A stretch of 64,000 bases of DNA, taken from the NCBI GenBank assembly GCA_021792635.1, contig JAJYUH010000002.1:305548-369547 (forward strand). The letters are read 5' to 3'. The notes below the pieces were generated by a model. It was not told where the DNA came from. It saw only the letters and a program-made list of their open reading frames with translations, and did not search any database. This document shows, in pieces, positions 1 to 64,000 of this stretch. The stretch comes from Natronospirales bacterium. Lineage in GTDB: Bacteria > Pseudomonadota > Gammaproteobacteria > Natronospirales > REEB76. The stretch's first letter is position 1. Every line of letters starts with the position of its first letter. The position numbers were made by a program, and so were the translations under genes.

Positions 1-1
1 T

Positions 2-625
2 CCCTGGGAGGAGTTCGCTGCCAACCATAACAAGGGCGACCACATCAAGGGCAAAATCAAGTCCATCACCGATTTCGGAATTTTTGTGGGCTTGGACGGC
101 GGTATTGACGGGCTGGTGCATCTTTCTGACATCTCATGGGATATTCCCGGTGAAGAAGCGGTGCGTAACTACAAGAAGAGTGATGAAGTGGAAGCCGTGG
201 TACTGGCGGTGGACGCACAGCGTGAGCGCATCTCCCTCGGCATCAAGCAGTTGGAGAAAGACCCTTTCTCAAACTTCCTGGCCGAACATCCCAAGGGCAG
301 CCTGGTAAATGGCAAGGTCATTACAGTGGATGCCAAGGGCGCAAACATAGACTTGGGCAATGGCATTGAGGGCTATCTGCGTGCCTCGGAACTGTCGCGT
401 GATCGTGTGGAAGATGCGCGCATGCTGATCAAAGAAGGAGATGAGATCGAAGCCCGTTTCGTGGGCGTGGACCGCAAGAACCGAAGCATCAGCCTGTCGG
501 TCAAAGCCAAGGAACTGCAGGAGGAAGCGCAGGCAATGGAGGATTACTCGCGTAATACCTCATCCGGTACCACCACTTTGGGTGATCTGCTCAAGGAACA
601 CATCGGTAATGGTAAAGAGGCGTAA
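2..625 (+). CDS. rpsA: 30S ribosomal protein S1, C-terminal part
   Basis: The reading frame is open from the window edge, so only the last 207 residues are seen. Ribosomal protein S1 binds mRNA through repeated OB-fold S1 motifs and helps the 30S subunit engage structured or weakly Shine-Dalgarno messages. Two S1 repeats are visible: one with the signature [19 protein letters not shown] followed by LSDISW, and a second around [20 protein letters not shown] and [12 protein letters not shown]. The tail ([14 protein letters not shown]) is typical of gammaproteobacterial S1 C-termini. ihfB follows 113 bp downstream, the standard order. The start lies outside the window. Confidence 0.97.
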
Positions 626-738
626 TCAGGCAACCCATCGCGCTCTGATGGCCGCGGGTTAGCCAGACTGTTGAGTGCAATCGTGCAAATTCGCCCAGCA
701 ACTCGTTACACGTTTGGTGTTGAAGGCACAAGCGAACC

Positions 739-1038
739 ATGACGAAGTCAGAGCTGATCGAAATCATTGCCAGGAAGCAGAGTCATCTCGCAGGCAGGGA
801 CATTGAACTCGCCGTCAAGACAATGCTGGAGCAGATGAGCAATGCCTTGGCCACGGGTGTGCGGATCGAAATCCGCGGCTTTGGAAGTTTTTCCCTGCAT
901 TTCCGTCCGCCGCGCATGGGCCGCAACCCCAAAACCGGCGATGCCGTCGCGCTGCCGGGAAAGCATGTCCCGCATTTCAAGCCCGGCAAGGATTTGCGCG
1001 ATCGCGTGAACGGCGGCATTCTCGAAAGGCAGGGATAA
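739..1038 (+). CDS. ihfB: Integration host factor subunit beta
   Basis: A 99-residue HU/IHF-family DNA-bending protein; with IhfA (also in this window) it forms the heterodimer that bends DNA in recombination, replication and transcription. The family pattern is clear: N-terminal [14 protein letters not shown], the body motif [20 protein letters not shown], then NPKTGD and the C-terminal [11 protein letters not shown]. The rpsA-ihfB-lapA-lapB order is conserved in Gammaproteobacteria and separates it from HU and from the alpha subunit. The ATG start gives the expected family length. No strong Shine-Dalgarno sequence is seen directly upstream. Confidence 0.96.
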
Positions 1039-1082
1039 GCCAGGGGTGGGCCCCGGCTTCATTGTACTGAACGGAGCCACTC

Positions 1083-1376
1083 ATGCTGCGTTGGATCGCC
1101 GTAGTCATGCTTTTGTGTATCTTCTTTCTGGCGCTGCTGCTGGCCTATGCCAACGGCGCGACGGTTGCGCTCGATTATCTCGTCGGCAGCATGCGCGTTC
1201 ATTTGTCCTCGGCATTGTTCGGGGCTGCCATCGTCGGTTGGCTGCTGGGTTTAGTGAGCAGCCTTGCGATAATTTTTCGTCTCAAGCGGGAGGCCTGGCG
1301 GCTCAGACGCTCTATCCGCGACGCAGAGGCGGAAATCCGCAACTTGCGCAATCTCCCACTCAAGAATGACCGTTGA
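1083..1376 (+). CDS. lapA: LapA-family inner-membrane protein (DUF1049)
   Basis: A 97-residue protein with two hydrophobic segments, roughly residues 2-24 and 42-64, and a basic, charged C-terminal tail predicted to form a coiled coil. This is the architecture of LapA (YciS), the partner of LapB in control of lipopolysaccharide synthesis in E. coli. A GGAG Shine-Dalgarno lies about 6 bp before the ATG. The 3' end overlaps lapB by 11 bp, implying translational coupling. The function is taken from family and context; sequence conservation in such small membrane proteins is low. Confidence 0.88.
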   Translation: MLRWIAVVMLLCIFFLALLLAYANGATVALDYLVGSMRVHLSSALFGAAIVGWLLGLVSSLAIIFRLKREAWRLRRSIRDAEAEIRNLRNLPLKNDR

Positions 1377-2568
1377 TTTCGCAGCGATTGTTGCACTACT
1401 GCTGATCGCGGCTGCCGTGCTTAGCTGGATTTTAGTGCACTGGGGCCGCGACAGAAAACTGGATTCGCGCTTCAAGTTTGTCAGTGCCGAATATTTCAAG
1501 GGTCTCAACTTCCTGCTGAATGAAGAGCCGGACAAGGCTCTGGAAGTATTTATCCGTGTAGCGGAGGTGGACTCGGATACCGTAGAAACGCACTTCGCCT
1601 TGGGTAACCTGTTCCGGCGCCGCGGCGAAGTGGATCGAGCTATTCGTATTCATCAAAATCTCATTGCCCGTCCTAATCTTACGCGCGCTCATCGTGCCCA
1701 GGCATTATATGAACTGGCACAGGATTATCTGCGTGCGGGCCTGCTGGACCGTGCAGAAAGTATCCTGCATGAATTGCTGGATATGCCGCATTACACGGAA
1801 CCGGCGCTACGCAGTCTGATATCGCTCTACGAACAGCAAAAGGACTGGGAGCAAGCCATAGCCATGCGACGCCGACTGCAGGTACTGACAGGCAGTTTTG
1901 AAGAGGAGACCATTGCCCAGTATTTTTGTGAATTGGCCCAGGGAGCTATGACCAGCAAGGATATGGCATTGACGAATCGGTTTTTGAAGCGCGCCCAATC
2001 GCATGACCCAAACTGCGCGCGGGCAAATCTGCTGCTGGCGCAAATGGCGGAAGCCAGTCAGGATTGGACCCGCAGCCAACGTTATTACCGTGAGGTATTG
2101 GAGCATGAAATCCGCTATGCGAGCGAAGTACTCCCGGCACTGGTCCGGGTGACCCGTCAGATGGATGGGGAAGCTTCTCTGGAAACCCTGCTCAGGAAAT
2201 TACGCCGCGATAATCCACAGGTTCCCGGTTATTTGGCAATCGCCGCAATTCTCAATCCAGAACTGGATGACCCCGTATCGCAGGACTGTGTTGCGGATTA
2301 TCTGCGTACCGAGCCCAGCCTGGGCGGGCTATATGAAATGTTTGTATCCTTTGCCCGGCGCAATGGCGTTTCCAACCTGTCGGATATGGAACCGCTAAAA
2401 ATTGCAGTCAGGAATCTGCTGAAGAGCGCTCCGCGTTATCGTTGCGAGGAGTGCGGATTTCGCAGCAAAACTCTTTACTGGCAGTGTCCGAGCTGCAAAA
2501 CCTGGAATCGCACCATGCCGTTTCATGAAATAACGTTTGCGGCGATAGGCCACTCAAGTTCCGCCTGA
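1366..2568 (+). CDS. lapB: Lipopolysaccharide assembly protein B, TPR and rubredoxin-like
   Basis: A 400-residue protein with one N-terminal membrane anchor (about residues 4-24), a long array of TPR helices (for example [20 protein letters not shown]) and a C-terminal metal-binding knuckle with paired CxxC motifs (CEECGF and CPSCKTW). This matches LapB/YciM, about 389 residues in E. coli, which acts with FtsH to tune LpxC and couples LPS synthesis to export. The four cysteines needed for metal binding are all present. It overlaps lapA by 11 bp. galU follows 53 bp downstream on the same strand, a neighbour that fits an envelope-polysaccharide theme. Confidence 0.95.
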
Positions 2569-2621
2569 AGGACACGGCCGGACGAGCCTGCATCAGGTAT
2601 CAAGCACCGGGGAGAACATCC

Positions 2622-3527
2622 ATGAAATACGCGAAAGTCCGAAAAGCCGTATTCCCTGTGGCGGGGCTGGGCACACGCTTTCTGCCGGCCACCAAGGCGA
2701 GTCCAAAGGAAATGTTGCCGGTCGTTGACAAGCCGCTCATTCAGTATGCAGTGGAGGAAGCAGTGGGTGCTGGAGCCGAGGTGCTGGTATTCATCACCAG
2801 CCGCACCAAGCGTTCCATCTCGGATCATTTTGATCGTGCCTATGAGTTGGAAACCGAGCTGGAACTGCGCGGCAAAAAGACCGAACTGGAGCTGGTGCAG
2901 GGCATCGTGCCGGCTCACGTTACCTGCGTGTATATACGTCAAGCGGAAGCGCAGGGTCTGGGTCATGCCGTAGCGTGCGCTGAGCCGGTGGTGGGCAATG
3001 AACCGTTCTATGTGATTCTCGCCGATGACTTGATTGACGGCGATCAGCACTCGGCACTATTGCAGATGCGGAATGTGTATGAGCGATACGGCCACAGTGT
3101 AATCGGGGTCGAGCGGGTCGCACAGGAAGAAACCGGCCGCTACGGCATTATCACACCCGAAGAAATTTCCCCGCGATTGTACCAGGTGAAACATATCGTG
3201 GAAAAACCCAAACCTGCTGCAGCCCCCTCCACGCTGGGCGTGGTAGGGCGCTATTTGCTGACGCCGCGTGTTTTCGAGCTGCTGCGCAAGACAGGCAAGG
3301 GAGCCGGCGGTGAAATTCAACTCACTGATGCCATCCAGGCGCTGCTGGGCTATGAAGAAGTGCAAGCTTATGAATTCGCAGGGACGCGTTATGACTGCGG
3401 CAGCAAATTTGGCTATCTTAAAGCCACGGTTGAGTACGGCTTGAAACATACAGAACTCGGTGATGAGTTTCGGGATTATCTGATGCGCATCGGTACTGAG
3501 CTGCGGGCGGCGGGCAGAACTGAGTAA
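2622..3527 (+). CDS. galU: UTP-glucose-1-phosphate uridylyltransferase
   Basis: A 301-residue nucleotidyltransferase that makes UDP-glucose from UTP and glucose 1-phosphate, feeding LPS core, capsule and trehalose synthesis. Visible signatures are the N-terminal loop [35 protein letters not shown], the ILADDLID metal-site region and the C-terminal [12 protein letters not shown]. Length is normal for GalU. A strong GGGGAG ribosome site precedes the ATG by about 7 bp. It lies downstream of lapB in the same direction and converges on a glycosyltransferase gene across 146 bp with no clear terminator hairpin. Confidence 0.96.
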
Positions 3528-3673
3528 CACGCCTCGATAAACTATTGGCGTAATCAACTATGCGTCAATTAGTCTGACCCAGACGCAATGAGTGCCATCA
3601 TTTTATACGCTTGACGTCAATCATTGTCGTGATCGTCGGTTCAAAGTGTGTCGGCGCGAGAACAGTCACGCAA

Positions 3674-4588
3674 TCATTGTCTGTAGCGCAAGCTTTCCTT
3701 CTGCGGTGCACCCCGCAATATGAACCCAACAAGGTCAAAACCCACCTTCCCTGAAAGCGCACGCCGTAGTACCTTCACGGAGGTGAGCAATCGGAAAACC
3801 GCAGTATATATACTGCCATGATGCAGATGCAGATAGCGGAAAAAGCTGATGTAATACTCGCGCTGCAAGGCAGCGCGTAAAGAAACATCGCTTGAGCTTG
3901 CCCCACCTATATGCGAAATTACAGTCTGCGGAACCAGATAGGCTTTCCATCCGACTTTCCCGGCACGCCAAGCGAAATCTTCTTCTTCACAATAAAGGAA
4001 ATAACCCGTGTCCAGGCCATGCAACTGCCTGAGGGCGGTGCCGCGCACGAACATGGCTGCGCCGCTCACCACGTCCACCTGAATTGGCTGCGTATAGATC
4101 CTGTGCCGTCTGGTGTAACGCCCAGGCCGCAATAGCCGGAGTATGCCGTTTCCGAAAATTTCACTTGCAAGTGATGGAAAATAATTGAAGCTGGATCTCG
4201 GCTGCCCGTTGATATCCACCATGCTTCCACCACAGAGTGCCGCGTCTTTATTGAGTTCCATGAAATGGGAGAGAGTGGATAGTGCGTCATCTCGCAATTC
4301 GCAATCATTGTTAAGAAAGAAATAGTACTCGGCTTCAACATGCTGCATTCCCAGCATCATGCCACCCGAGAAACCAAGATTCTTGTCTGAACAGACAAGC
4401 ATGGCCTCATCAGCCGAAAGGATTTTTAGTTGCTGCCGATCGTGTGAGGTGGAAGCGTTATCCACCACGATAATGACAAAATTTGATCGTTCTGTTGCGT
4501 ACTTGAGGATTGAGCGGACACAGCGCAAAGTATGCCCGGCGGAGTTGTAGTTCAGCGTTATGACTGCAATCTTGACTTTTGGAATCAT
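3674..4588 (-). CDS. Glycosyltransferase family 2 protein
   Basis: A 304-residue cytosolic glycosyltransferase of the GT-A fold. The N-terminus VAVITLNYNS-type strand (here IAVITLNYNSAGHTLRCVRS) is followed by VVDNAST, GFSGGMMLGM and FFLNNDCEL; the NND serves as the DxD-like sugar-nucleotide and metal site. The later segment with YCEEEDFAWRAGKVGW is typical of rhamnosyltransferase-like family 2 enzymes that build O-antigen or exopolysaccharide. The acceptor cannot be told from sequence. It stands alone, convergent with galU and upstream of tRNA-Asn in the same direction. No other polysaccharide genes are adjacent, so its pathway is an inference. Confidence 0.9.
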   Translation of the reverse strand: MIPKVKIAVITLNYNSAGHTLRCVRSILKYATERSNFVIIVVDNASTSHDRQQLKILSADEAMLVCSDKNLGFSGGMMLGMQHVEAEYYFFLNNDCELRDDALSTLSHFMELNKDAALCGGSMVDINGQPRSSFNYFPSLASEIFGNGILRLLRPGRYTRRHRIYTQPIQVDVVSGAAMFVRGTALRQLHGLDTGYFLYCEEEDFAWRAGKVGWKAYLVPQTVISHIGGASSSDVSLRAALQREYYISFFRYLHLHHGSIYTAVFRLLTSVKVLRRALSGKVGFDLVGFILRGAPQKESLRYRQ

Positions 4589-4764
4589 AGGGTTTTATGC
4601 GTCTCCATCTTATGTCACAGGATTGTTTTGTGATTTGGCTCAGAGTCAATACGTAACGATCCTGTATGCAGGCGGTAATGCCCCCATATTTTTGCTGCGG
4701 GAGTTCTGGGTAAAGATGGCGGGGAATCGTTGCTGGGCCATGCGTGAATTCAAGGCATGAAATT

Positions 4765-4840
4765 TGGCTCCCCGGGCCGGACTCGAACCAGCGACCAACG
4801 GATTAACAGTCCGTCGCTCTACCAACTGAGCTACCGGGGA
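4765..4840 (-). tRNA. tRNA-Asn (GTT)
   Basis: Read on the minus strand this 76-nt sequence folds as a full cloverleaf: acceptor stem TCCCCGG pairing with CCGGGGA, the D-arm AGCTCAGTTGGTAGAGC, an anticodon loop CTGTTAA giving anticodon GTT, and a T-arm containing GGTTCGAGTCC. The 3' CCA is encoded in the DNA at 4765-4767. The discriminator base is G, as expected for asparagine tRNA. Confidence 0.97.
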
Positions 4841-4911
4841 ATAGTGTTGCGCGGGCACATATGGTAATGAAGCCCTCCGGGGGGGTCAACAGCAAGCGGC
4901 GTCCACTGGGA

Positions 4912-6108
4912 TCATTTTTCGAGGAATGCGGCCAGCCTCGCCATAGCGACTTCAAGACTCTCCATGCTGGTGGCAAACGATAAACGCAGATGACCGGGCG
5001 CGCCGAAGGATGAGCCCGCCACCAGTGCGATGCCCGCATCTAGCAGTAACCGCTCACTCAGGTCGTTGTCATCTTTAAGTTTACGACGCGCAATTACCCG
5101 GGAGAAGTCCGGGAAAGAATAGAAGGTGCCGTCTGCGGGCAGCACGCGTACACCCGCCATCTTGCGCAGTGATTCATAGACAAAATTGTGTCGTTCATGG
5201 AATGCCGCACACATGCGTTGCACACATGCCTGATCGCCCGAGAGTGCCGCCTCGGCCGCTGCCTGGGAAATTGAGGCCGGGTTGGAGGTGCTCTGGGACT
5301 GCACATTTTTCATGGCTTCAATCAGATGTTCAGGCCCGCCGGTATAACCGATGCGCCAGCCGGTCATGGCGTAGGCTTTGGAGACGCCATTTAGCACCAA
5401 GGTGCGCTCATAGAGATCCGGTGCCGTCATGAGAATGTTGCAGAATGGACCGCCCTGCCATTGGAAATGCTCGTACATGTCGTCGGTGGCAATGAACACG
5501 TGTGGATACGACCGTAGTACTGCGGCGAATGCGGCGAGCTCCGCACGGCTGTATGCCATGCCGGTGGGGTTGGAGGGGCTGTTGATAATCATCAACCGTG
5601 TACGTGATGTGATGGCTTGATCAAGCTGGGCCGGCGTGAGTTTGTAATGCTGTTCCAGTCCCGCATGGACAATGACCGGTGTAGCACCGGTTATCCGCAC
5701 AATCTCCGGATAGGACACCCAGTAGGGCGCGGGAATGATAACTTCATCCTCGGCGTTGAGCAGCGCCTGGCACAGGTTGAAGAAGCTCTGTTTACCGCCA
5801 CAGGAAACCAGTATCTGATTGGGTGTATAAATCAGCCCATTGTCACGACGGAATTTTTCGGTGACCGCACGCTTCAATGAAGGCGTACCATCCACGGCGG
5901 TGTACTTGGTCTGGCCGGCGCGGATGGCGCGGATGGCTGCCTCTTTTATATGTTCCGGCGTGTCAAAATCCGGCTCGCCAGCGCCCAAACCGATGATATC
6001 CCGGCCCTTGGCCTTGAGTTCAGCGGCGCGGGTGGTGACGGCGAGGGTCGGCGAAGACTGCAGGCGCTGGACGCGCTTGGAAAGCACGATGCTCAAAGAA
6101 AACTCCAT
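4912..6108 (-). CDS. Aspartate/aromatic-type PLP aminotransferase, class I
   Basis: A 398-residue fold-type I aminotransferase, probably aspartate aminotransferase of the thermophile-like subgroup (AatA type). Motifs seen are the N-terminal [28 protein letters not shown], the PLP-lysine segment [16 protein letters not shown] and the C-terminal GHLRLSFA arginine that binds the substrate carboxylate. I place the start at the ATG at 6108. A longer frame back to 6171 overlaps uvrB and adds non-family sequence. A TTG at 6096, with GGAG about 6 bp upstream, is an alternative. The gene is divergent from uvrB with only about 50 bp between starts. Substrate is not certain from sequence. Confidence 0.9.
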
Positions 6109-6158
6109 CCGGGAGGGCAGAACGGTATCATGATAAGGAAAGTACCCTGGAATTGCCA

Positions 6159-8186
6159 ATGAATGACGCATTCATACTGGCGGCGGATTATGTGCCCGCT
6201 GGCGACCAGCCGGAAGCCATAGCTGCGCTTGTTGCGGGCCTGCGCAGCGGCCTCGCGCGACAGACGCTGCTGGGCGTCACCGGTTCCGGCAAAACATTTT
6301 CCATTGCCAACGTTATTCAGGATTTGCAGCGGCCAACACTGGTGCTGGCCCCCAACAAGACGCTCGCAGCACAGCTTTACGGTGAGTTCAAAGCCTATTT
6401 CCCGGACAATGCCGTCGAGTATTTCGTATCCTACTATGATTACTACCAACCGGAGGCCTATGTCCCCTCTACCGATACCTATATAGAGAAGGATGCTTCC
6501 ATCAATGACCACATCGAACAGATGCGTCTGTCCGCCACCAAAGCTCTTTTGGAACGGTCCGATACGATTATCGTGGCGACGGTCTCGGCGATTTATGGCT
6601 TGGGTGATCCGCAGGCCTATCTCAGCATGGTACTGCATCTGTCCCGCGGCGACCGCGTGGACCAGCGACGCATCCTGCGGCGCCTCGCGGAGATGCAATA
6701 CACACGCAATGAACTGGATCTTTCTCCGGGCACCTACCGGGTACGTGGCGAGGTCATGGATATCTTTCCGGCGGAATCGGATCGCGAAGCATTGCGGGTG
6801 GAACTGTTCGATGATGAGGTGGTATCCCTGAATTTATTTGATCCGCTCACCGGCGCGGTTAACCGCTCCGTCCCACGTTTTACGGTATTCCCCGGTAGTC
6901 ATTATGTGACGCCGCGCGGTACCTTGCTGGAAGCGGTGGACAACATCAAACTTGAACTGAAGCAGCGTCTTAGCGGATTGCACCGGGCCGACAAACTGGT
7001 GGAAGCGCAGCGGCTGGAACAGCGTACGCTGTTTGACATCGAGATGATGGCGGAGATGGGTTACTGCAGTGGTATTGAGAATTATTCGCGGCATCTTTCG
7101 GGCCGCAAGGCCGGTGAACCGCCGCCCACCCTGTTCGATTATCTGCCGCCCAACGCCATGCTGGTGGTGGACGAGAGCCACGTCACCATCCCGCAGTTGG
7201 GCGGCATGTACCGCGGCGACCGTTCCCGCAAGGAAACCCTCGTCGAATACGGTTTCCGCCTGCCATCGGCTTTGGATAACCGGCCCCTCAAATTCGAGGA
7301 ATGGGAGACACGGGCGCCACAAACGGTTTTCGTGTCGGCGACCCCGGGGCCTTATGAGAAACGCCTGTCAGATCAGACGGTGGAACAAGTGGTGCGGCCT
7401 ACGGGCCTGGTGGATCCCGAAGTGGAAGTACGGCCGGTCCGCACCCAGGTGGATGATCTGCTCTCGGAAGTACGCCTGCGGGCGGCTCGCGATGAGCGTG
7501 TGCTGGTGACGACCCTTACCAAGCGCATGGCGGAAGACCTGACGGAGTATCTCGCTGAGCATGAGATACGCGTGCGCTATCTGCACTCCGATATCGAGAC
7601 GGTGGAGCGGACCGAGATTATCCGCGACCTGCGCCTGGGTGAATTCGACGTGCTGGTGGGGATCAATCTGCTTCGAGAGGGCCTGGATCTGCCGGAAGTG
7701 TCACTGGTGGCGATTCTGGATGCGGACAAGGAGGGTTTCCTGCGTTCCGAGGGTTCGCTCATTCAGACCATCGGCCGGGCGGCGCGCAATGTAAACGGCC
7801 GGGCTATCCTGTACGCCGAACGCGTTACCGGCTCGATGCAGCGGGCCATGGATGAAACCAATCGTCGCCGTGCCAAACAGGTTTTGCATAACCAGAAGCA
7901 CGGCATTACTCCCAAGGGCATCAAGAAGGCGGTGGCGGATATCATGGAGGGTGCGCGTTCCATGTCATCCGGCAGCGCACGCGTCACCTACCTCAAGGCA
8001 GCGGAGGAACGCGCCCGATACGAGGTTATGTCGCCCGGGAAACGCCTGCAACTCATCAAAAAGCTGGAGCAGCAGATGCACAAACACGCCCGGGACCTGG
8101 AATTCGAGGCAGCGGCGCGGCTGCGGGACGAAATCCGCCGCATCCAGGCGGCGGATCTGGGATTGCCTGATACGAAAGCGGGTTGA
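6159..8186 (+). CDS. uvrB: Excinuclease ABC subunit B
   Basis: A 675-residue UvrB, the damage-verifying helicase-like subunit of nucleotide excision repair that links UvrA to UvrC. Seen are the Walker A loop [10 protein letters not shown], the beta-hairpin segment [20 protein letters not shown] that inserts between DNA strands, DESHVTIPQ (motif II), the C-terminal helicase motif QTIGRAARN and the final UVR domain ([19 protein letters not shown]) that contacts UvrC. A TTG at 6153 in the same frame is an alternative start adding two residues. I see no LexA-type operator in the short gap shared with the divergent aminotransferase. Confidence 0.97.
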
Positions 8187-8267
8187 TTGCGGCTTTTTTC
8201 ACCTTGACTCCTTACACGCCAATGTCCTTGCCGCAGGACGGGACATCAGGTATCTTTTGCGACCCCC

Positions 8268-8344
8268 AGGCGCGTAGCTCAGCTGGTTAGAGCACCACCT
8301 TGACATGGTGGGGGTCGTTGGTTCGAGTCCAATCGCGCCTACCA
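8268..8344 (+). tRNA. tRNA-Val (GAC)
   Basis: A 77-nt cloverleaf: acceptor AGGCGCG with CGCGCCT, the D-arm AGCTCAGCTGGTTAGAGC, an anticodon stem CCACC/GGTGG enclosing TTGACAT (anticodon GAC), a T-arm GGTTCGAGTCC, discriminator A and an encoded CCA. It lies between uvrB and thrS, close upstream of the translation operon. Confidence 0.97.
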
Positions 8345-8432
8345 GTTTGTTTTTGCAGAGCTATTGCATCGCCGGCGGTGGGGCCGGCCCGACATGCGAC
8401 CCCTCGTACAGGTCGCCACTGTAAGGATAACG

Positions 8433-10349
8433 ATGATTTGTATCACCCTTCCTGACGGCTCCCGGAAAAAATTCGATCATCCGGTCACAGTGGCCGAGGC
8501 GGCCGCCAGTATCGGCCCGGGCCTTGCCAAGGCTGCACTCGCCGCCAGGGTAAACGGCAAGCTGGTGGATACATCCTGCACCATTGAACATGATGCCAAT
8601 CTGAGCATCATCACGGATCGCGATGCCGAGGGCCTGGAAGTCATCCGCCATTCCACGGCGCATCTGCTTGCCCAGGCGGTGAAACAGCTTTTCCCCGATG
8701 CCCAGGTTACCATCGGCCCTGTAATCGAGGATGGGTTTTTCTACGACTTCGCCTACCAGCGGCCATTCTCAACGGAAGATCTGGCTGCCATCGAAAAGCG
8801 TATGGAAGAACTCGCTGCCAAGGATTATCCGGTGCGCCGTACGCTCATGCCGCGGGACGAGGCGGTGCAATTTTTCCGTGAAATGGGCGAGAAATACAAG
8901 GCGGAGATCATAGCGAGCATTCCCGCCAATGAGGGTATCTCGCTGTACCGGCAGGGGGACTTCATTGATCTCTGCCGCGGCCCGCATGTGCCGAGCACCG
9001 GTAAGCTCAAGGCATTCAAGCTGACGAAGGTGGCGGGTGCCTATTGGCGCGGCGATCCCCGGAACGAAATGTTGCAGCGTATTTACGGCACCGCCTGGGC
9101 CGACAAGAAAGCCCTACAGGCTTATCTGATGCGCATAGAGGAGGCCGAAAAGCGCGATCATCGCCGCATCGGCCGCGAACTGGATATGTTTCACCTGGAG
9201 GAGCTGGCTCCCGGCATGGTGTTCTGGCATGACAAGGGCTGGACTATCTACACGGAAATCCAGAGCTATCTGCGCAAGTTGTTGCGCGCCCACGATTACC
9301 AGGAAGTGCATACACCGGAGATCGTGGATATTTCCCTGTGGCAGAAATCCGGCCACGCGGAAAAATTCATCGAGAACATGTTTCTCACCGGCTCCGAGGA
9401 GCGGCAGTTCGCCATCAAACCCATGAACTGCCCCTGCCATGTGCAGATATTCAATCAGGGATTGCGCAGTTATCGGGATCTGCCGCTGCGCCTGGCGGAG
9501 TTCGGCTCCTGCCACCGTAATGAGCCCTCCGGTGCCCTGCACGGCCTCATGCGGGTACGGGGTTTTACCCAGGACGATGCCCACATCTTTTGCACTGAGG
9601 AGCAGATTCAGCCGGAAGCGGCAGCATTTATTGATCTGCTATATCAGGTTTACAAAGACTTCGGCTTTACCGAGGTGCTGATCAAGCTGTCCATCCGCCC
9701 GCAAAATCGGGTGGGGGCCGATGTACTGTGGGACAAGGCGGAAAAGGCCTTGGCCCAATCCCTGGATGCCAAGGGCCTAAAATGGCAGTTGCAGCCGGGG
9801 GAGGGGGCATTTTACGGCCCCAAGATCGACTTCTCGCTCAAGGACAGCATTGGACGGGTATGGCAATGCGGCACCCTGCAGTTGGATTTCAACATGCCTG
9901 AGCGCCTGGGTGCCGCGTACGTGGCTGAAGATGGATCAAGGAGGGTGCCGGTGATGCTGCACCGGGCCATCCTGGGCTCCTTAGAGCGCTTCATCGGCAT
10001 CCTCATCGAGGACTACGCCGGTAAGTTCCCCGTCTGGCTGGCACCGGTGCAGGCGGTGGTGCTGACGATTACCGATCGCCAGGCAAGCTATGCCCGACAG
10101 GTAACTGAAACCCTGAAAAATCAGGGGCTTCGGGCCGATTTGGACTTGAGAAATGAGAAGATCGGCTATAAAATCCGCGCACACACTCTCCAGCGCGTTC
10201 CCTACCTTCTGGTAGTGGGCGACCGGGAGCAGGAAACGGGTTCCGTGGCGGTTCGCACCCGGGATGGCCAGGATCTGGGGAGCCTCAAACTCGAGGATTT
10301 CACCCGGCGACTAGCCGCCGAGGTGATCAGCCGCGGGATGTCTGCCTGA
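8433..10349 (+). CDS. thrS: Threonine-tRNA ligase
   Basis: A 638-residue class II synthetase charging tRNA-Thr. Order of domains: N-terminal TGS (residues 1-62, start [14 protein letters not shown]), the editing domain with [16 protein letters not shown], the catalytic core with [33 protein letters not shown] and the zinc-site Cys and His residues, then an anticodon-binding domain ending near 10,349. I chose the ATG at 8433, preceded by AAGG, because it matches the family N-terminus; the frame is open upstream to 8364 but carries no family sequence. It heads the thrS-infC-rpmI-rplT-pheS-pheT-ihfA order known from E. coli. Confidence 0.97.
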
Positions 10350-10397
10350 ACACCGCCAGCGTGAATTCTGCAACGGGGCGGGTTCAGGTTTATTTTT

Positions 10398-10413
10398 GGA
10401 GGATCATCTAATC
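10398..10413 (+). promoter_or_regulatory. infC ribosome-binding site and AUC start
   Basis: A perfect GGAGG at 10398-10402 is followed 8 bases later by ATC at 10411, in frame with infC. The only other in-frame start candidate nearby, TTG at 10396, overlaps the GGAGG itself and so has no ribosome site. IF3 discriminates against non-AUG/GUG/UUG starts, and E. coli infC uses AUU to autoregulate; the AUC here would work in the same way. Confidence 0.75.
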
Positions 10414-10929
10414 AGTTCTGAAAAGCGCGCCCGGCGAAACGGGGAGATCACGGCACCCAATGTCCGGGTGATCGGACCGGACAATCAGCAGATCGGTATC
10501 ATGAATACACGCGAGGCTATCCGTTATGCCGAGGAGGCAGGGGTAGATCTCGTGGAGGTTTCGCCCACGGTCGAGCCGCCGGTGTGCCGGGTGATGGATT
10601 ACGGCAAGTATCTCTTCGAACAGAACAAGAAGCAGCAAACCGCGCGCAAGAAACAGAAACAGATTCAGGTCAAGGAAGTGAAGTTCCGTCCGACGACGGA
10701 CGAGGGCGACTACCAGATCAAGCTGCGCAATCTGGGACGTTTCCTGGCGGAGGGTGACAAGGCCAAGGTGACGATACGTTTTCGCGGCCGGGAAATGTTG
10801 CATCAGGAACTCGGCTCACGGCTCATTGAGCGTATCAAGACTGATCTCAATGAGCAGGCCCAGATAGAGCAATATCCAAAACTCGAAGGCCGGCAGCTCG
10901 TCATGGTGTTGTCACCGAAGAGAAAATAA
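10411..10929 (+). CDS. infC: Translation initiation factor IF-3
   Basis: A 172-residue IF-3, which keeps 30S subunits free of 50S and checks start-codon pairing. The N-domain begins [20 protein letters not shown], with the diagnostic [12 protein letters not shown] and [16 protein letters not shown]; a lysine-rich linker ([12 protein letters not shown]) leads to the C-domain [16 protein letters not shown] and [16 protein letters not shown]. Start choice: AUC at 10411, eight bases after GGAGG. A start at TTG 10396 would add five residues and overlap the ribosome site. The use of a rare start is the known mechanism for IF3 self-control. infC is followed by rpmI after 125 bp. Confidence 0.96.
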
Positions 10930-11054
10930 GTCCCGCAAGGGACGGTGTAAAGCAAGCAAAAGTGGGACGCTTCGCCGTTCCACCGCCTGGCGAATAGGCA
11001 AACGCCGCATAAGCGGGGCCAGGCTTATGAAAAACGCACTACAGGAGCACGGCA
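10930..11054 (+). promoter_or_regulatory. infC-rpmI leader, candidate L20 control region
   Basis: A GC hairpin with a GCAA loop (GTCCC at 10930-10934 pairing with GGGAC at 10939-10943) begins at the infC stop, and the remaining 110 bp carry further short complementary stretches before rpmI. In E. coli, protein L20 binds structures in this region to repress rpmI and rplT. The hairpin is seen; the L20 role is inferred from position only. Confidence 0.4.
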
Positions 11055-11252
11055 ATGCCGAAGTTAAAGACCAACCGCGCCGCAGCCAAGCGCTTTCGCG
11101 CCACCGCCAGCGGCAGATACAAGCGTGGCCAGTCGTATAAACGCCACATCCTCACCAAGAAAAGCTCTAAGCGCAAGCGTCAGCTTCGCAACAGCACGCT
11201 CGTGGTTCCGCAGGATCACGATCGTGTGAAGCAGATGCTGCCTTGGTCATAA
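11055..11252 (+). CDS. rpmI: 50S ribosomal protein L35
   Basis: A 65-residue, strongly basic protein with the L35 pattern [20 protein letters not shown], then [23 protein letters not shown] and a short tail ending MLPWS. L35 is a late-assembling component of the large subunit. An AGGAG ribosome site lies 8 bp before the ATG. It is 15 bp from rplT and is expected to be co-translated with it, with L20 as the operon repressor. Confidence 0.97.
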
Positions 11253-11267
11253 TGGGAGGATACACAC

Positions 11268-11624
11268 ATGGCACGAGTTAAACGTTCAGTTACTAGCCGC
11301 GCCAAGCACAAGAAGACGCTTGGACGGGCCCAGGGTTATTACAATGCCCGCCGCAAGACTATCAAAGCCGCCAACCAGGCGGTAATGAAGGCCGGGCAGT
11401 ATGCCTTCCGTGATCGTCGCGACCGTAAGCGCCAATTCCGCGCACTGTGGGTGGTACGTATTAATGCCGCGGCGCGCCTCAATGGCATGTCCTATAGCCG
11501 TTTCATGAATGGTCTCAAACGTGCGCAGGTCGAGCTGGACCGTAAAGTACTCGCTGACATCGCCGTATTTGACCAAGCCGCCTTCTCCGTGCTCGTCGAG
11601 AAAGCCAAAGCCAGCCTGTCATAG
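11268..11624 (+). CDS. rplT: 50S ribosomal protein L20
   Basis: A 118-residue L20, needed early in 50S assembly and, in enterics, a translational repressor of rpmI-rplT. Family signatures are [60 protein letters not shown] and [26 protein letters not shown] precedes the ATG. Length is normal. The gene ends 45 bp before a strong hairpin that separates it from pheS. Confidence 0.98.
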
Positions 11625-11669
11625 TGAATGTGGCGGGCATGTTGTCCGCTCTGCAGACGGCAGACGAGT

Positions 11670-11710
11670 GAGGGGAGGGGCCCTGAAAAGCCCTTCCCCT
11701 CTGTTATTTT
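11670..11710 (+). terminator. Intrinsic terminator or attenuator between rplT and pheS
   Basis: A 12-bp stem (GAGGGGAGGGGC at 11670-11681 with GCCCTTCCCCTC at 11690-11701, one G-T pair) encloses an eight-base loop and is followed by TGTTATTTT. It either ends the ribosomal-protein transcript or acts as an attenuator for pheS-pheT, as in E. coli, where pheM and an attenuator occupy this position. I find no phenylalanine-rich leader peptide before it. Confidence 0.75.
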
Positions 11711-11743
11711 GGGGTACAGTCTGGACCGGAGACAGGAATTACT

Positions 11744-12766
11744 GTGCAGCATCTCGATGACCTGATCCGTGAAGCCCACAGGCGTATTGATACGAGCACT
11801 ACGCTTGTGGCGTTGAATGATGTGCGCGTGCACTATCTTGGCAGGAAGGGCGTACTCACGGAGCAGCTTAAATCCCTGGGAGCGTTGCCTGCCGCGGAGC
11901 GGGCTGGCGCCGGACAGTATATAAATGACGCCAAACGCCTGGTCAATGAAGCACTCGACAGGCGCAAACAAGTACTGGAACAAACCGAGCTTGATGCCAA
12001 GCTGACGGCACAAGCGCTGGATATCACGCTTCCGGGACGCGGTCACGAGCCGGGTGGATTGCATCCCGTGACGCGCCTGCTGGCGCGGGTGCAGGCACTG
12101 TTTGAGCGCATGGGTTTCCGAATGGAAACAGGCCCTGAAATCGAGGATGAGTTCCACAACTTCGATGCACTCAACTTCAAGCTTGATCATCCGGCACGCG
12201 CCGCGATGGATACCTTCTACCTCAGGGACTGGCCGCTGCTGCTACGCACCCACACCTCACCGGTGCAAATCCGTGCCATGCTGGCATACGGCGCGCCCAT
12301 CCGCGTGATTGCCCCGGGGCGTACCTTCCGCCACGATTCCGACGTGACCCATACACCCATGTTTCACCAGGTTGAGGGGCTGCTGGTGGACGAGGGCGTA
12401 AGCATGGCGCATTTGCGTGGTACCCTCAGCCTGTTCCTGCAGCACTTTTTTGAACGGGATGACTTGCAATTGCGCTTCCGGCCATCCTATTTCCCCTTTG
12501 TGGAACCGGGCGCAGAGGTGGATATTCGCTGCATATTCTGCGACGGAGGCGGCTGCCGCATTTGCAAACAGGGCGGCTGGCTTGAAGTGCTCGGCTGTGG
12601 GCTGGTGCACCCAAATGTACTCAGGGCCTGCAAGATTAACCCGGAACGTTATACGGGCTGGGCTTTCGGGCTGGGGGTGGAGCGCCTCGGAATGTTGCGC
12701 TACGGCATCAGTGACATGCGCATGAATTTTGAAAACGATATCCGTTTTCTGCAGCAATTTCGCTAA
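11744..12766 (+). CDS. pheS: Phenylalanine-tRNA ligase subunit alpha
   Basis: A 340-residue class II synthetase subunit holding the catalytic site of the (alpha-beta)2 enzyme. Motif 2 and 3 regions are visible: [60 protein letters not shown] and [18 protein letters not shown]. The N-terminal coiled coil contacts tRNA. The start is GTG at 11744, with AGGAA 6-7 bp upstream and no nearer ATG. pheT follows 21 bp downstream. Confidence 0.96.
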
Positions 12767-12787
12767 GTGCGTCATGAAGAACAGGAC

Positions 12788-15154
12788 ATGAAAATCAGCG
12801 AAAACTGGTTGCGCGAATTTATCAATCCAGCGGCGGACGCGCACGCACTGGCGGAGCGTCTGACGCTCGCCGGTATCGAAGTGACGTCCGTAACCGACGC
12901 CCTGCCGCCGCTGGATCGGGTAATGGTAGGCGAGGTCAAGTCCGTCCTGCCGCACCCGGATGCAGACAAGCTCAATATATGCCAGGTGGAAGCGGGCAGC
13001 GGCAGGTTACTGCAGATCGTGTGCGGTGCACCCAATGTGCATGCCGGCATAAAGGCACCGGTGATTCTCCCCGGTGGCCGTCTGCCAGATGGGAGCGAGA
13101 TCCGCAAGGCAAAACTGCGCGGTATGGAATCAGAAGGCATGCTGTGTTCGGCACACGAGCTGGCGCTGACAGATGACCATTTGGGCCTGATGGTTCTGCC
13201 GGCGGATACTCCGGTGGGGAAAACATTAACCGCAGTGCTGGGTGGAGCCGATAAAATCATGGAAATAGAGGTCACGCCCAACCGCGGCGATTGCCTGAGC
13301 GTGCTGGGTATTGCGCGCGAACTGGGCGCTCTCTATGACCAGGATTTAAAGATACCGGATGCCAAGCCGATAGCGGCGGTTATCAAAGACATGCTGCCGG
13401 TAAAAGTTGAGGCCCCAGAGGGCTGCCGGGCATTCGCCGGGCGCATTATCCGTGACCTGAATAGCCGTGCAACCACCCCTTTGTGGCTATGTGAGCGCCT
13501 GCGGAGATCGGGCGTACGCCCCATCCATCCGGTGGTGGATATTACCCAGTATGTAATGCTGGAGTTGGGTCAGCCTATGCATGCCTACGACTGCACACAT
13601 ATTGAAGGCGGCATCGTGGTGCGTTGGGCGCGTACAGGCGAACGCATAAAACTTCTGGAAGGCAGTGAACCGGAGCTGGATAAAAATGTACTGGTAATCG
13701 CCGACCACAGGCGGGTATTGGGCCTCGCCGGTATCATGGGTGGAAGCGGTTCTGCCGTACAGGACGGCACCGTGGACATCTATCTCGAGTGCGCCTGGTT
13801 TAGCCCCACCGCCATCAGCGGGCGGTCGCGCCGTCTCGGCTTGCAGACCGAGGCCGGCTACCGCTTTGAGCGTGGCGTGGACCTGCAAGGACAGTTGCGC
13901 GCCATGGAACGCGCCACACGTTTGCTAATGGAGATTACCGGTGGCAAACCCGGTCCTGTGACGGTGATGGAGGAACCCCGCCGCCAGCCAAGTCCGGTGC
14001 GTCTGCGTCGCGCGCGCCTGGAAAAGCTGTTGGGTATTGCGGTGCCGGGAAACGACGTCGTGCGTATCCTCAGCCGGCTGGGGATGCCACCTCAAGCGGC
14101 CGCTGACGGATGGGACGTGGTGCCTCCGGGTTACCGCTTCGATATCGAGGTTGAAGAAGACTTGGTGGAGGAAGTGGGCCGGATTCATGGCTACAATCTT
14201 ATTCCGTCCCTGCAATATCCTGGCTCCGCGTCCATGGCACTCCTCCCGGAAAAGCGGCTGGACATGAGGCGACTGCAGGAAACCCTGGTACAACGGGGAT
14301 ACCAGGAAGTGATTACTTACAGTTTCGTGGACCCGGAACTCCAGCGCAGACTGACAGGGCAACAGGGTATTGCGCTGGCCAATCCGATTGCAGCGGATCT
14401 GGCCGAAATGCGCCTGAGTCTCTGGGTTGGGCTGGTGCAGACACTACGCTATAACCGGAATCGCCAGCAAGCGCGCGTGCGGATATTTGAGACCGGCTTG
14501 AGATTTATATTGGAACATAATGATATAAAACAGGAAAATGTTATTGCTGGTTTGATAACAGGGCCCCAGTACCCGTTGCAATGGGGGCTGCCGGACCGGC
14601 CAGCGGATTTCGCCGACCTGAAGGGGGACGTGGAAGCCCTGCTAGCACTTTCCGGTAACCTTGAGCGATTGGAGGTTCTTCCCGCACCCCACCCAGCTTT
14701 GCATCCCAGTCAGTCCGCACAGTTGTGGCTGGAGGGAACGGATCTGGGCTGGCTGGGGGTTTTGCATCCGCAGATCGCCAAGATCCTGGATATTCCGAGT
14801 GCTGTGGTCTTCGAGCTGAAGCTGGAGCCTTTACTGATGGGTCGCCTACCCCACAGTCGGGAGGTTTCGCGCTTTCCCCCTATACGCAGAGATTTAGCCG
14901 TGGTGGTGGATGAAACCGTGACCGCGGCGCAGTTGCTGCAAGCAGCCCGGGCTTCGGGGGGCGCGGTGGTCCAGGATCTGCGTATATTTGACATATACCG
15001 TGGACCAGGCATAGATTCTAGACGAAAAAGCGTGGCTTTGGGCTTGATTTTACAAGACTCTTCGCGCACGCTAACAAACGAAGCCGCCGACGCAGTCATG
15101 GCCCAAGTGGCTGAACGGCTGCGGTGCGAACTGGGCGCAACAATAAGAGATTGA
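12788..15154 (+). CDS. pheT: Phenylalanine-tRNA ligase subunit beta
   Basis: A 788-residue beta subunit with the usual modular order: N-terminal [15 protein letters not shown], a tRNA-binding OB domain (residues 40-150), B3/B4 editing domain, B5 domains, a class II-like core with IHGYNLIPS, and a C-terminal ferredoxin-like anticodon-binding domain ([14 protein letters not shown]). The start at 12788 matches the family N-terminus and has AGGA 6 bp upstream; the longer open frame from 12767 adds seven non-family residues. Subunit beta edits Tyr-tRNA-Phe. ihfA begins 2 bp after its stop. Confidence 0.96.
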
Positions 15155-15156
15155 AC

Positions 15157-15456
15157 ATGGCACTGACCAAGGCGGAAATGGCCGAGGCCCTGTTCGAGGA
15201 ACTGGGGCTCAATAAACGGGAAGCGAAGGAGTTGGTGGACCTCTTTTTCGAGGAAGTCCGCCAAGCGCTCGCTACGGGCCAGCAGGTAAAACTCTCCGGC
15301 TTCGGCAATTTCGACTTGCGGGACAAAAATCAGCGCCCCGGCCGCAACCCCAAGACCGGTGAAGAAATCCCAATTACCGCCCGGCGCGTAGTGACCTTCC
15401 GGCCGGGGCAGAAACTCAAAGCGCGGGTAGAGGCCTATGCTGGAAGCCGGGAATAA
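15157..15456 (+). CDS. ihfA: Integration host factor subunit alpha
   Basis: A 99-residue HU/IHF-family protein, partner of IhfB above. [20 protein letters not shown] opens the protein; [29 protein letters not shown] and [17 protein letters not shown] follow, which is the IhfA pattern. The ATG at 15157 gives the family length; a longer frame from 15124 lies inside pheT. The pheT-ihfA-MerR order is the standard one in this group. It overlaps the next gene by 20 bp. Confidence 0.97.
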
Positions 15457-15793
15457 TAGCGAACTTCCGCCGATTCCGGGGAAACGCTACTTCACCATCG
15501 GCGAGGTGAGCGATCTGTGTGGCGTCAAACCGCATGTGTTGCGCTATTGGGAGCAGGAATTTCCGCAGCTCAAGCCGGTCAAACGCCGGGGTAATCGCCG
15601 TTATTACCAGCGTCACGATGTACTGGTGATACGCCAGATTCGCAGCCTGCTTTACGAGCAGGGATTCACCATCGGCGGCGCACGCCAACAATTGTCCGGC
15701 GACACCGCCAAACAGGACGTCTCGCAGAGCCAGCAAATTGTCCACCAGTTGCGCGTGGAACTGGAAGACCTACTGCAGCAGCTCAAGCGCTGA
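15437..15793 (+). CDS. MerR-family transcriptional regulator
   Basis: A 118-residue regulator with an N-terminal winged helix-turn-helix of MerR type ([20 protein letters not shown] then [20 protein letters not shown]) and a C-terminal dimerization coiled coil ([20 protein letters not shown]). No cysteines or effector domain are present, so it is probably a ligand-independent or heat-shock-like MerR member. It overlaps ihfA by 20 bp, a widely conserved arrangement. The regulon is unknown. The start ATG at 15437 follows AGAGG. Confidence 0.9.
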
Positions 15794-15888
15794 CGGCTCG
15801 CCGGCATCCACCCGAGTACCATGCATCCAGGCCATCGGGTATCATTGCCACCTGTGCCGATGAATAATGCATTTTTGAGTCCGCCAGT

Positions 15889-15970
<82 letters not shown>

Positions 15971-16133
15971 TTACGTGTTTCATGCTCTTAAAGGGCCATC
16001 CCCGGCCCATCTTTTCACGCTTGCCGTCCAGCACGCATGTTCTTGTCTGTATGCCCGGTCACGCCCAAAATACCGTCAATATCTTGTTGTCAGCCTGGAT
16101 TTTTTAAAGCGTAATCTTGTCTTTTCAAGACAT

Positions 16134-16292
16134 ATGGCCACAGAAAAAAAAGCAAACCGACTTAGTCTCCCGCAATATTGGAGTCGGGCGCTGTTTATTG
16201 GCGCAATCGCCTTTATGGTAGTCTTGATAGGGATGGGTATCAGCGGTATACATTGGCCAAAATGGCTACTGGCACTGACTACCTTGCTCTGA
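16134..16292 (+). CDS. Possible small membrane protein
   Basis: A 52-residue frame from the ATG at 16134, with a basic N-terminus (ATEKKANRLSLPQYW) and one hydrophobic helix of about 22 residues (LFIGAIAFMVVLIGMGISGI) followed by HWPKWLLALTTLL. This is a plausible single-pass small protein. The ribosome site is poor (only AAGA upstream), no family is recognised, and the frame is open further upstream through the tRNA region, which weakens the case. It could be spurious. Confidence 0.3.
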   Translation: MATEKKANRLSLPQYWSRALFIGAIAFMVVLIGMGISGIHWPKWLLALTTLL

Positions 16293-16324
16293 TACAGCCA
16301 GCATCGTGCAATGCCTGTAGGGTT

Positions 16325-16545
16325 ATGCCATGAGATGGCATGTGGGCGTGTCCAGTTAAAGGGCACATCGTCGAGCCGGTGAAAGTCCGACCGAGACCTG
16401 AAGACCCATGCCTCGTAATGTGGGAGGCGCTGTGCCGTGCGGCAAGACAGCGGAACCATCCGGTGAGAAATTCGCTGAATATCAGCCTAACTACGAGCGA
16501 AGATAATCAGAGATTGTGCGGAGGAAGCAGATCGAATCGCCGATC
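16325..16545 (+). ncRNA. Structured non-coding segment, possible group II intron remnant
   Basis: No gene fits this stretch between the small frame and the GGDEF/EAL gene. It holds paired motifs: TGTCC...GGGCAC around a TTAAA bulge near 16350-16372, then GTCGAGCCGGTGAAAGTCCGAC and GCCGTGCGGC. The phrase GGTGAAAGTCC is reminiscent of domain I of bacterial group II introns. No reverse transcriptase gene lies here, and no domain V-like terminus is evident, so if it is an intron it is a fragment. Identification is by resemblance only. Confidence 0.3.
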
Positions 16546-16558
16546 AGGCAAACTCCGT

Positions 16559-19500
16559 TCATGCTTTGGGCGGTGCCAGCGCCGTCATAAAGCGTTCCAC
16601 TTCAGCGGGTGAGAAAGGTCTGGAAAAATAATAACCCTGTCCGCGGCGACAGCCGAGCGCCCGCAATAATTCTAATTGACGGGAATTCTCAATGCCCTCT
16701 GCCACCACATCCATGCCCAGATCAGCGGCTAAAACCGTGATAGTGCGCACTATGGCACGATCACTGCGATTGAGCTCAATGCCGCTGATGAAGGAACGGT
16801 CTATCTTGAGCGTATCCAGCTTAAGAGTACGCAGAGCGCTTAGAGATGAATAACCGGTACCGAAATCGTCCATCTGCAAATTGACGCCGATGGTCCTGAG
16901 GCGGCCGATGGTTTCAACCGCCAGTTGCGGGTTATCCATGAATACCGTTTCGGTAATTTCCAAACATAGATTCTTGGCAGGCATGCCTGTCATATCCAAA
17001 ACACGCGCCACACGTTGCGGTAGCACCCAATGGGCGAATTGGCGATTGGCGATATTCACACTTACTGAAATACTGTCGGTGAGATGTTTGTGGCGTTTGC
17101 GCCATTCGGCCAGTTGCGCACAGGCAGTTTCCATTACCCACCAGCCCAGCGGAATGATAAGACCAGTTTCCTCGGCTACCGCCAGGAACTGCTCCGGCGC
17201 CACCAGACCGCGGTCAGGATGCGCCCAACGCACCAGTGCCTCAAAACCCGTAAGGCGACCGGTGGCGAGTTCCATGATCGGCTGGTAATAGACGCGGAAT
17301 TCATTGCGTTGCAGGGCATGACGCAGTTCGGTTTCCAATTTGAGATTGGCCTTAACGCGTTCATGCATGGCATCGTCAAACACCACGTAGCCCGCCTTGC
17401 CGGCCGCCTTGGCTCGGTACATTGCCGTATCCGCATCACGCAGAAATTCATCCGCATGCCGGTAATGGTCGGCGCTTATCACAATACCGATGCTGGCGGT
17501 GGAAAATACATCGTGGCCGTCCACGTTGAAGGCACGCGCCAATTCCTCATGGATGTGGTCTGCTACAGCGGTGGCATCATCCAATCCCTGGATACTCTCC
17601 AGTAAAATAGTAAACTCATCCCCTCCATGGCGGGCGATCAGATCAGCCGGGCGCAGACAAGTGCGCAGTCTCTTGGCAATAGCCACCAGCAGCCGGTCGC
17701 CAAAACTGTGGCCCAGGCTGTCATTGATCAGTTTGAAGCGATCCAAGTCCAGGAACAGTACCGCGAAATTATCCGCAGCATGCTTGTCGCTGCGCTCCAG
17801 CGCCTGACGCAGCCGTTCCATGAAGAAGCCGCGGTTGGGCAGACCCGTGAGCGCATCGTGATAGGCGCTGTGCACCAGGTCCTGTTCGGCCTTCTTGCGT
17901 TCGGTGATGTCACGTACGGTACCCATGGAGGCCGGCCGTCCGCGCCAGGAAATGCGGCTGACGGTAATCGAAACGGTTACCTGGCTGGTTATATCCTTGC
18001 AGCGCAAGTACATCTCATGAGGTTCCGCGGCACCATGCCCCATCGCATCCGTGGCAATTTGCTCAGCCAGCTCACCGTTGGATGCAAGCACTGTGCCGGT
18101 GACCGGTTTACCCGCCAATTCTTCCGGCTCAAAGCCCAGCATGTAGGCGAATGAACGGTTGACGTATACATATTTTCCGCCCTGGCTCAGGAATACACCG
18201 TCCTGACTCATGTCCACCAGCGTGCGATACTTTTCTTCCGAACGTATCAGTGCTTCCTCGGCACGTTTGCGCAAGGTGATATCCTGCAGCATACCTTCGT
18301 AGTACAGAATATTGCCATTGGCATCTCTCACACCACGTGAATTGTCACAAACCCAGATGGTGGCGCCATCGCGGCGGAAAATCTGGAATTCCTGGTCCGT
18401 ATAGTGGCCGTCTTCTGCAATACGGCGTAACAATTCGGCACGCATTTCAGGTCGCACATATACGCGGGAAGCGATATTGAGACCACTGGCAATCATTTCT
18501 TCTGGTGTGTCATAGCCGAGAATGCGGGCGAGTGCGGGATTGGCGCCTATAACACGACCATCAGGCGTAGATTGGTAGATGCCTTCGATAGCGTTCTCAA
18601 AAATGGAGCGATATTTGCGTTCCACATCCTGTAGTGCGGTATCCTGCAATTTGCGTCTGCTGAGATCACGACACAGCACCAGGGCGTACTGATGGTTATC
18701 TGCCGTGATGATGGAAGCATGGGCTTCGCAGGGTAGCGGCATACCATCCTTGCGCCGCAGACCGACCTCGAATACAACGTTGTGCTCCTTCAGCAATTTG
18801 CGGCCAAGGCTGCGCCAGATCTTGCTTTCGCTAAGTGTGAATGGCGCGGACCGAAGCAGCTCTTCCCGGGAATAACCCAGCAACTGGCAGGCGGCGTTGT
18901 TTGCATCTGCAAAGCTCACGCCTGGGCGTCCGTCTTTATCAATGGCGTAAAGCAATATGAGATTCGGATCAGTGTTCAGGAGCGCGTGGTAGGTCAGCTC
19001 TTGGTTATTCAATTCCGTCAAGGCAGTGCGATAATCGGAGTCGTCCACAATGGTAAAAAGCGCTTGGGGGCGCCGCTCCAGTTCCACTGCGTTGGCGGAA
19101 AAAATACCGTGGCGTTTCTCACCCGAGCGTGCAATCAGGCCTATGCCACGATTGATGACACATCCACCGGCTTTGAGTTCCTGCAGGACATCTGCGTATG
19201 CCTGTGGATTTTCCCATAGGCTCAAAGCAGTCGCACGGAGGCCGGTTATTTCCGCGGGGGTATATCCCAGCAGGCGCTCTACGGATTGGTTGATATCGCT
19301 GATCTGGCCACTCTCCAGTTCCAGCACACCAATAACGCATGGGGCCAGGCGAAAGCCGGCTGCGAATTTCGTTGTGGCCAGGCGCTGTATCTCATCAAGA
19401 CGGCCGCGACGCAATTCTGCAGCAGCACGCATTGCAAGCATGCGCAGGGCGGCGAACAGTTCATCGTTCGCCTGGAACGGGTGACGCGACATGATTCCGA

Positions 19501-19900
19501 GGTGGCCGACTGCCCGGCCATCCAGGCCGGGAATGGCTACTGCGCAGTACGCGCGCACACCGTGTTTGCGCAGCCAGCGATCTTTGGGGTAAACGTTGGC
19601 GGTATCGTCCTCGTGCCACAATTGGCCGTCCACGAGCACGCGGGCAGCAGGCGTGCCCTCCAGCAGAAACTCGTCACCGCCGCTGGCAGCATGGTTGACA
19701 TGCCAGCCTGCCACCAGCACCAGCTTATTGGCATCCTGCAGCTTGCGGAAGGTAATAAAACCATATTCCGCATCCAGCGAAACCGCAAGAACGCGCACGA
19801 GGTGCCGGAAAAAATCCTGGCCCAGCATGCCTGCCGTTTGTTCCATCAGCGTATGCAGCACGCCGGTTGGCACTGGGGCGATGGCGGTTTCCGGCTTCAT
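16559..19900 (-). CDS. GAF/PAS/GGDEF/EAL cyclic di-GMP turnover protein
   Basis: A 1,113-residue cytosolic signalling protein without membrane segments. Order: N-terminal GAF (about 15-165), four PAS domains (about 175-290, 300-420, 425-545, 550-670), GGDEF (about 680-845) and EAL (about 855-1105). The diguanylate cyclase site is intact (ARHGGDEFTILLES) with an RPAD inhibitory I-site five residues before it. The EAL half keeps EALVRW, LEITET, DDFGTG, LKIDRSF and VAEGIE, so both activities look possible. The sensory inputs are unknown. It is downstream of, and co-directional with, the gsp operon, 168 bp away. Confidence 0.93.
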   Translation of the reverse strand: MKPETAIAPVPTGVLHTLMEQTAGMLGQDFFRHLVRVLAVSLDAEYGFITFRKLQDANKLVLVAGWHVNHAASGGDEFLLEGTPAARVLVDGQLWHEDDTANVYPKDRWLRKHGVRAYCAVAIPGLDGRAVGHLGIMSRHPFQANDELFAALRMLAMRAAAELRRGRLDEIQRLATTKFAAGFRLAPCVIGVLELESGQISDINQSVERLLGYTPAEITGLRATALSLWENPQAYADVLQELKAGGCVINRGIGLIARSGEKRHGIFSANAVELERRPQALFTIVDDSDYRTALTELNNQELTYHALLNTDPNLILLYAIDKDGRPGVSFADANNAACQLLGYSREELLRSAPFTLSESKIWRSLGRKLLKEHNVVFEVGLRRKDGMPLPCEAHASIITADNHQYALVLCRDLSRRKLQDTALQDVERKYRSIFENAIEGIYQSTPDGRVIGANPALARILGYDTPEEMIASGLNIASRVYVRPEMRAELLRRIAEDGHYTDQEFQIFRRDGATIWVCDNSRGVRDANGNILYYEGMLQDITLRKRAEEALIRSEEKYRTLVDMSQDGVFLSQGGKYVYVNRSFAYMLGFEPEELAGKPVTGTVLASNGELAEQIATDAMGHGAAEPHEMYLRCKDITSQVTVSITVSRISWRGRPASMGTVRDITERKKAEQDLVHSAYHDALTGLPNRGFFMERLRQALERSDKHAADNFAVLFLDLDRFKLINDSLGHSFGDRLLVAIAKRLRTCLRPADLIARHGGDEFTILLESIQGLDDATAVADHIHEELARAFNVDGHDVFSTASIGIVISADHYRHADEFLRDADTAMYRAKAAGKAGYVVFDDAMHERVKANLKLETELRHALQRNEFRVYYQPIMELATGRLTGFEALVRWAHPDRGLVAPEQFLAVAEETGLIIPLGWWVMETACAQLAEWRKRHKHLTDSISVSVNIANRQFAHWVLPQRVARVLDMTGMPAKNLCLEITETVFMDNPQLAVETIGRLRTIGVNLQMDDFGTGYSSLSALRTLKLDTLKIDRSFISGIELNRSDRAIVRTITVLAADLGMDVVAEGIENSRQLELLRALGCRRGQGYYFSRPFSPAEVERFMTALAPPKA

Positions 19901-20068
19901 GGATGCAATTTGACCATAAAAATGGAGGTAATGATGTTTTGCGCGGCCATTGCGATGATCACAAATCTCAAAAGATACCGGTTTGCGGCTGAATTTATCT
20001 GAATAATCTTATGCAGAATAGTTATGTAAGACAATGAAATTACTGTAGATTATATTTCTTCTGATCAT

Positions 20069-20824
20069 TCACCACTGACCGGTAAACTGGAAGGGATGAT
20101 TTCCAGCGGCATTGGCCGGTCCCAGATATTGCAATAAGCGGCTGACGGCAGCATCGCCCGGTTCGCGTACAGCGAGGCTGCCGCCGAGCTGGTAACGACC
20201 ATCGGGGGCGAGGTTGAGAGTGCCCTGTAACATCAGGGGTCCGCCGGTATCAAGCAAACTACCTTCGATACCTTTGCCAGACCGGGTCCGCAGCTTCATC
20301 TGGTAATTTCCCAAGGCCACGGCCTGAGGCCAGTTAAGGGTAGCGCCAGTGAGCGTCACCTGACCCTCCGCTGCAGCGGGCCGTCCGCGGATAAGCACCA
20401 GACGGGCGAGTTGCAGGTTCAGGGTGCCATCAACGCTGCCGGGTGGCACTGGCAACCAGGGCTCAATTTCCGTCACCGGCAACTGCCCTCGCACGTCCTG
20501 GAAGAACAGTGTGCCGGCGGCACTGGCGGCGACCCTGCCTTGCAGGATACTCCCGGAGCCATGTAGCTGCAGGCGATATCCCCAATGGCCGCTGAAGGGC
20601 GCGAGCCAATCGAAGTGCCACTGCAGGATGCCCCAGGACCGCCCATGGTACGCGAGCTCTTGCGCGGTACCCGACCAAATACTGCCGTGCACCCCCGCCA
20701 GTTGTACCTCCGGCAGACGCTTTTCCAACCAAGCGGTGGCATAAACGGCAGGCAGAGTGGCCAGCAGGAAAAGGAGATAGGCGGCCAGCCCAAGCAGTCC
20801 CCAGCGCCAGGCACGTCGGTTCAT
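20069..20824 (-). CDS. gspN: Type II secretion system protein N
   Basis: A 251-residue inner-membrane protein with an N-terminal anchor (LLGLAAYLLFLLATLPAVYA) and a periplasmic beta-rich body containing GVHGSIWSGTAQEL and GSLLDTGGPLMLQGTLNL, which are GspN features. It is the last gene of the gspG-to-gspN run, overlapping gspM by 4 bp. GspN is not required in every type II system and its exact role in the inner-membrane platform is unsettled. Identification is supported strongly by position. Confidence 0.9.
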   Translation of the reverse strand: MNRRAWRWGLLGLAAYLLFLLATLPAVYATAWLEKRLPEVQLAGVHGSIWSGTAQELAYHGRSWGILQWHFDWLAPFSGHWGYRLQLHGSGSILQGRVAASAAGTLFFQDVRGQLPVTEIEPWLPVPPGSVDGTLNLQLARLVLIRGRPAAAEGQVTLTGATLNWPQAVALGNYQMKLRTRSGKGIEGSLLDTGGPLMLQGTLNLAPDGRYQLGGSLAVREPGDAAVSRLLQYLGPANAAGNHPFQFTGQW

Positions 20825-21315
20825 GGGGGGACCCGCAGTTTGATGCTGGCGTTCACCAGGCCAGGCCCACTGCCGCGTTCTACCGTCATGTCGTCGGGAA
20901 CAATGCCATACATTTGCCGCACATCGTTTAGCCAGCGCACCAGAGAATCGAAAGCTGCGGCATTGAATTGCACGCGCACCGAACCATCGCTTTCCTGCTG
21001 AGCTTGTTGCAAGGCACTGCCCAATCCGACACTGGCCGCGCTGCTGTTTACGGTGCTGAGCAGCGAGCCTCCGGGTAATGCGGTCGGCCGGTTACCGCTC
21101 AATAATTTAATCCGGTTTGCCGCCGGGCGCATCCAGGCCAGCCGTGCGCGTTGTTCCCGTACATGGACAAGCAGGGTATGGCGATGACTGAGGTACGGAC
21201 TGAGGATACCGGCGTAAATAATGACGCTGCACAAAATCAAAGCACCACCGGAGAGTACCAGACGCTCACGTTTTTCCAGCGCCAAGAACCATTGGTGTAC
21301 CTGTTGCAGGTTCAT
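20821..21315 (-). CDS. gspM: Type II secretion system protein M
   Basis: A 164-residue bitopic protein: short cytosolic N-terminus with QWFLALEKRERLVLSGG, one membrane helix (about 20-40) and a periplasmic ferredoxin-like domain. Family members share FxxLxxRER before the helix, seen here. GspM partners GspL in the assembly platform that connects the GspE ATPase to the pseudopilus. It overlaps both gspL and gspN by 4 bp (ATGA). Confidence 0.93.
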   Translation of the reverse strand: MNLQQVHQWFLALEKRERLVLSGGALILCSVIIYAGILSPYLSHRHTLLVHVREQRARLAWMRPAANRIKLLSGNRPTALPGGSLLSTVNSSAASVGLGSALQQAQQESDGSVRVQFNAAAFDSLVRWLNDVRQMYGIVPDDMTVERGSGPGLVNASIKLRVPP

Positions 21316-22547
21316 GCACCGCTCCCGCTGATGGTCAGGCGACCCGTGGTTTGACCCGCGCTGCTATTTACCGAGTCGAGGTTCACGCTGAAGGCGGGGT
21401 TCCGCGCCAGAACAGATTTCATGGTACTGAGCGCATGTATGTCGCTCGCCTGCACCTGCAATTGCAGGGTACCGCCGTGATAGCTGAATCCCTGGAGTTG
21501 TACGCCGCTTTGGGATTGCAGGGCATTGCCCACCGCCATCAGCATGCGCAGCGGCCCACTGGCATTGCCGCCCCCACCCGTAAGCTGACTGAGTCGCTGC
21601 CGCATCTGCGCCCGGGGGCGCACCATGCGATGCACGTCAGGCAGCGCCGCATGGAATAACGTGGCTACCTGCGTATCCAGTGATGCCGCTTCATGCCGCA
21701 GGCGGAAGTAACTTATACCCTGCTGCGCGATGATCACTGCACACAATGCGACCAGCAGGATCACGGCGGTACGCCATTGTTGCCAGTATTGGTTCATGCC
21801 GCCATGCAGACGGAATTCACCCTGCAGCAGATCAATTGTCCAGGCATTCTGCGCGGTCATGGCCATGAGGGTTATGGCATCGCCATTCAGGGGCCGGTAG
21901 GCGGTTTCCATGTGCAGGTCGGTGAGGATATGAGCTATGGCCTGCGCAGCTGTCTCATCCGGGGCATGGAGCAGGGCGTGGGTGCAGCGCAGGGTTTCAT
22001 CGCGTGTCGCCTGATGACGCTGAATCAGCAGGGGCATCAGCGAGGTTTCTGCAGCCAAGGCCGTGCCGTCGGGGAAGCGTGCCAGCAGGTATTCGCCATC
22101 CTGCACGATAATGAGGGTGTTATCGCGCGTTGGCAGAGCCAGCATGTCGGGGATGATTTCGGCGGGCCTGAGGCCGGCGGCGGCAAGCTCATCCAGCCAT
22201 TGCCGCATGCGCGCGCGTGCCACTACCGCAATGGGATAAGCATTACCTGTGCGTCTGCCAGCAGCGAAATGCAGTGTTTCCACATCTTCCGCAAGTTTGT
22301 CCTCTAGTGCAAAAGGCGCAGCTTGGAGAATTTTCTGCAAATTGTGTGAAGGAATAGCCACAGGAAACAGCATGACCGCGGAACCAGGCACATACACGCG
22401 CATACGGCGGCCGGCGGCAAACGGTCCGGCTTCAGCCAGTGTACCGCTCTGGACCTGGCCCATACGGTTGCCGAAGGTATCCACCACCAGCCAGTATGCC
22501 GGCCGACCCGCCTCGGGCATGCGCAACAGCAGGGTTTCGGTCATCAC
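21312..22547 (-). CDS. gspL: Type II secretion system protein L
   Basis: A 411-residue protein with an actin-like cytosolic domain (residues 1-240, with the motif GRRMRVYVPGSAVMLFPVAI), one membrane helix (about 262-285, RTAVILLVALCAVIIAQQ) and a small periplasmic domain. GspL recruits the secretion ATPase GspE to the membrane and pairs with GspM. Length is normal for the family. It overlaps gspK and gspM by 4 bp each, consistent with coupled translation. Confidence 0.94.
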   Translation of the reverse strand: MMTETLLLRMPEAGRPAYWLVVDTFGNRMGQVQSGTLAEAGPFAAGRRMRVYVPGSAVMLFPVAIPSHNLQKILQAAPFALEDKLAEDVETLHFAAGRRTGNAYPIAVVARARMRQWLDELAAAGLRPAEIIPDMLALPTRDNTLIIVQDGEYLLARFPDGTALAAETSLMPLLIQRHQATRDETLRCTHALLHAPDETAAQAIAHILTDLHMETAYRPLNGDAITLMAMTAQNAWTIDLLQGEFRLHGGMNQYWQQWRTAVILLVALCAVIIAQQGISYFRLRHEAASLDTQVATLFHAALPDVHRMVRPRAQMRQRLSQLTGGGGNASGPLRMLMAVGNALQSQSGVQLQGFSYHGGTLQLQVQASDIHALSTMKSVLARNPAFSVNLDSVNSSAGQTTGRLTISGSGA

Positions 22548-23530
22548 AGGGTTCCAAAAGTCCGCCGGATGGCGAGAGTGCCGCCGGTCTGGTTACGGTA
22601 CAAAAGACTGTACAGGGTGATCTGGGTGCTGCCAATTCGCACCTGCGCCGTGAGCCGGAAATAATCGCTGGTCAGGCTTGTAAGTATGCCTGGTGCAGTA
22701 GTGATGCCTTGCAAGAGTTGCGTCAGTTGCTGGGCAGACTGGAAGGGGTGTTGGGTGCGGACCCGCACCGCCGCTGCGGCTGCCTCTGCGCTGATGCCGG
22801 TGTTCAGCGACATAAGCACCACGGCAGGGGCGGTGTTGATATTAATCGCCGTAGGGGGCATTGCCATGGCGGGTGCCGATCCGGGCGGTTGCAAGGGCAG
22901 GGCGCAGACGTAGGGCAGGAGCTGGGTATAGATTGCCGGTGTGACGCCTTTCACCAGCAGCAGTTCGCTGATGTCGCTCATGGGGCGCTCGGCCGTCAGG
23001 TAGGGCGGTGTCAGCCGGGAATAGAACTCATCTCCGGCCCCGCCGGGGGCCTGGGGCTGCATGCCTGCATTCACCCAGTCAGCCACCGCGTTGGCGATTA
23101 CCGGGTCAATGTTGAGGGCCATCAGCAGACGCTGGAACTGTTGCAGTGCGGCCGCTGCTTGCGGTGCATTGGTGCTGGCCAGATTGTTCACATTGAACAG
23201 GCTCTGCAGGTCTTGCAGGCGGCCGGTGATGGATCCGCCTTGCACCGGCAGCGGCGGCAATTGCATGGCCCAGTCCTGGGTCAGGTCCGTTACAGTACCA
23301 TTCTGTTTGAAATCACGTCGCAAGATCTGTTCCGCCCAGGCCTCGGCACCGAGGGCATACTCCATGGCCTGGTCCCCATGGATGATATTGGCGGTGCGGC
23401 GAATATCCAGCTCGCGGTTCCAGATCATGCCGGTGGAAAGTGTGGCGGCGATGGCCAGAATCACCAGAGCGATCAACAGGGCCACGCCGCGCTGTTGTGC
23501 CCGACGTACCGGGTGTAGCGGGGCTTTCAT
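22544..23530 (-). CDS. gspK: Type II secretion system minor pseudopilin K
   Basis: A 328-residue GspK, the large minor pseudopilin capping the pseudopilus tip with GspI and GspJ. The N-terminus QQRGVALLIALVILAIAATL carries the prepilin-peptidase site after glycine, with valine rather than phenylalanine at +1, usual for K. The large alpha-helical insert domain (MSDISELLLVKGVTPAIYTQ and ININTAPAVVLMSLN, a SAM-like fold) is present. It overlaps its neighbours by 4 bp. Confidence 0.95.
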   Translation of the reverse strand: MKAPLHPVRRAQQRGVALLIALVILAIAATLSTGMIWNRELDIRRTANIIHGDQAMEYALGAEAWAEQILRRDFKQNGTVTDLTQDWAMQLPPLPVQGGSITGRLQDLQSLFNVNNLASTNAPQAAAALQQFQRLLMALNIDPVIANAVADWVNAGMQPQAPGGAGDEFYSRLTPPYLTAERPMSDISELLLVKGVTPAIYTQLLPYVCALPLQPPGSAPAMAMPPTAININTAPAVVLMSLNTGISAEAAAAAVRVRTQHPFQSAQQLTQLLQGITTAPGILTSLTSDYFRLTAQVRIGSTQITLYSLLYRNQTGGTLAIRRTFGTL

Positions 23531-24141
23531 GGCGCTGCCACCTCAATGATGCGCGTGATTCGGCCCCAGTCGTGCAAGGTCACGCTGATTTCCACTGCCC
23601 GCGGCAGTTGCGCGAGGTAGGCGTTGGCATCGGCATTGAGCGGCGGCCACTGGTCCTGCCATTGACCGTTGCCATCCAGAAAACGCACGTCAAACGAGGA
23701 AACGTGGGGGAGCAGAGACTGTTTCAACGGCTTGGACTCTGGTGTGCTGTCCAGCTCCGGCCAGGAGAGGCGCACCAGGGTATTCTTGTCCAGCTCATAC
23801 GCCACGCGTTCTTCGGTGCTGCGCACCTCAGCCAGGGGGTTCGTCCAGCCGCCGCGCGTGAAGGTGACCTGCGGCATGTCTTGCGGGGCTGCGGCGAAAG
23901 CCGGCAACGGAGTGCCGCCCAGCGGATCGCGTACCGGTCGCGCTTCCAGTTGGCTGAAGTCGCCCGCCATGATGGTGAAGGCCTGTTGCACCACGCGCAA
24001 ACGGCTCATCACAGCGGTATTTTGTTCACGTTGATGTATGACGGTGTCGAGGCCGCCGTAGGCGAGGGCAGCGACCACCGCGAAGATGGCCACCGCCACC
24101 AGCAATTCGATCAGCGTAAAGCCGCGCAATTTGCTGTTCAT
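23527..24141 (-). CDS. gspJ: Type II secretion system minor pseudopilin J
   Basis: A 204-residue minor pseudopilin. The class III signal peptide MNSKLRGFTLIELLVAVAIF has the Gly-Phe cleavage site and Glu at +5. The rest is a beta-rich periplasmic domain with FTIMAGDFSQLEARPVRD and PRAVEISVTLHDWG, typical of GspJ. It overlaps gspK and gspI by 4 bp each. Confidence 0.95.
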   Translation of the reverse strand: MNSKLRGFTLIELLVAVAIFAVVAALAYGGLDTVIHQREQNTAVMSRLRVVQQAFTIMAGDFSQLEARPVRDPLGGTPLPAFAAAPQDMPQVTFTRGGWTNPLAEVRSTEERVAYELDKNTLVRLSWPELDSTPESKPLKQSLLPHVSSFDVRFLDGNGQWQDQWPPLNADANAYLAQLPRAVEISVTLHDWGRITRIIEVAAP

Positions 24142-24584
24142 GGCGGCGTCGTACCGCCGCCGGCTTGCGGCGGTACACTTGCTGATGGAACGGGGGCCAC
24201 GGGCAGCGGCCGGCCGATGAAACCAGTCAGGCTGTTAATGACGGCTTGCGGCGCCAGCGCGCTGCTCACGGCGATATCGGCGCGCAACAGGGCGGGGTCT
24301 GAGGTTTTACTTATGTTCGCCTGCCAATCCCATTTTTGACCCGCCATATCGGAGTTGCCTTTCAGCGTGCCAAGGTGGGGCCAAGCAGGTGCCAGGCGCA
24401 GTGTGGTGAGTTCATTCATGGCCACCCAGTGTGCGAATGTCTCATCGCGCAGTTCACCGGCGCGGCGCGTGCTGGTGGCAGCAGTGCCAATAACCGCCAG
24501 CATGCCGATGGCCACCACCGCCAGTGCAATCAGCACTTCCAGCAGCGTGAATCCTTCCTGTGGTTTTCTGTGAGGACGATACAT
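24138..24584 (-). CDS. gspI: Type II secretion system minor pseudopilin I
   Basis: A 148-residue minor pseudopilin. N-terminus HRKPQEGFTLLEVLIALAVV with the prepilin-peptidase Gly-Phe site; the motif TFAHWVAMNELTTLRL matches the GspI consensus around WxAxNxL. The C-terminus runs to a threonine/glycine tail. gspH ends one base upstream of its start region and gspJ overlaps its stop. Confidence 0.94.
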   Translation of the reverse strand: MYRPHRKPQEGFTLLEVLIALAVVAIGMLAVIGTAATSTRRAGELRDETFAHWVAMNELTTLRLAPAWPHLGTLKGNSDMAGQKWDWQANISKTSDPALLRADIAVSSALAPQAVINSLTGFIGRPLPVAPVPSASVPPQAGGGTTPP

Positions 24585-24585
24585 G

Positions 24586-25146
24586 TCAGCGACCGGTGGG
24601 TGCGTGCGGCGGCAGGAAACGGATGCCGTGCAACAGATCTCCCTGCACCCGGTATTGCACGCTGCTGACGCTGGCGCTCACGGTAATCTGAAATGGCGTG
24701 ATTTCACCGCTGGAAAGCAGCATAATTTGCGGCTTGATCGCTTGTTTGCCGGAGCCGTCGTTGCTGCTGCTACCTGCACCATTTTTATTATTGTTTTCTG
24801 GCAGGATGACAGCGGTGCCTTCCAGTTGCAGGGACAGGCTGACACCGTTACCCAGTTGCCGCGCCCGCAGCAGATTGTCATCTTGTACCAACGACCAATC
24901 GTTGCCGTCATAAAGCAGAAATTCATAAGCGTGGGGCGACACCCGCAGGCCGTATTGCCGGCCTTGCATCACCGCTTGTTGCGCGGCAAGATCCGTCAGC
25001 GCCGCCAGTTGTTCGGCCGTGTGTTTCGCCGGTGAGCTGCCGCCCAAGGCGCCGAGCGACAGCACCGCGGCAGCGCTGATGATACTGACAATCACCAACA
25101 CCACCAGCAATTCAATCAGCGTGAAACCCCTTGAACGTGCTGGCAC
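24586..25146 (-). CDS. gspH: Type II secretion system minor pseudopilin H
   Basis: A 186-residue minor pseudopilin with the leader MPARSRGFTLIELLVVLVIV and then a GspH/FimT-type globular domain containing LTDLAAQQAVMQGRQYGLRV and YEFLLYDGNDWSLV. GspH joins the tip complex to the GspG shaft. It is separated from gspG by 26 bp. An insert of asparagine and glycine residues around 130-145 is longer than in many homologues. Confidence 0.93.
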   Translation of the reverse strand: MPARSRGFTLIELLVVLVIVSIISAAAVLSLGALGGSSPAKHTAEQLAALTDLAAQQAVMQGRQYGLRVSPHAYEFLLYDGNDWSLVQDDNLLRARQLGNGVSLSLQLEGTAVILPENNNKNGAGSSSNDGSGKQAIKPQIMLLSSGEITPFQITVSASVSSVQYRVQGDLLHGIRFLPPHAPTGR

Positions 25147-25172
25147 CGTACTGCACCCTTGAGCGGGCAGCG

Positions 25173-25631
25173 TCAGCTACCGCCGCTGCTGTTGCTGCCG
25201 TTGTCATCCAGATTCCAGTTGCCGATGACCGTGCCGCCGTTGGTGCCGCTCGACGGACCATTCGGTCCGTAGGACCAGATATCGATCGGCCCATGCACTC
25301 CGGGATTGAGATACTGGTACGGGTGACCCCATGGATCAATGGGCATGCGGTCAAGATATTGCTTCCAGTGGGGCGGTACGGGATCGGTACTGGGCTTTTG
25401 CACCAGCGCCTGCAATCCCTGGTCGGTGGTGGGATAGACATAATTGTCGAGTTTGTACATTTCCAGCGCCGACTGGATGGCACGAATATCCTGCTTGGCC
25501 TTGACGATGCGCGCCTCGTCGGGCTTGTTCATGATCTTGGGCACGATGATGGAGGCAAGGATGCCGAGGATGACCACCACCACCATCACTTCGATAAGAG
25601 TGAAACCGGAAAACCGTTTATGCAACTGCAT
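25173..25631 (-). CDS. gspG: Type II secretion system major pseudopilin G
   Basis: A 152-residue major pseudopilin, the subunit of the periplasmic pseudopilus. The leader MQLHKRFSGFTLIEVMVVVV has the Gly-Phe cleavage site; VPKIMNKPDEARIVKAKQDI, ALEMYKLDNYVYPTTDQGLQ and the calcium-site region follow, ending in a Gly/Ser/Asn tail. I set the start at 25631; the open frame further upstream to 25907 has no family sequence and overlaps the divergent rhombosortase. It is the first gene of the run; gspC, D, E and F are not in the window. Confidence 0.95.
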   Translation of the reverse strand: MQLHKRFSGFTLIEVMVVVVILGILASIIVPKIMNKPDEARIVKAKQDIRAIQSALEMYKLDNYVYPTTDQGLQALVQKPSTDPVPPHWKQYLDRMPIDPWGHPYQYLNPGVHGPIDIWSYGPNGPSSGTNGGTVIGNWNLDDNGSNSSGGS

Positions 25632-25706
25632 GGCTGATTTACTTGGGGGAGTTGGGTTAAAGTGCGGACCGAAATGTTGGCTCATCATACAACAACGGGT
25701 TACCCG

Positions 25707-26324
25707 ATGACCCTGCCGGCGCCTCAAGGTTCCCGCTGGAATATGCAGCGCCTCTGGCCGATGCTGGTGGTGGTGGTGCCCTGCGTGCTTCTGGCATTGG
25801 GCGGTGAGCCGGTGCGGCATGCATTGCAGTATGACCGCGTGGCCATCCTGCACGGCCAGGTGTGGCGGATATTTACCGGTAATTTCGTACATCTCGGCTG
25901 GGGCCATCTGGCGGAAGATATGGCGGGCTATATCCTGCTGTGGCTGCTGTTCGAGGAACTGCTGCCCGGCTGGCGTTGCCCCTTGTTGGTGGTGCTGGGT
26001 TCGCTGGGGGTCGGCCTGGGCCTGTATCTGGGAGATCCTGCGCTGCGCTGGTATGTGGGCATCTCCGGGGCCCTGAACACCCTGTGGCTTACGGGAGCCC
26101 TGCTATTTATGCAGCGCCGCGACTGGCTGGGCTGGGTATTGGCAGTATTTCTGATTTTGAAGCTTCTATATGAGCAGACCCTGGGGCCACTGCCTTTTTC
26201 CGTGGCCACTACCGGTGGCCCGGTGGTGGTGGATGCTCATTTGTACGGTGCCCTGACCGGCGCCCTGCTGGGGCTCGCGCTGTTCATTTGGCCGCGGCTG
26301 TTCGGGCGGGCCGGGCGGGTATAA
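25707..26324 (+). CDS. rrtA: Rhombosortase, rhomboid-family intramembrane protease
   Basis: A 205-residue polytopic protein with about six membrane helices. The rhomboid catalytic dyad is visible as the serine in WYVGISGALNTLWLTGALL and the histidine in VVDAHLYGALTGALLGL, and the early loop has HLGWGHLAEDMAGYILLWLL. Small rhomboids of this kind (rhombosortases) cleave GlyGly-CTERM tails of proteins sent out by type II secretion in other bacteria. Its divergent position 75 bp from gspG supports that link. Start: ATG at 25707; an ATG at 25674 is also in frame. Confidence 0.88.
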   Translation: MTLPAPQGSRWNMQRLWPMLVVVVPCVLLALGGEPVRHALQYDRVAILHGQVWRIFTGNFVHLGWGHLAEDMAGYILLWLLFEELLPGWRCPLLVVLGSLGVGLGLYLGDPALRWYVGISGALNTLWLTGALLFMQRRDWLGWVLAVFLILKLLYEQTLGPLPFSVATTGGPVVVDAHLYGALTGALLGLALFIWPRLFGRAGRV

Positions 26325-26504
26325 TCCAAGCGGTTAAGTACAAAGTGTTGCAAACACACCCATGGCGGACTGGAGACCGGCGCTCAGCTTGGGCGGCGCC
26401 GGATTTCAGCACCGGCAGATTTGTTTTCCGTGATCAAAGACTCGCAAGACTTGCCACATATGGATCGGGATCAATCTATCCACATCGGTACTTGACGGCT
26501 TGGG

Positions 26505-26510
26505 TATAAT
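26505..26510 (+). promoter_or_regulatory. Candidate -10 element upstream of fabD
   Basis: A perfect TATAAT lies 27 bp before the fabD ATG. There is no good -35 element at 16-18 bp; a TTGACG occurs only 7 bp upstream, too close. A leader of about 20 nt carrying GGAGAG would result. The element is seen, its use is inferred. Confidence 0.35.
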
Positions 26511-26537
26511 CCGCCGTTTTTGGAGAGACCCATACCC

Positions 26538-27488
26538 ATGACGGTTGTCGCCGTATTCCCCGGTCAAGGTTCTCAAAGCGTAGCTATGCTCACTGAGCTT
26601 GATTTGTGTTTTAATAATATAAAACAGACTTTTACAGAAGCTTCAGAGATTTTACATTATGATTTGTGGGCGCTGGTCCAGCAAGGCCCTGAAGCGCAAC
26701 TGAACATCACCGAATGCACCCAGCCCGCGCTGCTGACTGCCGGTGTAGCCGTGTGGCGAGTATGGCGGGCCCAAGGTGGCCCTCAGCCCGCCTATATGGC
26801 TGGTCACAGCTTGGGCGAGTACACCGCCCTGGTCTGTGCCGGGGCGCTGGATTTCACCACGGCAGTAAAGCTGGTGGAATTTCGCGGCCAGGCGATGCAA
26901 CAGGCAGTCCCGGCCGGAACAGGCGCCATGGCGGCTATTCTGGGACTAGAGGATCAAGCGGTGCGTGATGCCTGTTCCGAGGCCGCGCAGGGTCAGGTGG
27001 TGGAGGTGGCGAATTTCAACGCTCCCGGCCAGGTGGTCATCGCTGGCCATAAGGCGGCTGTGGAGCGCGCCATGCAAGCCTGCAAAGCCAGGGGCGCTGT
27101 GCGCAACCTCCTGCTACCGGTCAGCGTGCCTTCTCACTGCACCCTGATGAAATCCGCGGCGCAGAGGCTGTCTGCCAGGCTGGCGAAGACAGCGATCGGA
27201 CGACCTGCCATCCCGGTTATCCATAATGTGGATGTGGCCTCCCATGCAGAGGGTCGGGAGATCGGCGTGGCCCTGGAGATTCAGCTTTACAAACCCGTGC
27301 GCTGGGTGGAGACCATCCGCTACTTGGAGGGTAAGGGTATCAACAAACTGGTGGAACTCGGCCCAGGTAAGGTGCTGGCGGGGCTGAACAAGCGCATCAG
27401 CAAGACGATGCCGGCTTACGCCGTGTACAACCCGGCAGGCCTGGAGGCCGCACTGCGGGCGGTGAGCCAACATGAACCTGCTCAGTAA
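26538..27488 (+). CDS. fabD: Malonyl-CoA:ACP transacylase
   Basis: A 316-residue transacylase loading malonate onto acyl carrier protein, the entry to fatty-acid elongation. Signatures are VVAVFPGQGSQSVAM at the N-terminus, the nucleophile elbow GHSLGEYTALVCAGAL, the arginine region FRGQAMQQAVPAGTGAMAAI and the catalytic histidine in PVSVPSHCTLM. I chose the ATG at 26538, which has GGAGAG upstream; an earlier in-frame start at 26520 lacks family sequence. It overlaps fabG by 17 bp. The usual plsX and fabH genes are not upstream here. Confidence 0.96.
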   Translation: MTVVAVFPGQGSQSVAMLTELDLCFNNIKQTFTEASEILHYDLWALVQQGPEAQLNITECTQPALLTAGVAVWRVWRAQGGPQPAYMAGHSLGEYTALVCAGALDFTTAVKLVEFRGQAMQQAVPAGTGAMAAILGLEDQAVRDACSEAAQGQVVEVANFNAPGQVVIAGHKAAVERAMQACKARGAVRNLLLPVSVPSHCTLMKSAAQRLSARLAKTAIGRPAIPVIHNVDVASHAEGREIGVALEIQLYKPVRWVETIRYLEGKGINKLVELGPGKVLAGLNKRISKTMPAYAVYNPAGLEAALRAVSQHEPAQ

Positions 27489-28218
27489 TGATATTGCCCT
27501 GGTGACCGGTGCCACCCGCGGTATCGGCAGGGCTATTGCCCTGGTCTTGGGTAAGGCGGGAGCCACGCTGGTGGGTACCGCTACCACCGCTGAAGGGGCC
27601 GGGCGCATCAGCGCCTACTTGGGGGCGGAGGGCATCAGAGGCAAGGGGCTGGTACTGGACGTAGCCAGCAGTGTCTCCGTGGATGAGGCGCTGAAGACAG
27701 TGAACGGGGAATTCGGCACCGTCAGCATCTTGGTAAACAATGCCGGCATCGCTCGCGACACCCTGCTGATGCGCATGCGGGATGAGGATTGGGATGCAGT
27801 CATCAACACCGACTTGGGCTCGGTATTCCGCCTCTCCAAAGCCTGCTTGCGGGGTATGATGAAGGCCCGCCGCGGCCGCATCATTAATATCGCTTCCGTG
27901 GTGGGCGCCGTGGGCAACCCCGGCCAAGCCAATTACTGCGCGGCCAAGGCAGGTATCTTGGGCTTCACCAAGTCCCTGGCCCGGGAAATCGGCTCCCGCA
28001 ATGTTACGGTCAACGCCGTGGCGCCGGGCTTCATTGACACTGATATGACCCGTGCCCTTGGCGCGGAACAGCGGGCCGCGATGATCGCGCAGATTCCGCT
28101 GGAACGCCTCGGTACGCCCGAGGATATCGCCCAGACAGTGCTGTTTCTGGCCTCGCCGGCCGCCGCCTACATTACTGGCGAGACCCTGCATGTCAACGGC
28201 GGCATGTACATGGCCTGA
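27472..28218 (+). CDS. fabG: 3-oxoacyl-ACP reductase
   Basis: A 248-residue short-chain dehydrogenase that reduces beta-ketoacyl-ACP with NADPH. Motifs: the cofactor loop VTGATRGIGRAIAL, VNNAGIARDTLL, the active-site serine and YxxxK in INIASVVGAVGNPGQANYCA followed by AKAG, and the C-terminal ETLHVNGGMYMA, which is diagnostic of FabG. It overlaps fabD by 17 bp and precedes acpP by about 110 bp. Confidence 0.97.
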   Translation: MNLLSNDIALVTGATRGIGRAIALVLGKAGATLVGTATTAEGAGRISAYLGAEGIRGKGLVLDVASSVSVDEALKTVNGEFGTVSILVNNAGIARDTLLMRMRDEDWDAVINTDLGSVFRLSKACLRGMMKARRGRIINIASVVGAVGNPGQANYCAAKAGILGFTKSLAREIGSRNVTVNAVAPGFIDTDMTRALGAEQRAAMIAQIPLERLGTPEDIAQTVLFLASPAAAYITGETLHVNGGMYMA

Positions 28219-28326
28219 AATGCGGTGGCTGGCACGTGCGGAGCGTTTTCACTACAATACCGCCCCCGGTTTGGCCGGCTGACCGCGCCACAACTGTTTC
28301 TGTCACTTCGGGAGGTTCCAATAGTC

Positions 28327-28569
28327 ATGAGTAGCATCGAAGAACGCGTAAAGAAGATCGTCGTGGAGCAATTGGGCGTGAAAGAAGAACAGGTCACGCC
28401 GCAGGCTTCCTTTGTGGACGATCTGGGTGCTGACTCCCTGGATACCGTCGAACTGGTCATGGCCCTCGAGGAAGAATTCGAGTGCGAAATCCCTGACGAG
28501 GAAGCCGAGAAGATCACCACCGTTGGACAGGCGGTTGACTACATCAAGGAACACCTGCCCAACGCCTGA
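28327..28569 (+). CDS. acpP: Acyl carrier protein
   Basis: An 80-residue acidic carrier protein. The phosphopantetheine serine sits in [20 protein letters not shown]. The N-terminus [20 protein letters not shown] and the C-terminus [11 protein letters not shown] are standard. Start at 28327 with GGAGG 9 bp upstream; the longer open frame from 28225 is not family sequence. A strong intrinsic hairpin follows its stop, which would give ACP the high, separate expression it usually needs. Confidence 0.98.
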
Positions 28570-28592
28570 GCCAGTGATTCTGGATATACAGA

Positions 28593-28633
28593 GCCGTTGT
28601 CGCCGCGAGGTGGCAACGGCCTTGTGTTTTCTT
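28593..28633 (+). terminator. Intrinsic terminator-like hairpin between acpP and fabF
   Basis: GCCGTTGTCGCC (28593-28604) pairs with GGTGGCAACGGC (28609-28620), allowing two G-T pairs, around a GCGA tetraloop; it is followed by CTTGTGTTTTCTT. It lies 23 bp after the acpP stop and 48 bp before fabF, so it likely ends or thins transcription after acpP. Confidence 0.75.
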
Positions 28634-28668
28634 ATACTCTTCACGGTCAGGCAAGCGAGGATGAGCCA

Positions 28669-29913
28669 GTGTCCAAGCGGCGTGTGGTGATAACAGGGCT
28701 GGGAATCATCTCTCCATTGGGAAATACCGTGGCAGAGGCCTGGTCAGCCATCATCGCCGGCAAGAGCGGTATCGGGCCCATCACCCATTTTGATGCCGCC
28801 AGTTATCCGACGCGCATTGCGGCGGAAGTGAAACACTTCGATCCCGCCCAATACATCGAGCCCAAGGACATCAAAAAGATGGATCCGTTCGTACACTACG
28901 GTGTGGCGGCATCCATGCAGGCCATCAGAGATTCAGGACTTGAAGTGACGGAGGCCAGTGCGCCGCGGATCGGAGCGGCTGTCGGCGCCGGTATCGGGGG
29001 TCTCACCAATATCGAAAAGGCACATGCTTCAATCATCGAGAATCACGGCCCCAAGCGTATATCACCATTTTTCGTACCTAGCAGCATCATCAATATGATT
29101 GCGGGACATTTGTCCATCATATATGGATTCAAAGGTCCGAATATCGCAGTCGTCACCGCCTGCACCACCGCCAACCATAATATAGGCATCGCTATGCGCT
29201 GCATCCAGTATGGTGATGCGGATGTGATGATTGCCGGCGGCGCAGAAATGGCGGTAACCCCGCTGGGTGTGGGCGGCTTTTGCGCCGCGCGCGCATTATC
29301 CACGCGCAATGACGCACCGGAAAAAGCCAGCCGGCCCTGGGACAAGGACCGCGATGGTTTCGTGCTCGGCGAAGGCGCCGGTACACTGGTGCTTGAAGAA
29401 TACGAACACGCAAAGCGTCGCGGTGCAACCATTTACGCCGAGCTCGTGGGCTTCGGCATGAGCGGTGATGCCCACCACATGACCGCACCGCCCGAGGACG
29501 GGGAGGGAGCACGTCTTTGCATGCTGAATGCCATGCACGATGCCGGACTCAACGCCGGTGAGGTGCAGTACATCAATGCACACGGCACCTCCACTCTGCC
29601 TGGCGACAAAGGCGAGACCGTTGCCATCAAGCGCGCCTTCGGTGCTCACGCCATGAAGCTGGCGGTCAGCTCCACCAAGTCCATGACCGGCCATTTGCTG
29701 GGCGCCGCCGGCGGTGTCGAAGCCATCTTCAGCATCCTGACGCTGCGCGACCAGGTGGCACCGCCCACCATCAACCTGGATAATCCGGATGAAGGCTGCG
29801 ATCTGGATTATGTACCGCACACGGCGCGCAGGCTGCAGGTGGATGCGGTGTTGTCCAATTCCTTCGGTTTCGGCGGCACCAACGGCACATTGGTCTTCCG
29901 TCGCCTCACCTGA
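28669..29913 (+). CDS. fabF: 3-oxoacyl-ACP synthase II
   Basis: A 414-residue condensing enzyme for chain elongation. [20 protein letters not shown] opens the protein; the catalytic cysteine is in [13 protein letters not shown], and the two histidines in [14 protein letters not shown] and [16 protein letters not shown]. The cysteine loop [10 protein letters not shown] differs a little from the common ACATGAHCIG form. I use the GTG at 28669 (GAGG upstream); the frame is open upstream to 28597 but overlaps the terminator hairpin. Pathway: type II fatty-acid synthesis with the genes before it. Confidence 0.95.
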
Positions 29914-29927
29914 CGGCACTCGCCGGT

Positions 29928-31331
29928 GTGGCCGGCGCCCGGTTTCAGCATCACATGCACGCGGTCAGGGATCCAGAATATCGGTCGCTTGCGTTGGCGA
30001 TGCCCGTCAATTTACTGGCACTGCAACAGGTTTTGCCGCAACGTTATCCCTATCTGTTGCAGAGTGTGGCCCATGGCACGCCGCAAAGCCGTTACGATAT
30101 TCTGTTTGCTTTTCCAGGCGAATGCCTTACATTACATACCGACGGCCGGATCACGGAGGGCGAACCAGCGGCGGAAACGGATTTTTTGCATGCCTTGGAT
30201 AGCTGGTGGCAGCGCACGCGCATGGGGCACGCTCCCCGAACGGAGCAAATGCCTTTCCGTGGGGGCTGGTTCGTGTTTCTTGGCTACGAGCTGGCTGCAC
30301 AGATTGAACCGGTTTTGCGTTTGCCGCGCGGTCACATGCCCATAGCCTGGGCTGTCCGTGTACCGGCAGCCGTCATCCACGATCACTTTACCGGTATCAC
30401 CACGCTGCTGGCGGAGGCTGATCAATGGGAACTGGTGGATCAGCTAGCGGCAGATATCCATAAACTGACTGACCAACCGGCGTGGCATGGGGATTTACTG
30501 GCTTTGCCGCTTATCGAGGAGAATCCCGAGCGGTATCTCGACGGTGTGGCAAGTGCGCGAAAATACATCCACGATGGCGACATTTTCCAGATCAATCTGT
30601 CGCGCCTGTGGCGGGCGCAGTTACATGTTCAGGTACCCATGACGGAGATCTACCGCCGGCTGCGGCAAGCCAATCCAGCACCGTTTGCGGGGCTGGCACT
30701 GCACGACGATTATGCCATCATCAGTTCATCGCCTGAGCGATTGATTCGTTTGAATGGAAACATGCTGGAAACCAGACCTATCGCCGGTACCCGCCCACGC
30801 AGTGGATGTGCGGCACATGATGCTGCGCTCAGCAAAGAACTGATCGGGCACCCCAAGGAGCGGGCCGAGCATGTGATGTTGCTGGACCTGGAGCGCAATG
30901 ATCTGGGGCGCATTGCCGCTGCCGGCAGCGTGCATGTGAATGAACTCATGGTGGTGGAGTCTTTTGCGCACGTACATCATATCGTCTCCAACGTCCGGGC
31001 CGCACTGCGTGCCGGCGTGGCTCCGGGAGAAGTGCTGCGTGCGGTATTTCCGGGCGGCACCATCACTGGCTGCCCGAAAGTACGTTGCATGGAAATCATC
31101 GCGGAACTGGAGCAGGCGCCACGCGGGGCCTATACCGGTTCCATGGGGTATCTGAACCACAATGGTGATATGGATTTCAACATCCTGATCCGTACACTGG
31201 TATGCAAACACGAGCAATTGGAGTTTCGTGCCGGCGCCGGCATCGTGGCGGATTCCGTCCCGGAGCAGGAGCTGGAGGAAACCCGGGCCAAGGCGCGTGG
31301 CCTTGCCAAGGCACTGGGAGTATCCCCATGA
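29928..31331 (+). CDS. pabB: Aminodeoxychorismate synthase component I
   Basis: A 467-residue chorismate-binding enzyme that, with a glutaminase (PabA), makes 4-amino-4-deoxychorismate for folate. The catalytic C-terminal half shows ASARKYIHDGDIFQINLSR, SSSPERLIRLNGNMLETRPI, AGTRPRSG, LLDLERNDLGRIA and GTITGCPKVRCMEIIAELE. It is distinguished from TrpE by length and by coupling to pabC (ATGA overlap). The start is GTG at 29928; a later ATG at 29955 is also possible. No glutaminase gene is in the window. Confidence 0.93.
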   Translation: MAGARFQHHMHAVRDPEYRSLALAMPVNLLALQQVLPQRYPYLLQSVAHGTPQSRYDILFAFPGECLTLHTDGRITEGEPAAETDFLHALDSWWQRTRMGHAPRTEQMPFRGGWFVFLGYELAAQIEPVLRLPRGHMPIAWAVRVPAAVIHDHFTGITTLLAEADQWELVDQLAADIHKLTDQPAWHGDLLALPLIEENPERYLDGVASARKYIHDGDIFQINLSRLWRAQLHVQVPMTEIYRRLRQANPAPFAGLALHDDYAIISSSPERLIRLNGNMLETRPIAGTRPRSGCAAHDAALSKELIGHPKERAEHVMLLDLERNDLGRIAAAGSVHVNELMVVESFAHVHHIVSNVRAALRAGVAPGEVLRAVFPGGTITGCPKVRCMEIIAELEQAPRGAYTGSMGYLNHNGDMDFNILIRTLVCKHEQLEFRAGAGIVADSVPEQELEETRAKARGLAKALGVSP

Positions 31332-32149
31332 CCCCGGACTGCTGGGTTAACGGCGAACCAGGTATCAGGATTTCCACGTTTGATCGCGGTCTGCACTACG
31401 GCGATGGCCTATTCGAAACTCTGGCGGTAAGACTCGGCCGTATCCGCCTGCTGGATCACCACCTGCAGCGATTAACGGCGGGCTGTTTACGGCTACGGTT
31501 GCCGCCCCTACCGCTGGACGTCGTGAAAGATGAATTGACCCATGCCGCCAATGGCCAGCCACAGGCGGTGCTGAAACTCATAGTCACCCGCGGCAGCGGC
31601 GGGTGCGGCTACCGACCGTCCGCCAGTACACAAACGACGCGCATCCTCACGCGCCACCCGTGTCCGGAGCATCCGGCTGAATATATCCAATACGGTATTC
31701 GCATGCGCGTCTGCGACACGCGTTTGAGCCGCAATCGTACACTTGCCGGTCTTAAACACCTTAACCGTCTTGAACAAGTGCTGGCGCGCGCTGAGTGGAC
31801 AGAAGCTGATAACATCCAGGAAGGCCTGATGATGGATGAAGAAGGTTCAGTCATTGAGGGTATAATGACCAACGTTTTTGTCCGGCTTTCCCACGGCGTG
31901 CTGGCGACACCGAGTTTGCGGCTCGCGGGCGTGGCGGGCGTGATGCGGCGCCATATATTGGAATGCGCGCAGCAGACCGGTATCCCGATACGTATCGCCA
32001 GCTTGTCGCTGACTGAAATCATGCAGGCCGCAGAAATATTCGTGTGCAATTCTGTCATCGGCGTGTGGCCAGTGAGCGCCATCGGCCATTGGAAATTCAC
32101 AGTGGGACCCATGACGCGCCGCGCCCAGACGTGGGCGACGCAGTGCTGA
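31328..32149 (+). CDS. pabC: Aminodeoxychorismate lyase
   Basis: A 273-residue fold-type IV PLP enzyme that splits 4-amino-4-deoxychorismate to p-aminobenzoate and pyruvate. Motifs: VNGEPGIRISTFDRGLHYGD, GLFETLAVRLGR, the PLP lysine in AGLKHLNRLEQVLARAEW and EGIMTNVFVRL. The start ATG at 31328 overlaps the pabB stop by 4 bp; an upstream open frame from 31202 lies inside pabB. mltG follows 13 bp later, the common order. Confidence 0.93.
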   Translation: MTPDCWVNGEPGIRISTFDRGLHYGDGLFETLAVRLGRIRLLDHHLQRLTAGCLRLRLPPLPLDVVKDELTHAANGQPQAVLKLIVTRGSGGCGYRPSASTQTTRILTRHPCPEHPAEYIQYGIRMRVCDTRLSRNRTLAGLKHLNRLEQVLARAEWTEADNIQEGLMMDEEGSVIEGIMTNVFVRLSHGVLATPSLRLAGVAGVMRRHILECAQQTGIPIRIASLSLTEIMQAAEIFVCNSVIGVWPVSAIGHWKFTVGPMTRRAQTWATQC

Positions 32150-32162
32150 AGGAAGAACCGCA

Positions 32163-33176
32163 GTGAACAGAAAACGCTTGCGCTTATGCTTAGCTGCCAT
32201 CCTCACCGTGATCATCGCGACCACCGGACTGGCCTACTGGCGCTGGTACATCGTATCGGTGGTGCCCGGCAACCAGGCGGTGGATGTGGAAGTGACACCC
32301 GGTGAGCCCCTGCGTGCCGTGGCCGCACAGCTGCACGCCCAGGGCGTACTCCCGCAGCCGTTTGACCTGGTGCTGCTGGCGCGCCTGCGGAATGACGCCA
32401 GCGCCATTCGTGCGGGTGAATACCTGGTGGAACCCGGGACCAACGTCGCCGGTCTGCTGGCGTTGCTGAAAAGCGGCCGGGTAGTGATGCATTCCCTCAC
32501 CCTGGTGGACGGCTGGACCTTCACGCAGGTGTTGCAGGCAGTGGAACACGACCCCGAACTCCAGCATATTCTCAAGGGGTTAAATGACAGCGCCATCATG
32601 GCCAGGCTCGGCCATCCCGACGAGAATCCGGAGGGCCGGTTCTTCCCGGACACCTATCAATTTCCCAAAAGCACCACGGATGCGGCTTTTCTGGAACGCG
32701 CCTATCGCACTATGCAGGCTCACCTGCAGGCGGCTTGGCAGGCACGAGCGCAGAATTTACCCTACAAGACGCCCTACGAAGCGCTGATTTTGGCCTCTAT
32801 CATTGAGAAAGAGACGGCCCAGCCCGTCGAGCGTGCGGAAATCGCCGGCGTATTCGTGCGCAGACTTGAGAAGGGCATGAAGCTGCAGTCGGATCCCACG
32901 GTAATCTACGGCCTGGGGAACGCCTACAACGGAAAAATTACGTATAAAGATCTGCGTACCGATACGCCCTATAACACCTATACGCGCTATGGTCTTCCGC
33001 CCACGCCCATCTGCATGCCCGGATTGCCTTCCATAGAGGCGGCACTGCATCCGGCGCCCGGTAATGCCCTTTATTTTGTGGCGCGCGGTAACGGTACTCA
33101 TCAGTTTTCTGCAACGCTGCAGCAGCAAGATGCCGCAGTGCGCAAATATCAACTGACTCCGCACCGCAAGCCGTGA
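32163..33176 (+). CDS. mltG: Endolytic murein transglycosylase MltG
   Basis: A 337-residue inner-membrane enzyme with one N-terminal helix (about 7-28) and a periplasmic YceG domain that cuts nascent glycan strands. The catalytic glutamate is in LASIIEKETAQPVERAEIAG; downstream GMKLQSDPTVIYGLG and YNTYTRYGLPPTPICMPG are family hallmarks. The start is GTG at 32163 with AAGGA upstream. Its stop overlaps the tmk start region. Confidence 0.95.
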   Translation: MNRKRLRLCLAAILTVIIATTGLAYWRWYIVSVVPGNQAVDVEVTPGEPLRAVAAQLHAQGVLPQPFDLVLLARLRNDASAIRAGEYLVEPGTNVAGLLALLKSGRVVMHSLTLVDGWTFTQVLQAVEHDPELQHILKGLNDSAIMARLGHPDENPEGRFFPDTYQFPKSTTDAAFLERAYRTMQAHLQAAWQARAQNLPYKTPYEALILASIIEKETAQPVERAEIAGVFVRRLEKGMKLQSDPTVIYGLGNAYNGKITYKDLRTDTPYNTYTRYGLPPTPICMPGLPSIEAALHPAPGNALYFVARGNGTHQFSATLQQQDAAVRKYQLTPHRKP

Positions 33177-33811
33177 ACATGCGCAAGGCGCGCCTTATTA
33201 CCGTGGAAGGCATCGAGGGCGTGGGCAAGTCCACCCATCTTGGATTTATCCACGGGTGGCTTAAGACCCAGGGAGTCAAGGTGCTGATAACGCGTGAGCC
33301 CGGCGGCACGCCACTGGCGGAACGCATCCGCGAGCTGTTGCTGGACGCATCCAGTGAACAACTGCCCGTCATGAGCGAATTACTGCTTATGTTCGCTGCT
33401 CGTGCCGACCATGTGGAAAATGTTATTCGTCCGGCACTTGCTGCCGGCACCTGGGTGTTGTGCGACCGTTTTACTGATGCGAGTTACGCCTACCAGGGGG
33501 GTGGGCGCAAACTGCCTATGCAACGCATCGCAATGCTGGAGCGCTGGGTGCTGCGGGGCCTGAAGCCGGATTTGACGCTACTGCTTGATGCACCCGTACA
33601 GGTGGGTCTTGGACGCATGCGAAGGCGTGGTCTGCGTGACCGCTTCGAATTGGAACACAAAGTGTTTTTTGAGAGTGTACGGCGGGTGTATCGCACGCGT
33701 GCCCGACGCGAACCGCTGCGCATCGGAATGATCCGGGCGAATGGCGACATACAGGATGTACAGCAGCAGATTACAGCGGTGTTGGAAGCACGGCTTGCCC
33801 GCTGGTTATGA
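33173..33811 (+). CDS. tmk: Thymidylate kinase
   Basis: A 212-residue dTMP kinase. P-loop TVEGIEGVGKSTHL, the TREPGGTPLAERIRELLLD segment, the DRF motif in VLCDRFTDASYAYQGGGR and an arginine-bearing lid (RRRGLRDRFE) are visible. The frame starts with GTG at 33173 overlapping the mltG stop; ATG at 33179 is an equally good start. holB overlaps its stop by 4 bp. Confidence 0.96.
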   Translation: MNMRKARLITVEGIEGVGKSTHLGFIHGWLKTQGVKVLITREPGGTPLAERIRELLLDASSEQLPVMSELLLMFAARADHVENVIRPALAAGTWVLCDRFTDASYAYQGGGRKLPMQRIAMLERWVLRGLKPDLTLLLDAPVQVGLGRMRRRGLRDRFELEHKVFFESVRRVYRTRARREPLRIGMIRANGDIQDVQQQITAVLEARLARWL

Positions 33812-34854
33812 ATACCGCACCAGAACTGCAATCAGTACCACTACCATGGCAACAGGAAACATGGCGGCGGTTGTGTGCACGGCTGGCGGACGGCACGTTG
33901 CCCCATGCTTTGCTGATTTCCGGCGTCGCTGGCACAGGTAAACAGCTGTTCGCGCAAGCATTCGCGATGCTGGCGCTGTGTCAGCATTCTGAGAATCAGC
34001 GCGCCTGCGGCTGCTGCGGCTCCTGCCGGCAATTCAGTGCCGGCGCCCACCCGGACTATTTTTATGTGGCCATGCTGGAAGATAGATCGGCTATCCTGGT
34101 GGACCAGATCCGCGAACTGTCCCAGAGTCTCACGCTCACCAGTCAGTATGGCGGCCGGAAAATTGCAGTGCTTGTACCCGCGGATGCCATGAATGCCAAT
34201 GCCGTCAACAGCCTGCTCAAGACGCTGGAGGAACCGCCGGCGGATACACTTTTACTGCTGGTCACGGCCCGGCCGGCCCGGCTGGCTGCCACCGCCCGCA
34301 GCCGCTGCCAGGATGTGCGCCTGCCGTCGCCCGACAGGGCCACAGTGCTGCAATGGCTGAATAGCCGGGAGCCCCGCCACGACTGGCCGGCATTGTTGGA
34401 CATTGCGGGCGGAGGGCCGCTGGCCGCGCTGAGCCTGGCTCGATACCGGCCGGTACAGGAGAGGTTACAGTTCTATACCACACTGGTGGAACTGCGCAAC
34501 GGCAGGCGTAATCCCATGGCTTGTGCCGCCGGGTTTGACCGCGAGACGTTGCCGGTAATATTGAGGCTGCTGCAATCCTGGGTGATGGATCTGATCGTAC
34601 TGGCATCCGCTGGGGATGCGGGTCGGTGGAGGATCGTCAATACGGATGCGTTGGACCTGTTGCAAAGCGTCCTCAAGGGCATAAACTTGCGCGCACTGCA
34701 TGCCTATCTGGAACACCTGAATGAGGCGGTGGCGCTGATTGCCACACCAGTAAATACCCAGCTCCTGCTGGAAGGCCTGTTTCTGGAATGGGCGGATGGA
34801 TTGCGAACATTGGAGACGGCGCCGCTGGCCGCATGCGGAGGACAGTTTGGATGA
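33808..34854 (+). CDS. holB: DNA polymerase III subunit delta-prime
   Basis: A 348-residue clamp-loader subunit. It keeps a partial nucleotide loop (GVAGTGKQLFAQAFA, lacking the Ser/Thr after GK, as in stator-type delta-prime), the zinc module CGCCGSCRQFSAGAHPDY and the SRC arginine finger in ATARSRCQDVRLP. Overlaps of 4 bp with both tmk and the PilZ gene show a tightly coupled operon. Confidence 0.95.
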   Translation: MNTAPELQSVPLPWQQETWRRLCARLADGTLPHALLISGVAGTGKQLFAQAFAMLALCQHSENQRACGCCGSCRQFSAGAHPDYFYVAMLEDRSAILVDQIRELSQSLTLTSQYGGRKIAVLVPADAMNANAVNSLLKTLEEPPADTLLLLVTARPARLAATARSRCQDVRLPSPDRATVLQWLNSREPRHDWPALLDIAGGGPLAALSLARYRPVQERLQFYTTLVELRNGRRNPMACAAGFDRETLPVILRLLQSWVMDLIVLASAGDAGRWRIVNTDALDLLQSVLKGINLRALHAYLEHLNEAVALIATPVNTQLLLEGLFLEWADGLRTLETAPLAACGGQFG

Positions 34855-35198
34855 ATACACCCCGTCAGCAGGCGATACTCAATATCGCTATCCAGGACAA
34901 GAGTGCGCTGTACAGCGCCTATATGCCGTTTGTGAAGAACGGCGGCCTGTTCATTCCCACCAGCAAATCTTATCAGTTGGGTGATGATGTCTTCATTCTT
35001 CTGCAGCTCATGGGTTCGCCGGAGCGTCTCCCGGTGGCAGCCAAGGTCATCTGGGTGACACCGCGCAGTACCAACCGCACCCGTGCCATGGGCATCGGTG
35101 TTCAGTTCAGTGAACAGGATGGCGGCAACACGCAGCGCAAGATCGAGGGTCTCCTGGGCGGTGCATTGCAGGCGGATCGCCCGACCCACACGATGTAA
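34851..35198 (+). CDS. PilZ-domain protein, type IV pilus assembly
   Basis: A 115-residue single PilZ domain following holB, the usual site of the pilus-assembly protein PilZ. Seen are KNGGLFIPTSKSYQLGDDVF, PVAAKVIWVTPRSTNRTRA and GIGVQFSEQDGG. The RxxxR cyclic-di-GMP motif at the N-terminus is absent, as in Pseudomonas PilZ that acts through FimX rather than binding the nucleotide. Start ATG at 34851 overlaps the holB stop. tatD, often next, is missing; the following gene is on the other strand. Confidence 0.9.
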   Translation: MNTPRQQAILNIAIQDKSALYSAYMPFVKNGGLFIPTSKSYQLGDDVFILLQLMGSPERLPVAAKVIWVTPRSTNRTRAMGIGVQFSEQDGGNTQRKIEGLLGGALQADRPTHTM

Positions 35199-35261
35199 AT
35201 TTCGGTGCCAGGCGATTTGAGATTCCTGCAGACCGGATGCCTGAAGTATTCGAAAAACGGA

Positions 35262-36311
35262 TCAAATGGATGTCTGTGCAGCAAGACCGTCCTTGAGTAC
35301 GCAGACATCAAACCCACGCTCACTCAGAATATAGGCTCCCGCCGAACTGCGCCGGCCGGTATCGCAGCAGACTACGTAGCGGCGTTTCGGGTCGAGGGTC
35401 TCGAACTTCATGCGGAGGGAATACAGAGGAATGTTGACTGCGCCATCCGGGTGCAGTCTTTCAAATTCGCTTGGCAGGCGCACATCCAGCCACTGCCCAC
35501 CGGCTGCGGTGATCTGTTTTGCCTGTTCAAGGCTCACCCATTGCTGCAGGGGTTCTTTCAATAGTGTGTTGAAATCCGCTTTGGCCAGGCGTATCAGAGC
35601 ACCGGGCGTGAGCATGGTGACGGTGGCGTTGCGCGGAGCATCGGAAAGCAGAGCTTCCTCGCCAAAACTGGCACCCACTCCCAGCTCGGCAAGTTTTATG
35701 CCTTTGTTACTCGGCACTTCGCGCGTCACCAGGCATCTGCCTGCCGCGACTATGTAGAAAAAATCCCCCTGGTCGCCCTGTCTGATTATGACATCGCCCT
35801 GCCGGCGGGCAAGGCGCTCCATGCGCATGAACAAGGTCTGAATATTGGCCGGCGGGATGCGGTGGAACGCTTTGGTCTGCAGGATGGCAGTCATCCAGTC
35901 ATCGCCATGGGCCTCATTCTCCCGGGCCTGGATCTCGCCCACTTGGAAGCTCCCGGTCTGATCCCAGGTCAGCAGGATATCCAGCAGATCACGGTCAATG
36001 GTGAAGTACTCGATATCCGTGCTCGCCCGAGCCGACAGGTGGCGCGGTACCTGCGGTGCCAGGGGATGGCGTGCTTCGTCGGAGCCGCCGCTGATGGGCA
36101 TCAACACTTTATCACCGGAACGCAGCTCCACCGAACCCCTGACAAGATAGAAGTTGCGCCTGTCGGTATCACCTTGTTTGAACAGATACCGGCCTGCATC
36201 AAGCATCTGAATCGCGGTCTTGGCGGCGAGCTCGGATTGGTTTTCCGGCTTGAGACCGCTCAATGGCGAGAAACTCCTGATGAACTCGCGGCTGAGTGTT
36301 CTGGACGACAT
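35262..36311 (-). CDS. Tandem cyclic-nucleotide-binding domains fused to rhodanese
   Basis: A 349-residue soluble protein. Two cNMP-binding folds occupy about residues 15-135 and 145-260; the second has the classical GASFGEEALLSDAPRNATVT loop, the first is diverged and its phosphate-binding loop is not obvious. A C-terminal rhodanese domain (about 265-349) carries WLDVRLPSEFERLHPDGAVN and the active-site loop VVCCDTGRRSSA. Start at ATG 36311 is chosen because the frame upstream to 36407 has no domain sequence. A sensor that links a nucleotide or redox signal to sulfur transfer is possible; no function is established. Confidence 0.85.
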   Translation of the reverse strand: MSSRTLSREFIRSFSPLSGLKPENQSELAAKTAIQMLDAGRYLFKQGDTDRRNFYLVRGSVELRSGDKVLMPISGGSDEARHPLAPQVPRHLSARASTDIEYFTIDRDLLDILLTWDQTGSFQVGEIQARENEAHGDDWMTAILQTKAFHRIPPANIQTLFMRMERLARRQGDVIIRQGDQGDFFYIVAAGRCLVTREVPSNKGIKLAELGVGASFGEEALLSDAPRNATVTMLTPGALIRLAKADFNTLLKEPLQQWVSLEQAKQITAAGGQWLDVRLPSEFERLHPDGAVNIPLYSLRMKFETLDPKRRYVVCCDTGRRSSAGAYILSERGFDVCVLKDGLAAQTSI

Positions 36312-36453
36312 GCTTGCAAACCTGGTAACTGTCGGTAGTAACCGGAACGTTCCATCCGCATGGCGGGGGCCGGAAGTCTGGCACGGGCATCCACCCCATC
36401 CGGCCATGATGACCGACGGGCCTTGGGGGGGCCAGTGAATGAAACCGCTGTGC

Positions 36454-36855
36454 TTACTCCGGATGTTTCGCTATCGGCACGGGCCGGCGATTGGAACCCA
36501 CGCGCACATAGGTCATCTGCGCCGTGGCCACCTTGACACAGGATTCATGTTCACCATCGGTGCGCTGGGAGAAGACTGTGACGTCAATGGCGATGGAGGT
36601 AGTGCCCACATGCGCCACATCAGTATAGACGCTCACTACATCACCCACATATACCGGACTTGCGAATACGAATTCGTTCACCGCCACCGTTACCACCCGC
36701 CCGCCAGCGCGGCGGAACGCAAGAATGGCGCCGGCAATGTCTGCGTGCGACATGATCCAGCCGCCGAAGATATCACCCAGGCCATTGGTGTCCTTGGGCA
36801 TGGCGAGGGTGCGGACCGTGGCCTCACGATCCTTGGGCATGGTATCGAATTTCAT
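36454..36855 (-). CDS. Acyl-CoA thioesterase, hotdog fold
   Basis: A 133-residue YciA-type thioesterase that hydrolyses acyl-CoA. Conserved elements are AMPKDTNGLGDIFGGWIMSH (with the Asp before IFGGW), AFRRAGGRVVTVAVNEFVF and VGDVVSVYTDVAHVGTTSI. The start overlaps the stop of the beta-oxidation gene by 4 bp, so the two are one unit. Chain-length preference is not predictable here. Confidence 0.93.
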   Translation of the reverse strand: MKFDTMPKDREATVRTLAMPKDTNGLGDIFGGWIMSHADIAGAILAFRRAGGRVVTVAVNEFVFASPVYVGDVVSVYTDVAHVGTTSIAIDVTVFSQRTDGEHESCVKVATAQMTYVRVGSNRRPVPIAKHPE

Positions 36856-38894
36856 GCTTTGGGTTCCTTGAGAGCCGGAGCATTCCAGCCCGCATCCGCC
36901 TGGAAGCGCTGGCCATGCTGTTGCAGCAATTTTTCCAACCGCAGCTTGAGATCGGCTATACCAACGGCGCGGATGTAATTGACGGGACCGCCACGGAAAG
37001 GTGCAAAGCCGGTGCCGAAGATGACACCCGCATCCAGCAGATCCGCATCAGCCACGATGCGTTCGCGCAGCGCTGCTACGGTTTCGTTGAGCATGGGCAG
37101 GATCAGCCGGTTCTGCAAGTCGGCAGGCATCTGCTGTGCGCTGCTGCGATCCTTCAGCGGCTTCCCATCCTGATATTTGTAGAACCCTTCGCCGGTTTTG
37201 CGCCCGAGCTTTTTAGCCGCGACCAGGGTGGTAAGACTGTCGGGGATCTTCTTGTTGAATTCCCTGGCGAATACCCTGGATACTGACAGACATACATCCA
37301 GGCCCACCGTATCCGCCAGTTCCGCCGGTCCCATGGGCATGCCGTAATCCAGCGCCGCTTGGTCAATGGCTTCCAACGGGATGCCCTGATCCGCGGCCAG
37401 CATTGCCTCCATCAGATAGGGCATGAGGATGCGGTTCACCAGGAAACCCGGCGAACTCCTTACCGGCACCGCCAGCTTGTCTATATGACGGGTAAAAGCC
37501 AGTGCCTTGGCAATCGCGTCAGCGGGCGTATCGTCCGCATGGATCACCTCCACCAGCGGCATCTTGGCTACCGGGTTGAAGAAATGCAGTCCCACGAGCC
37601 GCTGTGGGTCCTTGAGTACGTCACGCAGTGCCTCCAGGCGGATACTGGAGGTGTTGGTGGCAAGAATTGCGTCGGAGCGCATCTTGGCGTCCAGTGCTTT
37701 GTAGAGAGCCTGTTTCGCCTCCACATCCTCAAAGATTGCTTCAATGACCACATCCGCATCCCTGGCGCCGTCACCCGCCACATCCATCTTCAGACGGGTG
37801 GCCGCCTTCCGGATATCCTCACCCTTCAGCCTTTTCTCGAACAGTTTCTGCGCACGGGCGATGGCGGGCTGGACGTATCTTTCTTCACGATCCTGCAGGG
37901 TTACGTTGAAACCGCGCAATGCACACCAGGCGGCGATATCACCGCCCATGGTACCGGCGCCCACCACATGCACATGTTTGAGCGCCAGGTCGGATTTCCT
38001 GCCCAGGGATTTCAGCCGATCCTGCAGCAGGAACACGCGTACCAGGTTACGCGCCGTGTCGTGCACCATGAGCCGGGCGATGGAATGGGCTTCCTGCACA
38101 TACATTGCGTTGCTGCCGGCATATTTTTTCCACAGATCAATGATGGCGTAAGGTGCGGGATAATGATCGCGGCGCACTCTGGACGCCACCTGCTTTGTCA
38201 GCATGCCGGCGATGAAAGGCCGCAACGGGCCGAAGGCCAGTAATTTCTGGCCAAAGGGCGCGCTTTTGACCGGCGGCGGATTGAGTAGCAGCGCACGTGC
38301 GGTTTGTTTGGCGTTATCGCCCGTAACCAGGCGGTCAACCAGGCCCATCTGGAGAGCTTCATGTGCATGCACATTGCGCCCATTGAGCATGAAGCTCATG
38401 GCATGGGTCACGCCCACCAGACGGGTGGAGCGCACCGTCCCGCCGAAACCGGGATGGATACCGAGCTTGACCTCCGGAAGTCCGAGGCTGAGACGGTCAT
38501 CGTCAATACCCACGCGATAGCGGCACGCCAGCGCGAGTTCCAGCCCACCGCCGAGGCAGAAACCGTTGATAAGCGCGACGCTGGAGCAGGGAAGCTTTTC
38601 CAGTTGCTCCAGCACCAGCTGCCCACGGCGGATCATCTGAAAAGCGTCCTGCGGTGTTTTCAGGGCGGTGAATTCCTTGATATCCGCACCGGCGATGAAA
38701 CCACTCTGCTTGGCGGAGTAGATGACCAGGCCTCTGGGGGGTGATGCCGCCAGCGCCCCGAGTTGCTCACCCAGCTCCAGCATCACCTGGCCGGACAACA
38801 CGTTGGTACTGGCACCGGCTTTATCGAAACACAACCAGGCGATGTCATCTGCATCACGTTCTATCCGCCAATCGGTCTGGGCAGTGTTGGCCAT
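36852..38894 (-). CDS. Multifunctional enoyl-CoA hydratase/3-hydroxyacyl-CoA dehydrogenase
   Basis: A 680-residue FadB/FadJ-type enzyme of fatty-acid beta-oxidation. N-terminal crotonase domain: SGFIAGADIKEFTALK, CLGGGLELALACRYRVG and LGLPEVKLGIHPGFGGTVR. C-terminal dehydrogenase: the NAD fold HVVGAGTMGGDIAAWCALRG, then ATNTSSIRLEALRD, LHFFNPVAKMPLVEVIH and PVRSSPGFLVNRILMPYL. Start ATG at 38894; an open extension upstream is non-family. No thiolase (fadA or fadI) is next to it; a thioesterase is coupled at its 3' end instead. FadB versus FadJ cannot be decided here. Confidence 0.93.
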   Translation of the reverse strand: MANTAQTDWRIERDADDIAWLCFDKAGASTNVLSGQVMLELGEQLGALAASPPRGLVIYSAKQSGFIAGADIKEFTALKTPQDAFQMIRRGQLVLEQLEKLPCSSVALINGFCLGGGLELALACRYRVGIDDDRLSLGLPEVKLGIHPGFGGTVRSTRLVGVTHAMSFMLNGRNVHAHEALQMGLVDRLVTGDNAKQTARALLLNPPPVKSAPFGQKLLAFGPLRPFIAGMLTKQVASRVRRDHYPAPYAIIDLWKKYAGSNAMYVQEAHSIARLMVHDTARNLVRVFLLQDRLKSLGRKSDLALKHVHVVGAGTMGGDIAAWCALRGFNVTLQDREERYVQPAIARAQKLFEKRLKGEDIRKAATRLKMDVAGDGARDADVVIEAIFEDVEAKQALYKALDAKMRSDAILATNTSSIRLEALRDVLKDPQRLVGLHFFNPVAKMPLVEVIHADDTPADAIAKALAFTRHIDKLAVPVRSSPGFLVNRILMPYLMEAMLAADQGIPLEAIDQAALDYGMPMGPAELADTVGLDVCLSVSRVFAREFNKKIPDSLTTLVAAKKLGRKTGEGFYKYQDGKPLKDRSSAQQMPADLQNRLILPMLNETVAALRERIVADADLLDAGVIFGTGFAPFRGGPVNYIRAVGIADLKLRLEKLLQQHGQRFQADAGWNAPALKEPKA

Positions 38895-38997
38895 ATGCTT
38901 ACTCCACTTTAGCTTGGAAAGTCTGAATTGCGGGCTCCAGTTGCAACCCGGATAAAAGCTCAATCATAGGAATTGAAGACAATTATCGCAACTTGCA

Positions 38998-39720
38998 TTA
39001 TGCGGATTTGTCGCTTTGCGCCGGCGTTTTCCCAAAGCCGGGAAACCGCGTGCCGGCAGGGATCTGCAGCAGCCTGGCGCGGAGCTCGCCGTCCACCAGA
39101 GCCATGGTGTGAAAACGCGCATCAGCGGCGGCGTTCTGGCTGCCGCTGAGGGTACGTTCGATATAGCTGCGTGTGCTGCGCTGGCGCAGATAGGACGCTT
39201 TTGCATAGACATCGAACCAGTCGCCGTCCGCACGATCATCGAAACGCAAATGGCTGTATTCACGCAATACAGCCATGCGCAGTTCATTGGCGGCAATGTA
39301 CATGCGGGCTTCCGCATCGGTCTGCGGTATTTCCCGATTGGTTTTACGTAAATTCACGCGTGTGGATTCAGGGAGTTTGAGAATCTCGGTATTGAGTTGG
39401 CGCCGGTCAATACTATTCATAAGTTCCCTGCGTACTGCAAGCAACGGATTGGCATCAGTATGCAGCACAAGTTCAAATTCCCGCAGGCTCTGATGCACCG
39501 ATGCGCGCACCTGTGCATCCATTTTCTCAAGCAGTGTCATGCGGGCAGATTGTTCCTCCCGGCTCAGGTGATCTGAAGACAGCCAGGTTTCCCAGGCCCG
39601 GTCTATGTCAATCCGCTGCTTATTGAGCCTGGCACGTGTGTGGATCCCGTGGAAATACCGCGTGGTGCACAGGCCAAGACCGGATAAAAGCAGGGCGATG
39701 ATGGCGACTGTCCACCACAC
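38998..39720 (-). CDS. Membrane-anchored hypothetical protein, LemA-like
   Basis: A 240-residue protein with one N-terminal membrane helix (VAIIALLLSGLGLCTTRYF) and a largely helical, charged remainder. The segment RARLNKQRIDIDRAWETWLS resembles the start of LemA-family domains, but other LemA marks are weak, so I only note the likeness. Its start lies one base after the stop of the upstream endonuclease-family gene, implying co-expression. Function unknown. Confidence 0.6.
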   Translation of the reverse strand: MWWTVAIIALLLSGLGLCTTRYFHGIHTRARLNKQRIDIDRAWETWLSSDHLSREEQSARMTLLEKMDAQVRASVHQSLREFELVLHTDANPLLAVRRELMNSIDRRQLNTEILKLPESTRVNLRKTNREIPQTDAEARMYIAANELRMAVLREYSHLRFDDRADGDWFDVYAKASYLRQRSTRSYIERTLSGSQNAAADARFHTMALVDGELRARLLQIPAGTRFPGFGKTPAQSDKSA

Positions 39721-39721
39721 G

Positions 39722-40465
39722 TCAGTGTTTCCTGTTTACTTCAAAATCACAAATAAGGGGTAAATGATCCGAAAATCCCACAGCAGGAATTTCGAAATGA
39801 TTCAGTTCAATGCCAGGACCGTAGAGAATGAAATCCAATTGCCGGTTGGGATGGGAACTCGGCCAGGTTGGGGAATTGTGGAAATTCGCATTGCGCAAAC
39901 CTGCGGCCGCCGTGAACAACTCGATTTCATATGTGCCCCACAGGGTATTGAAATCCCCGGCCACAATCACCGGCTTGCTGCAACTTTTCACCAATGAGAA
40001 AAGATGATGCATCTGATGATGACGGTGGCGATATTTGAGGGACAAGTGCACCAGGAACAGGCATAACTCATCCAGTTCCAGTTCCATGATCAGGCGTTTG
40101 ACTCCGAGTTCAAAATAGTGGAAGCGCTGGATGGCATTTGGGCGGCGAGTGAGAAAGGCGTTGGCTTGTTTGCGCAAAATGGGCAGCAGCTGGTTGATCG
40201 AATCCACGCCATATTTATTCTGGTAAGCGGGCGCATGCCCTATGGCGGTGGCGATGGCCTCCGCTTGGTTGATGGCTGAAGAGCGCACTGAACCTATATC
40301 CACTTCGATCAGTCCTACTATATCCGGAGAAACCTGCCCGACAAATTGCGTGATGCGCCGCAAATTGCGCGAAGTATGCCGCAGGTAGCCGGCGCCGGGG
40401 ACCGGGAAATGGAACCCCGGCCCATGTCCTGTGGCATAGCGAATGTTGTAGAGCAGTAGTCGCAT
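39722..40465 (-). CDS. Endonuclease/exonuclease/phosphatase family protein
   Basis: A 247-residue metal-dependent phosphodiesterase of the EEP fold (DNase I/sphingomyelinase superfamily). Motifs: LLYNIRY at the N-terminus, DIVGLIEVD (metal-binding Glu), FLVHLSLKYR, VIVAGDFNTLWG, RQLDFILYG and the final GFSDHLPLICDF. No signal peptide is visible. It is close to and divergent from a clsB-type gene, mirroring the ybhP-clsB neighbourhood in E. coli and suggesting a lipid-linked role. Substrate is not known. Confidence 0.88.
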   Translation of the reverse strand: MRLLLYNIRYATGHGPGFHFPVPGAGYLRHTSRNLRRITQFVGQVSPDIVGLIEVDIGSVRSSAINQAEAIATAIGHAPAYQNKYGVDSINQLLPILRKQANAFLTRRPNAIQRFHYFELGVKRLIMELELDELCLFLVHLSLKYRHRHHQMHHLFSLVKSCSKPVIVAGDFNTLWGTYEIELFTAAAGLRNANFHNSPTWPSSHPNRQLDFILYGPGIELNHFEIPAVGFSDHLPLICDFEVNRKH

Positions 40466-40482
40466 GCGATGAAAACAACAGT

Positions 40483-40506
40483 ATTACCAAGCATATTACC
40501 AAGCAT
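40483..40506 (+). repeat. 12-bp tandem direct repeat in the 280-bp divergent spacer
   Basis: ATTACCAAGCAT is repeated twice head to tail at 40483-40494 and 40495-40506, just upstream of the endonuclease-family gene. The rest of the 280-bp spacer (40466-40745) has no gene or clear promoter pair that I can support. The repeat could be a binding site or replication slippage. Confidence 0.6.
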
Positions 40507-40745
40507 GCCGGCTGGTACGCGTTGCATGACACTATACCAGCTTGGGACACATGCAGACGGAAACATCGGCTGGCGAACGGGGGCGGCAGCCACTCGATGG
40601 CCAGGTATTGGGGTCGACAAACTGAGTGATGCCATGCAGCCGGATATAATCAAGCGCTTTCATCAGGAAAATTCTGCATGTCCAGTCCACGGGGGTATGT
40701 GATGTTTTACGAGATGCTTGCATCCGTTGCGCATGCGGCAGCGCG

Positions 40746-41846
40746 ATGAAGCCCCGTTCGGTTCAGGATGGGGAACAAGGAACCCGGCGGTTACGGGTTT
40801 TTACAGAGGGTGATCGGCTGTATGCCGCCATGCTGGGGGCGATTCGCCGCGCCCGACGTTCCATAAAGCTGGAAAGTTATATCTTTGCCGATGACGAGAT
40901 TGGACGACAGTTCGCCGCTGCATTGGGTGAACGTGCCCGTGCCGGCGTCCAGGTGCTTGTGCATATCGATGCGGCCGGTTCCCTGTTCTGGGGGTCACGG
41001 CATCTGGAACAGCTATTGAGACGTGAGGGCATACGCCTGCGCTGGTTCCACCGCTGGAGCTGGCGCGCGCCGTGGCGTTACAACCGGCGCAATCATCGCA
41101 AACTCCTGGTGGTGGATGGCCGCACGGGGTTCCTCGGCGGCTTCAACATCCACCGGGAAAATTCCCGGGCTGTATACGGCGAAGCCCGCTGGCGCGATAC
41201 CCACGTGCAAGTGGGCGGAGCGCTGGCGCGCGCTCTGCAGACTTTATTCGATGCTTTCTGGCGCGGCCGCCGCCGCCGCTATCCTTTCCTCCAGACACCG
41301 GATGGTAACGTGCTTATCACCAATCATGTGCGGCGGGGCCGGCTGTTCCTGCGCAACCTGTTTGCTGCTCGTTTTGCCACCGCCCGGGGACACATTTGGC
41401 TGACCACACCATACTTTGTTCCCGACCGTCGCACTCAACGCGGTCTGGTGGCCGCAGCACGTCGCGGCGTGGATGTGCGCGTGCTGGTGCCGCGCAAGAA
41501 CAATGAACACTTGACCCAGTGGGCGGGGCAGGCCGCCTATGCGGCTCTGCTTGCGGCAGGCGTGAAAATCTACGAATATTTTCCACGCATGCTGCACGCC
41601 AAAACCATGGTGGTTGACGGCAGTTGGAGCAGCGTGGGTACGGCCAACATTGATTATCGGAGCTTCTTCCTCAATTACGAAATCAATTTGGCGGGCACTG
41701 ACCGGGCGCTGGCTGCCGCCCTGGAGGCGGAATTCCAGGATGACCTGCGGCAATCGGAGCAGATAGCGTCTGCCCGTTGGGCACGGCGCGGTTGGCTTGC
41801 GCGGATATTGGAATTTATCGGCTGGCTGGCACGGCGCTGGTTGTGA
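40746..41846 (+). CDS. clsB: Cardiolipin synthase, ClsB-type phospholipase D
   Basis: A 366-residue member of the phospholipase D superfamily with two HKD motifs: NHRKLLVVDGRTGFLGGFN and LHAKTMVVDGSWSSVGTANI. The N-terminus TEGDRLYAAMLGAIRRARRS and the C-terminal helices match bacterial cardiolipin synthases without N-terminal membrane anchors, as ClsB. The neighbouring divergent EEP gene supports the ClsB assignment. The predicted reaction joins phosphatidylglycerol with another phospholipid. Start ATG at 40746. Confidence 0.9.
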   Translation: MKPRSVQDGEQGTRRLRVFTEGDRLYAAMLGAIRRARRSIKLESYIFADDEIGRQFAAALGERARAGVQVLVHIDAAGSLFWGSRHLEQLLRREGIRLRWFHRWSWRAPWRYNRRNHRKLLVVDGRTGFLGGFNIHRENSRAVYGEARWRDTHVQVGGALARALQTLFDAFWRGRRRRYPFLQTPDGNVLITNHVRRGRLFLRNLFAARFATARGHIWLTTPYFVPDRRTQRGLVAAARRGVDVRVLVPRKNNEHLTQWAGQAAYAALLAAGVKIYEYFPRMLHAKTMVVDGSWSSVGTANIDYRSFFLNYEINLAGTDRALAAALEAEFQDDLRQSEQIASARWARRGWLARILEFIGWLARRWL

Positions 41847-41916
41847 GGAAGGGACCGGCTGCGGGTGCCCCGGGTCATCTTCAAGGCGGGACATCACTGG
41901 CGAGGAGGGAGATTCC

Positions 41917-42612
41917 ATGAATGCGGTTGAACTGTACTATTGGCCGACACCGAATGGCCAGAAAATCACCATTTTCCTCGAGGAGACGGCTGTCCCCTAT
42001 ACGCTGCATCCGGTGGATATCGGCAAGGGTGATCAGTTCAGTCCGGAGTTTCTGCGCATCAGCCCCAACAACAAAATGCCGGCACTGGTGGATCCCGCGG
42101 GGCCGGATGGCAAACCCATAGCGCTGTTCGAATCGGGGGCCATTCTGCTGTATCTCGCGGAGAAGACCGGCCGCTTCCTGCCACGGGATCCGTTCAATCG
42201 CTATCAGGTGATCCAATGGCTCATGTTCCAGATGAGCGGGGTAGGACCGATGCTGGGCCAGGCGCATCATTTCCGCGGTTACGCGCCGGAGAAAATCGAA
42301 TATGCCATCAATCGTTACACCAAGGAAGCCGGGCGCCTGTACAGCGTGATGGACACGCAATTGGCGGTCCGGGACTACATCGCCGGCGAGTATTCCATTG
42401 CGGACATGGCCATCTATCCCTGGATCGTGCCGTATGAGCGTCAGGGCCAAGCTTTGGAAGATTATCCGCGCCTCCAGCGCTGGTTCGGGCGCCTCGCTGT
42501 CCGTCCAGCGGTGCAGCGCGGTATGGCACAGCTCGCGGAATTGCGCACTTCGGCGATGACCGACAAAGCCAGGGAAACCCTCTTCGGGAACACCCAGTAT
42601 CAGAGGCGCTGA
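41917..42612 (+). CDS. Glutathione S-transferase, YfcG/YghU type
   Basis: A 231-residue GST. N-terminal thioredoxin-like domain: LYYWPTPNGQKITIFLEE, ISPNNKMPALVDP and the glutathione-contacting FESGAILLYLAEKTGRFLP; C-terminal helical domain: QWLMFQMSGVGPMLGQAHHF and YIAGEYSIADMAIYPWI. These match the disulfide-reductase-type YfcG/YghU group. GGAGG lies 8 bp before the ATG at 41917. The 3' end overlaps tail-to-tail with the next gene by 13 bp. Confidence 0.92.
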   Translation: MNAVELYYWPTPNGQKITIFLEETAVPYTLHPVDIGKGDQFSPEFLRISPNNKMPALVDPAGPDGKPIALFESGAILLYLAEKTGRFLPRDPFNRYQVIQWLMFQMSGVGPMLGQAHHFRGYAPEKIEYAINRYTKEAGRLYSVMDTQLAVRDYIAGEYSIADMAIYPWIVPYERQGQALEDYPRLQRWFGRLAVRPAVQRGMAQLAELRTSAMTDKARETLFGNTQYQRR

Positions 42613-43250
42613 GCGCCGGGCCGTCGCGGCATCGCCTCCGTAATGAGGCGCCAGCGATGATAGTCCGCGGGCGTATCCACATCCCAAAGCGTGGCCAGCG
42701 TATGGCAACGCCAGCCGAGTTGTGCGATGCGAGTGCGCGTCTCCGCCAGGACCAGCGAGGTTCCCCAGGGGATATTGCGGAACAGCAGCTCGCTGGCATG
42801 CTTCAGTCCCAGCAACACAAAACCGCCGTCCTCGGCCGGGCCCAGGGTGACATCGCAGTCCCGCGCCAATGCCGCTGCCGCTTCTTCAAGGTAGTAGGGC
42901 GGCATGGTCGGGCAGTCAGCGCCCATGAGAATGACCGCATCCGCGGCCATCAGTGCTCCGGAGGCGCAGGTGTGCAGACGTGTCCCGAGGTCGCCCGGCG
43001 GCTGCGCCGTCAACCGCACCGGGTATTTCTGCATGATCTTCCCGAAAAAAGGATGCGACTCATCCGGGTCACACCACAGCTCCACGGGCCCGACGGCTGC
43101 ATCCAGCGCGGTGCTGACGGCCTGAATGACCAGCTCTTCCTGGAGATGGGCGGTATCGGTCTCTCCCAGGTGGGGGATGAGCCGTGTCTTGGCAAAGCCC
43201 GGAATAGGTGCCTTGCAAAGTAATGCGACCGCGCAGGGAGTGCGCTGCAT
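42600..43250 (-). CDS. DUF2064-type glycosyltransferase (TIGR04282 family)
   Basis: A 216-residue GT-A-fold protein: CAVALLCKAPIPGFAKTRLI at the N-terminus, LMGADCPTMPP (nucleotide/metal site), VTLGPAEDGGFVLLGLK and the C-terminal DVDTPADY. This family is named for arsenosugar biosynthesis but is widespread. Start ATG at 43250, chosen because the frame further upstream overlaps the next gene. It ends the minus-strand run with the ArsS-like gene; its paired family member is two genes upstream. Confidence 0.88.
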   Translation of the reverse strand: MQRTPCAVALLCKAPIPGFAKTRLIPHLGETDTAHLQEELVIQAVSTALDAAVGPVELWCDPDESHPFFGKIMQKYPVRLTAQPPGDLGTRLHTCASGALMAADAVILMGADCPTMPPYYLEEAAAALARDCDVTLGPAEDGGFVLLGLKHASELLFRNIPWGTSLVLAETRTRIAQLGWRCHTLATLWDVDTPADYHRWRLITEAMPRRPGAQRL

Positions 43251-43254
43251 GAAC

Positions 43255-44031
43255 CTAGGACCGCCGAAACGGCAGCAGCAGCAGCGCTGCAAATCCGGGG
43301 TGGTCGCCAACACGACCGGGAAGGCCTACCGGCATTACCGCTTCCGGCGCGCGGGAGCGTCCGAGGTAGGTTCTGAACAGTCTGTCCCACCAGGAGAAAT
43401 TGAAGCCAAAATTATGGTTGAGTTCACCGGAAACCGCCGAATGATGCACGCGATGCATGCCGGGTGTTACGATGAACAGGCGCAGCAGGCGTTCCAGAAA
43501 ACCTGGCAGGCGCAGATTGGCGTGATTAAAAACCGACGAGACATTGAGTACCACCTCGAAAACCGCCACCGCCAAGGGCATGATACCCAATAGAAATATG
43601 GCGGCACCCTTGATGAGGGTGGAAACAATGATTTCGAGGGGATGAAAGCGCACACCGGTGGTCACATCCAGGCTTGGATCGGTGTGATGCACACGATGCA
43701 GCCGCCATAGCACGGGAATGTAATGGAAAGCCATATGTTGCCCGTAAATGAGCAGATCCAGCAGCACTACGCCGACGATGACCGTCAAAATGCCGGGCAG
43801 CGAAACAAGGTGAAGCAGTCCGAGGCCATGACGTCGAACCAGTATGGCCACCTCGACCAAAGAAATGGGAACGGCAAGCCGCGTGCCGATGTTACCCAAA
43901 ACAATCATCCCCAGATTGACGCTCTTATGCCGCCAACCCGGCTCCGGGCGCCATGGCCACCGGTATTCCAGTGCACCGAAGAGCAGCAGTGCACCCGCGA
44001 AACACAGCAGACGTACCAGTGTGGCGTTCAC
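43255..44031 (-). CDS. Membrane fatty-acid hydroxylase/sterol desaturase family protein
   Basis: A 258-residue polytopic diiron enzyme. The histidine clusters are seen in order: HMAFH, HRVHH, then FNHANLRLP and HRVHHS, with about four hydrophobic helices. Family members hydroxylate or desaturate lipid chains in the membrane. It starts at GTG 44031 with GAGG upstream, and lies 4 bp from the following glycosyltransferase. A lipid substrate for the neighbouring sugar enzymes is an inference. Confidence 0.88.
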   Translation of the reverse strand: MNATLVRLLCFAGALLLFGALEYRWPWRPEPGWRHKSVNLGMIVLGNIGTRLAVPISLVEVAILVRRHGLGLLHLVSLPGILTVIVGVVLLDLLIYGQHMAFHYIPVLWRLHRVHHTDPSLDVTTGVRFHPLEIIVSTLIKGAAIFLLGIMPLAVAVFEVVLNVSSVFNHANLRLPGFLERLLRLFIVTPGMHRVHHSAVSGELNHNFGFNFSWWDRLFRTYLGRSRAPEAVMPVGLPGRVGDHPGFAALLLLPFRRS

Positions 44032-44040
44032 TGCGGCACC

Positions 44041-44724
44041 TCAACGGGAACGTGAATCGTAGCGGGCCGCCACGCGCAAGCTGTCCGCGCCGAAGACAAA
44101 CACCAAGCGCAACCACCACATAAGCAGTATAGTGCGTAACATGCCATGCTGCTCCCACCGGCGGCTGGAGGAGAGGACGGGCAGACGGAGGCGGCGTGAG
44201 GCAGCATTTTTTCTGAGCAGCTTGCATAATGTCACATCTTCCATCAGCGCCAGGTCCGGATAGCCGCCTATCCGCAGAAATACGTCACGCCTTACAAAAA
44301 TCGCCTGATCGCCGGTGGCAATTCGTGTGAGATACGCACGCCAGCTCATGCAATGTTCGATGACGCGCAGCAGGAAGTGCTGCCCTGAAAGCCGCACATC
44401 GAACCAGCCCCAAGCCGCTCCATTCGCCACGCTGGCAACAATCTGGTCGGTCGCCTGCGGCGGCAGCAGCGTATCGGCATGCAGAAACAGCAGGACATCG
44501 CCCTGGGCCAGATATGCGCCGGCGTTCATCTGTCTGGCACGCCCGCGTGCCGTGACAATTACCCGGTCCACCAGCGGCTGCGCGATTTCCGCTGTGCCGT
44601 CGCTACTGCCGCCGTCCACCAGGATCACCTCGTGTCCCGCTTGGCGCAGCGGCTGCAATGCAGCAAGCGTGGTGGAGATAATCGCCGACTCCTCCATTGC
44701 GGGAATGACGATTGAGATGCGCAT
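44041..44724 (-). CDS. Family 2 glycosyltransferase (TIGR04283 family)
   Basis: A 227-residue GT2 enzyme: ISIVIPAMEESAIISTTLAA, VILVDGGSSDGT, ARGRARQMNAGAYLAQGDVL, FLHADTLLP and the C-terminal segment GGYPDLALMEDVTLCKLLRK. A weakly hydrophobic C-terminus is present. The start at 44724 is 2 bp after the ArsS-like stop. It belongs with the DUF2064 protein in a set named for arsenosugar assembly in other organisms. Confidence 0.88.
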   Translation of the reverse strand: MRISIVIPAMEESAIISTTLAALQPLRQAGHEVILVDGGSSDGTAEIAQPLVDRVIVTARGRARQMNAGAYLAQGDVLLFLHADTLLPPQATDQIVASVANGAAWGWFDVRLSGQHFLLRVIEHCMSWRAYLTRIATGDQAIFVRRDVFLRIGGYPDLALMEDVTLCKLLRKNAASRRLRLPVLSSSRRWEQHGMLRTILLMWWLRLVFVFGADSLRVAARYDSRSR

Positions 44725-44726
44725 AG

Positions 44727-45689
44727 TCAACTGAGCGCCCCGCCACAACTGCTGCCCTGTCCGGCGGTGCAGCCATAGCAGTGATCCCCCACGGCAATGG
44801 CTGTACCTTTCAATTCCGTTTGCAGCAAGTCACGCAGATGGGGGCGCGACTTGCCGTCGAGGCGCAGCGGCAACGCCAGCATCTGGTTGAAATCGCAGTC
44901 ATAGACATAACCGCGCCAATCCACGCTGATGAGATGGCGGCACATGACATTCGGCAGATTATGGGATTGGTGTGCCTGCTTCAGAGTGTCCAGATAGGCT
45001 TGAAGCCTGCCTTTTGATACCAGCATGCTGCCGAACCGGCCGATGGGCATGTTGGCAAGCACAAAAAGATCATTGAAAGATATGCCCCAGCGTTCTTTCA
45101 GTTCACGGGTGTAATCCTCCTTGAGCCCGGCTTGCGGCGCCGGCAGATAAGCATCCAGGGGATTGTAGACCAGGTTCAGTGTGAGTCCCGTGCCGGGCAG
45201 GGCATAGCCGAGAGCATTCAAACGCTTGAGCGCGCGGATGCTGGCGTGATAAGTGCCCTTGCCGCGCTGGCCATCCACGTTTTCCTCGGTGTAGCAGGGC
45301 AGGGAGGCTACCACTTCCACGCGTTCGGCGGCGAGAAATTCCGCGAGGTCTGCGTAACCCGGTTCTTCCAGTATGGTCAGGTTGCAGCGGTCCATGATGC
45401 GTTTCCCCATGGATCGTGCGCTGTGTACAAGCCGCCGGAAGTGCGCATTCATTTCCGGGGCGCCGCCGGTAATGTCCAAGGTTTCGATATTCGGTCGTCC
45501 GAGATATTCGATCACCACATCAATCGTTTCTGCGTCCATATCCTCGGTGCGATGCGGACCGGCGCTTACGTGGCAGTGCACACAGGTTAGATTGCAGCGA
45601 TAACCGAGATTGACCTGCAGGGTATGTACATGACTCCGATGCAGGCAAGGGAAACCGGTGTTTTTGAGCAAGGGAGCGACAGCGTGCAC
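44727..45689 (-). CDS. arsS: ArsS-like radical SAM protein
   Basis: A 320-residue radical SAM enzyme. The cluster motif CxxxCxxC is in NLGYRCNLTCVHCHVSAGP; GGAPEMNAHFRRLV is the SAM-binding glycine motif, and a C-terminal cysteine-rich tail (YDCDFNQM, HCYGCTAGQGSSCGG) could hold auxiliary clusters. Family members (ArsS) are linked to arsenosugar synthesis, joining a ribosyl group to dimethylarsenite. No ArsM methyltransferase is near, so the substrate may not be arsenic. Start is GTG at 45689, with GAGG upstream. Confidence 0.88.
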   Translation of the reverse strand: MHAVAPLLKNTGFPCLHRSHVHTLQVNLGYRCNLTCVHCHVSAGPHRTEDMDAETIDVVIEYLGRPNIETLDITGGAPEMNAHFRRLVHSARSMGKRIMDRCNLTILEEPGYADLAEFLAAERVEVVASLPCYTEENVDGQRGKGTYHASIRALKRLNALGYALPGTGLTLNLVYNPLDAYLPAPQAGLKEDYTRELKERWGISFNDLFVLANMPIGRFGSMLVSKGRLQAYLDTLKQAHQSHNLPNVMCRHLISVDWRGYVYDCDFNQMLALPLRLDGKSRPHLRDLLQTELKGTAIAVGDHCYGCTAGQGSSCGGALS

Positions 45690-45692
45690 GGT

Positions 45693-46418
45693 TCAAACCT
45701 CATGGTGACGGCTGGCACGCCAGCGGCGTACGGCAACCGGAAGTAATGCGAACAGTCCGAGCAACATCAGGGCGGCAATCAGCCCCGGAGAGATGAGCCC
45801 ATGCAAGGTATGGATGCCGGCGAGTTGTTCGCCGAGATTCGCGTAGATGAAGCTGCCCGGGATGATGCCGATAAAAGTTCCGAGCACGAATTGCCGCATG
45901 CGAATAGCCGTAAAAGCGCTTGTCAAGTTTACCAGCCAGAATGGAAACAAGGGTACTAGACGCACAAACAGGAGATAGTTGAAGGCATTGCGTTCGAAAC
46001 CATGCAATAATTTTGCTGCCTGTGGTTTGTTCTCCAGCCGGGTCCGCACTGCGGTACCGATGAGGTAGCGTGCGATCAGAAAAATAAGACTGGCTCCCAG
46101 TGTGGCGAATATCACGATGGTGAAGCCCCCCACCCAACGGCCGAATAAAAAACCGATCAGCAGCGACAATACGGTTCCGCCGGGAATACTGATCGCCGTC
46201 ATGAACGCATATATCAGCCCTGCAACAAGCACGGCAGCAAAATAATGACGCTGAACCAGCATATGCAGCGCCCCCCGTTGTGCCAGCAGGTAACTCAGAT
46301 TCAGCCAATGTGCACCGCCCACCAGATAAAATACCGCTACGATCGCGAGGATGGTTGCAAGAATGAGCAGGCGTGGTGCGGTCATGCGCAGCCGCTTGAC
46401 GGATTCACACATGCGCAC
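45693..46418 (-). CDS. TVP38/TMEM64-family inner-membrane protein
   Basis: A 241-residue polytopic protein of the DedA/SNARE-associated superfamily. Features are IPGGTVLSLLIGFLFGRWVG, RYLIGTAVRTRLENKP and a conserved FWLVNLTSAFTAIRMRQFVL. Homologues carry out lipid scrambling or transport and often sit beside flavin disulfide oxidoreductases such as mercuric-reductase-like proteins, as here. The start GTG at 46418 overlaps the upstream oxidoreductase by 14 bp. Confidence 0.9.
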   Translation of the reverse strand: MRMCESVKRLRMTAPRLLILATILAIVAVFYLVGGAHWLNLSYLLAQRGALHMLVQRHYFAAVLVAGLIYAFMTAISIPGGTVLSLLIGFLFGRWVGGFTIVIFATLGASLIFLIARYLIGTAVRTRLENKPQAAKLLHGFERNAFNYLLFVRLVPLFPFWLVNLTSAFTAIRMRQFVLGTFIGIIPGSFIYANLGEQLAGIHTLHGLISPGLIAALMLLGLFALLPVAVRRWRASRHHEV

Positions 46419-47853
46419 CCCGCAGACGGAACAGGAGTTGCAGCCAGCGGCGCGTCGCAGGTGTCAGCCGCCGCTTCATGCGCTCATCGGCCACGAAACG
46501 GTTGATCTGCGCCAAGGCCGGATACAGGTGTATGCAGGCCGAGATATCCCGGGCCTTCAGGCGTTGGCTCAAGCCCAAGGCAAACTCATGAATGAGTTCG
46601 CCCGCCTGCGCACCTACGATTGCCGCCCCCAGCAAGCGTCCGCGCCGGTCCGTGAGGAGCTTGGCGAAACCCTGGGTTTGGCCGTCGGTCTGGGCACGGT
46701 CGGCGCGTGCAAACGGCACCCGGTATACTTCATAAACTATGCCACGCTCCCGCGCCTGCCGCTCTGACAAACCCACCCTTGCCACTTCCGGGTCCGTGAA
46801 GGTGCACCGGGGGATGACCCGGCTCGTTCGGCTGCGCATATGAAAGAGCGCATTTCTGAGAACAATACCGGCCTGGTGTTCAGCCATGTGGGTGAAGCGG
46901 CAGGGGCCGATGACATCACCGCAGGCATATATGTGAGGCTGACTGGTACGCAGGCGATCATCTACCGCCAGTTGGCCATTGCGGACGACAACGCCCGCCT
47001 GTTCCAACCCCAACTCTTCCAGTGCCGGTATGCGTCCGACTGCTGTCAGCAGATGTGTGGCAGAAAATTCCCGCAGTTGTCCGCGGGCATCCCGATAACT
47101 GACGACGAGATCATGCTCCCGCTGTGTGATACGCTCCGCGTTTACGCCGGTAAGCAGCCGAATACCATCGTATCGCAGTGCATCCCCCAGTGCCTGTGCC
47201 ACATCTGCGTCTTCCCGGGGCAGGATCTGTAACCCGGACTCCAGAATACTGACGCGACTGCCCAGCCGGGAAAATGCCTGGGCAAGTTCCACCCCGATGG
47301 GTCCGCCGCCGACAATTGCCAGATCCGGCATGGAATCGCGCAGCGAGAAAATGTTTTCGTTGGTGAAGTAGCGCACATGCTCCAGCCCCGGAATGGGCGG
47401 GATAGCGGGGCGACTGCCGGTGGCAATGACGAAGCGGCGCGCGCGGATCTCGCAGCCACCGGCCTGAACGCTATGGGCGCCCGTGAACCGGCCCGGCGCC
47501 TCGATAACTTCGACACCCAGACTGCGCAAGTGCTCCGGACTGTCTTGCGGCGCGATGGTAGCGATGACCTGTGCGACATGCCCCATTACGCGCCCTATTT
47601 CCGGCGGAGCCAGTTGCGCCGACAGGCCGCAGTCCTGTGCCCGCCGAATGAGGGCGGCCATGCGGGCGGAGTGCAGCAGCGTCTTGCTGGGCACGCAGCC
47701 GGTATACAGGCATTCGCCTCCCAGCCGCTGCTTTTCAACCAGCACAGTGCGTGCACCCAAGGCAGCCGCCCCCGCCGCGGTTACCAGGCCCGCGGCACCG
47801 CCTCCCAGAATGCAGATGTCATAGTCCGCTGCGCGCATACGCATTGCCGCCAT
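46405..47853 (-). CDS. FAD-dependent pyridine nucleotide-disulfide oxidoreductase
   Basis: A 482-residue class I flavin disulfide reductase (mercuric-reductase-like). FAD fold YDICILGGGAAGLVTAAGAA, redox-active cysteines in GGECLYTGCVPSKTLLHSA, NAD fold AIVGGGPIGVELAQAFSRL, and C-terminal dimerization with PRCTFTDPEVARVGLS. The C-terminal vicinal cysteines of true mercuric reductase are missing, so mercury reduction is unlikely. Start ATG at 47853; in-frame ATGs at 47844 and 47838 are also possible. The substrate may be a small disulfide or a quinone. Confidence 0.9.
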   Translation of the reverse strand: MAAMRMRAADYDICILGGGAAGLVTAAGAAALGARTVLVEKQRLGGECLYTGCVPSKTLLHSARMAALIRRAQDCGLSAQLAPPEIGRVMGHVAQVIATIAPQDSPEHLRSLGVEVIEAPGRFTGAHSVQAGGCEIRARRFVIATGSRPAIPPIPGLEHVRYFTNENIFSLRDSMPDLAIVGGGPIGVELAQAFSRLGSRVSILESGLQILPREDADVAQALGDALRYDGIRLLTGVNAERITQREHDLVVSYRDARGQLREFSATHLLTAVGRIPALEELGLEQAGVVVRNGQLAVDDRLRTSQPHIYACGDVIGPCRFTHMAEHQAGIVLRNALFHMRSRTSRVIPRCTFTDPEVARVGLSERQARERGIVYEVYRVPFARADRAQTDGQTQGFAKLLTDRRGRLLGAAIVGAQAGELIHEFALGLSQRLKARDISACIHLYPALAQINRFVADERMKRRLTPATRRWLQLLFRLRGAHV

Positions 47854-47914
47854 GTCCAGCCATGAAATCCGCCTTGTTGCATTCCAGCAGCAGACCGTAC
47901 TTCCCGCTGTTTTA

Positions 47915-48706
47915 TTACTGTCTGTGGTATTGCAGGCCAAGTCGTTTGTAGAGAGCGGCACGGAAGACACGGATACGTTGTGCATTCCTGCCCACATCGC
48001 TTGTGCCTATGCGCGATTCGGAGCGCATATCCAGACGGGCACCTGTGCCATTCGGTACGATACGGATTACCACGTCATCCTTGAAACCGAACCAGAATGT
48101 GGTGGCGGTGGCTTCGATGATGCCGGTGGCGGGATCATTGGACACCAGCTTCCAGCCCCGGGCCTCTACGGTTTGCAGTGCAGCGGCGTATACCTGTGAC
48201 AGCGGCAGGGAGAACAGCATGGGCTGGATATCCGGGTAAGCCTTTTCCTGCAGGGCCGCAATCTTGGGGCCGCCATATACCGTCGAATTGGCCGCTCCCT
48301 TTCGGAGTGCCAGAATATCCGCCTGGAATTGCGGTGGGTTGGCCGTGTCGGTGGTGATGTCATGGATGGCGGGCACCGACTCGGCTTTCTTGAGCCACAT
48401 ATAGGGAACGCCCCAGGCGATCACACCCAGTGTGATACCGACAATGATACGGATGAAATATTCCCGCCGCCGCGCCGCCAGCAGCAGAATCAGGCCGATA
48501 ACGGTGATCAGCACGGCGAGCATACCGCCGTATGCGCCGTAGGTGATCATTCCGAAGGCGCCTCCGAGACCGACAATCCCAAGCCGGTACAGGGGGCCCG
48601 GCAACAGTACCGCGAGAATGGCCAGGATGCCGATGCTCATGCCCAACAGGGCAATACGCGGCGCCCAAAGAGCAAGGGGTAAATCGTTGCGGGACGGCTG
48701 GCTCAT
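47915..48706 (-). CDS. DUF1499-domain membrane protein
   Basis: A 263-residue protein with three hydrophobic segments in the N-terminal half (about 15-36, 42-72, 78-98) and a C-terminal DUF1499 domain with NPPQFQADILALRKGAANST, AALQTVEARGWKLVSNDPAT, GIIEATATTFWFGFKDDVVI and SRIGTSDVGRNAQRIRVF. Start ATG at 48706 has GGAG 8 bp upstream. It is the first gene of the co-directional run down to 42600, 61 bp before the oxidoreductase. The role of DUF1499 is not established. Confidence 0.85.
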   Translation of the reverse strand: MSQPSRNDLPLALWAPRIALLGMSIGILAILAVLLPGPLYRLGIVGLGGAFGMITYGAYGGMLAVLITVIGLILLLAARRREYFIRIIVGITLGVIAWGVPYMWLKKAESVPAIHDITTDTANPPQFQADILALRKGAANSTVYGGPKIAALQEKAYPDIQPMLFSLPLSQVYAAALQTVEARGWKLVSNDPATGIIEATATTFWFGFKDDVVIRIVPNGTGARLDMRSESRIGTSDVGRNAQRIRVFRAALYKRLGLQYHRQ

Positions 48707-49286
48707 ATTAAGTACTCCATGACAAGTGAGGTACGCGGACAAATGAATGGTAAACGGTGCATATTGGTATTCTGGCTCCGGCTCCGCCGGAAAGTTGCAA
48801 GAATACCCCTAAAAACAAAGCGGTCTGCGCCCTCCCGCAAGTCTACAATGTCTGCGCTTTAGCATTCAGCGGATTTCAGGTCATTTTCCATTGTTCGCAG
48901 CACAGCCATACTCATGGCTATGACCTGGTGTCATGGCAATCAGGGACCGCATACTGCACGTGCCACGCCAACATACACCTCCGAACACGGGGTCTTTGAC
49001 GCAGCGCTGTTCGCGGAAGGGAATCCCGGCAGACGGGCATGGTGAAAGGCAGGAGTGGCAGCTCAGGCCATAATCAATAAAGCACTTTAGATTATCTCTA
49101 TAATAAATTGTTTTAAATATCAATTTAATATCTTCTATATGCATCGTGCCTTCGCCGGGAAGTGACTCCATTTACAAGCCGCCGGTCAGACGCGACCCTG
49201 GCTCTACAGATTACGGTGCGTGCTACAGTGGAAGCCAAGCGCTCACTTGTGTGTTCAATTGACGCTCAAGACGCTGAGGAGTAATC
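48707..49286. other. 580-bp intergenic region with an AT-rich block
   Basis: No convincing gene is seen here. A block at about 49068-49142 is strikingly AT-rich for this genome and includes TATAAT at 49099-49104, a possible promoter for the Rieske gene, but without a matching -35. A GC hairpin with CCGG arms lies near 48778-48793. Remaining sequence holds no repeats or tRNA that I can support. Confidence 0.4.
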
Positions 49287-50828
49287 ATGTCCCACCCAAG
49301 CGCCCCCGCGGGGCCGGATTTCCGCAGCGGCGTTGATGCCGGCAGCCTCAAAACGGATCAGCCGCTGCTCGGTCATGTGGGCCAGGACGAAGTGGTGCTG
49401 GTACGGCACGCGGGTGAAATCTATGCCGTAGGCGCAACCTGCACCCATTATCATGGCCCGCTTGTCAAAGGCTTGGTGACGGGAGGTGCCATCCGCTGCC
49501 CTTGGCACCATGCCTGTTTCAGCCTGCGCAATGGTGAGGTACTCGCCCCACCCGCCCTAAATCCCATTCCCTGCTGGCGGATCGAGCAGCGGGGAGGCAA
49601 GGTTTACGTACGCGAGAAGCTCCCACCCCTTGTGCACAGCAGCCGGTCTCCCATGCGTCAGGCAGAACCACCGGCATCCGTACTGATCGTCGGCGGCGGG
49701 GCCGCGGGCGAGGCAGCAGCAGCGACATTGCGCTTCTGCGATTATCGCGGTCCTGTGACGCTGGTAAGCGCCGAAGACAATCTGCCCTGTGACCGGCCCA
49801 ATCTGTCCAAGGACTACCTGGCCGGTACGGCACCGGAGGAGTGGCTGCCATTGCGTTCCGAGAGCTTTTACCGGGAAAAACGCATCACACTGCTGCGCAA
49901 TCTGCGCGCCACTTCCATTGATGTGGTACAGCGCAAACTGCGTCTCGAAGATGGCCGTGAACTCGGCTATGCCGCACTGCTGCTGGCCACCGGTGCCGAA
50001 CCAATCCGCCTGACGCTGCCGGGTGCAGACCTGCCGCATGTCCATTATCTGCGCTCGGTGTCCGACAGCCGTTCCATTATCGCGGCTATAGAACAAGGTG
50101 CACGTCGTGCGGTCGTCATCGGTGCGAGCTTCATCGGTCTGGAAGTGGCCGCTTCGCTGCGCACACGCGGCGCGGAAGTGCAGGTGGTGGCGCCGGAAGC
50201 GCGCCCCATGGAACGTATCTTCGGTCCCCGTCTCGGCGATTTCATTCGTGCGTTGCATGAATCGAAAGGCGTGGTGTTTCATCTCGGCCAGAGCGTAACT
50301 GCCATCCGGCCGGAACAGGTGATGCTCAAGGATGGAGGGCAACTGGCAGCGGATTTGGTGGTAGTGGGTGTCGGCGTGCGGCCGCTTACCGCACTGGCGG
50401 AACAGGCGGGTCTGAATATTGACCGTGGTGTGCTCGTGAATGAGTACCTGGAGACCAGTGTGCCGGGAATCTATGCCGCGGGAGATATTGCGCGCTGGCC
50501 GGATGCGATGAGCGGCCTGCCCATCCGTGTGGAACACTGGGCGGTGGCGCAGCATCAGGGCCAGGTGGCAGCACGCAATATACTCGGTTACCGCGAGCGT
50601 TACACCGCCGTACCGTTTTTCTGGAGCCAGCATTACGACATCAGTCTCAACTACGTGGGGCATGCGGAGCAGTGGGACAGTGTTGACATGCAGGGTGATC
50701 CGGAAAAATCTGATTGCGCCTTCACCTACAAGCAGGCCGGGCGTGTGCTCGCCTTGGCGACCATATTCCGTGATCGCCACAGCCTGGAAATGGAAGTACG
50801 CATGGAACAACTGGCAGCGGACGCATAA
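49287..50828 (+). CDS. Rieske-domain FAD-dependent oxidoreductase, AIF-like
   Basis: A 513-residue fusion. An N-terminal Rieske 2Fe-2S domain (about 15-115) has the two ligand boxes CTHYHGPL and CPWHHACFSL. A pyridine nucleotide-disulfide oxidoreductase core follows: VLIVGGGAAGEAAAATLRFC, DRPNLSKDYLAG, VVIGASFIGLEVAASLRTRG and the C-terminal VNEYLETSVPGIYAAGDIAR. This resembles AIFM3/nitroredoxin reductase-type proteins that pass electrons from NAD(P)H. GAGG precedes the ATG by about 8 bp. It is monocistronic; the partner is unknown. Confidence 0.92.
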   Translation: MSHPSAPAGPDFRSGVDAGSLKTDQPLLGHVGQDEVVLVRHAGEIYAVGATCTHYHGPLVKGLVTGGAIRCPWHHACFSLRNGEVLAPPALNPIPCWRIEQRGGKVYVREKLPPLVHSSRSPMRQAEPPASVLIVGGGAAGEAAAATLRFCDYRGPVTLVSAEDNLPCDRPNLSKDYLAGTAPEEWLPLRSESFYREKRITLLRNLRATSIDVVQRKLRLEDGRELGYAALLLATGAEPIRLTLPGADLPHVHYLRSVSDSRSIIAAIEQGARRAVVIGASFIGLEVAASLRTRGAEVQVVAPEARPMERIFGPRLGDFIRALHESKGVVFHLGQSVTAIRPEQVMLKDGGQLAADLVVVGVGVRPLTALAEQAGLNIDRGVLVNEYLETSVPGIYAAGDIARWPDAMSGLPIRVEHWAVAQHQGQVAARNILGYRERYTAVPFFWSQHYDISLNYVGHAEQWDSVDMQGDPEKSDCAFTYKQAGRVLALATIFRDRHSLEMEVRMEQLAADA

Positions 50829-50927
50829 TATATTTTCCTGAAGGGGTTTTACGTGACGGTATGAGATACTTAAAATTCCGGCTTTAACAGATTGTTTCAA
50901 TCGCTACCCGGCGCCAAGGAGATTTCG

Positions 50928-53114
50928 ATGTTGCCTCGCCTTCCGCATGCTCCATGGATTTTCGTCTTCATTGCTGCTGTTGCTTTATGCGGTGCCACAG
51001 GTTATGCGCAGCAGTCCAGTCAAAGTTTCACCATGCGGCAGGTTTTGGGCTATCCCTACCCATCCGACCTGATCTCTTTGCCGGATGGCAGCGCTATCGC
51101 CTGGGTTTTGAATGAGCGTGGTGTGCGCAACATCTGGGTCGCCCGTGGTCCGGATTACCGGCCGCGGCTGCTTACCCGCTACACCCGGGATGATGGACAG
51201 GAGCTTACCAATCTGAGCTTCTCGCGCAATGGCAAATACCTCATCTATGTGCGTGGCGGCGATCACGATGCCAACTGGCCGGAGGCACTGCAGCCGGATC
51301 CGGATTCGAGTCCGATTCAGCCACACATGCAGGTCTGGGCGGTATCGTTGACAACCGGTGAACCGCGGGTGCTGGGGGAGGGCGATACGCCGGTGATTTC
51401 ACCCGCTGGCAAGCGCGTGGCGTTTATTCATTACCCTGAGCAGTCCGTGTGGTGGGCGCCCATAGACGGCAGCCAGAAGGCGCAGCGGCTGTTTTTCGAT
51501 CGCGGGCAGGCGTCAGATCTGCAATGGTCACCGGACGGCAAGGCGCTGGCGTTTGTTTCCGGCCGCGGCGACCACAGCTTTATCGGAATATATCGCGATG
51601 ACAGCAGGCCGATCGAGTATCTGGCTCCGTCCACCTCGAATGACATCGAGCCGCGCTGGTCGCCGCACGGCGCGCGCATCGCCTTTGTGCGCCTGCCGGG
51701 AAACGGCGGGCCGCCCCAGTCCATCCTGGAGTGGCACCGGCTGCCCTGGTCCATCTGGGTGGCGGATGTGCACACCGGCAAAGGTGCGCGTATTTGGCGG
51801 AGCCCGGACACGTTGCGCGGCTCCTTCCCGCAACAGGGGGGCGATGTGGGCCTGCACTGGGCAGCGGGGAACCAGTTGGTGTTCGTTTCCCAGATGGACA
51901 ACTGGCCGCATCTTTATACGGTATCCGCCAGCGGCGGCGCGGCGCGGCTGCTTACTCCCGGCAGCTTCATGCTTGGGGATATGACGGTTACGCCGGACCG
52001 GAAATCCGTCATTTATACCGCCAACACCGGCACCACACCGGAAGATGGTGATCGCCGTCACCTGTACCGCGTATCGGTACCGGGCGGCGTACCGCAAGCC
52101 GTCACTTGGGGCGAGCATAGCCAGTGGAGCCCGGTGGTGACGGATAAAGGTCGGGTACTGGCGTTTATGGATGCGGGTCCCCGGCAACCGCCGCTGGTCA
52201 TGCTCGGCCAATGGCGGCGGCATGCATGGCACACGCTGGACCGCGACCAGTTGCCGAATGATTTTCCGACGACAGAACTAGTGGTGCCGAAAGAGGTGAC
52301 TTTCCGCGCCAGTGACGGCTGGCTGATCCACGGTCAGGTGTTTGAAAAGAATAACGGCGCCGGGGAAAAACCGGCCATCATTTTTGTGCACGGCGGGCCG
52401 ATGAGGCAGATGCTGGTGACGTGGCAAACCATGGACTATTACAGCAATGCCTACGCCGTAAACCAGTATCTCGCCAATCATGGCTTCATCGTGCTGTCCG
52501 TCAATTATCGCCTGAGTACCGGTTACGGCCATGATTTCCATTATCCGGCCCATTGGGGGCCCACCGGTGCCTCGGAGTACAAGGATGTACTCGCGGGAGC
52601 ACACTTCCTGCAAAGGGATGCGCAGGTGGATGCCAGGCGCATTGGTATATGGGGCGGTTCCTACGGTGGCTATCTCACGGCACTGGCACTGGCACGCAAC
52701 TCCGATATATTCAAGGCCGGCGTGGATTTTCACGGTGTGCATGACTGGTCCATGTTCATCAACGACTGGTTTGGGAAGCCCATACGGCGCTACCAGATGC
52801 CCGATATGAAGAAAATCATGCGCATCGCCTGGGAATCTTCGCCGGATTCGGAGATCGCCAAATGGAAATCGCCGGTACTGCTCATCCAGGGCGATGATGA
52901 CCGCAACGTGCATTTCCACCAGATGGTGGACCTGGTACGGCGTTTGCAGTTACGGCACGTGCCGTATCAGGAAATCGTGATTCCCAACGAAATACACGGC
53001 TTCCTGCGTTATCACTCCTGGCTGGTATCGGATCAGGCGACGGTGAGGTTTTTCGCACAGCAGCTTCTGCATAAAAGAGCTGGGCGGCGCGTGGAATTGC
53101 CTCACACTCCATGA
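50928..53114 (+). CDS. Secreted S9-family prolyl oligopeptidase-like peptidase
   Basis: A 728-residue protein with a Sec signal peptide (hydrophobic core WIFVFIAAVALCGATGYA). A WD40-like beta-propeller (about 40-450) with TolB-type repeats such as DLQWSPDGKALAFVSGRG precedes an alpha/beta-hydrolase domain. The catalytic triad is visible: Ser in IWGGSYGGYLTALALAR, Asp in LLIQGDDDRNVHF, and His in IPNEIHGFLRY. It likely cuts short peptides in the periplasm or outside. Start ATG 50928 with AAGGAG upstream. Overlaps dadA by 4 bp. Confidence 0.93.
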   Translation: MLPRLPHAPWIFVFIAAVALCGATGYAQQSSQSFTMRQVLGYPYPSDLISLPDGSAIAWVLNERGVRNIWVARGPDYRPRLLTRYTRDDGQELTNLSFSRNGKYLIYVRGGDHDANWPEALQPDPDSSPIQPHMQVWAVSLTTGEPRVLGEGDTPVISPAGKRVAFIHYPEQSVWWAPIDGSQKAQRLFFDRGQASDLQWSPDGKALAFVSGRGDHSFIGIYRDDSRPIEYLAPSTSNDIEPRWSPHGARIAFVRLPGNGGPPQSILEWHRLPWSIWVADVHTGKGARIWRSPDTLRGSFPQQGGDVGLHWAAGNQLVFVSQMDNWPHLYTVSASGGAARLLTPGSFMLGDMTVTPDRKSVIYTANTGTTPEDGDRRHLYRVSVPGGVPQAVTWGEHSQWSPVVTDKGRVLAFMDAGPRQPPLVMLGQWRRHAWHTLDRDQLPNDFPTTELVVPKEVTFRASDGWLIHGQVFEKNNGAGEKPAIIFVHGGPMRQMLVTWQTMDYYSNAYAVNQYLANHGFIVLSVNYRLSTGYGHDFHYPAHWGPTGASEYKDVLAGAHFLQRDAQVDARRIGIWGGSYGGYLTALALARNSDIFKAGVDFHGVHDWSMFINDWFGKPIRRYQMPDMKKIMRIAWESSPDSEIAKWKSPVLLIQGDDDRNVHFHQMVDLVRRLQLRHVPYQEIVIPNEIHGFLRYHSWLVSDQATVRFFAQQLLHKRAGRRVELPHTP

Positions 53115-54379
53115 CGAGCAGCGTTGCCGTTATCGGTGCAGGGCTGATCGGCACCACCACCGCCTGGTATCTTGCCGAGCGCGGCTTTGATGTCACGGTG
53201 CTGGACCGACGCGAAGGTCCTGCCCTGGAAACCAGTTATGCCAACGGCGGGCTGTTGACCCCCAGCGAAGCCGATCCCTGGAATGCGCCGGGCACATTGG
53301 GGCGTCTGCTGCGCTGGCTGGGACGGGAAGACTCGCCGTTGCTGCTGCGCCCCGCGGCGCTTCCCGGAATGCTGAGGTGGGGGATTGATTTTTTGCGCGC
53401 CTCGCGCCCAGTGCCGCACCGGCATTCCACGGAAGCCATTTTGCGGCTGGCTCTCTATAGCATCCATGCACTGAACGAGCTCAGGCACCAGCTGAATCTT
53501 GATTATGCTGCTCTCAGCAACGGCACGGTTAAGATATTCCGGGATTACCGCGCGCTGGAACAATCGCTGGAACTGGCGGAAGCACTGCGGCCATTGGGCT
53601 TGGAATCGCACCCGCTGAAACCCAGTGCCGCAGCCGCACTTGAACCATTACTGAGCGTTATTGCGGACCAATTAGCGGGAGCTATCCACTACCCGGCCGA
53701 TCAAAGTGGTGATGCGCATCTGTTCACCCTGGAGATGGCGAAGCATGCGGCGACGGCCGGAGTGAAATTTCGCTTCAATACCAGCGTGCAGGCCATACAC
53801 GCGGATGGTGCGCATATCGGGGGCCTGATAACACAGCAAGATGAAATCCATGCTGACATTTACGTTCTGGCCGCCGGCAGTTACACTCCGCTGCTGGTAC
53901 GTCCCCTGAAACTGCGGCTTCCGATCTACCCGGTCAAGGGATATTCGGTAACCATCGTGCCGGCCCAGGGTTATTCCCTGCGGGTACCGGTGGTGGACTC
54001 CGAGCAGAAGCTCGTGCTGACCCCGCTGGGCGACCGTTTGCGCATCGCCGGTACTGCCGAGTTCAATGGTTATGACATCACGCTCAACACCGCTCGCAGC
54101 GGCAGCATCCTTCGCCAAGCCATGGCCATTCTTCCCGGGCTTGCCGGACCGGTAGGGCAGGGTGGAGCAATCTCCTGGACCGGATTGCGCCCCATGACCT
54201 GTGATGGTCCACCTGTCTTGGGGGGAACCCCTTATGGCAACCTTTTCTTCAACACCGGACACGGTCCGCTGGGCTGGACGTTGTGTGCGGGTTCGGCACG
54301 CATCGTGGCGGATGCCATTGCAGGCAGGACTCCGGATATTGATCCCGGTGCCTACCGCTTCTCCCGTTTCATGCGCTGA
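53111..54379 (+). CDS. dadA: D-amino-acid dehydrogenase (DadA-type)
   Basis: A 422-residue flavoprotein of the DAO fold: N-terminal FAD-binding VIGAGLIGTTTAWYLAERGF, ETSYANGGLLTPSEADPWNAPG, the middle LPIYPVKGYSVTI, and C-terminal WTGLRPMTCDGPPVLGGTPY then NTGHGPLGWTLCAGSARIVAD. DadA oxidises D-amino acids to 2-oxo acids and feeds electrons to the respiratory chain. Its ATG overlaps the peptidase stop (ATGA), an unusual pairing. The alanine racemase often next to dadA is absent. Confidence 0.9.
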   Translation: MTSSVAVIGAGLIGTTTAWYLAERGFDVTVLDRREGPALETSYANGGLLTPSEADPWNAPGTLGRLLRWLGREDSPLLLRPAALPGMLRWGIDFLRASRPVPHRHSTEAILRLALYSIHALNELRHQLNLDYAALSNGTVKIFRDYRALEQSLELAEALRPLGLESHPLKPSAAAALEPLLSVIADQLAGAIHYPADQSGDAHLFTLEMAKHAATAGVKFRFNTSVQAIHADGAHIGGLITQQDEIHADIYVLAAGSYTPLLVRPLKLRLPIYPVKGYSVTIVPAQGYSLRVPVVDSEQKLVLTPLGDRLRIAGTAEFNGYDITLNTARSGSILRQAMAILPGLAGPVGQGGAISWTGLRPMTCDGPPVLGGTPYGNLFFNTGHGPLGWTLCAGSARIVADAIAGRTPDIDPGAYRFSRFMR

Positions 54380-54494
54380 TGACGCGCATTGAATATCTAC
54401 AGTTATAACGCTGATCAAGGCAAGCTTTATTTCGTGTTAAGCTTTCCACTGCGCATCGCCTATGCATTCCGGGCCGAAAAATTGAGCACAGAAC

Positions 54495-55709
54495 ATGCGA
54501 TATAAAGTTGATGCAGGCGACTTGAGAGTGGGCATGTACGTGGCGGAACTCGACAGACCATGGTTGGGTACCCCATTTCTTTTCCAGGGGTTTCTGATTG
54601 AATCCAGAGAGGATCTGGAACAGCTCAAAGCCATTTGTGTTTATGTTCTCGTGGATGAACTGAAATCCCAAGTCACGGTTGCGGGAGTGGGTAAACCGGT
54701 TGACGACAATGCAGCGGAGGCATCCGGAAAGCCACCCGTGCCAGGGAAACCGGCACATCCGCCCGCATTGGCTGATAATGCCAACCGTTTAACTACCACG
54801 CATGCCACCGCCCAACAGAGTGTCGGACAGCTGCTCTCCAATGCCAAAGAGGGCGGCAGTATAGATATCAGTGAATCAAAGACCATCGTTGAGCGGCTGG
54901 TGCGCCAATCCGCCAACCTGAACGTAATAATGCAGCTCGCCAATATAAGGCAGAAGCATGATTGGAATACCACGCATGCGCTGAATACGGCGATTTTTGC
55001 CATTGCTTTTGCACGTCATCTCGGCCACTCCGAGGACAGGCTGCGTTTGATTGGTCTTGGAGCAATTCTGCATGACATCGGTAAAACCCGTGTACCTGCC
55101 GAAATCCTCAACAAACCGGGCAAACTCACGGATGCCGAATCGGCAGTTCTGAAGCGTCACCCTGCTGACGGCTATGAAATGCTCAAGAATTCCTCCAATG
55201 TTCCTGACGAGGTATTGGAGATCATTCGCTGCCATCATGAGCGTATCAACGGCAGCGGATATCCACACGGTTTGCGGGGTGACGAACTGCCGGTTTCAGT
55301 ATGTATCACGGCTGTAGCAGATGCCTATGAAACGCTCACAGCCGATAAGCCATATCAGGCTGCGATCATGCCAGTTGATGCGCTACAGCGTTTACGCGCC
55401 TCGGGTGCAGAGGAATTCGGGCAAGAGCTGATACAAGAGTTTGTCCGTTTCATCGGACTTTATCCCATCGGTAGCCTGGTTAAACTGAATTCCGGAGAAA
55501 TCGCCGTTGTTATATCTTCGGACCCCAAAAAACGGCTGCGGCCCATGATCATGATGATTCGAGACGGGCAGGGTATGAATGTCCACCCGCGCAGGCTTAT
55601 TAATCTGGCGGCACTACCTGAAGAAAAACTATCAATCAATACAATAATTGACCCAAAGCAGCATGGCCTTGATATCTCCATGCTGCTGGCGGAGGCACTG
55701 AACCATTGA
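54495..55709 (+). CDS. HD-GYP cyclic di-GMP phosphodiesterase
   Basis: A 404-residue protein. The N-terminal domain (residues 1-125) begins KVDAGDLRVGMYVAELDRPW, a DUF3391-type cap. The HD-GYP domain (about 150-320) shows AILHDIGKTRVPAEILNKPG, HHERINGSGYPHGLRGDELP and TADKPYQAAI. The HD and GYP residues are intact, so it should hydrolyse cyclic di-GMP. No membrane segment is seen. It is monocistronic, 115 bp after dadA. Confidence 0.93.
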   Translation: MRYKVDAGDLRVGMYVAELDRPWLGTPFLFQGFLIESREDLEQLKAICVYVLVDELKSQVTVAGVGKPVDDNAAEASGKPPVPGKPAHPPALADNANRLTTTHATAQQSVGQLLSNAKEGGSIDISESKTIVERLVRQSANLNVIMQLANIRQKHDWNTTHALNTAIFAIAFARHLGHSEDRLRLIGLGAILHDIGKTRVPAEILNKPGKLTDAESAVLKRHPADGYEMLKNSSNVPDEVLEIIRCHHERINGSGYPHGLRGDELPVSVCITAVADAYETLTADKPYQAAIMPVDALQRLRASGAEEFGQELIQEFVRFIGLYPIGSLVKLNSGEIAVVISSDPKKRLRPMIMMIRDGQGMNVHPRRLINLAALPEEKLSINTIIDPKQHGLDISMLLAEALNH

Positions 55710-55785
55710 GCTTGAATACTGCTTTCATATTTGTCCAAAGTTCTTGTTATGCGCCAACCATACGTACAGAACAGGGTGACAGACT

Positions 55786-56745
55786 ATGCGGCTGAATTTC
55801 AGTCAACGTGAGACCGCCTATGGGGCAATCCGCATCCTGTTCGGACTGGTATGCGCGACAAATGTACTTCTCCAGACTAACCCGGCCTATATCGAACATT
55901 TCCTGGGGAGCTTTGCGGCGGACTGGGTCAGCGGTCAGCCCCACTGGCTGACAGCCTACGGTCATTGGATGGCCGCCGGAGTGGCTGCTCTGGGTCCGGC
56001 TGCGGTGGCATGGGGGAGCGTGGTGATAGACGGTTTGCTGGCCGCCTCGCTGCTCAGCGGCATTGGGCTGCGGTATCTCGCATGGTTCGGAATTGTGTAT
56101 AACCTCTGGTTATGGTCCACCGTCGGCGGCCTGGGCGGCCCCTACACTGCGGGGGCAACGGATCCGGGCACCGCTATCGCTTACGCGCTCGTGTTTGTTT
56201 TCGTGATAGCCACCCGGGCATGGGAAGGTCTCAGCCTGCATAAAGGTACCCTTGTTCAAGGCGATTCAGCACGGGCCTTGAATACGGCACGCATCCTCTT
56301 CGGAATGCTCTGGGCATTTGACGCTTTCTGGAAGTGGCAGCCGTATTTCCTCGAACACGCGCTGCTCTATCTGCAGCAGGCACAAGCCGGTCAACCTGCA
56401 TGGGCGGCGTCCTACATAGGATGGTTTCTTGCGGCGTTTGGAGTGATCGGACCATTCGTTTTCGGTATCTTCGCCGCAGTGTGCGAAACGGCAATCGCTC
56501 TATCCCTGCTGACCGGCCGCTTCCTGCGCTGGATGCTGCCGTTCGGGATCATCTACAGCCTGGGGCTCTGGACCACCGCCGAAGGATGGGGCGGGCCTTA
56601 TGGCGCCGGCTTCACAGGCAACAAAGGTGATGTACTCGGAACCATCAATATTTATCTGTTCGCATTTTTCTTTCTGTTGGCATCCTGCATGCTTCCTTCA
56701 CGTCTGGCCGTAAGGGATGCATCGCCACCACGCCCGGTGCCATAA
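55786..56745 (+). CDS. Internally duplicated polytopic membrane protein
   Basis: A 319-residue hydrophobic protein with roughly eight membrane segments. It is made of two similar halves (about residues 10-145 and 165-305): each has RILFG, a GQPxW motif, a GP pair, a SLLxGxxLR loop and GGPYxAG followed by a helix. This suggests a DoxX/DoxD-like module duplicated in tandem. No catalytic residues are recognised. The gene ends directly before an RHS fragment. The function is unknown; a quinone-linked or vitamin K-type role is only a family guess. Confidence 0.8.
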   Translation: MRLNFSQRETAYGAIRILFGLVCATNVLLQTNPAYIEHFLGSFAADWVSGQPHWLTAYGHWMAAGVAALGPAAVAWGSVVIDGLLAASLLSGIGLRYLAWFGIVYNLWLWSTVGGLGGPYTAGATDPGTAIAYALVFVFVIATRAWEGLSLHKGTLVQGDSARALNTARILFGMLWAFDAFWKWQPYFLEHALLYLQQAQAGQPAWAASYIGWFLAAFGVIGPFVFGIFAAVCETAIALSLLTGRFLRWMLPFGIIYSLGLWTTAEGWGGPYGAGFTGNKGDVLGTINIYLFAFFFLLASCMLPSRLAVRDASPPRPVP

Positions 56746-56748
56746 ATA

Positions 56749-56875
56749 GGACTGCGACCTGAGCCAGAACACGATCTCCACGCTCAAGAACTACACCGAC
56801 CGGGGCTATACCGACCAGGAGCAGCTCGACAACCTGAGCCTGGTGGACCTGAACGGCCGGGTCTATGACCCGACC
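56749..56875 (+). pseudogene. RHS core remnant, copy 1
   Basis: This segment matches 59032-59158 at the same length (127 bp, about 11 mismatches). It encodes LSQNTISTLKNYTDRGYTDQ and LSLVDLNGRVYDPT, an RHS-repeat core fragment. It has no start, follows the stop of the membrane-protein gene, and ends near the left inverted repeat of the transposase unit. Most differences between copies are silent. Confidence 0.9.
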
Positions 56876-56884
56876 ATCAGGAGG

Positions 56885-57684
56885 ATCAATGGGGTCAGAC
56901 TCGATTGATTGATGAGATATTGTTAGTGTAGACCGCGATATTAGCCAGGGAGTGGCTGCAATGGCGCGATTACCACGATTTGTATTGCTCGGACACCCGC
57001 AGCATGTCATCCAGCGGGGAAACAACCGGCAGGAGTGTTTTTGTGATACTTCGGACTACCGGTTCTACCTGGACAAACTGCACGCGGCGTCGGTAAAACA
57101 TGCTTGCGAAATCCATGCCTATGTTTTGATGACGAACCATGTTCATCTTCTGGTGACGCCGCGGCGTGAAGATGCGATCGGCAAGATGATGCAAACCTTG
57201 GGGCGATATTACGTCCAGTATTACAACTACTGTTATAAGCGCACTGGCACGTTGTGGGAGGGTCGGTATAAAGCCACACTGATTGACAGCGAAACCTACC
57301 TCTTGACCTGCATGCGTTATATCGAACTCAATCCGGTACGGGCGAATCACATGGCAGAGCATCCCGCTCAGTACCCGTGGTCTAGTTATCGGCATAATGC
57401 TCTAGGGCGGGAAGATCGGTTGGTGACGCCGCATCTGGAATACCAGCGCTTGGGGAAAACCTGGGAAGAGCAGCAAATCGCGTATCGGCAGTTGTTCCGA
57501 GCTAAAATGGCAGAAAGGACGCTGGATGAAATCCGGCAGGCCACCAACAAAGCTTGGGTACTGGGCAATGATCACTTTAAGCGTAGAATTGAAGCGCAGC
57601 TTAGACGCCGGGTTGAGCCCAAGGCCAGAGGCGGCGATCGCAAGTCTGCAGAACGTGGGATCAATCGAGTCTGACCCCATTGAT
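56885..57684 (+). mobile_element. RAYT unit with perfect 24-bp inverted repeats
   Basis: An identical 24-bp sequence is present in opposite orientations at 56885-56908 and 57661-57684; its core is GGGGTCAGACTC. It bounds a REP-associated tyrosine transposase gene. The right copy covers the transposase stop codon (57672-57674). The unit sits between RHS core copy 1 and an unrelated coding fragment. This size and structure fit a single-stranded transposon-like RAYT element. Confidence 0.85.
56961..57674 (+). CDS. REP-associated tyrosine transposase (Y1 HUH family)
   Basis: A 237-residue HUH single-strand transposase of the IS200/IS605-like RAYT group. It shows ARLPRFVLLGHPQHVIQRGN, the HUH motif in MTNHVHLLVTPRRED, and the nucleophilic tyrosine region YYNYCYKRTGTLWEGRYKAT, then RYIELNPVRANHMAEHP. 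GGGAG precedes the ATG at 56961 by 8 bp; a GTG at 56952 is also in frame. Proteins of this family bind REP-type palindromes, consistent with the flanking inverted repeats. Confidence 0.92.
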   Translation: MARLPRFVLLGHPQHVIQRGNNRQECFCDTSDYRFYLDKLHAASVKHACEIHAYVLMTNHVHLLVTPRREDAIGKMMQTLGRYYVQYYNYCYKRTGTLWEGRYKATLIDSETYLLTCMRYIELNPVRANHMAEHPAQYPWSSYRHNALGREDRLVTPHLEYQRLGKTWEEQQIAYRQLFRAKMAERTLDEIRQATNKAWVLGNDHFKRRIEAQLRRRVEPKARGGDRKSAERGINRV

Positions 57685-58067
57685 TGGTGGAGGGAAAGAC
57701 GACCGGTAACGGAAATAATGGGATGCAGGGTGCGCTTCCCGGGGTCACTGTCCAGCCAGGCAATGTTGCCATCGACCCTGCCGTGCTCGGTCTTCCCACC
57801 GGCGTGTCATCCACAAACCAGACGTTGGCCAACTACGCTTCACAGATCACGATCTCTTTTTCTCCACCGCCACCGCTCCCATCGGGGTTCCCCACTACCT
57901 TTACGGTAGGTGATGTCGTTGGCCCGGCGAGCGCCAGAGGGCAGAATCCGCCAATATTCGACATTAACGGACTTCCTGACCTGCAATCCCAGTACAACGT
58001 TACGGGTATACGCCAGGTAACTATTACCTTTCCTAGCTCTGCGCCTTTCACATGTAGTGGTAGCTGA
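57684..58067 (+). CDS. Orphan coding fragment after the RAYT repeat
   Basis: A 127-residue frame opens at a TTG directly on the right inverted repeat, with no ribosome site. The product is proline-rich with ITISFSPPPPLPSGFPTTFT, SARGQNPPIFDINGLPDLQS and a terminal cysteine. It is probably the 3' part of a gene cut by the RAYT unit, such as an RHS-associated or surface protein. No family is recognised. It overlaps the leader of the next gene slightly. Confidence 0.35.
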   Translation: MVEGKTTGNGNNGMQGALPGVTVQPGNVAIDPAVLGLPTGVSSTNQTLANYASQITISFSPPPPLPSGFPTTFTVGDVVGPASARGQNPPIFDINGLPDLQSQYNVTGIRQVTITFPSSAPFTCSGS

Positions 58068-58083
58068 GATAGGGAGACACACG

Positions 58084-58800
58084 ATGCGTTACTTTCTGAC
58101 TCTTTTGGCAGCTTTCCTAGGGGGACTGTTGGCCGCCTCGACGGCGACCCTCTCTGCGACACCTAATTCGGTCAAGCCCGCGCATATGGACTACTCAACT
58201 CAGGGCACAAGTGTGGTCTCACCCGACGGCAAGACCGAGATCACCGTCACTGGCGAGAAGAAATCACTTGGGGCGTGGGTGACAATCAACAAGCCCATGC
58301 AAGGGTGGTCCATACAAGTGTGGCCGATTGAGCGAGACGTCGATGTGCTCTGGGATCCAGACAGTCACGTTTTCGCCTTGACCGACAACAGATACGCTAA
58401 CGAGTCCTACATCCTAATCATCGGTACGGAGTTTCACATGAATGGGCCAACGCTGGGTGTGCAGCGAGTAGACCTTACGCCGCTTCTCCGGCAAGCCTTT
58501 GCAAGCAGCGCTCGGCAATACTACCGGCAACACTACGGGACGACGGATTTCGATGACTCATATTCGTTCTACGCCAGGGCTCTTCTTTGGACCAGTAATG
58601 AACATCTGTTAGTGGGCGTATCTGCTATAACGAGTCTAGCATTGCCGCAACATGCACTCGGGGCAGCGCCCGGAGTAAAGGGGTGGAGCCTCGGATACCT
58701 GCTCGACGTACCACAAAGAAAGATTCTAGCGGTGCTCAACGAGAAGGCTGTACAGAAACAGTATGGGATCGATCTCTCCAAGAGCGCATTACGCAATTGA
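58084..58800 (+). CDS. Secreted hypothetical protein
   Basis: A 238-residue protein with a Sec signal peptide (RYFLTLLAAFLGGLLAASTA) and a soluble beta-rich region containing GKTEITVTGEKKSLGAWVTI and VDVLWDPDSHVFALTDNRYA. GGGAG lies about 9 bp before the ATG. Base composition is less GC-rich than the core genes. The 3' end overlaps the open RHS frame, which suggests its last part was placed by rearrangement. No family is recognised. Confidence 0.7.
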   Translation: MRYFLTLLAAFLGGLLAASTATLSATPNSVKPAHMDYSTQGTSVVSPDGKTEITVTGEKKSLGAWVTINKPMQGWSIQVWPIERDVDVLWDPDSHVFALTDNRYANESYILIIGTEFHMNGPTLGVQRVDLTPLLRQAFASSARQYYRQHYGTTDFDDSYSFYARALLWTSNEHLLVGVSAITSLALPQHALGAAPGVKGWSLGYLLDVPQRKILAVLNEKAVQKQYGIDLSKSALRN

Positions 58801-60247
58801 CGTCGGATTCGAGGTGGTTTCGACTGCCACCACCACCGAGTACCGCCACAACATCATCGCCGACGGCGAGGTCATCGCGGTGCACACCATCGACCAGAGC
58901 GGCAACGCCTACACCGATTACCTGCACTATGACCAACTGGGGAGCGTGGATGCTATTACTGACGATCAGGGTACTGTGATTCAGAGCATGAGCTTTGATG
59001 CCTTCGGGCAAAGGCGCGACCCCAACAACTGGGACTATGATCTCAGCCAGAACACGATCTCCACCCTCAAGGCCTACACCGACCGGGGCTATACGGACCA
59101 GGAGCAGCTCGACAACCTGAGTCTGGTGGACCTGAACGGCCGGGTGTATGACCCGACGGTGGGGCGGTTTATCAGCGCCGATCCCACCGTCCCCGACCCA
59201 TTCTACAGTCAGGCTTTCAACCGGTACAGCTACGTCTATAACAGCCCGCTGGAATACACGGATCCGAGCGGGCTCTGCCCAGCTAAAATGCTGTGTGAAT
59301 GGTTTCCAACGGGACCCAACGGGTCTTATCAGGAATACACCGTTGGTGCATTGGGCGGTAGCGGAAACTATACACTGCTTCCCGCCATTGACAGTCTAGC
59401 CAATGACAATATTATTGCCAACAATATGGCAGCAGAAGTCGCGTCAATTGATATTGCAGTGGCGTCAACTTTCATAGCAGATAATTCCACTGGGATGACG
59501 ACTCTTGCTGCGCCAGTCAGCACCGGCGGAATCGCTTCTGTGCCATCCGGTGGACTTGCAAGTTTACCTCCGCTTTCGCCTACGCAATGCGAATGCAACA
59601 TTGGAGGGGACAATCAGGTAGGGAATTCAATGGCTGGTTGGCAGCTTTGTGGTGCAGGTTGCTTTGCGTTTGTCGGCATGGCGTCTACCCCGAGTTTCGA
59701 TCCGCAGGAGCACTTTGATCCCATGTCCAGCCGGGATGCGCAACTGGCGGCCAGGCAGGCGGCGGCGACTCTACCGCGGGCACCAGGAGTGGGACCGATG
59801 CTTCCCGCCAGACCCATGCTGGGGACGATGGGGAGGCCGACGCCGGTTTGTGGCCCTTGCAGTCCCTATCGTTATACGCAACCGGGGGAGAGTTTTATAC
59901 GTTATGAATCGAATAATCCAGCATTTAGCAAAGTAACCTCAGAAGGTGGTTTGGCACCCGACACTTATGCGGCACCAAGTGGCGAAGGATTGCTGCCACA
60001 GTCTTCGTTAAATGCGCAATATAATTTACCTTCACCGTGGGTTCTAAGAACAAACGCTTATGAAATTACTCCGCCAGCAGGCACGCCGATTATTGGCCCA
60101 CGTCCGGTGGCAGGCGGCTTCGGAAATGAAGTAGTCTTCCCATTCGGCGCCCCGCCGGGCAGCGTGGGACCGGTTATGGAGACACCCGTTGATCCGCTTG
60201 TGGTCGAGCCGGTCATTGTTGAACCGCCCATTATCATTCCGCCATGA
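58763..60247 (+). CDS. RHS core C-terminal fragment with polymorphic toxin-like tail
   Basis: A 494-codon open frame. Residues from about 10 to 170 are RHS-repeat core: HNIIADGEVIAVHTIDQSGN, LHYDQLGSVDAITDDQG, LVDLNGRVYDPTVGRFISAD and NSPLEYTDPSG. After DPSG (near 59272) comes a variable region with two low-complexity stretches and a compact C-terminal segment (about 365-475) with FIRYESNNPAF, GLAPDTYAAPSG and GGFGNEVVFPFG, a pattern like TNT/ADP-ribosyl-type toxins. The N-terminal RHS repeats and any secretion domain are missing, and the start at 58763 lies inside the previous gene. A truncated, displaced toxin end. Confidence 0.75.
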   Translation: MGSISPRAHYAIDVGFEVVSTATTTEYRHNIIADGEVIAVHTIDQSGNAYTDYLHYDQLGSVDAITDDQGTVIQSMSFDAFGQRRDPNNWDYDLSQNTISTLKAYTDRGYTDQEQLDNLSLVDLNGRVYDPTVGRFISADPTVPDPFYSQAFNRYSYVYNSPLEYTDPSGLCPAKMLCEWFPTGPNGSYQEYTVGALGGSGNYTLLPAIDSLANDNIIANNMAAEVASIDIAVASTFIADNSTGMTTLAAPVSTGGIASVPSGGLASLPPLSPTQCECNIGGDNQVGNSMAGWQLCGAGCFAFVGMASTPSFDPQEHFDPMSSRDAQLAARQAAATLPRAPGVGPMLPARPMLGTMGRPTPVCGPCSPYRYTQPGESFIRYESNNPAFSKVTSEGGLAPDTYAAPSGEGLLPQSSLNAQYNLPSPWVLRTNAYEITPPAGTPIIGPRPVAGGFGNEVVFPFGAPPGSVGPVMETPVDPLVVEPVIVEPPIIIPP

Positions 60248-60255
60248 GGTAGAAA

Positions 60256-60477
60256 ATGCTGCACCTTAGCGATAAATGGGGTCCTATCCTAGTATCTCAG
60301 CCGGAAAGTGGGATGGGATATTGGATTACTTCAGTTTTTCTGCGCGATGGCCGGAAAATTGATAATGTTACGATTGTGGGTGGCATAGTTACAGAAGTTG
60401 ATGGAAAGCCAGAAATCCCTTTTACAGAGGAGGATATTGTTGACATCAGAGTGATGAATGTGCCGCGAAGGCACTGA
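60256..60477 (+). CDS. Small protein, candidate immunity partner
   Basis: A 73-residue protein starting 8 bp after the toxin-like stop, with GAGG 6 bp before the ATG. Sequence features are MGYWITSVFLRDGRKIDNVT and IPFTEEDIVDIRVMN, mixed alpha/beta and acidic. No family is recognised by me. Its size, acidity and direct position after an RHS C-terminal end are typical of immunity proteins of polymorphic toxins. The role is inferred from position. Confidence 0.55.
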   Translation: MLHLSDKWGPILVSQPESGMGYWITSVFLRDGRKIDNVTIVGGIVTEVDGKPEIPFTEEDIVDIRVMNVPRRH

Positions 60478-60551
60478 GCATCGGATCGGTGAGCGCCCTG
60501 TGAAGTCCCGGAGTGCGGCCTCCGGCGCGGAATTCGTGCTGCCGCCTGCGT

Positions 60552-60616
60552 ATTTCACCGCATGCCGGTCAGGGATTTCACCTGATGCCGGTCGCCGATT
60601 TCACCGCATGTCGGTC
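60552..60616 (+). repeat. 23-bp tandem repeats, IS21-type end
   Basis: Three copies of an ATTTCACC(G/T)(C/G)ATG(C/T)CGGTC unit begin at 60552, 60575 and 60598, exactly 23 bp apart. Multiple repeats of this kind form transposase-binding sites at the ends of IS21-family elements. They lie upstream of the truncated istA. Confidence 0.75.
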
Positions 60617-60691
60617 ACCCAGTAGAGGGTAGGTCAGAAGAAGCAGGACAACCCGCTATCGTCGGTTTCTTTGCATTGAAGGAGACCGGCG

Positions 60692-60976
60692 ATGGCCCAA
60701 CCGAGGTTGTCCGTGCGTAAAGTACGCGAGATTTTGAGACTGCACCATGAACAGGCCTTGCCGGCGCGGCAGATTGCGGCCGGCGTGGGCTGCGCCCTGT
60801 CCACGGTGCAGGAGTGTCTGCGGCGAGCCGCTGCCGCGGGGGTCGGCTGGCCGTTGCCGGCACAGTGGGATGAGGCGGGTCTTGAGAGCCGACTGTATCC
60901 GCCCGCCATGCCGGCGGTGGATTACCCGCTGCCCGATTTTGCGAGGATCCAGGCCGAACTCGCCCAAAAGGGCGTT
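60692..60976 (+). pseudogene. Truncated IS21-family istA (first element)
   Basis: The frame encodes the first about 95 residues of an IS21-type IstA: helix-turn-helix VRKVREILRLHHEQALPARQ, IAAGVGCALSTVQECLRR, ending PLPDFARIQAELAQKG, after which similarity stops. The frame runs to 61090 but the rest is unrelated. A GGAG lies 7 bp before the ATG. The DDE domain and istB are lost, so the element is dead. Confidence 0.8.
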
Positions 60977-61101
60977 TTAGTTCAGTTCAGGGCCTATCTC
61001 GGCTTCCAAAACAGTCATATTGGAAGTCATATTGTTTATTTCTATAACGTATCGGCGGGCGAGCGCAAGTTCCCTGCCTTTTTACGTTAGGGAGGATGAC
61101 C

Positions 61102-61137
61102 ATGAGGAGATGGGACCGGCTATTGGATGCCTATATT
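61102..61137 (+). pseudogene. Possible 5' end of a site-specific recombinase
   Basis: Twelve codons (MRRWDRLLDAYI) begin six bases after GGAGG and are interrupted by an IS66-type terminus. The opening resembles phage-type integrases whose N-terminus reads M-RRWDRL. Very short, so identification is weak. Confidence 0.3.
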
Positions 61138-61295
61138 GTAAGCGTCAATTTAACCACACCCTATCCAGCCTGCCAATGCGCCGTTAGCGTAGTCGCTTTC
61201 TCCAATCGGGGTAGTAGAGATGAAGCGACGGACACAGGCGGAATGGCGGGCGCTTTTTGACGCGCAGGCAAGCAGCGGGCTGACGGCGGCGGGTT
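61138..61295 (+). mobile_element. IS66-family left-end remnant with tnpA start
   Basis: Starts GTAAGCGTCAATTTAACCAC, matching the GTAA terminus of IS66 elements. At 61220 an ATG opens a frame for KRRTQAEWRALFDAQASSGL, the N-terminus of the small IS66 accessory protein TnpA, cut at 61295 by the end of the IS21-family element. The remaining IS66 genes are absent on the far side. Confidence 0.7.
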
Positions 61296-61442
61296 TGTCA
61301 GTTTTCGCCTATATGGAGCCAAAGCATTTTCGGCGTAATGGAGCCAGGGGATTTTCGGCATAAAGGCGCCAGGCTGAGAGGGTAATCGGGACTCGAACGA
61401 TCCGTAATGGGCTAGGCTCGCGGCTTTTTGCCGGGAGCCGCC

Positions 61443-62987
61443 ATGAGCAATCGGAGGTTCGAGATGTATCAGTACCGACAGATTCTGGTGCGCATGCGCC
61501 AGGGGGATACCGACCGGGAGATCGCGCGGGCGCGACTGATGGGCCGGCGCAAGCTTGCGACCGTGCGTGCGCGTGCCATCGCCTTGGGCTGGCTGCAGAG
61601 CGCGACCGCGTTGCCCGACGACGCGCGCTTGGCCGAGACGTTCGGTCAGACAGCTCCACGGGCGAGCAGTGTTTCTTCGCTCGCCCCGTGGCGAGAGCAG
61701 ATCCAGCAATGGCACGGCGCGGGCGTCCAGGGCACCACCATTCACGCGGCGCTCGTGCGCGAGCGCGGCTACACGGGCAGCTACTCCTCGGTGTATCGGA
61801 TGCTGCGCCGGCTTTCGGCCGCGGCCGTACCCGAGGTGCCCCTGCGGCTCACCTTTGAGCCGGGCGAGGCCGTCCAGGTCGATTTCGGCGCCGGCCCCCT
61901 GCTTACCGACGTCATGACCGGGGAGCAGTTCAAGACCTGGTTCTTCGTGATGACGTTGTGCTACTCGCGCCATCAGTACGTCGAGTGGGTGCGCGACCAA
62001 ACGGTCGCCACCTGGCTCGCCTGCCATCGGCACGCGTTCGCGTGGTTCGGCGGGGTGGTGCGGCGCGTGATTATCGACAACGCGAAGTGCGCCATCGTAC
62101 GCGCCTGTCGCTACGACCCGGCGGTGCAGCGGGCGTACGCCGAGTGTGCCGAGGGCTACGGCTTCAAAATCGATGCCTGTCCACCGCGCGATCCTCAGAA
62201 AAAGGGCATCGTCGAGTCCGGCGTCAAGTACGTCAAACGCCACTTTCTGCCGCTACGCACCTTCCGGGGTCTCGCCGATGCCAACCGCCAGGCCCAAGAC
62301 TGGGTGATGGGTGAAGCAGGCAATCGGGTCCACGGCACGACCCGTGAGCGGCCCCTCACGCAGTTCACCGAGATCGAGCGCTCGCTCCTCGCCCCGCTCC
62401 CGGATGTGCCGCCGGTGCTGGCCACGTGGGCGCAGGTCAAAGTGCACCGTGATGCGCATGTGCAGTTCCAACGCTGCTACTACTCGGTGCCCTTCCGTTT
62501 GGCCGGCCAGTCGCTGTGGCTGAAGGCCACCGACAACACCGTGACGCTGTATCGCGAGCAGCAAGTGGTCGCCCAGCATGTGCGGCTGCTGCGTCCGGGT
62601 GCGCGCCACACCGTTGACGACCACCTGCCGCCCGCCGCCTTGGCCTGGCACCTGCACGACACGCAGTGGTGTTTACACGAAGCCGAACGCATCGGCCCGT
62701 CGTGTCTGGCGCTCGTGACCGCGCTCTTTGCCGATCGGGTTCTGGTCCGATTGCGTGCCGTGCAGGGCGTGCTGCGCTTGGCCCATGCCTTTGGCCGCGC
62801 GCGCCTCGAGGCGGCCTGCGCCCGCGCCTTGCATTTCGGCACGCCGAGCTATCACGCCGTGAAGGCCATCCTCACCAAAGGGCTTGATCAGCAACCGCTC
62901 ACCGCGCCGACCGCCGTTCCCGCCGCCCGCACCTACACCGAGGGCGGCCGATTCTGCCGTGATCCCCATACCCTGTTAACCCACTGA
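61443..62987 (+). CDS. istA: IS21-family transposase IstA
   Basis: A 514-residue transposase: N-terminal helix-turn-helix (MYQYRQILVRMRQGDTDREI), a DDE integrase core with aspartates in AVQVDFGAGPLLT and VIIDNAKCAIV and the glutamate in KKGIVESGVKYVKRHF, and a C-terminal beta-domain (HVQFQRCYYSVPFRL). It looks intact with the catalytic triad kept. I use ATG 61443, with GGGAG upstream; a start at 61428 is possible. Confidence 0.94.
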   Translation: MSNRRFEMYQYRQILVRMRQGDTDREIARARLMGRRKLATVRARAIALGWLQSATALPDDARLAETFGQTAPRASSVSSLAPWREQIQQWHGAGVQGTTIHAALVRERGYTGSYSSVYRMLRRLSAAAVPEVPLRLTFEPGEAVQVDFGAGPLLTDVMTGEQFKTWFFVMTLCYSRHQYVEWVRDQTVATWLACHRHAFAWFGGVVRRVIIDNAKCAIVRACRYDPAVQRAYAECAEGYGFKIDACPPRDPQKKGIVESGVKYVKRHFLPLRTFRGLADANRQAQDWVMGEAGNRVHGTTRERPLTQFTEIERSLLAPLPDVPPVLATWAQVKVHRDAHVQFQRCYYSVPFRLAGQSLWLKATDNTVTLYREQQVVAQHVRLLRPGARHTVDDHLPPAALAWHLHDTQWCLHEAERIGPSCLALVTALFADRVLVRLRAVQGVLRLAHAFGRARLEAACARALHFGTPSYHAVKAILTKGLDQQPLTAPTAVPAARTYTEGGRFCRDPHTLLTH

Positions 62988-63002
62988 AAGGAGCGTTCCC
63001 TT

Positions 63003-63791
63003 ATGCATCCGAACCCCGAACTCACTCCACTGCTCAAGCAGCTGCGGCTCTCCGGGATCCTCGATTCACTCGAGGTCCGCAACCGCGAAGCCATCGACCG
63101 CAAACTCGCCTATACCGACTTCCTGAATCTGCTTATTCAGGATGAGGTCGCGCGCCGCGATCAAAAACGGCTCGCCCTGCGTCTGCATCGCGCGAACTTC
63201 CGTTCCCATAAAACGCTGGAAGCCTTCGACTTCGAGCGACTGCCCACTCTCAATCGCGCGCTCATCCACGATCTCGCCACCTGTCGCTTCGTTGCCGAGA
63301 AGGTCGCCGTGCTCATCTGCGGTCCTTGCGGCACCGGCAAAAGTCACCTCGCCCAAGCCCTCGGCCACTGCGCCGTGCGCCAGGGCCTCGATGTGCTGTT
63401 CACCTCCCAGTCGCAATTGCTCGCGAGTCTCAACGCCGCCCGTGCCACCGGTACCTTCGAGCGCCGCTTCCAGCAGCTCGTGCACGTAAGCGTATTGATC
63501 ATCGACGACTTCGGACTCAAGCCCCTGCGCCCACCCGAGGATGAGGACTTCCATGAACTCGTCGCCGAACGCTACGAGCAAACCGCCACGGTACTCACCA
63601 GCAACCTCGATTTCAGCGAATGGGGCGACGCTTTCCCAACCAACAAGATGCTCGGCGCGGCCACCTTGGACCGCCTGCGTCACGGCGCCTACCGCGTCAT
63701 CCTCGATGGCGACAGCTACCGTGCTCCCAAACCGCTGCCCGAATCCACCCCACCAGCACTTGCCAAAGGAGCAAAAACCTTGCAATCTTAA
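63003..63791 (+). CDS. istB: IS21-family ATPase helper IstB
   Basis: A 262-residue AAA+ ATPase that assists IstA in target choice. Walker A CGPCGTGKSHLAQALGHCA, Walker B VLIIDDFGLKPLRPPEDEDF and ATVLTSNLDFSEWGDAFPTN followed by RLRHGAYRVILDGDSYR are present. AAAGGAG lies about 10 bp before the ATG. Intact; it follows istA by 15 bp. Confidence 0.94.
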   Translation: MHPNPELTPLLKQLRLSGILDSLEVRNREAIDRKLAYTDFLNLLIQDEVARRDQKRLALRLHRANFRSHKTLEAFDFERLPTLNRALIHDLATCRFVAEKVAVLICGPCGTGKSHLAQALGHCAVRQGLDVLFTSQSQLLASLNAARATGTFERRFQQLVHVSVLIIDDFGLKPLRPPEDEDFHELVAERYEQTATVLTSNLDFSEWGDAFPTNKMLGAATLDRLRHGAYRVILDGDSYRAPKPLPESTPPALAKGAKTLQS

Positions 63792-63876
63792 CGCGAGTTC
63801 AAGTCCCGTTTATTCGCCCATTCCGCTGGCGCCATTACGCCGAAAAGCACCGGCGCCATTAACCCGAAAATTGACA

Positions 63877-64000
63877 GCGCCTGTTCATTACCCCCCTCGC
63901 CGCGATAGACGCCCGTAGCGGCATTCAACATCGCGCCGCTGCCCAGACACACGATGCCCACCAGCCGGCACAGCGGGAAACCCAGGCCAGGCTTCTGGCT
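63877..64000 (-). pseudogene. IS4-type transposase internal fragment
   Basis: Read on the minus strand the last 124 bp encode SQKPGLGFPLCRLVGIVCLG then SGAMLNAATGVYRGEGGNEQ, which resembles the PGLGFP...ATGAxxDxAxGxYxGKG stretch of IS4-type transposases. It is cut by the right end of the IS21-family element, and continues beyond the window, so intactness on that side is unknown. Confidence 0.6.

Follow-up and report, generated by a model that had tools for sequence, protein, structure and literature searches.

A run of genes around arsS and an arsM gene on a separate contig point to a split arsenosugar pathway in a Natronospirales bacterium

The arsS gene run

The window, a 64,000-nucleotide stretch of DNA from a Natronospirales bacterium, contains seven nearly contiguous genes, all on the minus strand between positions 42600 and 48706 (Table 1). 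Inspection of the open reading frames (ORFs) confirmed this run as it had been described in an earlier sequence-only reading, and profile searches upheld the family names given there. The TIGR04282, TIGR04283 and ArsS proteins scored above their NCBIfam cut-offs, and the FA_hydroxylase-type, VTT/TVP38, Pyr_redox_2 and DUF1499 assignments each exceeded the Pfam cut-off. For the flavoenzyme, none of the 25 NCBIfam families listed was matched above its cut-off; the score against NF004991 was 475.6 bits (cut-off 620). Our own reading of the translations and the match with a relative of the same genus (G008) indicated that the mechanical ORFs probably start too early for some genes. The two genes flanking the run, which lie outside the system, were used as synteny markers against a second relative (G006). 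A promoter and terminator scan gave promoter counts that were nowhere above chance, and clustering of conserved neighbours returned mainly common chromosomal context.

Table 1. Genes of the run and its two flanks, in window positions
Gene	Positions	Strand	Remarks
TIGR04282/DUF2064 'arsenosugar glycosyltransferase', modelled CofC-like nucleotidyltransferase	42600..43250	-	Mechanical ORF to 43313; probable true start ~43250
FA_hydroxylase (PF04116) membrane diiron enzyme, weakly OlsE-like, "FAH"	43255..44031	-	
TIGR04283 family-2 glycosyltransferase, "GT2"	44041..44724	-	NCBIfam 262.9 bits; mechanical ORF to 44748; probable true start ~44724
arsS, arsenosugar radical SAM enzyme, Cys form	44727..45689	-	TIGR04167, PF12345, PF04055
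TVP38/VTT-domain membrane protein	45693..46418	-	PF09335, 85.9 bits (cut-off 33.9)
FAD disulfide oxidoreductase, MerA/lipoamide-dehydrogenase-like, with GGECLYTGCVPSK	46405..47844	-	PF07992 and PF02852; mechanical ORF to 47997; probable true start ~47844
DUF1499 membrane protein	47915..48706	-	PF07386, 87.7 bits (cut-off 22.6); mechanical ORF to 48742; probable true start 48706
Glutathione-S-transferase-like flanking gene, outside system	41797..42612	+	68% identity to counterpart at syntenic G006 locus
Rieske-FAD oxidoreductase, flanking, divergent, outside system	49287..50828	+	65% identity over the 245 residues present at G006 locus

With 446.2 bits against TIGR04167 (cut-off 300), the window ArsS is a member of the ArsS family. 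Its radical SAM motif CX3CX2C reads C32-x3-C36-x2-C39, and the DUF3641 C-terminal domain (PF12345, 178.1 bits) contributes C250, C265, C304, C307 and C315; these cysteine positions were kept in five aligned ArsS proteins. In other organisms the first steps of arsenosugar synthesis are catalysed by ArsM and ArsS, according to two papers (PMC12159101, PMC8552651). We found arsS in 193 of 370 genomes of the class; the enzyme is common here, well beyond the usually studied cyanobacteria and algae.

Neighbours of arsS

The hydroxylase scored 95.5 bits against PF04116 (gathering score 31), and its histidine motifs HX3H, HX2HH and HX2HH were invariant in 12 aligned hydroxylase rows. The ornithine lipid hydroxylase OlsE (NF052566) was the only NCBIfam family matched by 12 of 12 aligned relatives; the window protein scored 80.9 bits against it, below the cut-off of 475. 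When solved structures were searched with the hydroxylase profile, no match was obtained.

Across the 370 class genomes, the hydroxylase (E 1e-95) and arsS were associated with an odds ratio of 29 (143 genomes with both, 16 with the hydroxylase only, 50 with arsS only and 161 with neither). Thus, 50 of the 193 arsS genomes had no hydroxylase at this threshold. The odds ratio was 28 at E 1e-40. Thinning to one genome per family, with family membership inferred for some genomes, was the only correction for shared ancestry in the co-occurrence counts and gave an odds ratio of 32 (59/5/21/57, in the same order). The association was also seen in families without ArsM (12/3/12/48, odds ratio 16) and in a wider draw from the phylum (61/12/21/78, odds ratio 19), where 36 of the 68 arsS genomes outside the class came from one family. 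As only the best six candidates per genome were scored in the class searches for ArsM, ArsS and the hydroxylase, and the best seven for a desaturase control, the class counts may miss cases.

Gene neighbourhoods were compared in two sets. The first comprised 151 arsS neighbourhoods, of which 148 came from the 193 arsS genomes and three from a search of relatives, many being cut by contig ends. Adding 80 named loci gave 231, of which at most 224 are different because seven of the named loci repeat earlier ones. The hydroxylase lay near arsS in 33 of the 151 neighbourhoods, together with TVP38 in 24 of these, and in two of the 80 named ones; DUF1499 was near arsS in only six of 151. Among 11 genomes of the genus, arsS, arsM and the diiron hydroxylase occurred in exactly the same three (the window genome G000, G006 and G008). 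The G006 locus syntenic with the window carries the CofC-like, hydroxylase, GT2, TVP38 and DUF1499 genes at 60-69% identity and has neither arsS nor the flavoenzyme gene. These two lie on another contig in the order flavoenzyme-arsS-arsM, with arsM directly adjoining arsS. In a further genome, G020, six of the seven genes and arsM form one operon (flavoenzyme-TVP38-arsS-arsM-GT2-hydroxylase-CofC). The membrane lipid-type enzyme that the sequence-only reading had remarked on within the run therefore recurs beside ArsS and follows it genome-wide, and we conclude that this hydroxylase belongs to the ArsS system.

It could still be argued that the arsenosugar pathway is real and that the hydroxylase, TVP38 and DUF1499 are general membrane-maintenance bystanders, tied to arsS by common ecology or ArsR-type regulation. 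Ten of 20 solitary hydroxylase genes that we inspected had no profiled family nearby, hydroxylase and TVP38 are often the first genes of a unit that diverges from an ArsR-rhodanese regulator gene, and 16 of the 159 genomes with the hydroxylase at E 1e-95 had no arsS, all of which would fit this explanation. However, the desaturase control, which is of like prevalence (195 of 370 genomes, at E 1e-15, a looser threshold than the 1e-95 of the hydroxylase), was unlinked to arsS (odds ratio 1.37, p 0.14). The hydroxylase link also persisted in the families without ArsM, in the genus and in the wider phylum, and in G006 the GT2, hydroxylase and CofC genes remain together with arsS elsewhere. A test of independent pairs on the ArsS tree, setting hydroxylase near arsS against ArsM, had too few informative pairs. 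On balance we regard the bystander explanation as rather unlikely.

Both sugar-transfer proteins exceeded their cut-offs (TIGR04282, 176.8 bits against 134; TIGR04283, 262.9 bits against 182), and both families were present in 89 of the 151 neighbourhoods. The TIGR04282 protein was modelled with a fold like that of phosphoglycerate/phospholactate guanylyltransferase; it is CofC-like by fold alone, scoring 33.9 bits against CofC (TIGR03552, cut-off 105). From this modelled fold a nucleotidyltransferase rather than a glycosyltransferase role is therefore predicted for it. A methylthioadenosine phosphorylase lay inside the operon in five of the 231 ArsS neighbourhoods, one of them from Microbulbifer, and all five scored above the TIGR01694 cut-off; about 0.3 would be expected by chance if each 3 Mb genome had one such gene at a random place. 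The window has none near arsS. Taken together, the hydroxylase link, the TIGR04282 fold and the in-operon phosphorylase suggest that the steps after ArsS would be phosphorolysis, nucleotide activation and transfer, perhaps to a lipid.

An arsM gene on another contig

The sequence-only reading had noted that the methyltransferase supplying ArsS was missing. This holds for the run, where no arsM is present, and for the window. The whole genome does contain a full-length arsM, on contig 18 (G000:C18:116310-117020), which rules out the view that this genome has no ArsM. Residues 6-345 of the 352-residue protein align with the arsenite methyltransferase structure 5evj in the PDB (351 bits), and it carries the motifs ACC, SNCVINLSPDK and ECLGGAL and a C-terminal CC. 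The gene belongs to an arsI/cadI-arsC-ACR3-arsC-arsM operon, whose ArsI/CadI-family and ACR3 genes exceeded their cut-offs and whose arsC genes are ArsC-like. ArsM itself fell under every NCBIfam cut-off tried, including NF008823 (186.1 bits, cut-off 263) and the arsenosugar ArsM model NF038099 (107.4 bits, cut-off 400); four ArsM proteins from ArsS clusters were likewise below the latter cut-off, at 112-131 bits.

In the class, arsM was found in 141 of 193 genomes with arsS compared to 22 of 177 without it (141/52/22/155 over 370 genomes, odds ratio 19), and it lay near arsS in 51 of 151 neighbourhoods. In the genus it was present in all three genomes with arsS and in none of the eight without. 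From the absence of arsM the earlier reading had argued for a product other than an arsenosugar, a proposal to be given up should arsM occur elsewhere in the genome and co-occur with the run. As such a gene was found, associated with arsS in both genus and class, the run is best read as part of a split arsenosugar pathway.

Scoring of the best six candidates per genome left 52 of the 193 class genomes with arsS without a detected ArsM, indicating that arsS can persist without it. Among these 52 are G059 and G185, both assembled as one contig and 99-100% complete. Of 37 weak ArsM matches in 25 of 55 genomes, we accepted those from G283 and G063 alone, where a contig end next to arsS truncates the match; the remaining weak matches (at most 74 bits) were assumed to be other methyltransferases. 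We also considered whether ArsS proteins from genomes without arsM form a separate clade with another substrate, and rejected this. The trait required 26 changes over 38 rows of the ArsS tree, slightly below the 28-38 changes (mean 34) in 200 shuffles, so these proteins are partly clustered yet spread over many groups.

These genomes, and the usual resistance setting of the window-genome arsM beside ACR3, arsC and an arsI/cadI-type gene, are what would favour a product free of arsenic, with ArsS adenosylating some other acceptor and the contig-18 operon being an independent detoxification unit that incidentally includes arsM. As arsS without arsM is scattered over the ArsS tree, however, no single other-substrate clade stands out, and the complete match of arsM with arsS in the genus and their adjacency in a third of the fetched neighbourhoods make this explanation very unlikely for the window genome. 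A product other than an arsenosugar may apply in the class genomes in which no ArsM was detected, rather than here. It is likewise improbable that ArsS uses methylated arsenic from neighbouring organisms and that volatilisation or resistance is the sole role of the resident ArsM: the many arsS genomes without detectable arsM and the separate contigs of the two genes in the window genome would suit it, but arsS and arsM match perfectly within the genus, and arsM lies beside arsS in G006 and within the same cluster in G012.

Proposed pathway and related systems

Among the organic arsenic compounds of marine food webs, arsenosugars and their lipids are major forms. ArsM and ArsS account for the first carbon-arsenic bonds; to our knowledge no enzyme has been assigned to any later step, and the literature collection searched gave no paper on these steps. 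Based on gene content, co-occurrence, synteny and model folds, we consider it likely that the ArsS-family enzyme and its recurrent neighbours act with the contig-18 ArsM to convert arsenite to dimethylarsinoyl ribose, with predicted attachment to glycerol or a membrane lipid.

In this pathway, ArsM would methylate As(III) to dimethylarsenite and ArsS would place a 5'-deoxyadenosyl group on the arsenic; homology supports these two steps well. An enzyme of the methylthioadenosine phosphorylase type, encoded within the operon in some relatives but not in others, would then strip adenine by phosphorolysis to give an arsenic-bearing ribose 1-phosphate. The CofC-like TIGR04282 protein would join a nucleotide to this compound, and the TIGR04283 glycosyltransferase would pass the sugar to an acceptor. 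These three steps form a coherent prediction. Least certain is the last, in which the hydroxylase and TVP38 would modify and move a lipid acceptor or product; the product may be linked to a lipid moved by TVP38, as the sequence-only reading had proposed. The flavoenzyme could keep thiols or arsenic reduced.

More tentatively, the same genes may represent an uncharted arsenolipid pathway that is widespread in the Gammaproteobacteria, a possibility to which we give limited credence. ArsM and ArsS would make 5'-deoxy-5'-dimethylarsinoyl-adenosine, the phosphorylase arsenoribose-1-phosphate and the misnamed TIGR04282 protein NDP-arsenoribose. TIGR04283 would transfer the sugar to a membrane lipid, which a dedicated diiron hydroxylase and the TVP38 lipid mover would finish. 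The ArsS-operon phosphorylase, the nucleotidyltransferase-like TIGR04282 protein and the ArsS-tracking hydroxylase are testable candidates for the later steps.

The biochemistry of ArsS was reportedly worked out by Cheng et al. in 2021. Two papers describe the function of the SsArsM/SsArsS pair of Synechocystis sp. PCC 6803 and arsenic adenosylation by a radical SAM enzyme (PMC8552651, PMC12159101). As in that cyanobacterial pathway, an ArsS-family protein above its cut-off and an ArsM homologue are present here. In contrast, arsM and arsS lie on different contigs, the ArsM is of a different type (107 of 400 bits to the NCBI arsenosugar-ArsM model), and the run includes a membrane hydroxylase, TVP38, a flavoenzyme and DUF1499. 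The two 'arsenosugar biosynthesis glycosyltransferases' of NCBIfam, TIGR04282 and TIGR04283, are both represented above cut-off, although the TIGR04282 member differs by its guanylyltransferase-like modelled fold. For the hydroxylase, the closest known proteins are OlsE and other fatty acid hydroxylases of PF04116, among them yeast Scs7p; it differs in falling far below the OlsE equivalog cut-off and in tracking ArsS genome-wide. The ArsQML arsinothricin cluster of Burkholderia gladioli, as described in PMC8552651, likewise pairs ArsM with a radical SAM enzyme; that enzyme is ArsL, whereas the one here belongs to the ArsS family and is accompanied by sugar-transfer genes in the run.

The seven-gene run and the ArsM of the same genome

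The run described from the sequence alone was confirmed: its seven genes lie on one strand with small gaps or overlaps (see table). ArsS, the TIGR04283 glycosyltransferase (GT2) and the TIGR04282 (CofC-like) protein passed curated NCBIfam cut-offs. The identities of DUF1499, the flavoenzyme (an FAD disulfide oxidoreductase), TVP38/VTT and the membrane hydroxylase (PF04116) came from Pfam, the flavoenzyme and the hydroxylase being below every NCBIfam cut-off among the families shown.

The sequence-only reading held that arsM was missing. A search of the same genome identified an ArsM homologue on contig 18, which accounts for the apparent case of ArsS without ArsM in this genome. The 352-residue protein aligned over residues 6-345 with the PDB arsenite methyltransferase 5evj (351 bits) and shares with arsS-adjacent ArsM proteins of other genomes cysteine-bearing motifs that have a catalytic role. 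As it reached neither the NF008823 cut-off (186 of 263 bits) nor that of the NCBI arsenosugar ArsM model (107 of 400 bits), the ArsM name was taken from solved structures and these motifs. The ArsI/CadI-family metalloenzyme and ACR3 of its ars operon exceeded their own cut-offs; the two ArsC-like proteins scored 57 and 63 bits against a cut-off of 174. A convergent MFS transporter gene follows the operon.

Locations of the features (L numbers are fetched loci)
Feature	Location	Strand	Genes
Seven-gene run	window 42600-48706	-	DUF1499, flavoenzyme, TVP38/VTT, ArsS, GT2, hydroxylase, TIGR04282 (order of transcription)
ars operon, contig 18	L047:3658-7366		ArsI/CadI-family, ArsC-like, ACR3, second ArsC-like, arsM (last)
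PHO4-like gene	L045, L108, L118, L135, L148, L150, L227, L274, L334, L389	as arsS	

Distribution of ArsS and ArsM

Among 11 genomes of the genus, arsS was found in the window genome (G000), G006 and G008, and arsM and the hydroxylase gene were confined to the same three; the other eight are 52 to 98% complete. G008 has the split arsS/arsM layout of the window genome. In G006 (76% complete), a locus syntenic with the window retains the same flanks and the DUF1499, TVP38, GT2, hydroxylase and CofC-like genes (60-69% identity), with neither arsS nor the flavoenzyme gene present there. Flavoenzyme-arsS-arsM lies on a different contig, and this ArsS is placed far off in the ArsS tree. This is most simply read as two modules that together make up one pathway. 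In G012, of the same order, the ArsS cluster includes an ArsM 66% identical to that of the window genome, and in G020 one operon contains arsM and six of the seven run genes, DUF1499 being absent.

Across the class, ArsS was detected in 193 of 370 genomes and ArsM in 161, plus 2 by a broader profile (141 both, 52 ArsS only, 22 ArsM only, 155 neither). We fetched 151 ArsS neighbourhoods, from 148 of the 193 genomes and from G006, G012 and G017. Of these, 51 hold arsM within the fetched stretch and 62 have it at another place in the genome; for the other 38 (including G013, G015, G017, G059 and G185) no ArsM was detected. Since these include closed genomes (G059 and G185; single contig, 99-100% complete) and are scattered over the ArsS tree (26 changes versus 28-38 in shuffles), we conclude that some genomes do carry arsS and lack arsM, but that the window genome is not one of them. 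Genes of the run occurred in the 151 neighbourhoods as follows: GT2 in 96, TIGR04282 in 95, flavoenzyme in 44, TVP38 in 42, hydroxylase in 33 and DUF1499 in 6.

Other genes also recurred. Of 231 neighbourhoods (the 151 and 80 named ones), 10 carry a PHO4 phosphate transporter-like gene (one representative checked) on the same strand as arsS and in line with it. In L324, L325, L342, L357, L361 and L366, a gene in line with arsS belongs to the sodium:solute symporter family, as Pfam showed for a representative; the gene after it in L357 has no Pfam match but has relatives in L316 and L374. DUF547 (L107, L244, L374) and DUF3179 genes (L113, L127, L128, L129, L135, L144, L148, L168) were found near arsS, one representative of each being checked by Pfam.

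The hydroxylase and its link to ArsS

The hydroxylase has a complete histidine motif set and is distantly related to OlsE (80.9 of 475 bits), the sole NCBIfam match for 12 of 12 aligned members; its model suggests a weak resemblance to yeast Scs7p. At E 1e-95 or better it was present in 159 of the 370 class genomes, 143 of them with ArsS (both/hydroxylase only/ArsS only/neither, 143/16/50/161; odds ratio 29). With one genome per family (n = 142) the counts were 59/5/21/57 (odds ratio 32), and the link persisted among ArsM-less families (12/3/12/48). A phylum draw of 172 genomes, in which one family dominates outside the class, gave 61/12/21/78. The control, fatty acid desaturase PF00487, also a membrane diiron enzyme and of like prevalence (195/370), showed no link to ArsS in the 370 genomes (109/86/84/91; odds ratio 1.37, p = 0.14).

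TVP38 accompanied the arsS-proximal hydroxylase in 24 of 33 cases, and an ArsR-rhodanese regulator was often divergent from it. The set of 80 named neighbourhoods is biased towards Burkholderiales and other close matches, and only 2 of them contained the hydroxylase. Away from arsS (n = 20), TVP38 was nearby in 7, the regulator in 6 and no profiled family in 10. The ArsR-rhodanese fusion was divergent from hydroxylase-TVP38 units in L126, L134, L143, L149, L151, L159, L183 and others, sometimes with a DsrE-family gene.

A probable split arsenosugar pathway

We conclude that the run and the arsM of contig 18 probably form a split arsenosugar pathway (literature consulted: PMC12159101, PMC8552651 and PMC13077682). 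A lipid end point, the least certain part, is suggested because the hydroxylase and TVP38 are membrane proteins that travel with ArsS. In literature covering few subscription papers, we found none that linked arsenolipids to a fatty acid hydroxylase, arsM to TVP38 or a sterol desaturase, or arsenosugars to methylthioadenosine. The ArsS-hydroxylase link, which is genome-wide, tight and backed by a control, outlasts the loss of the claim that ArsM is missing, and the comparisons point to specific candidates for steps that have no known enzyme in a pathway important for arsenic in food webs.
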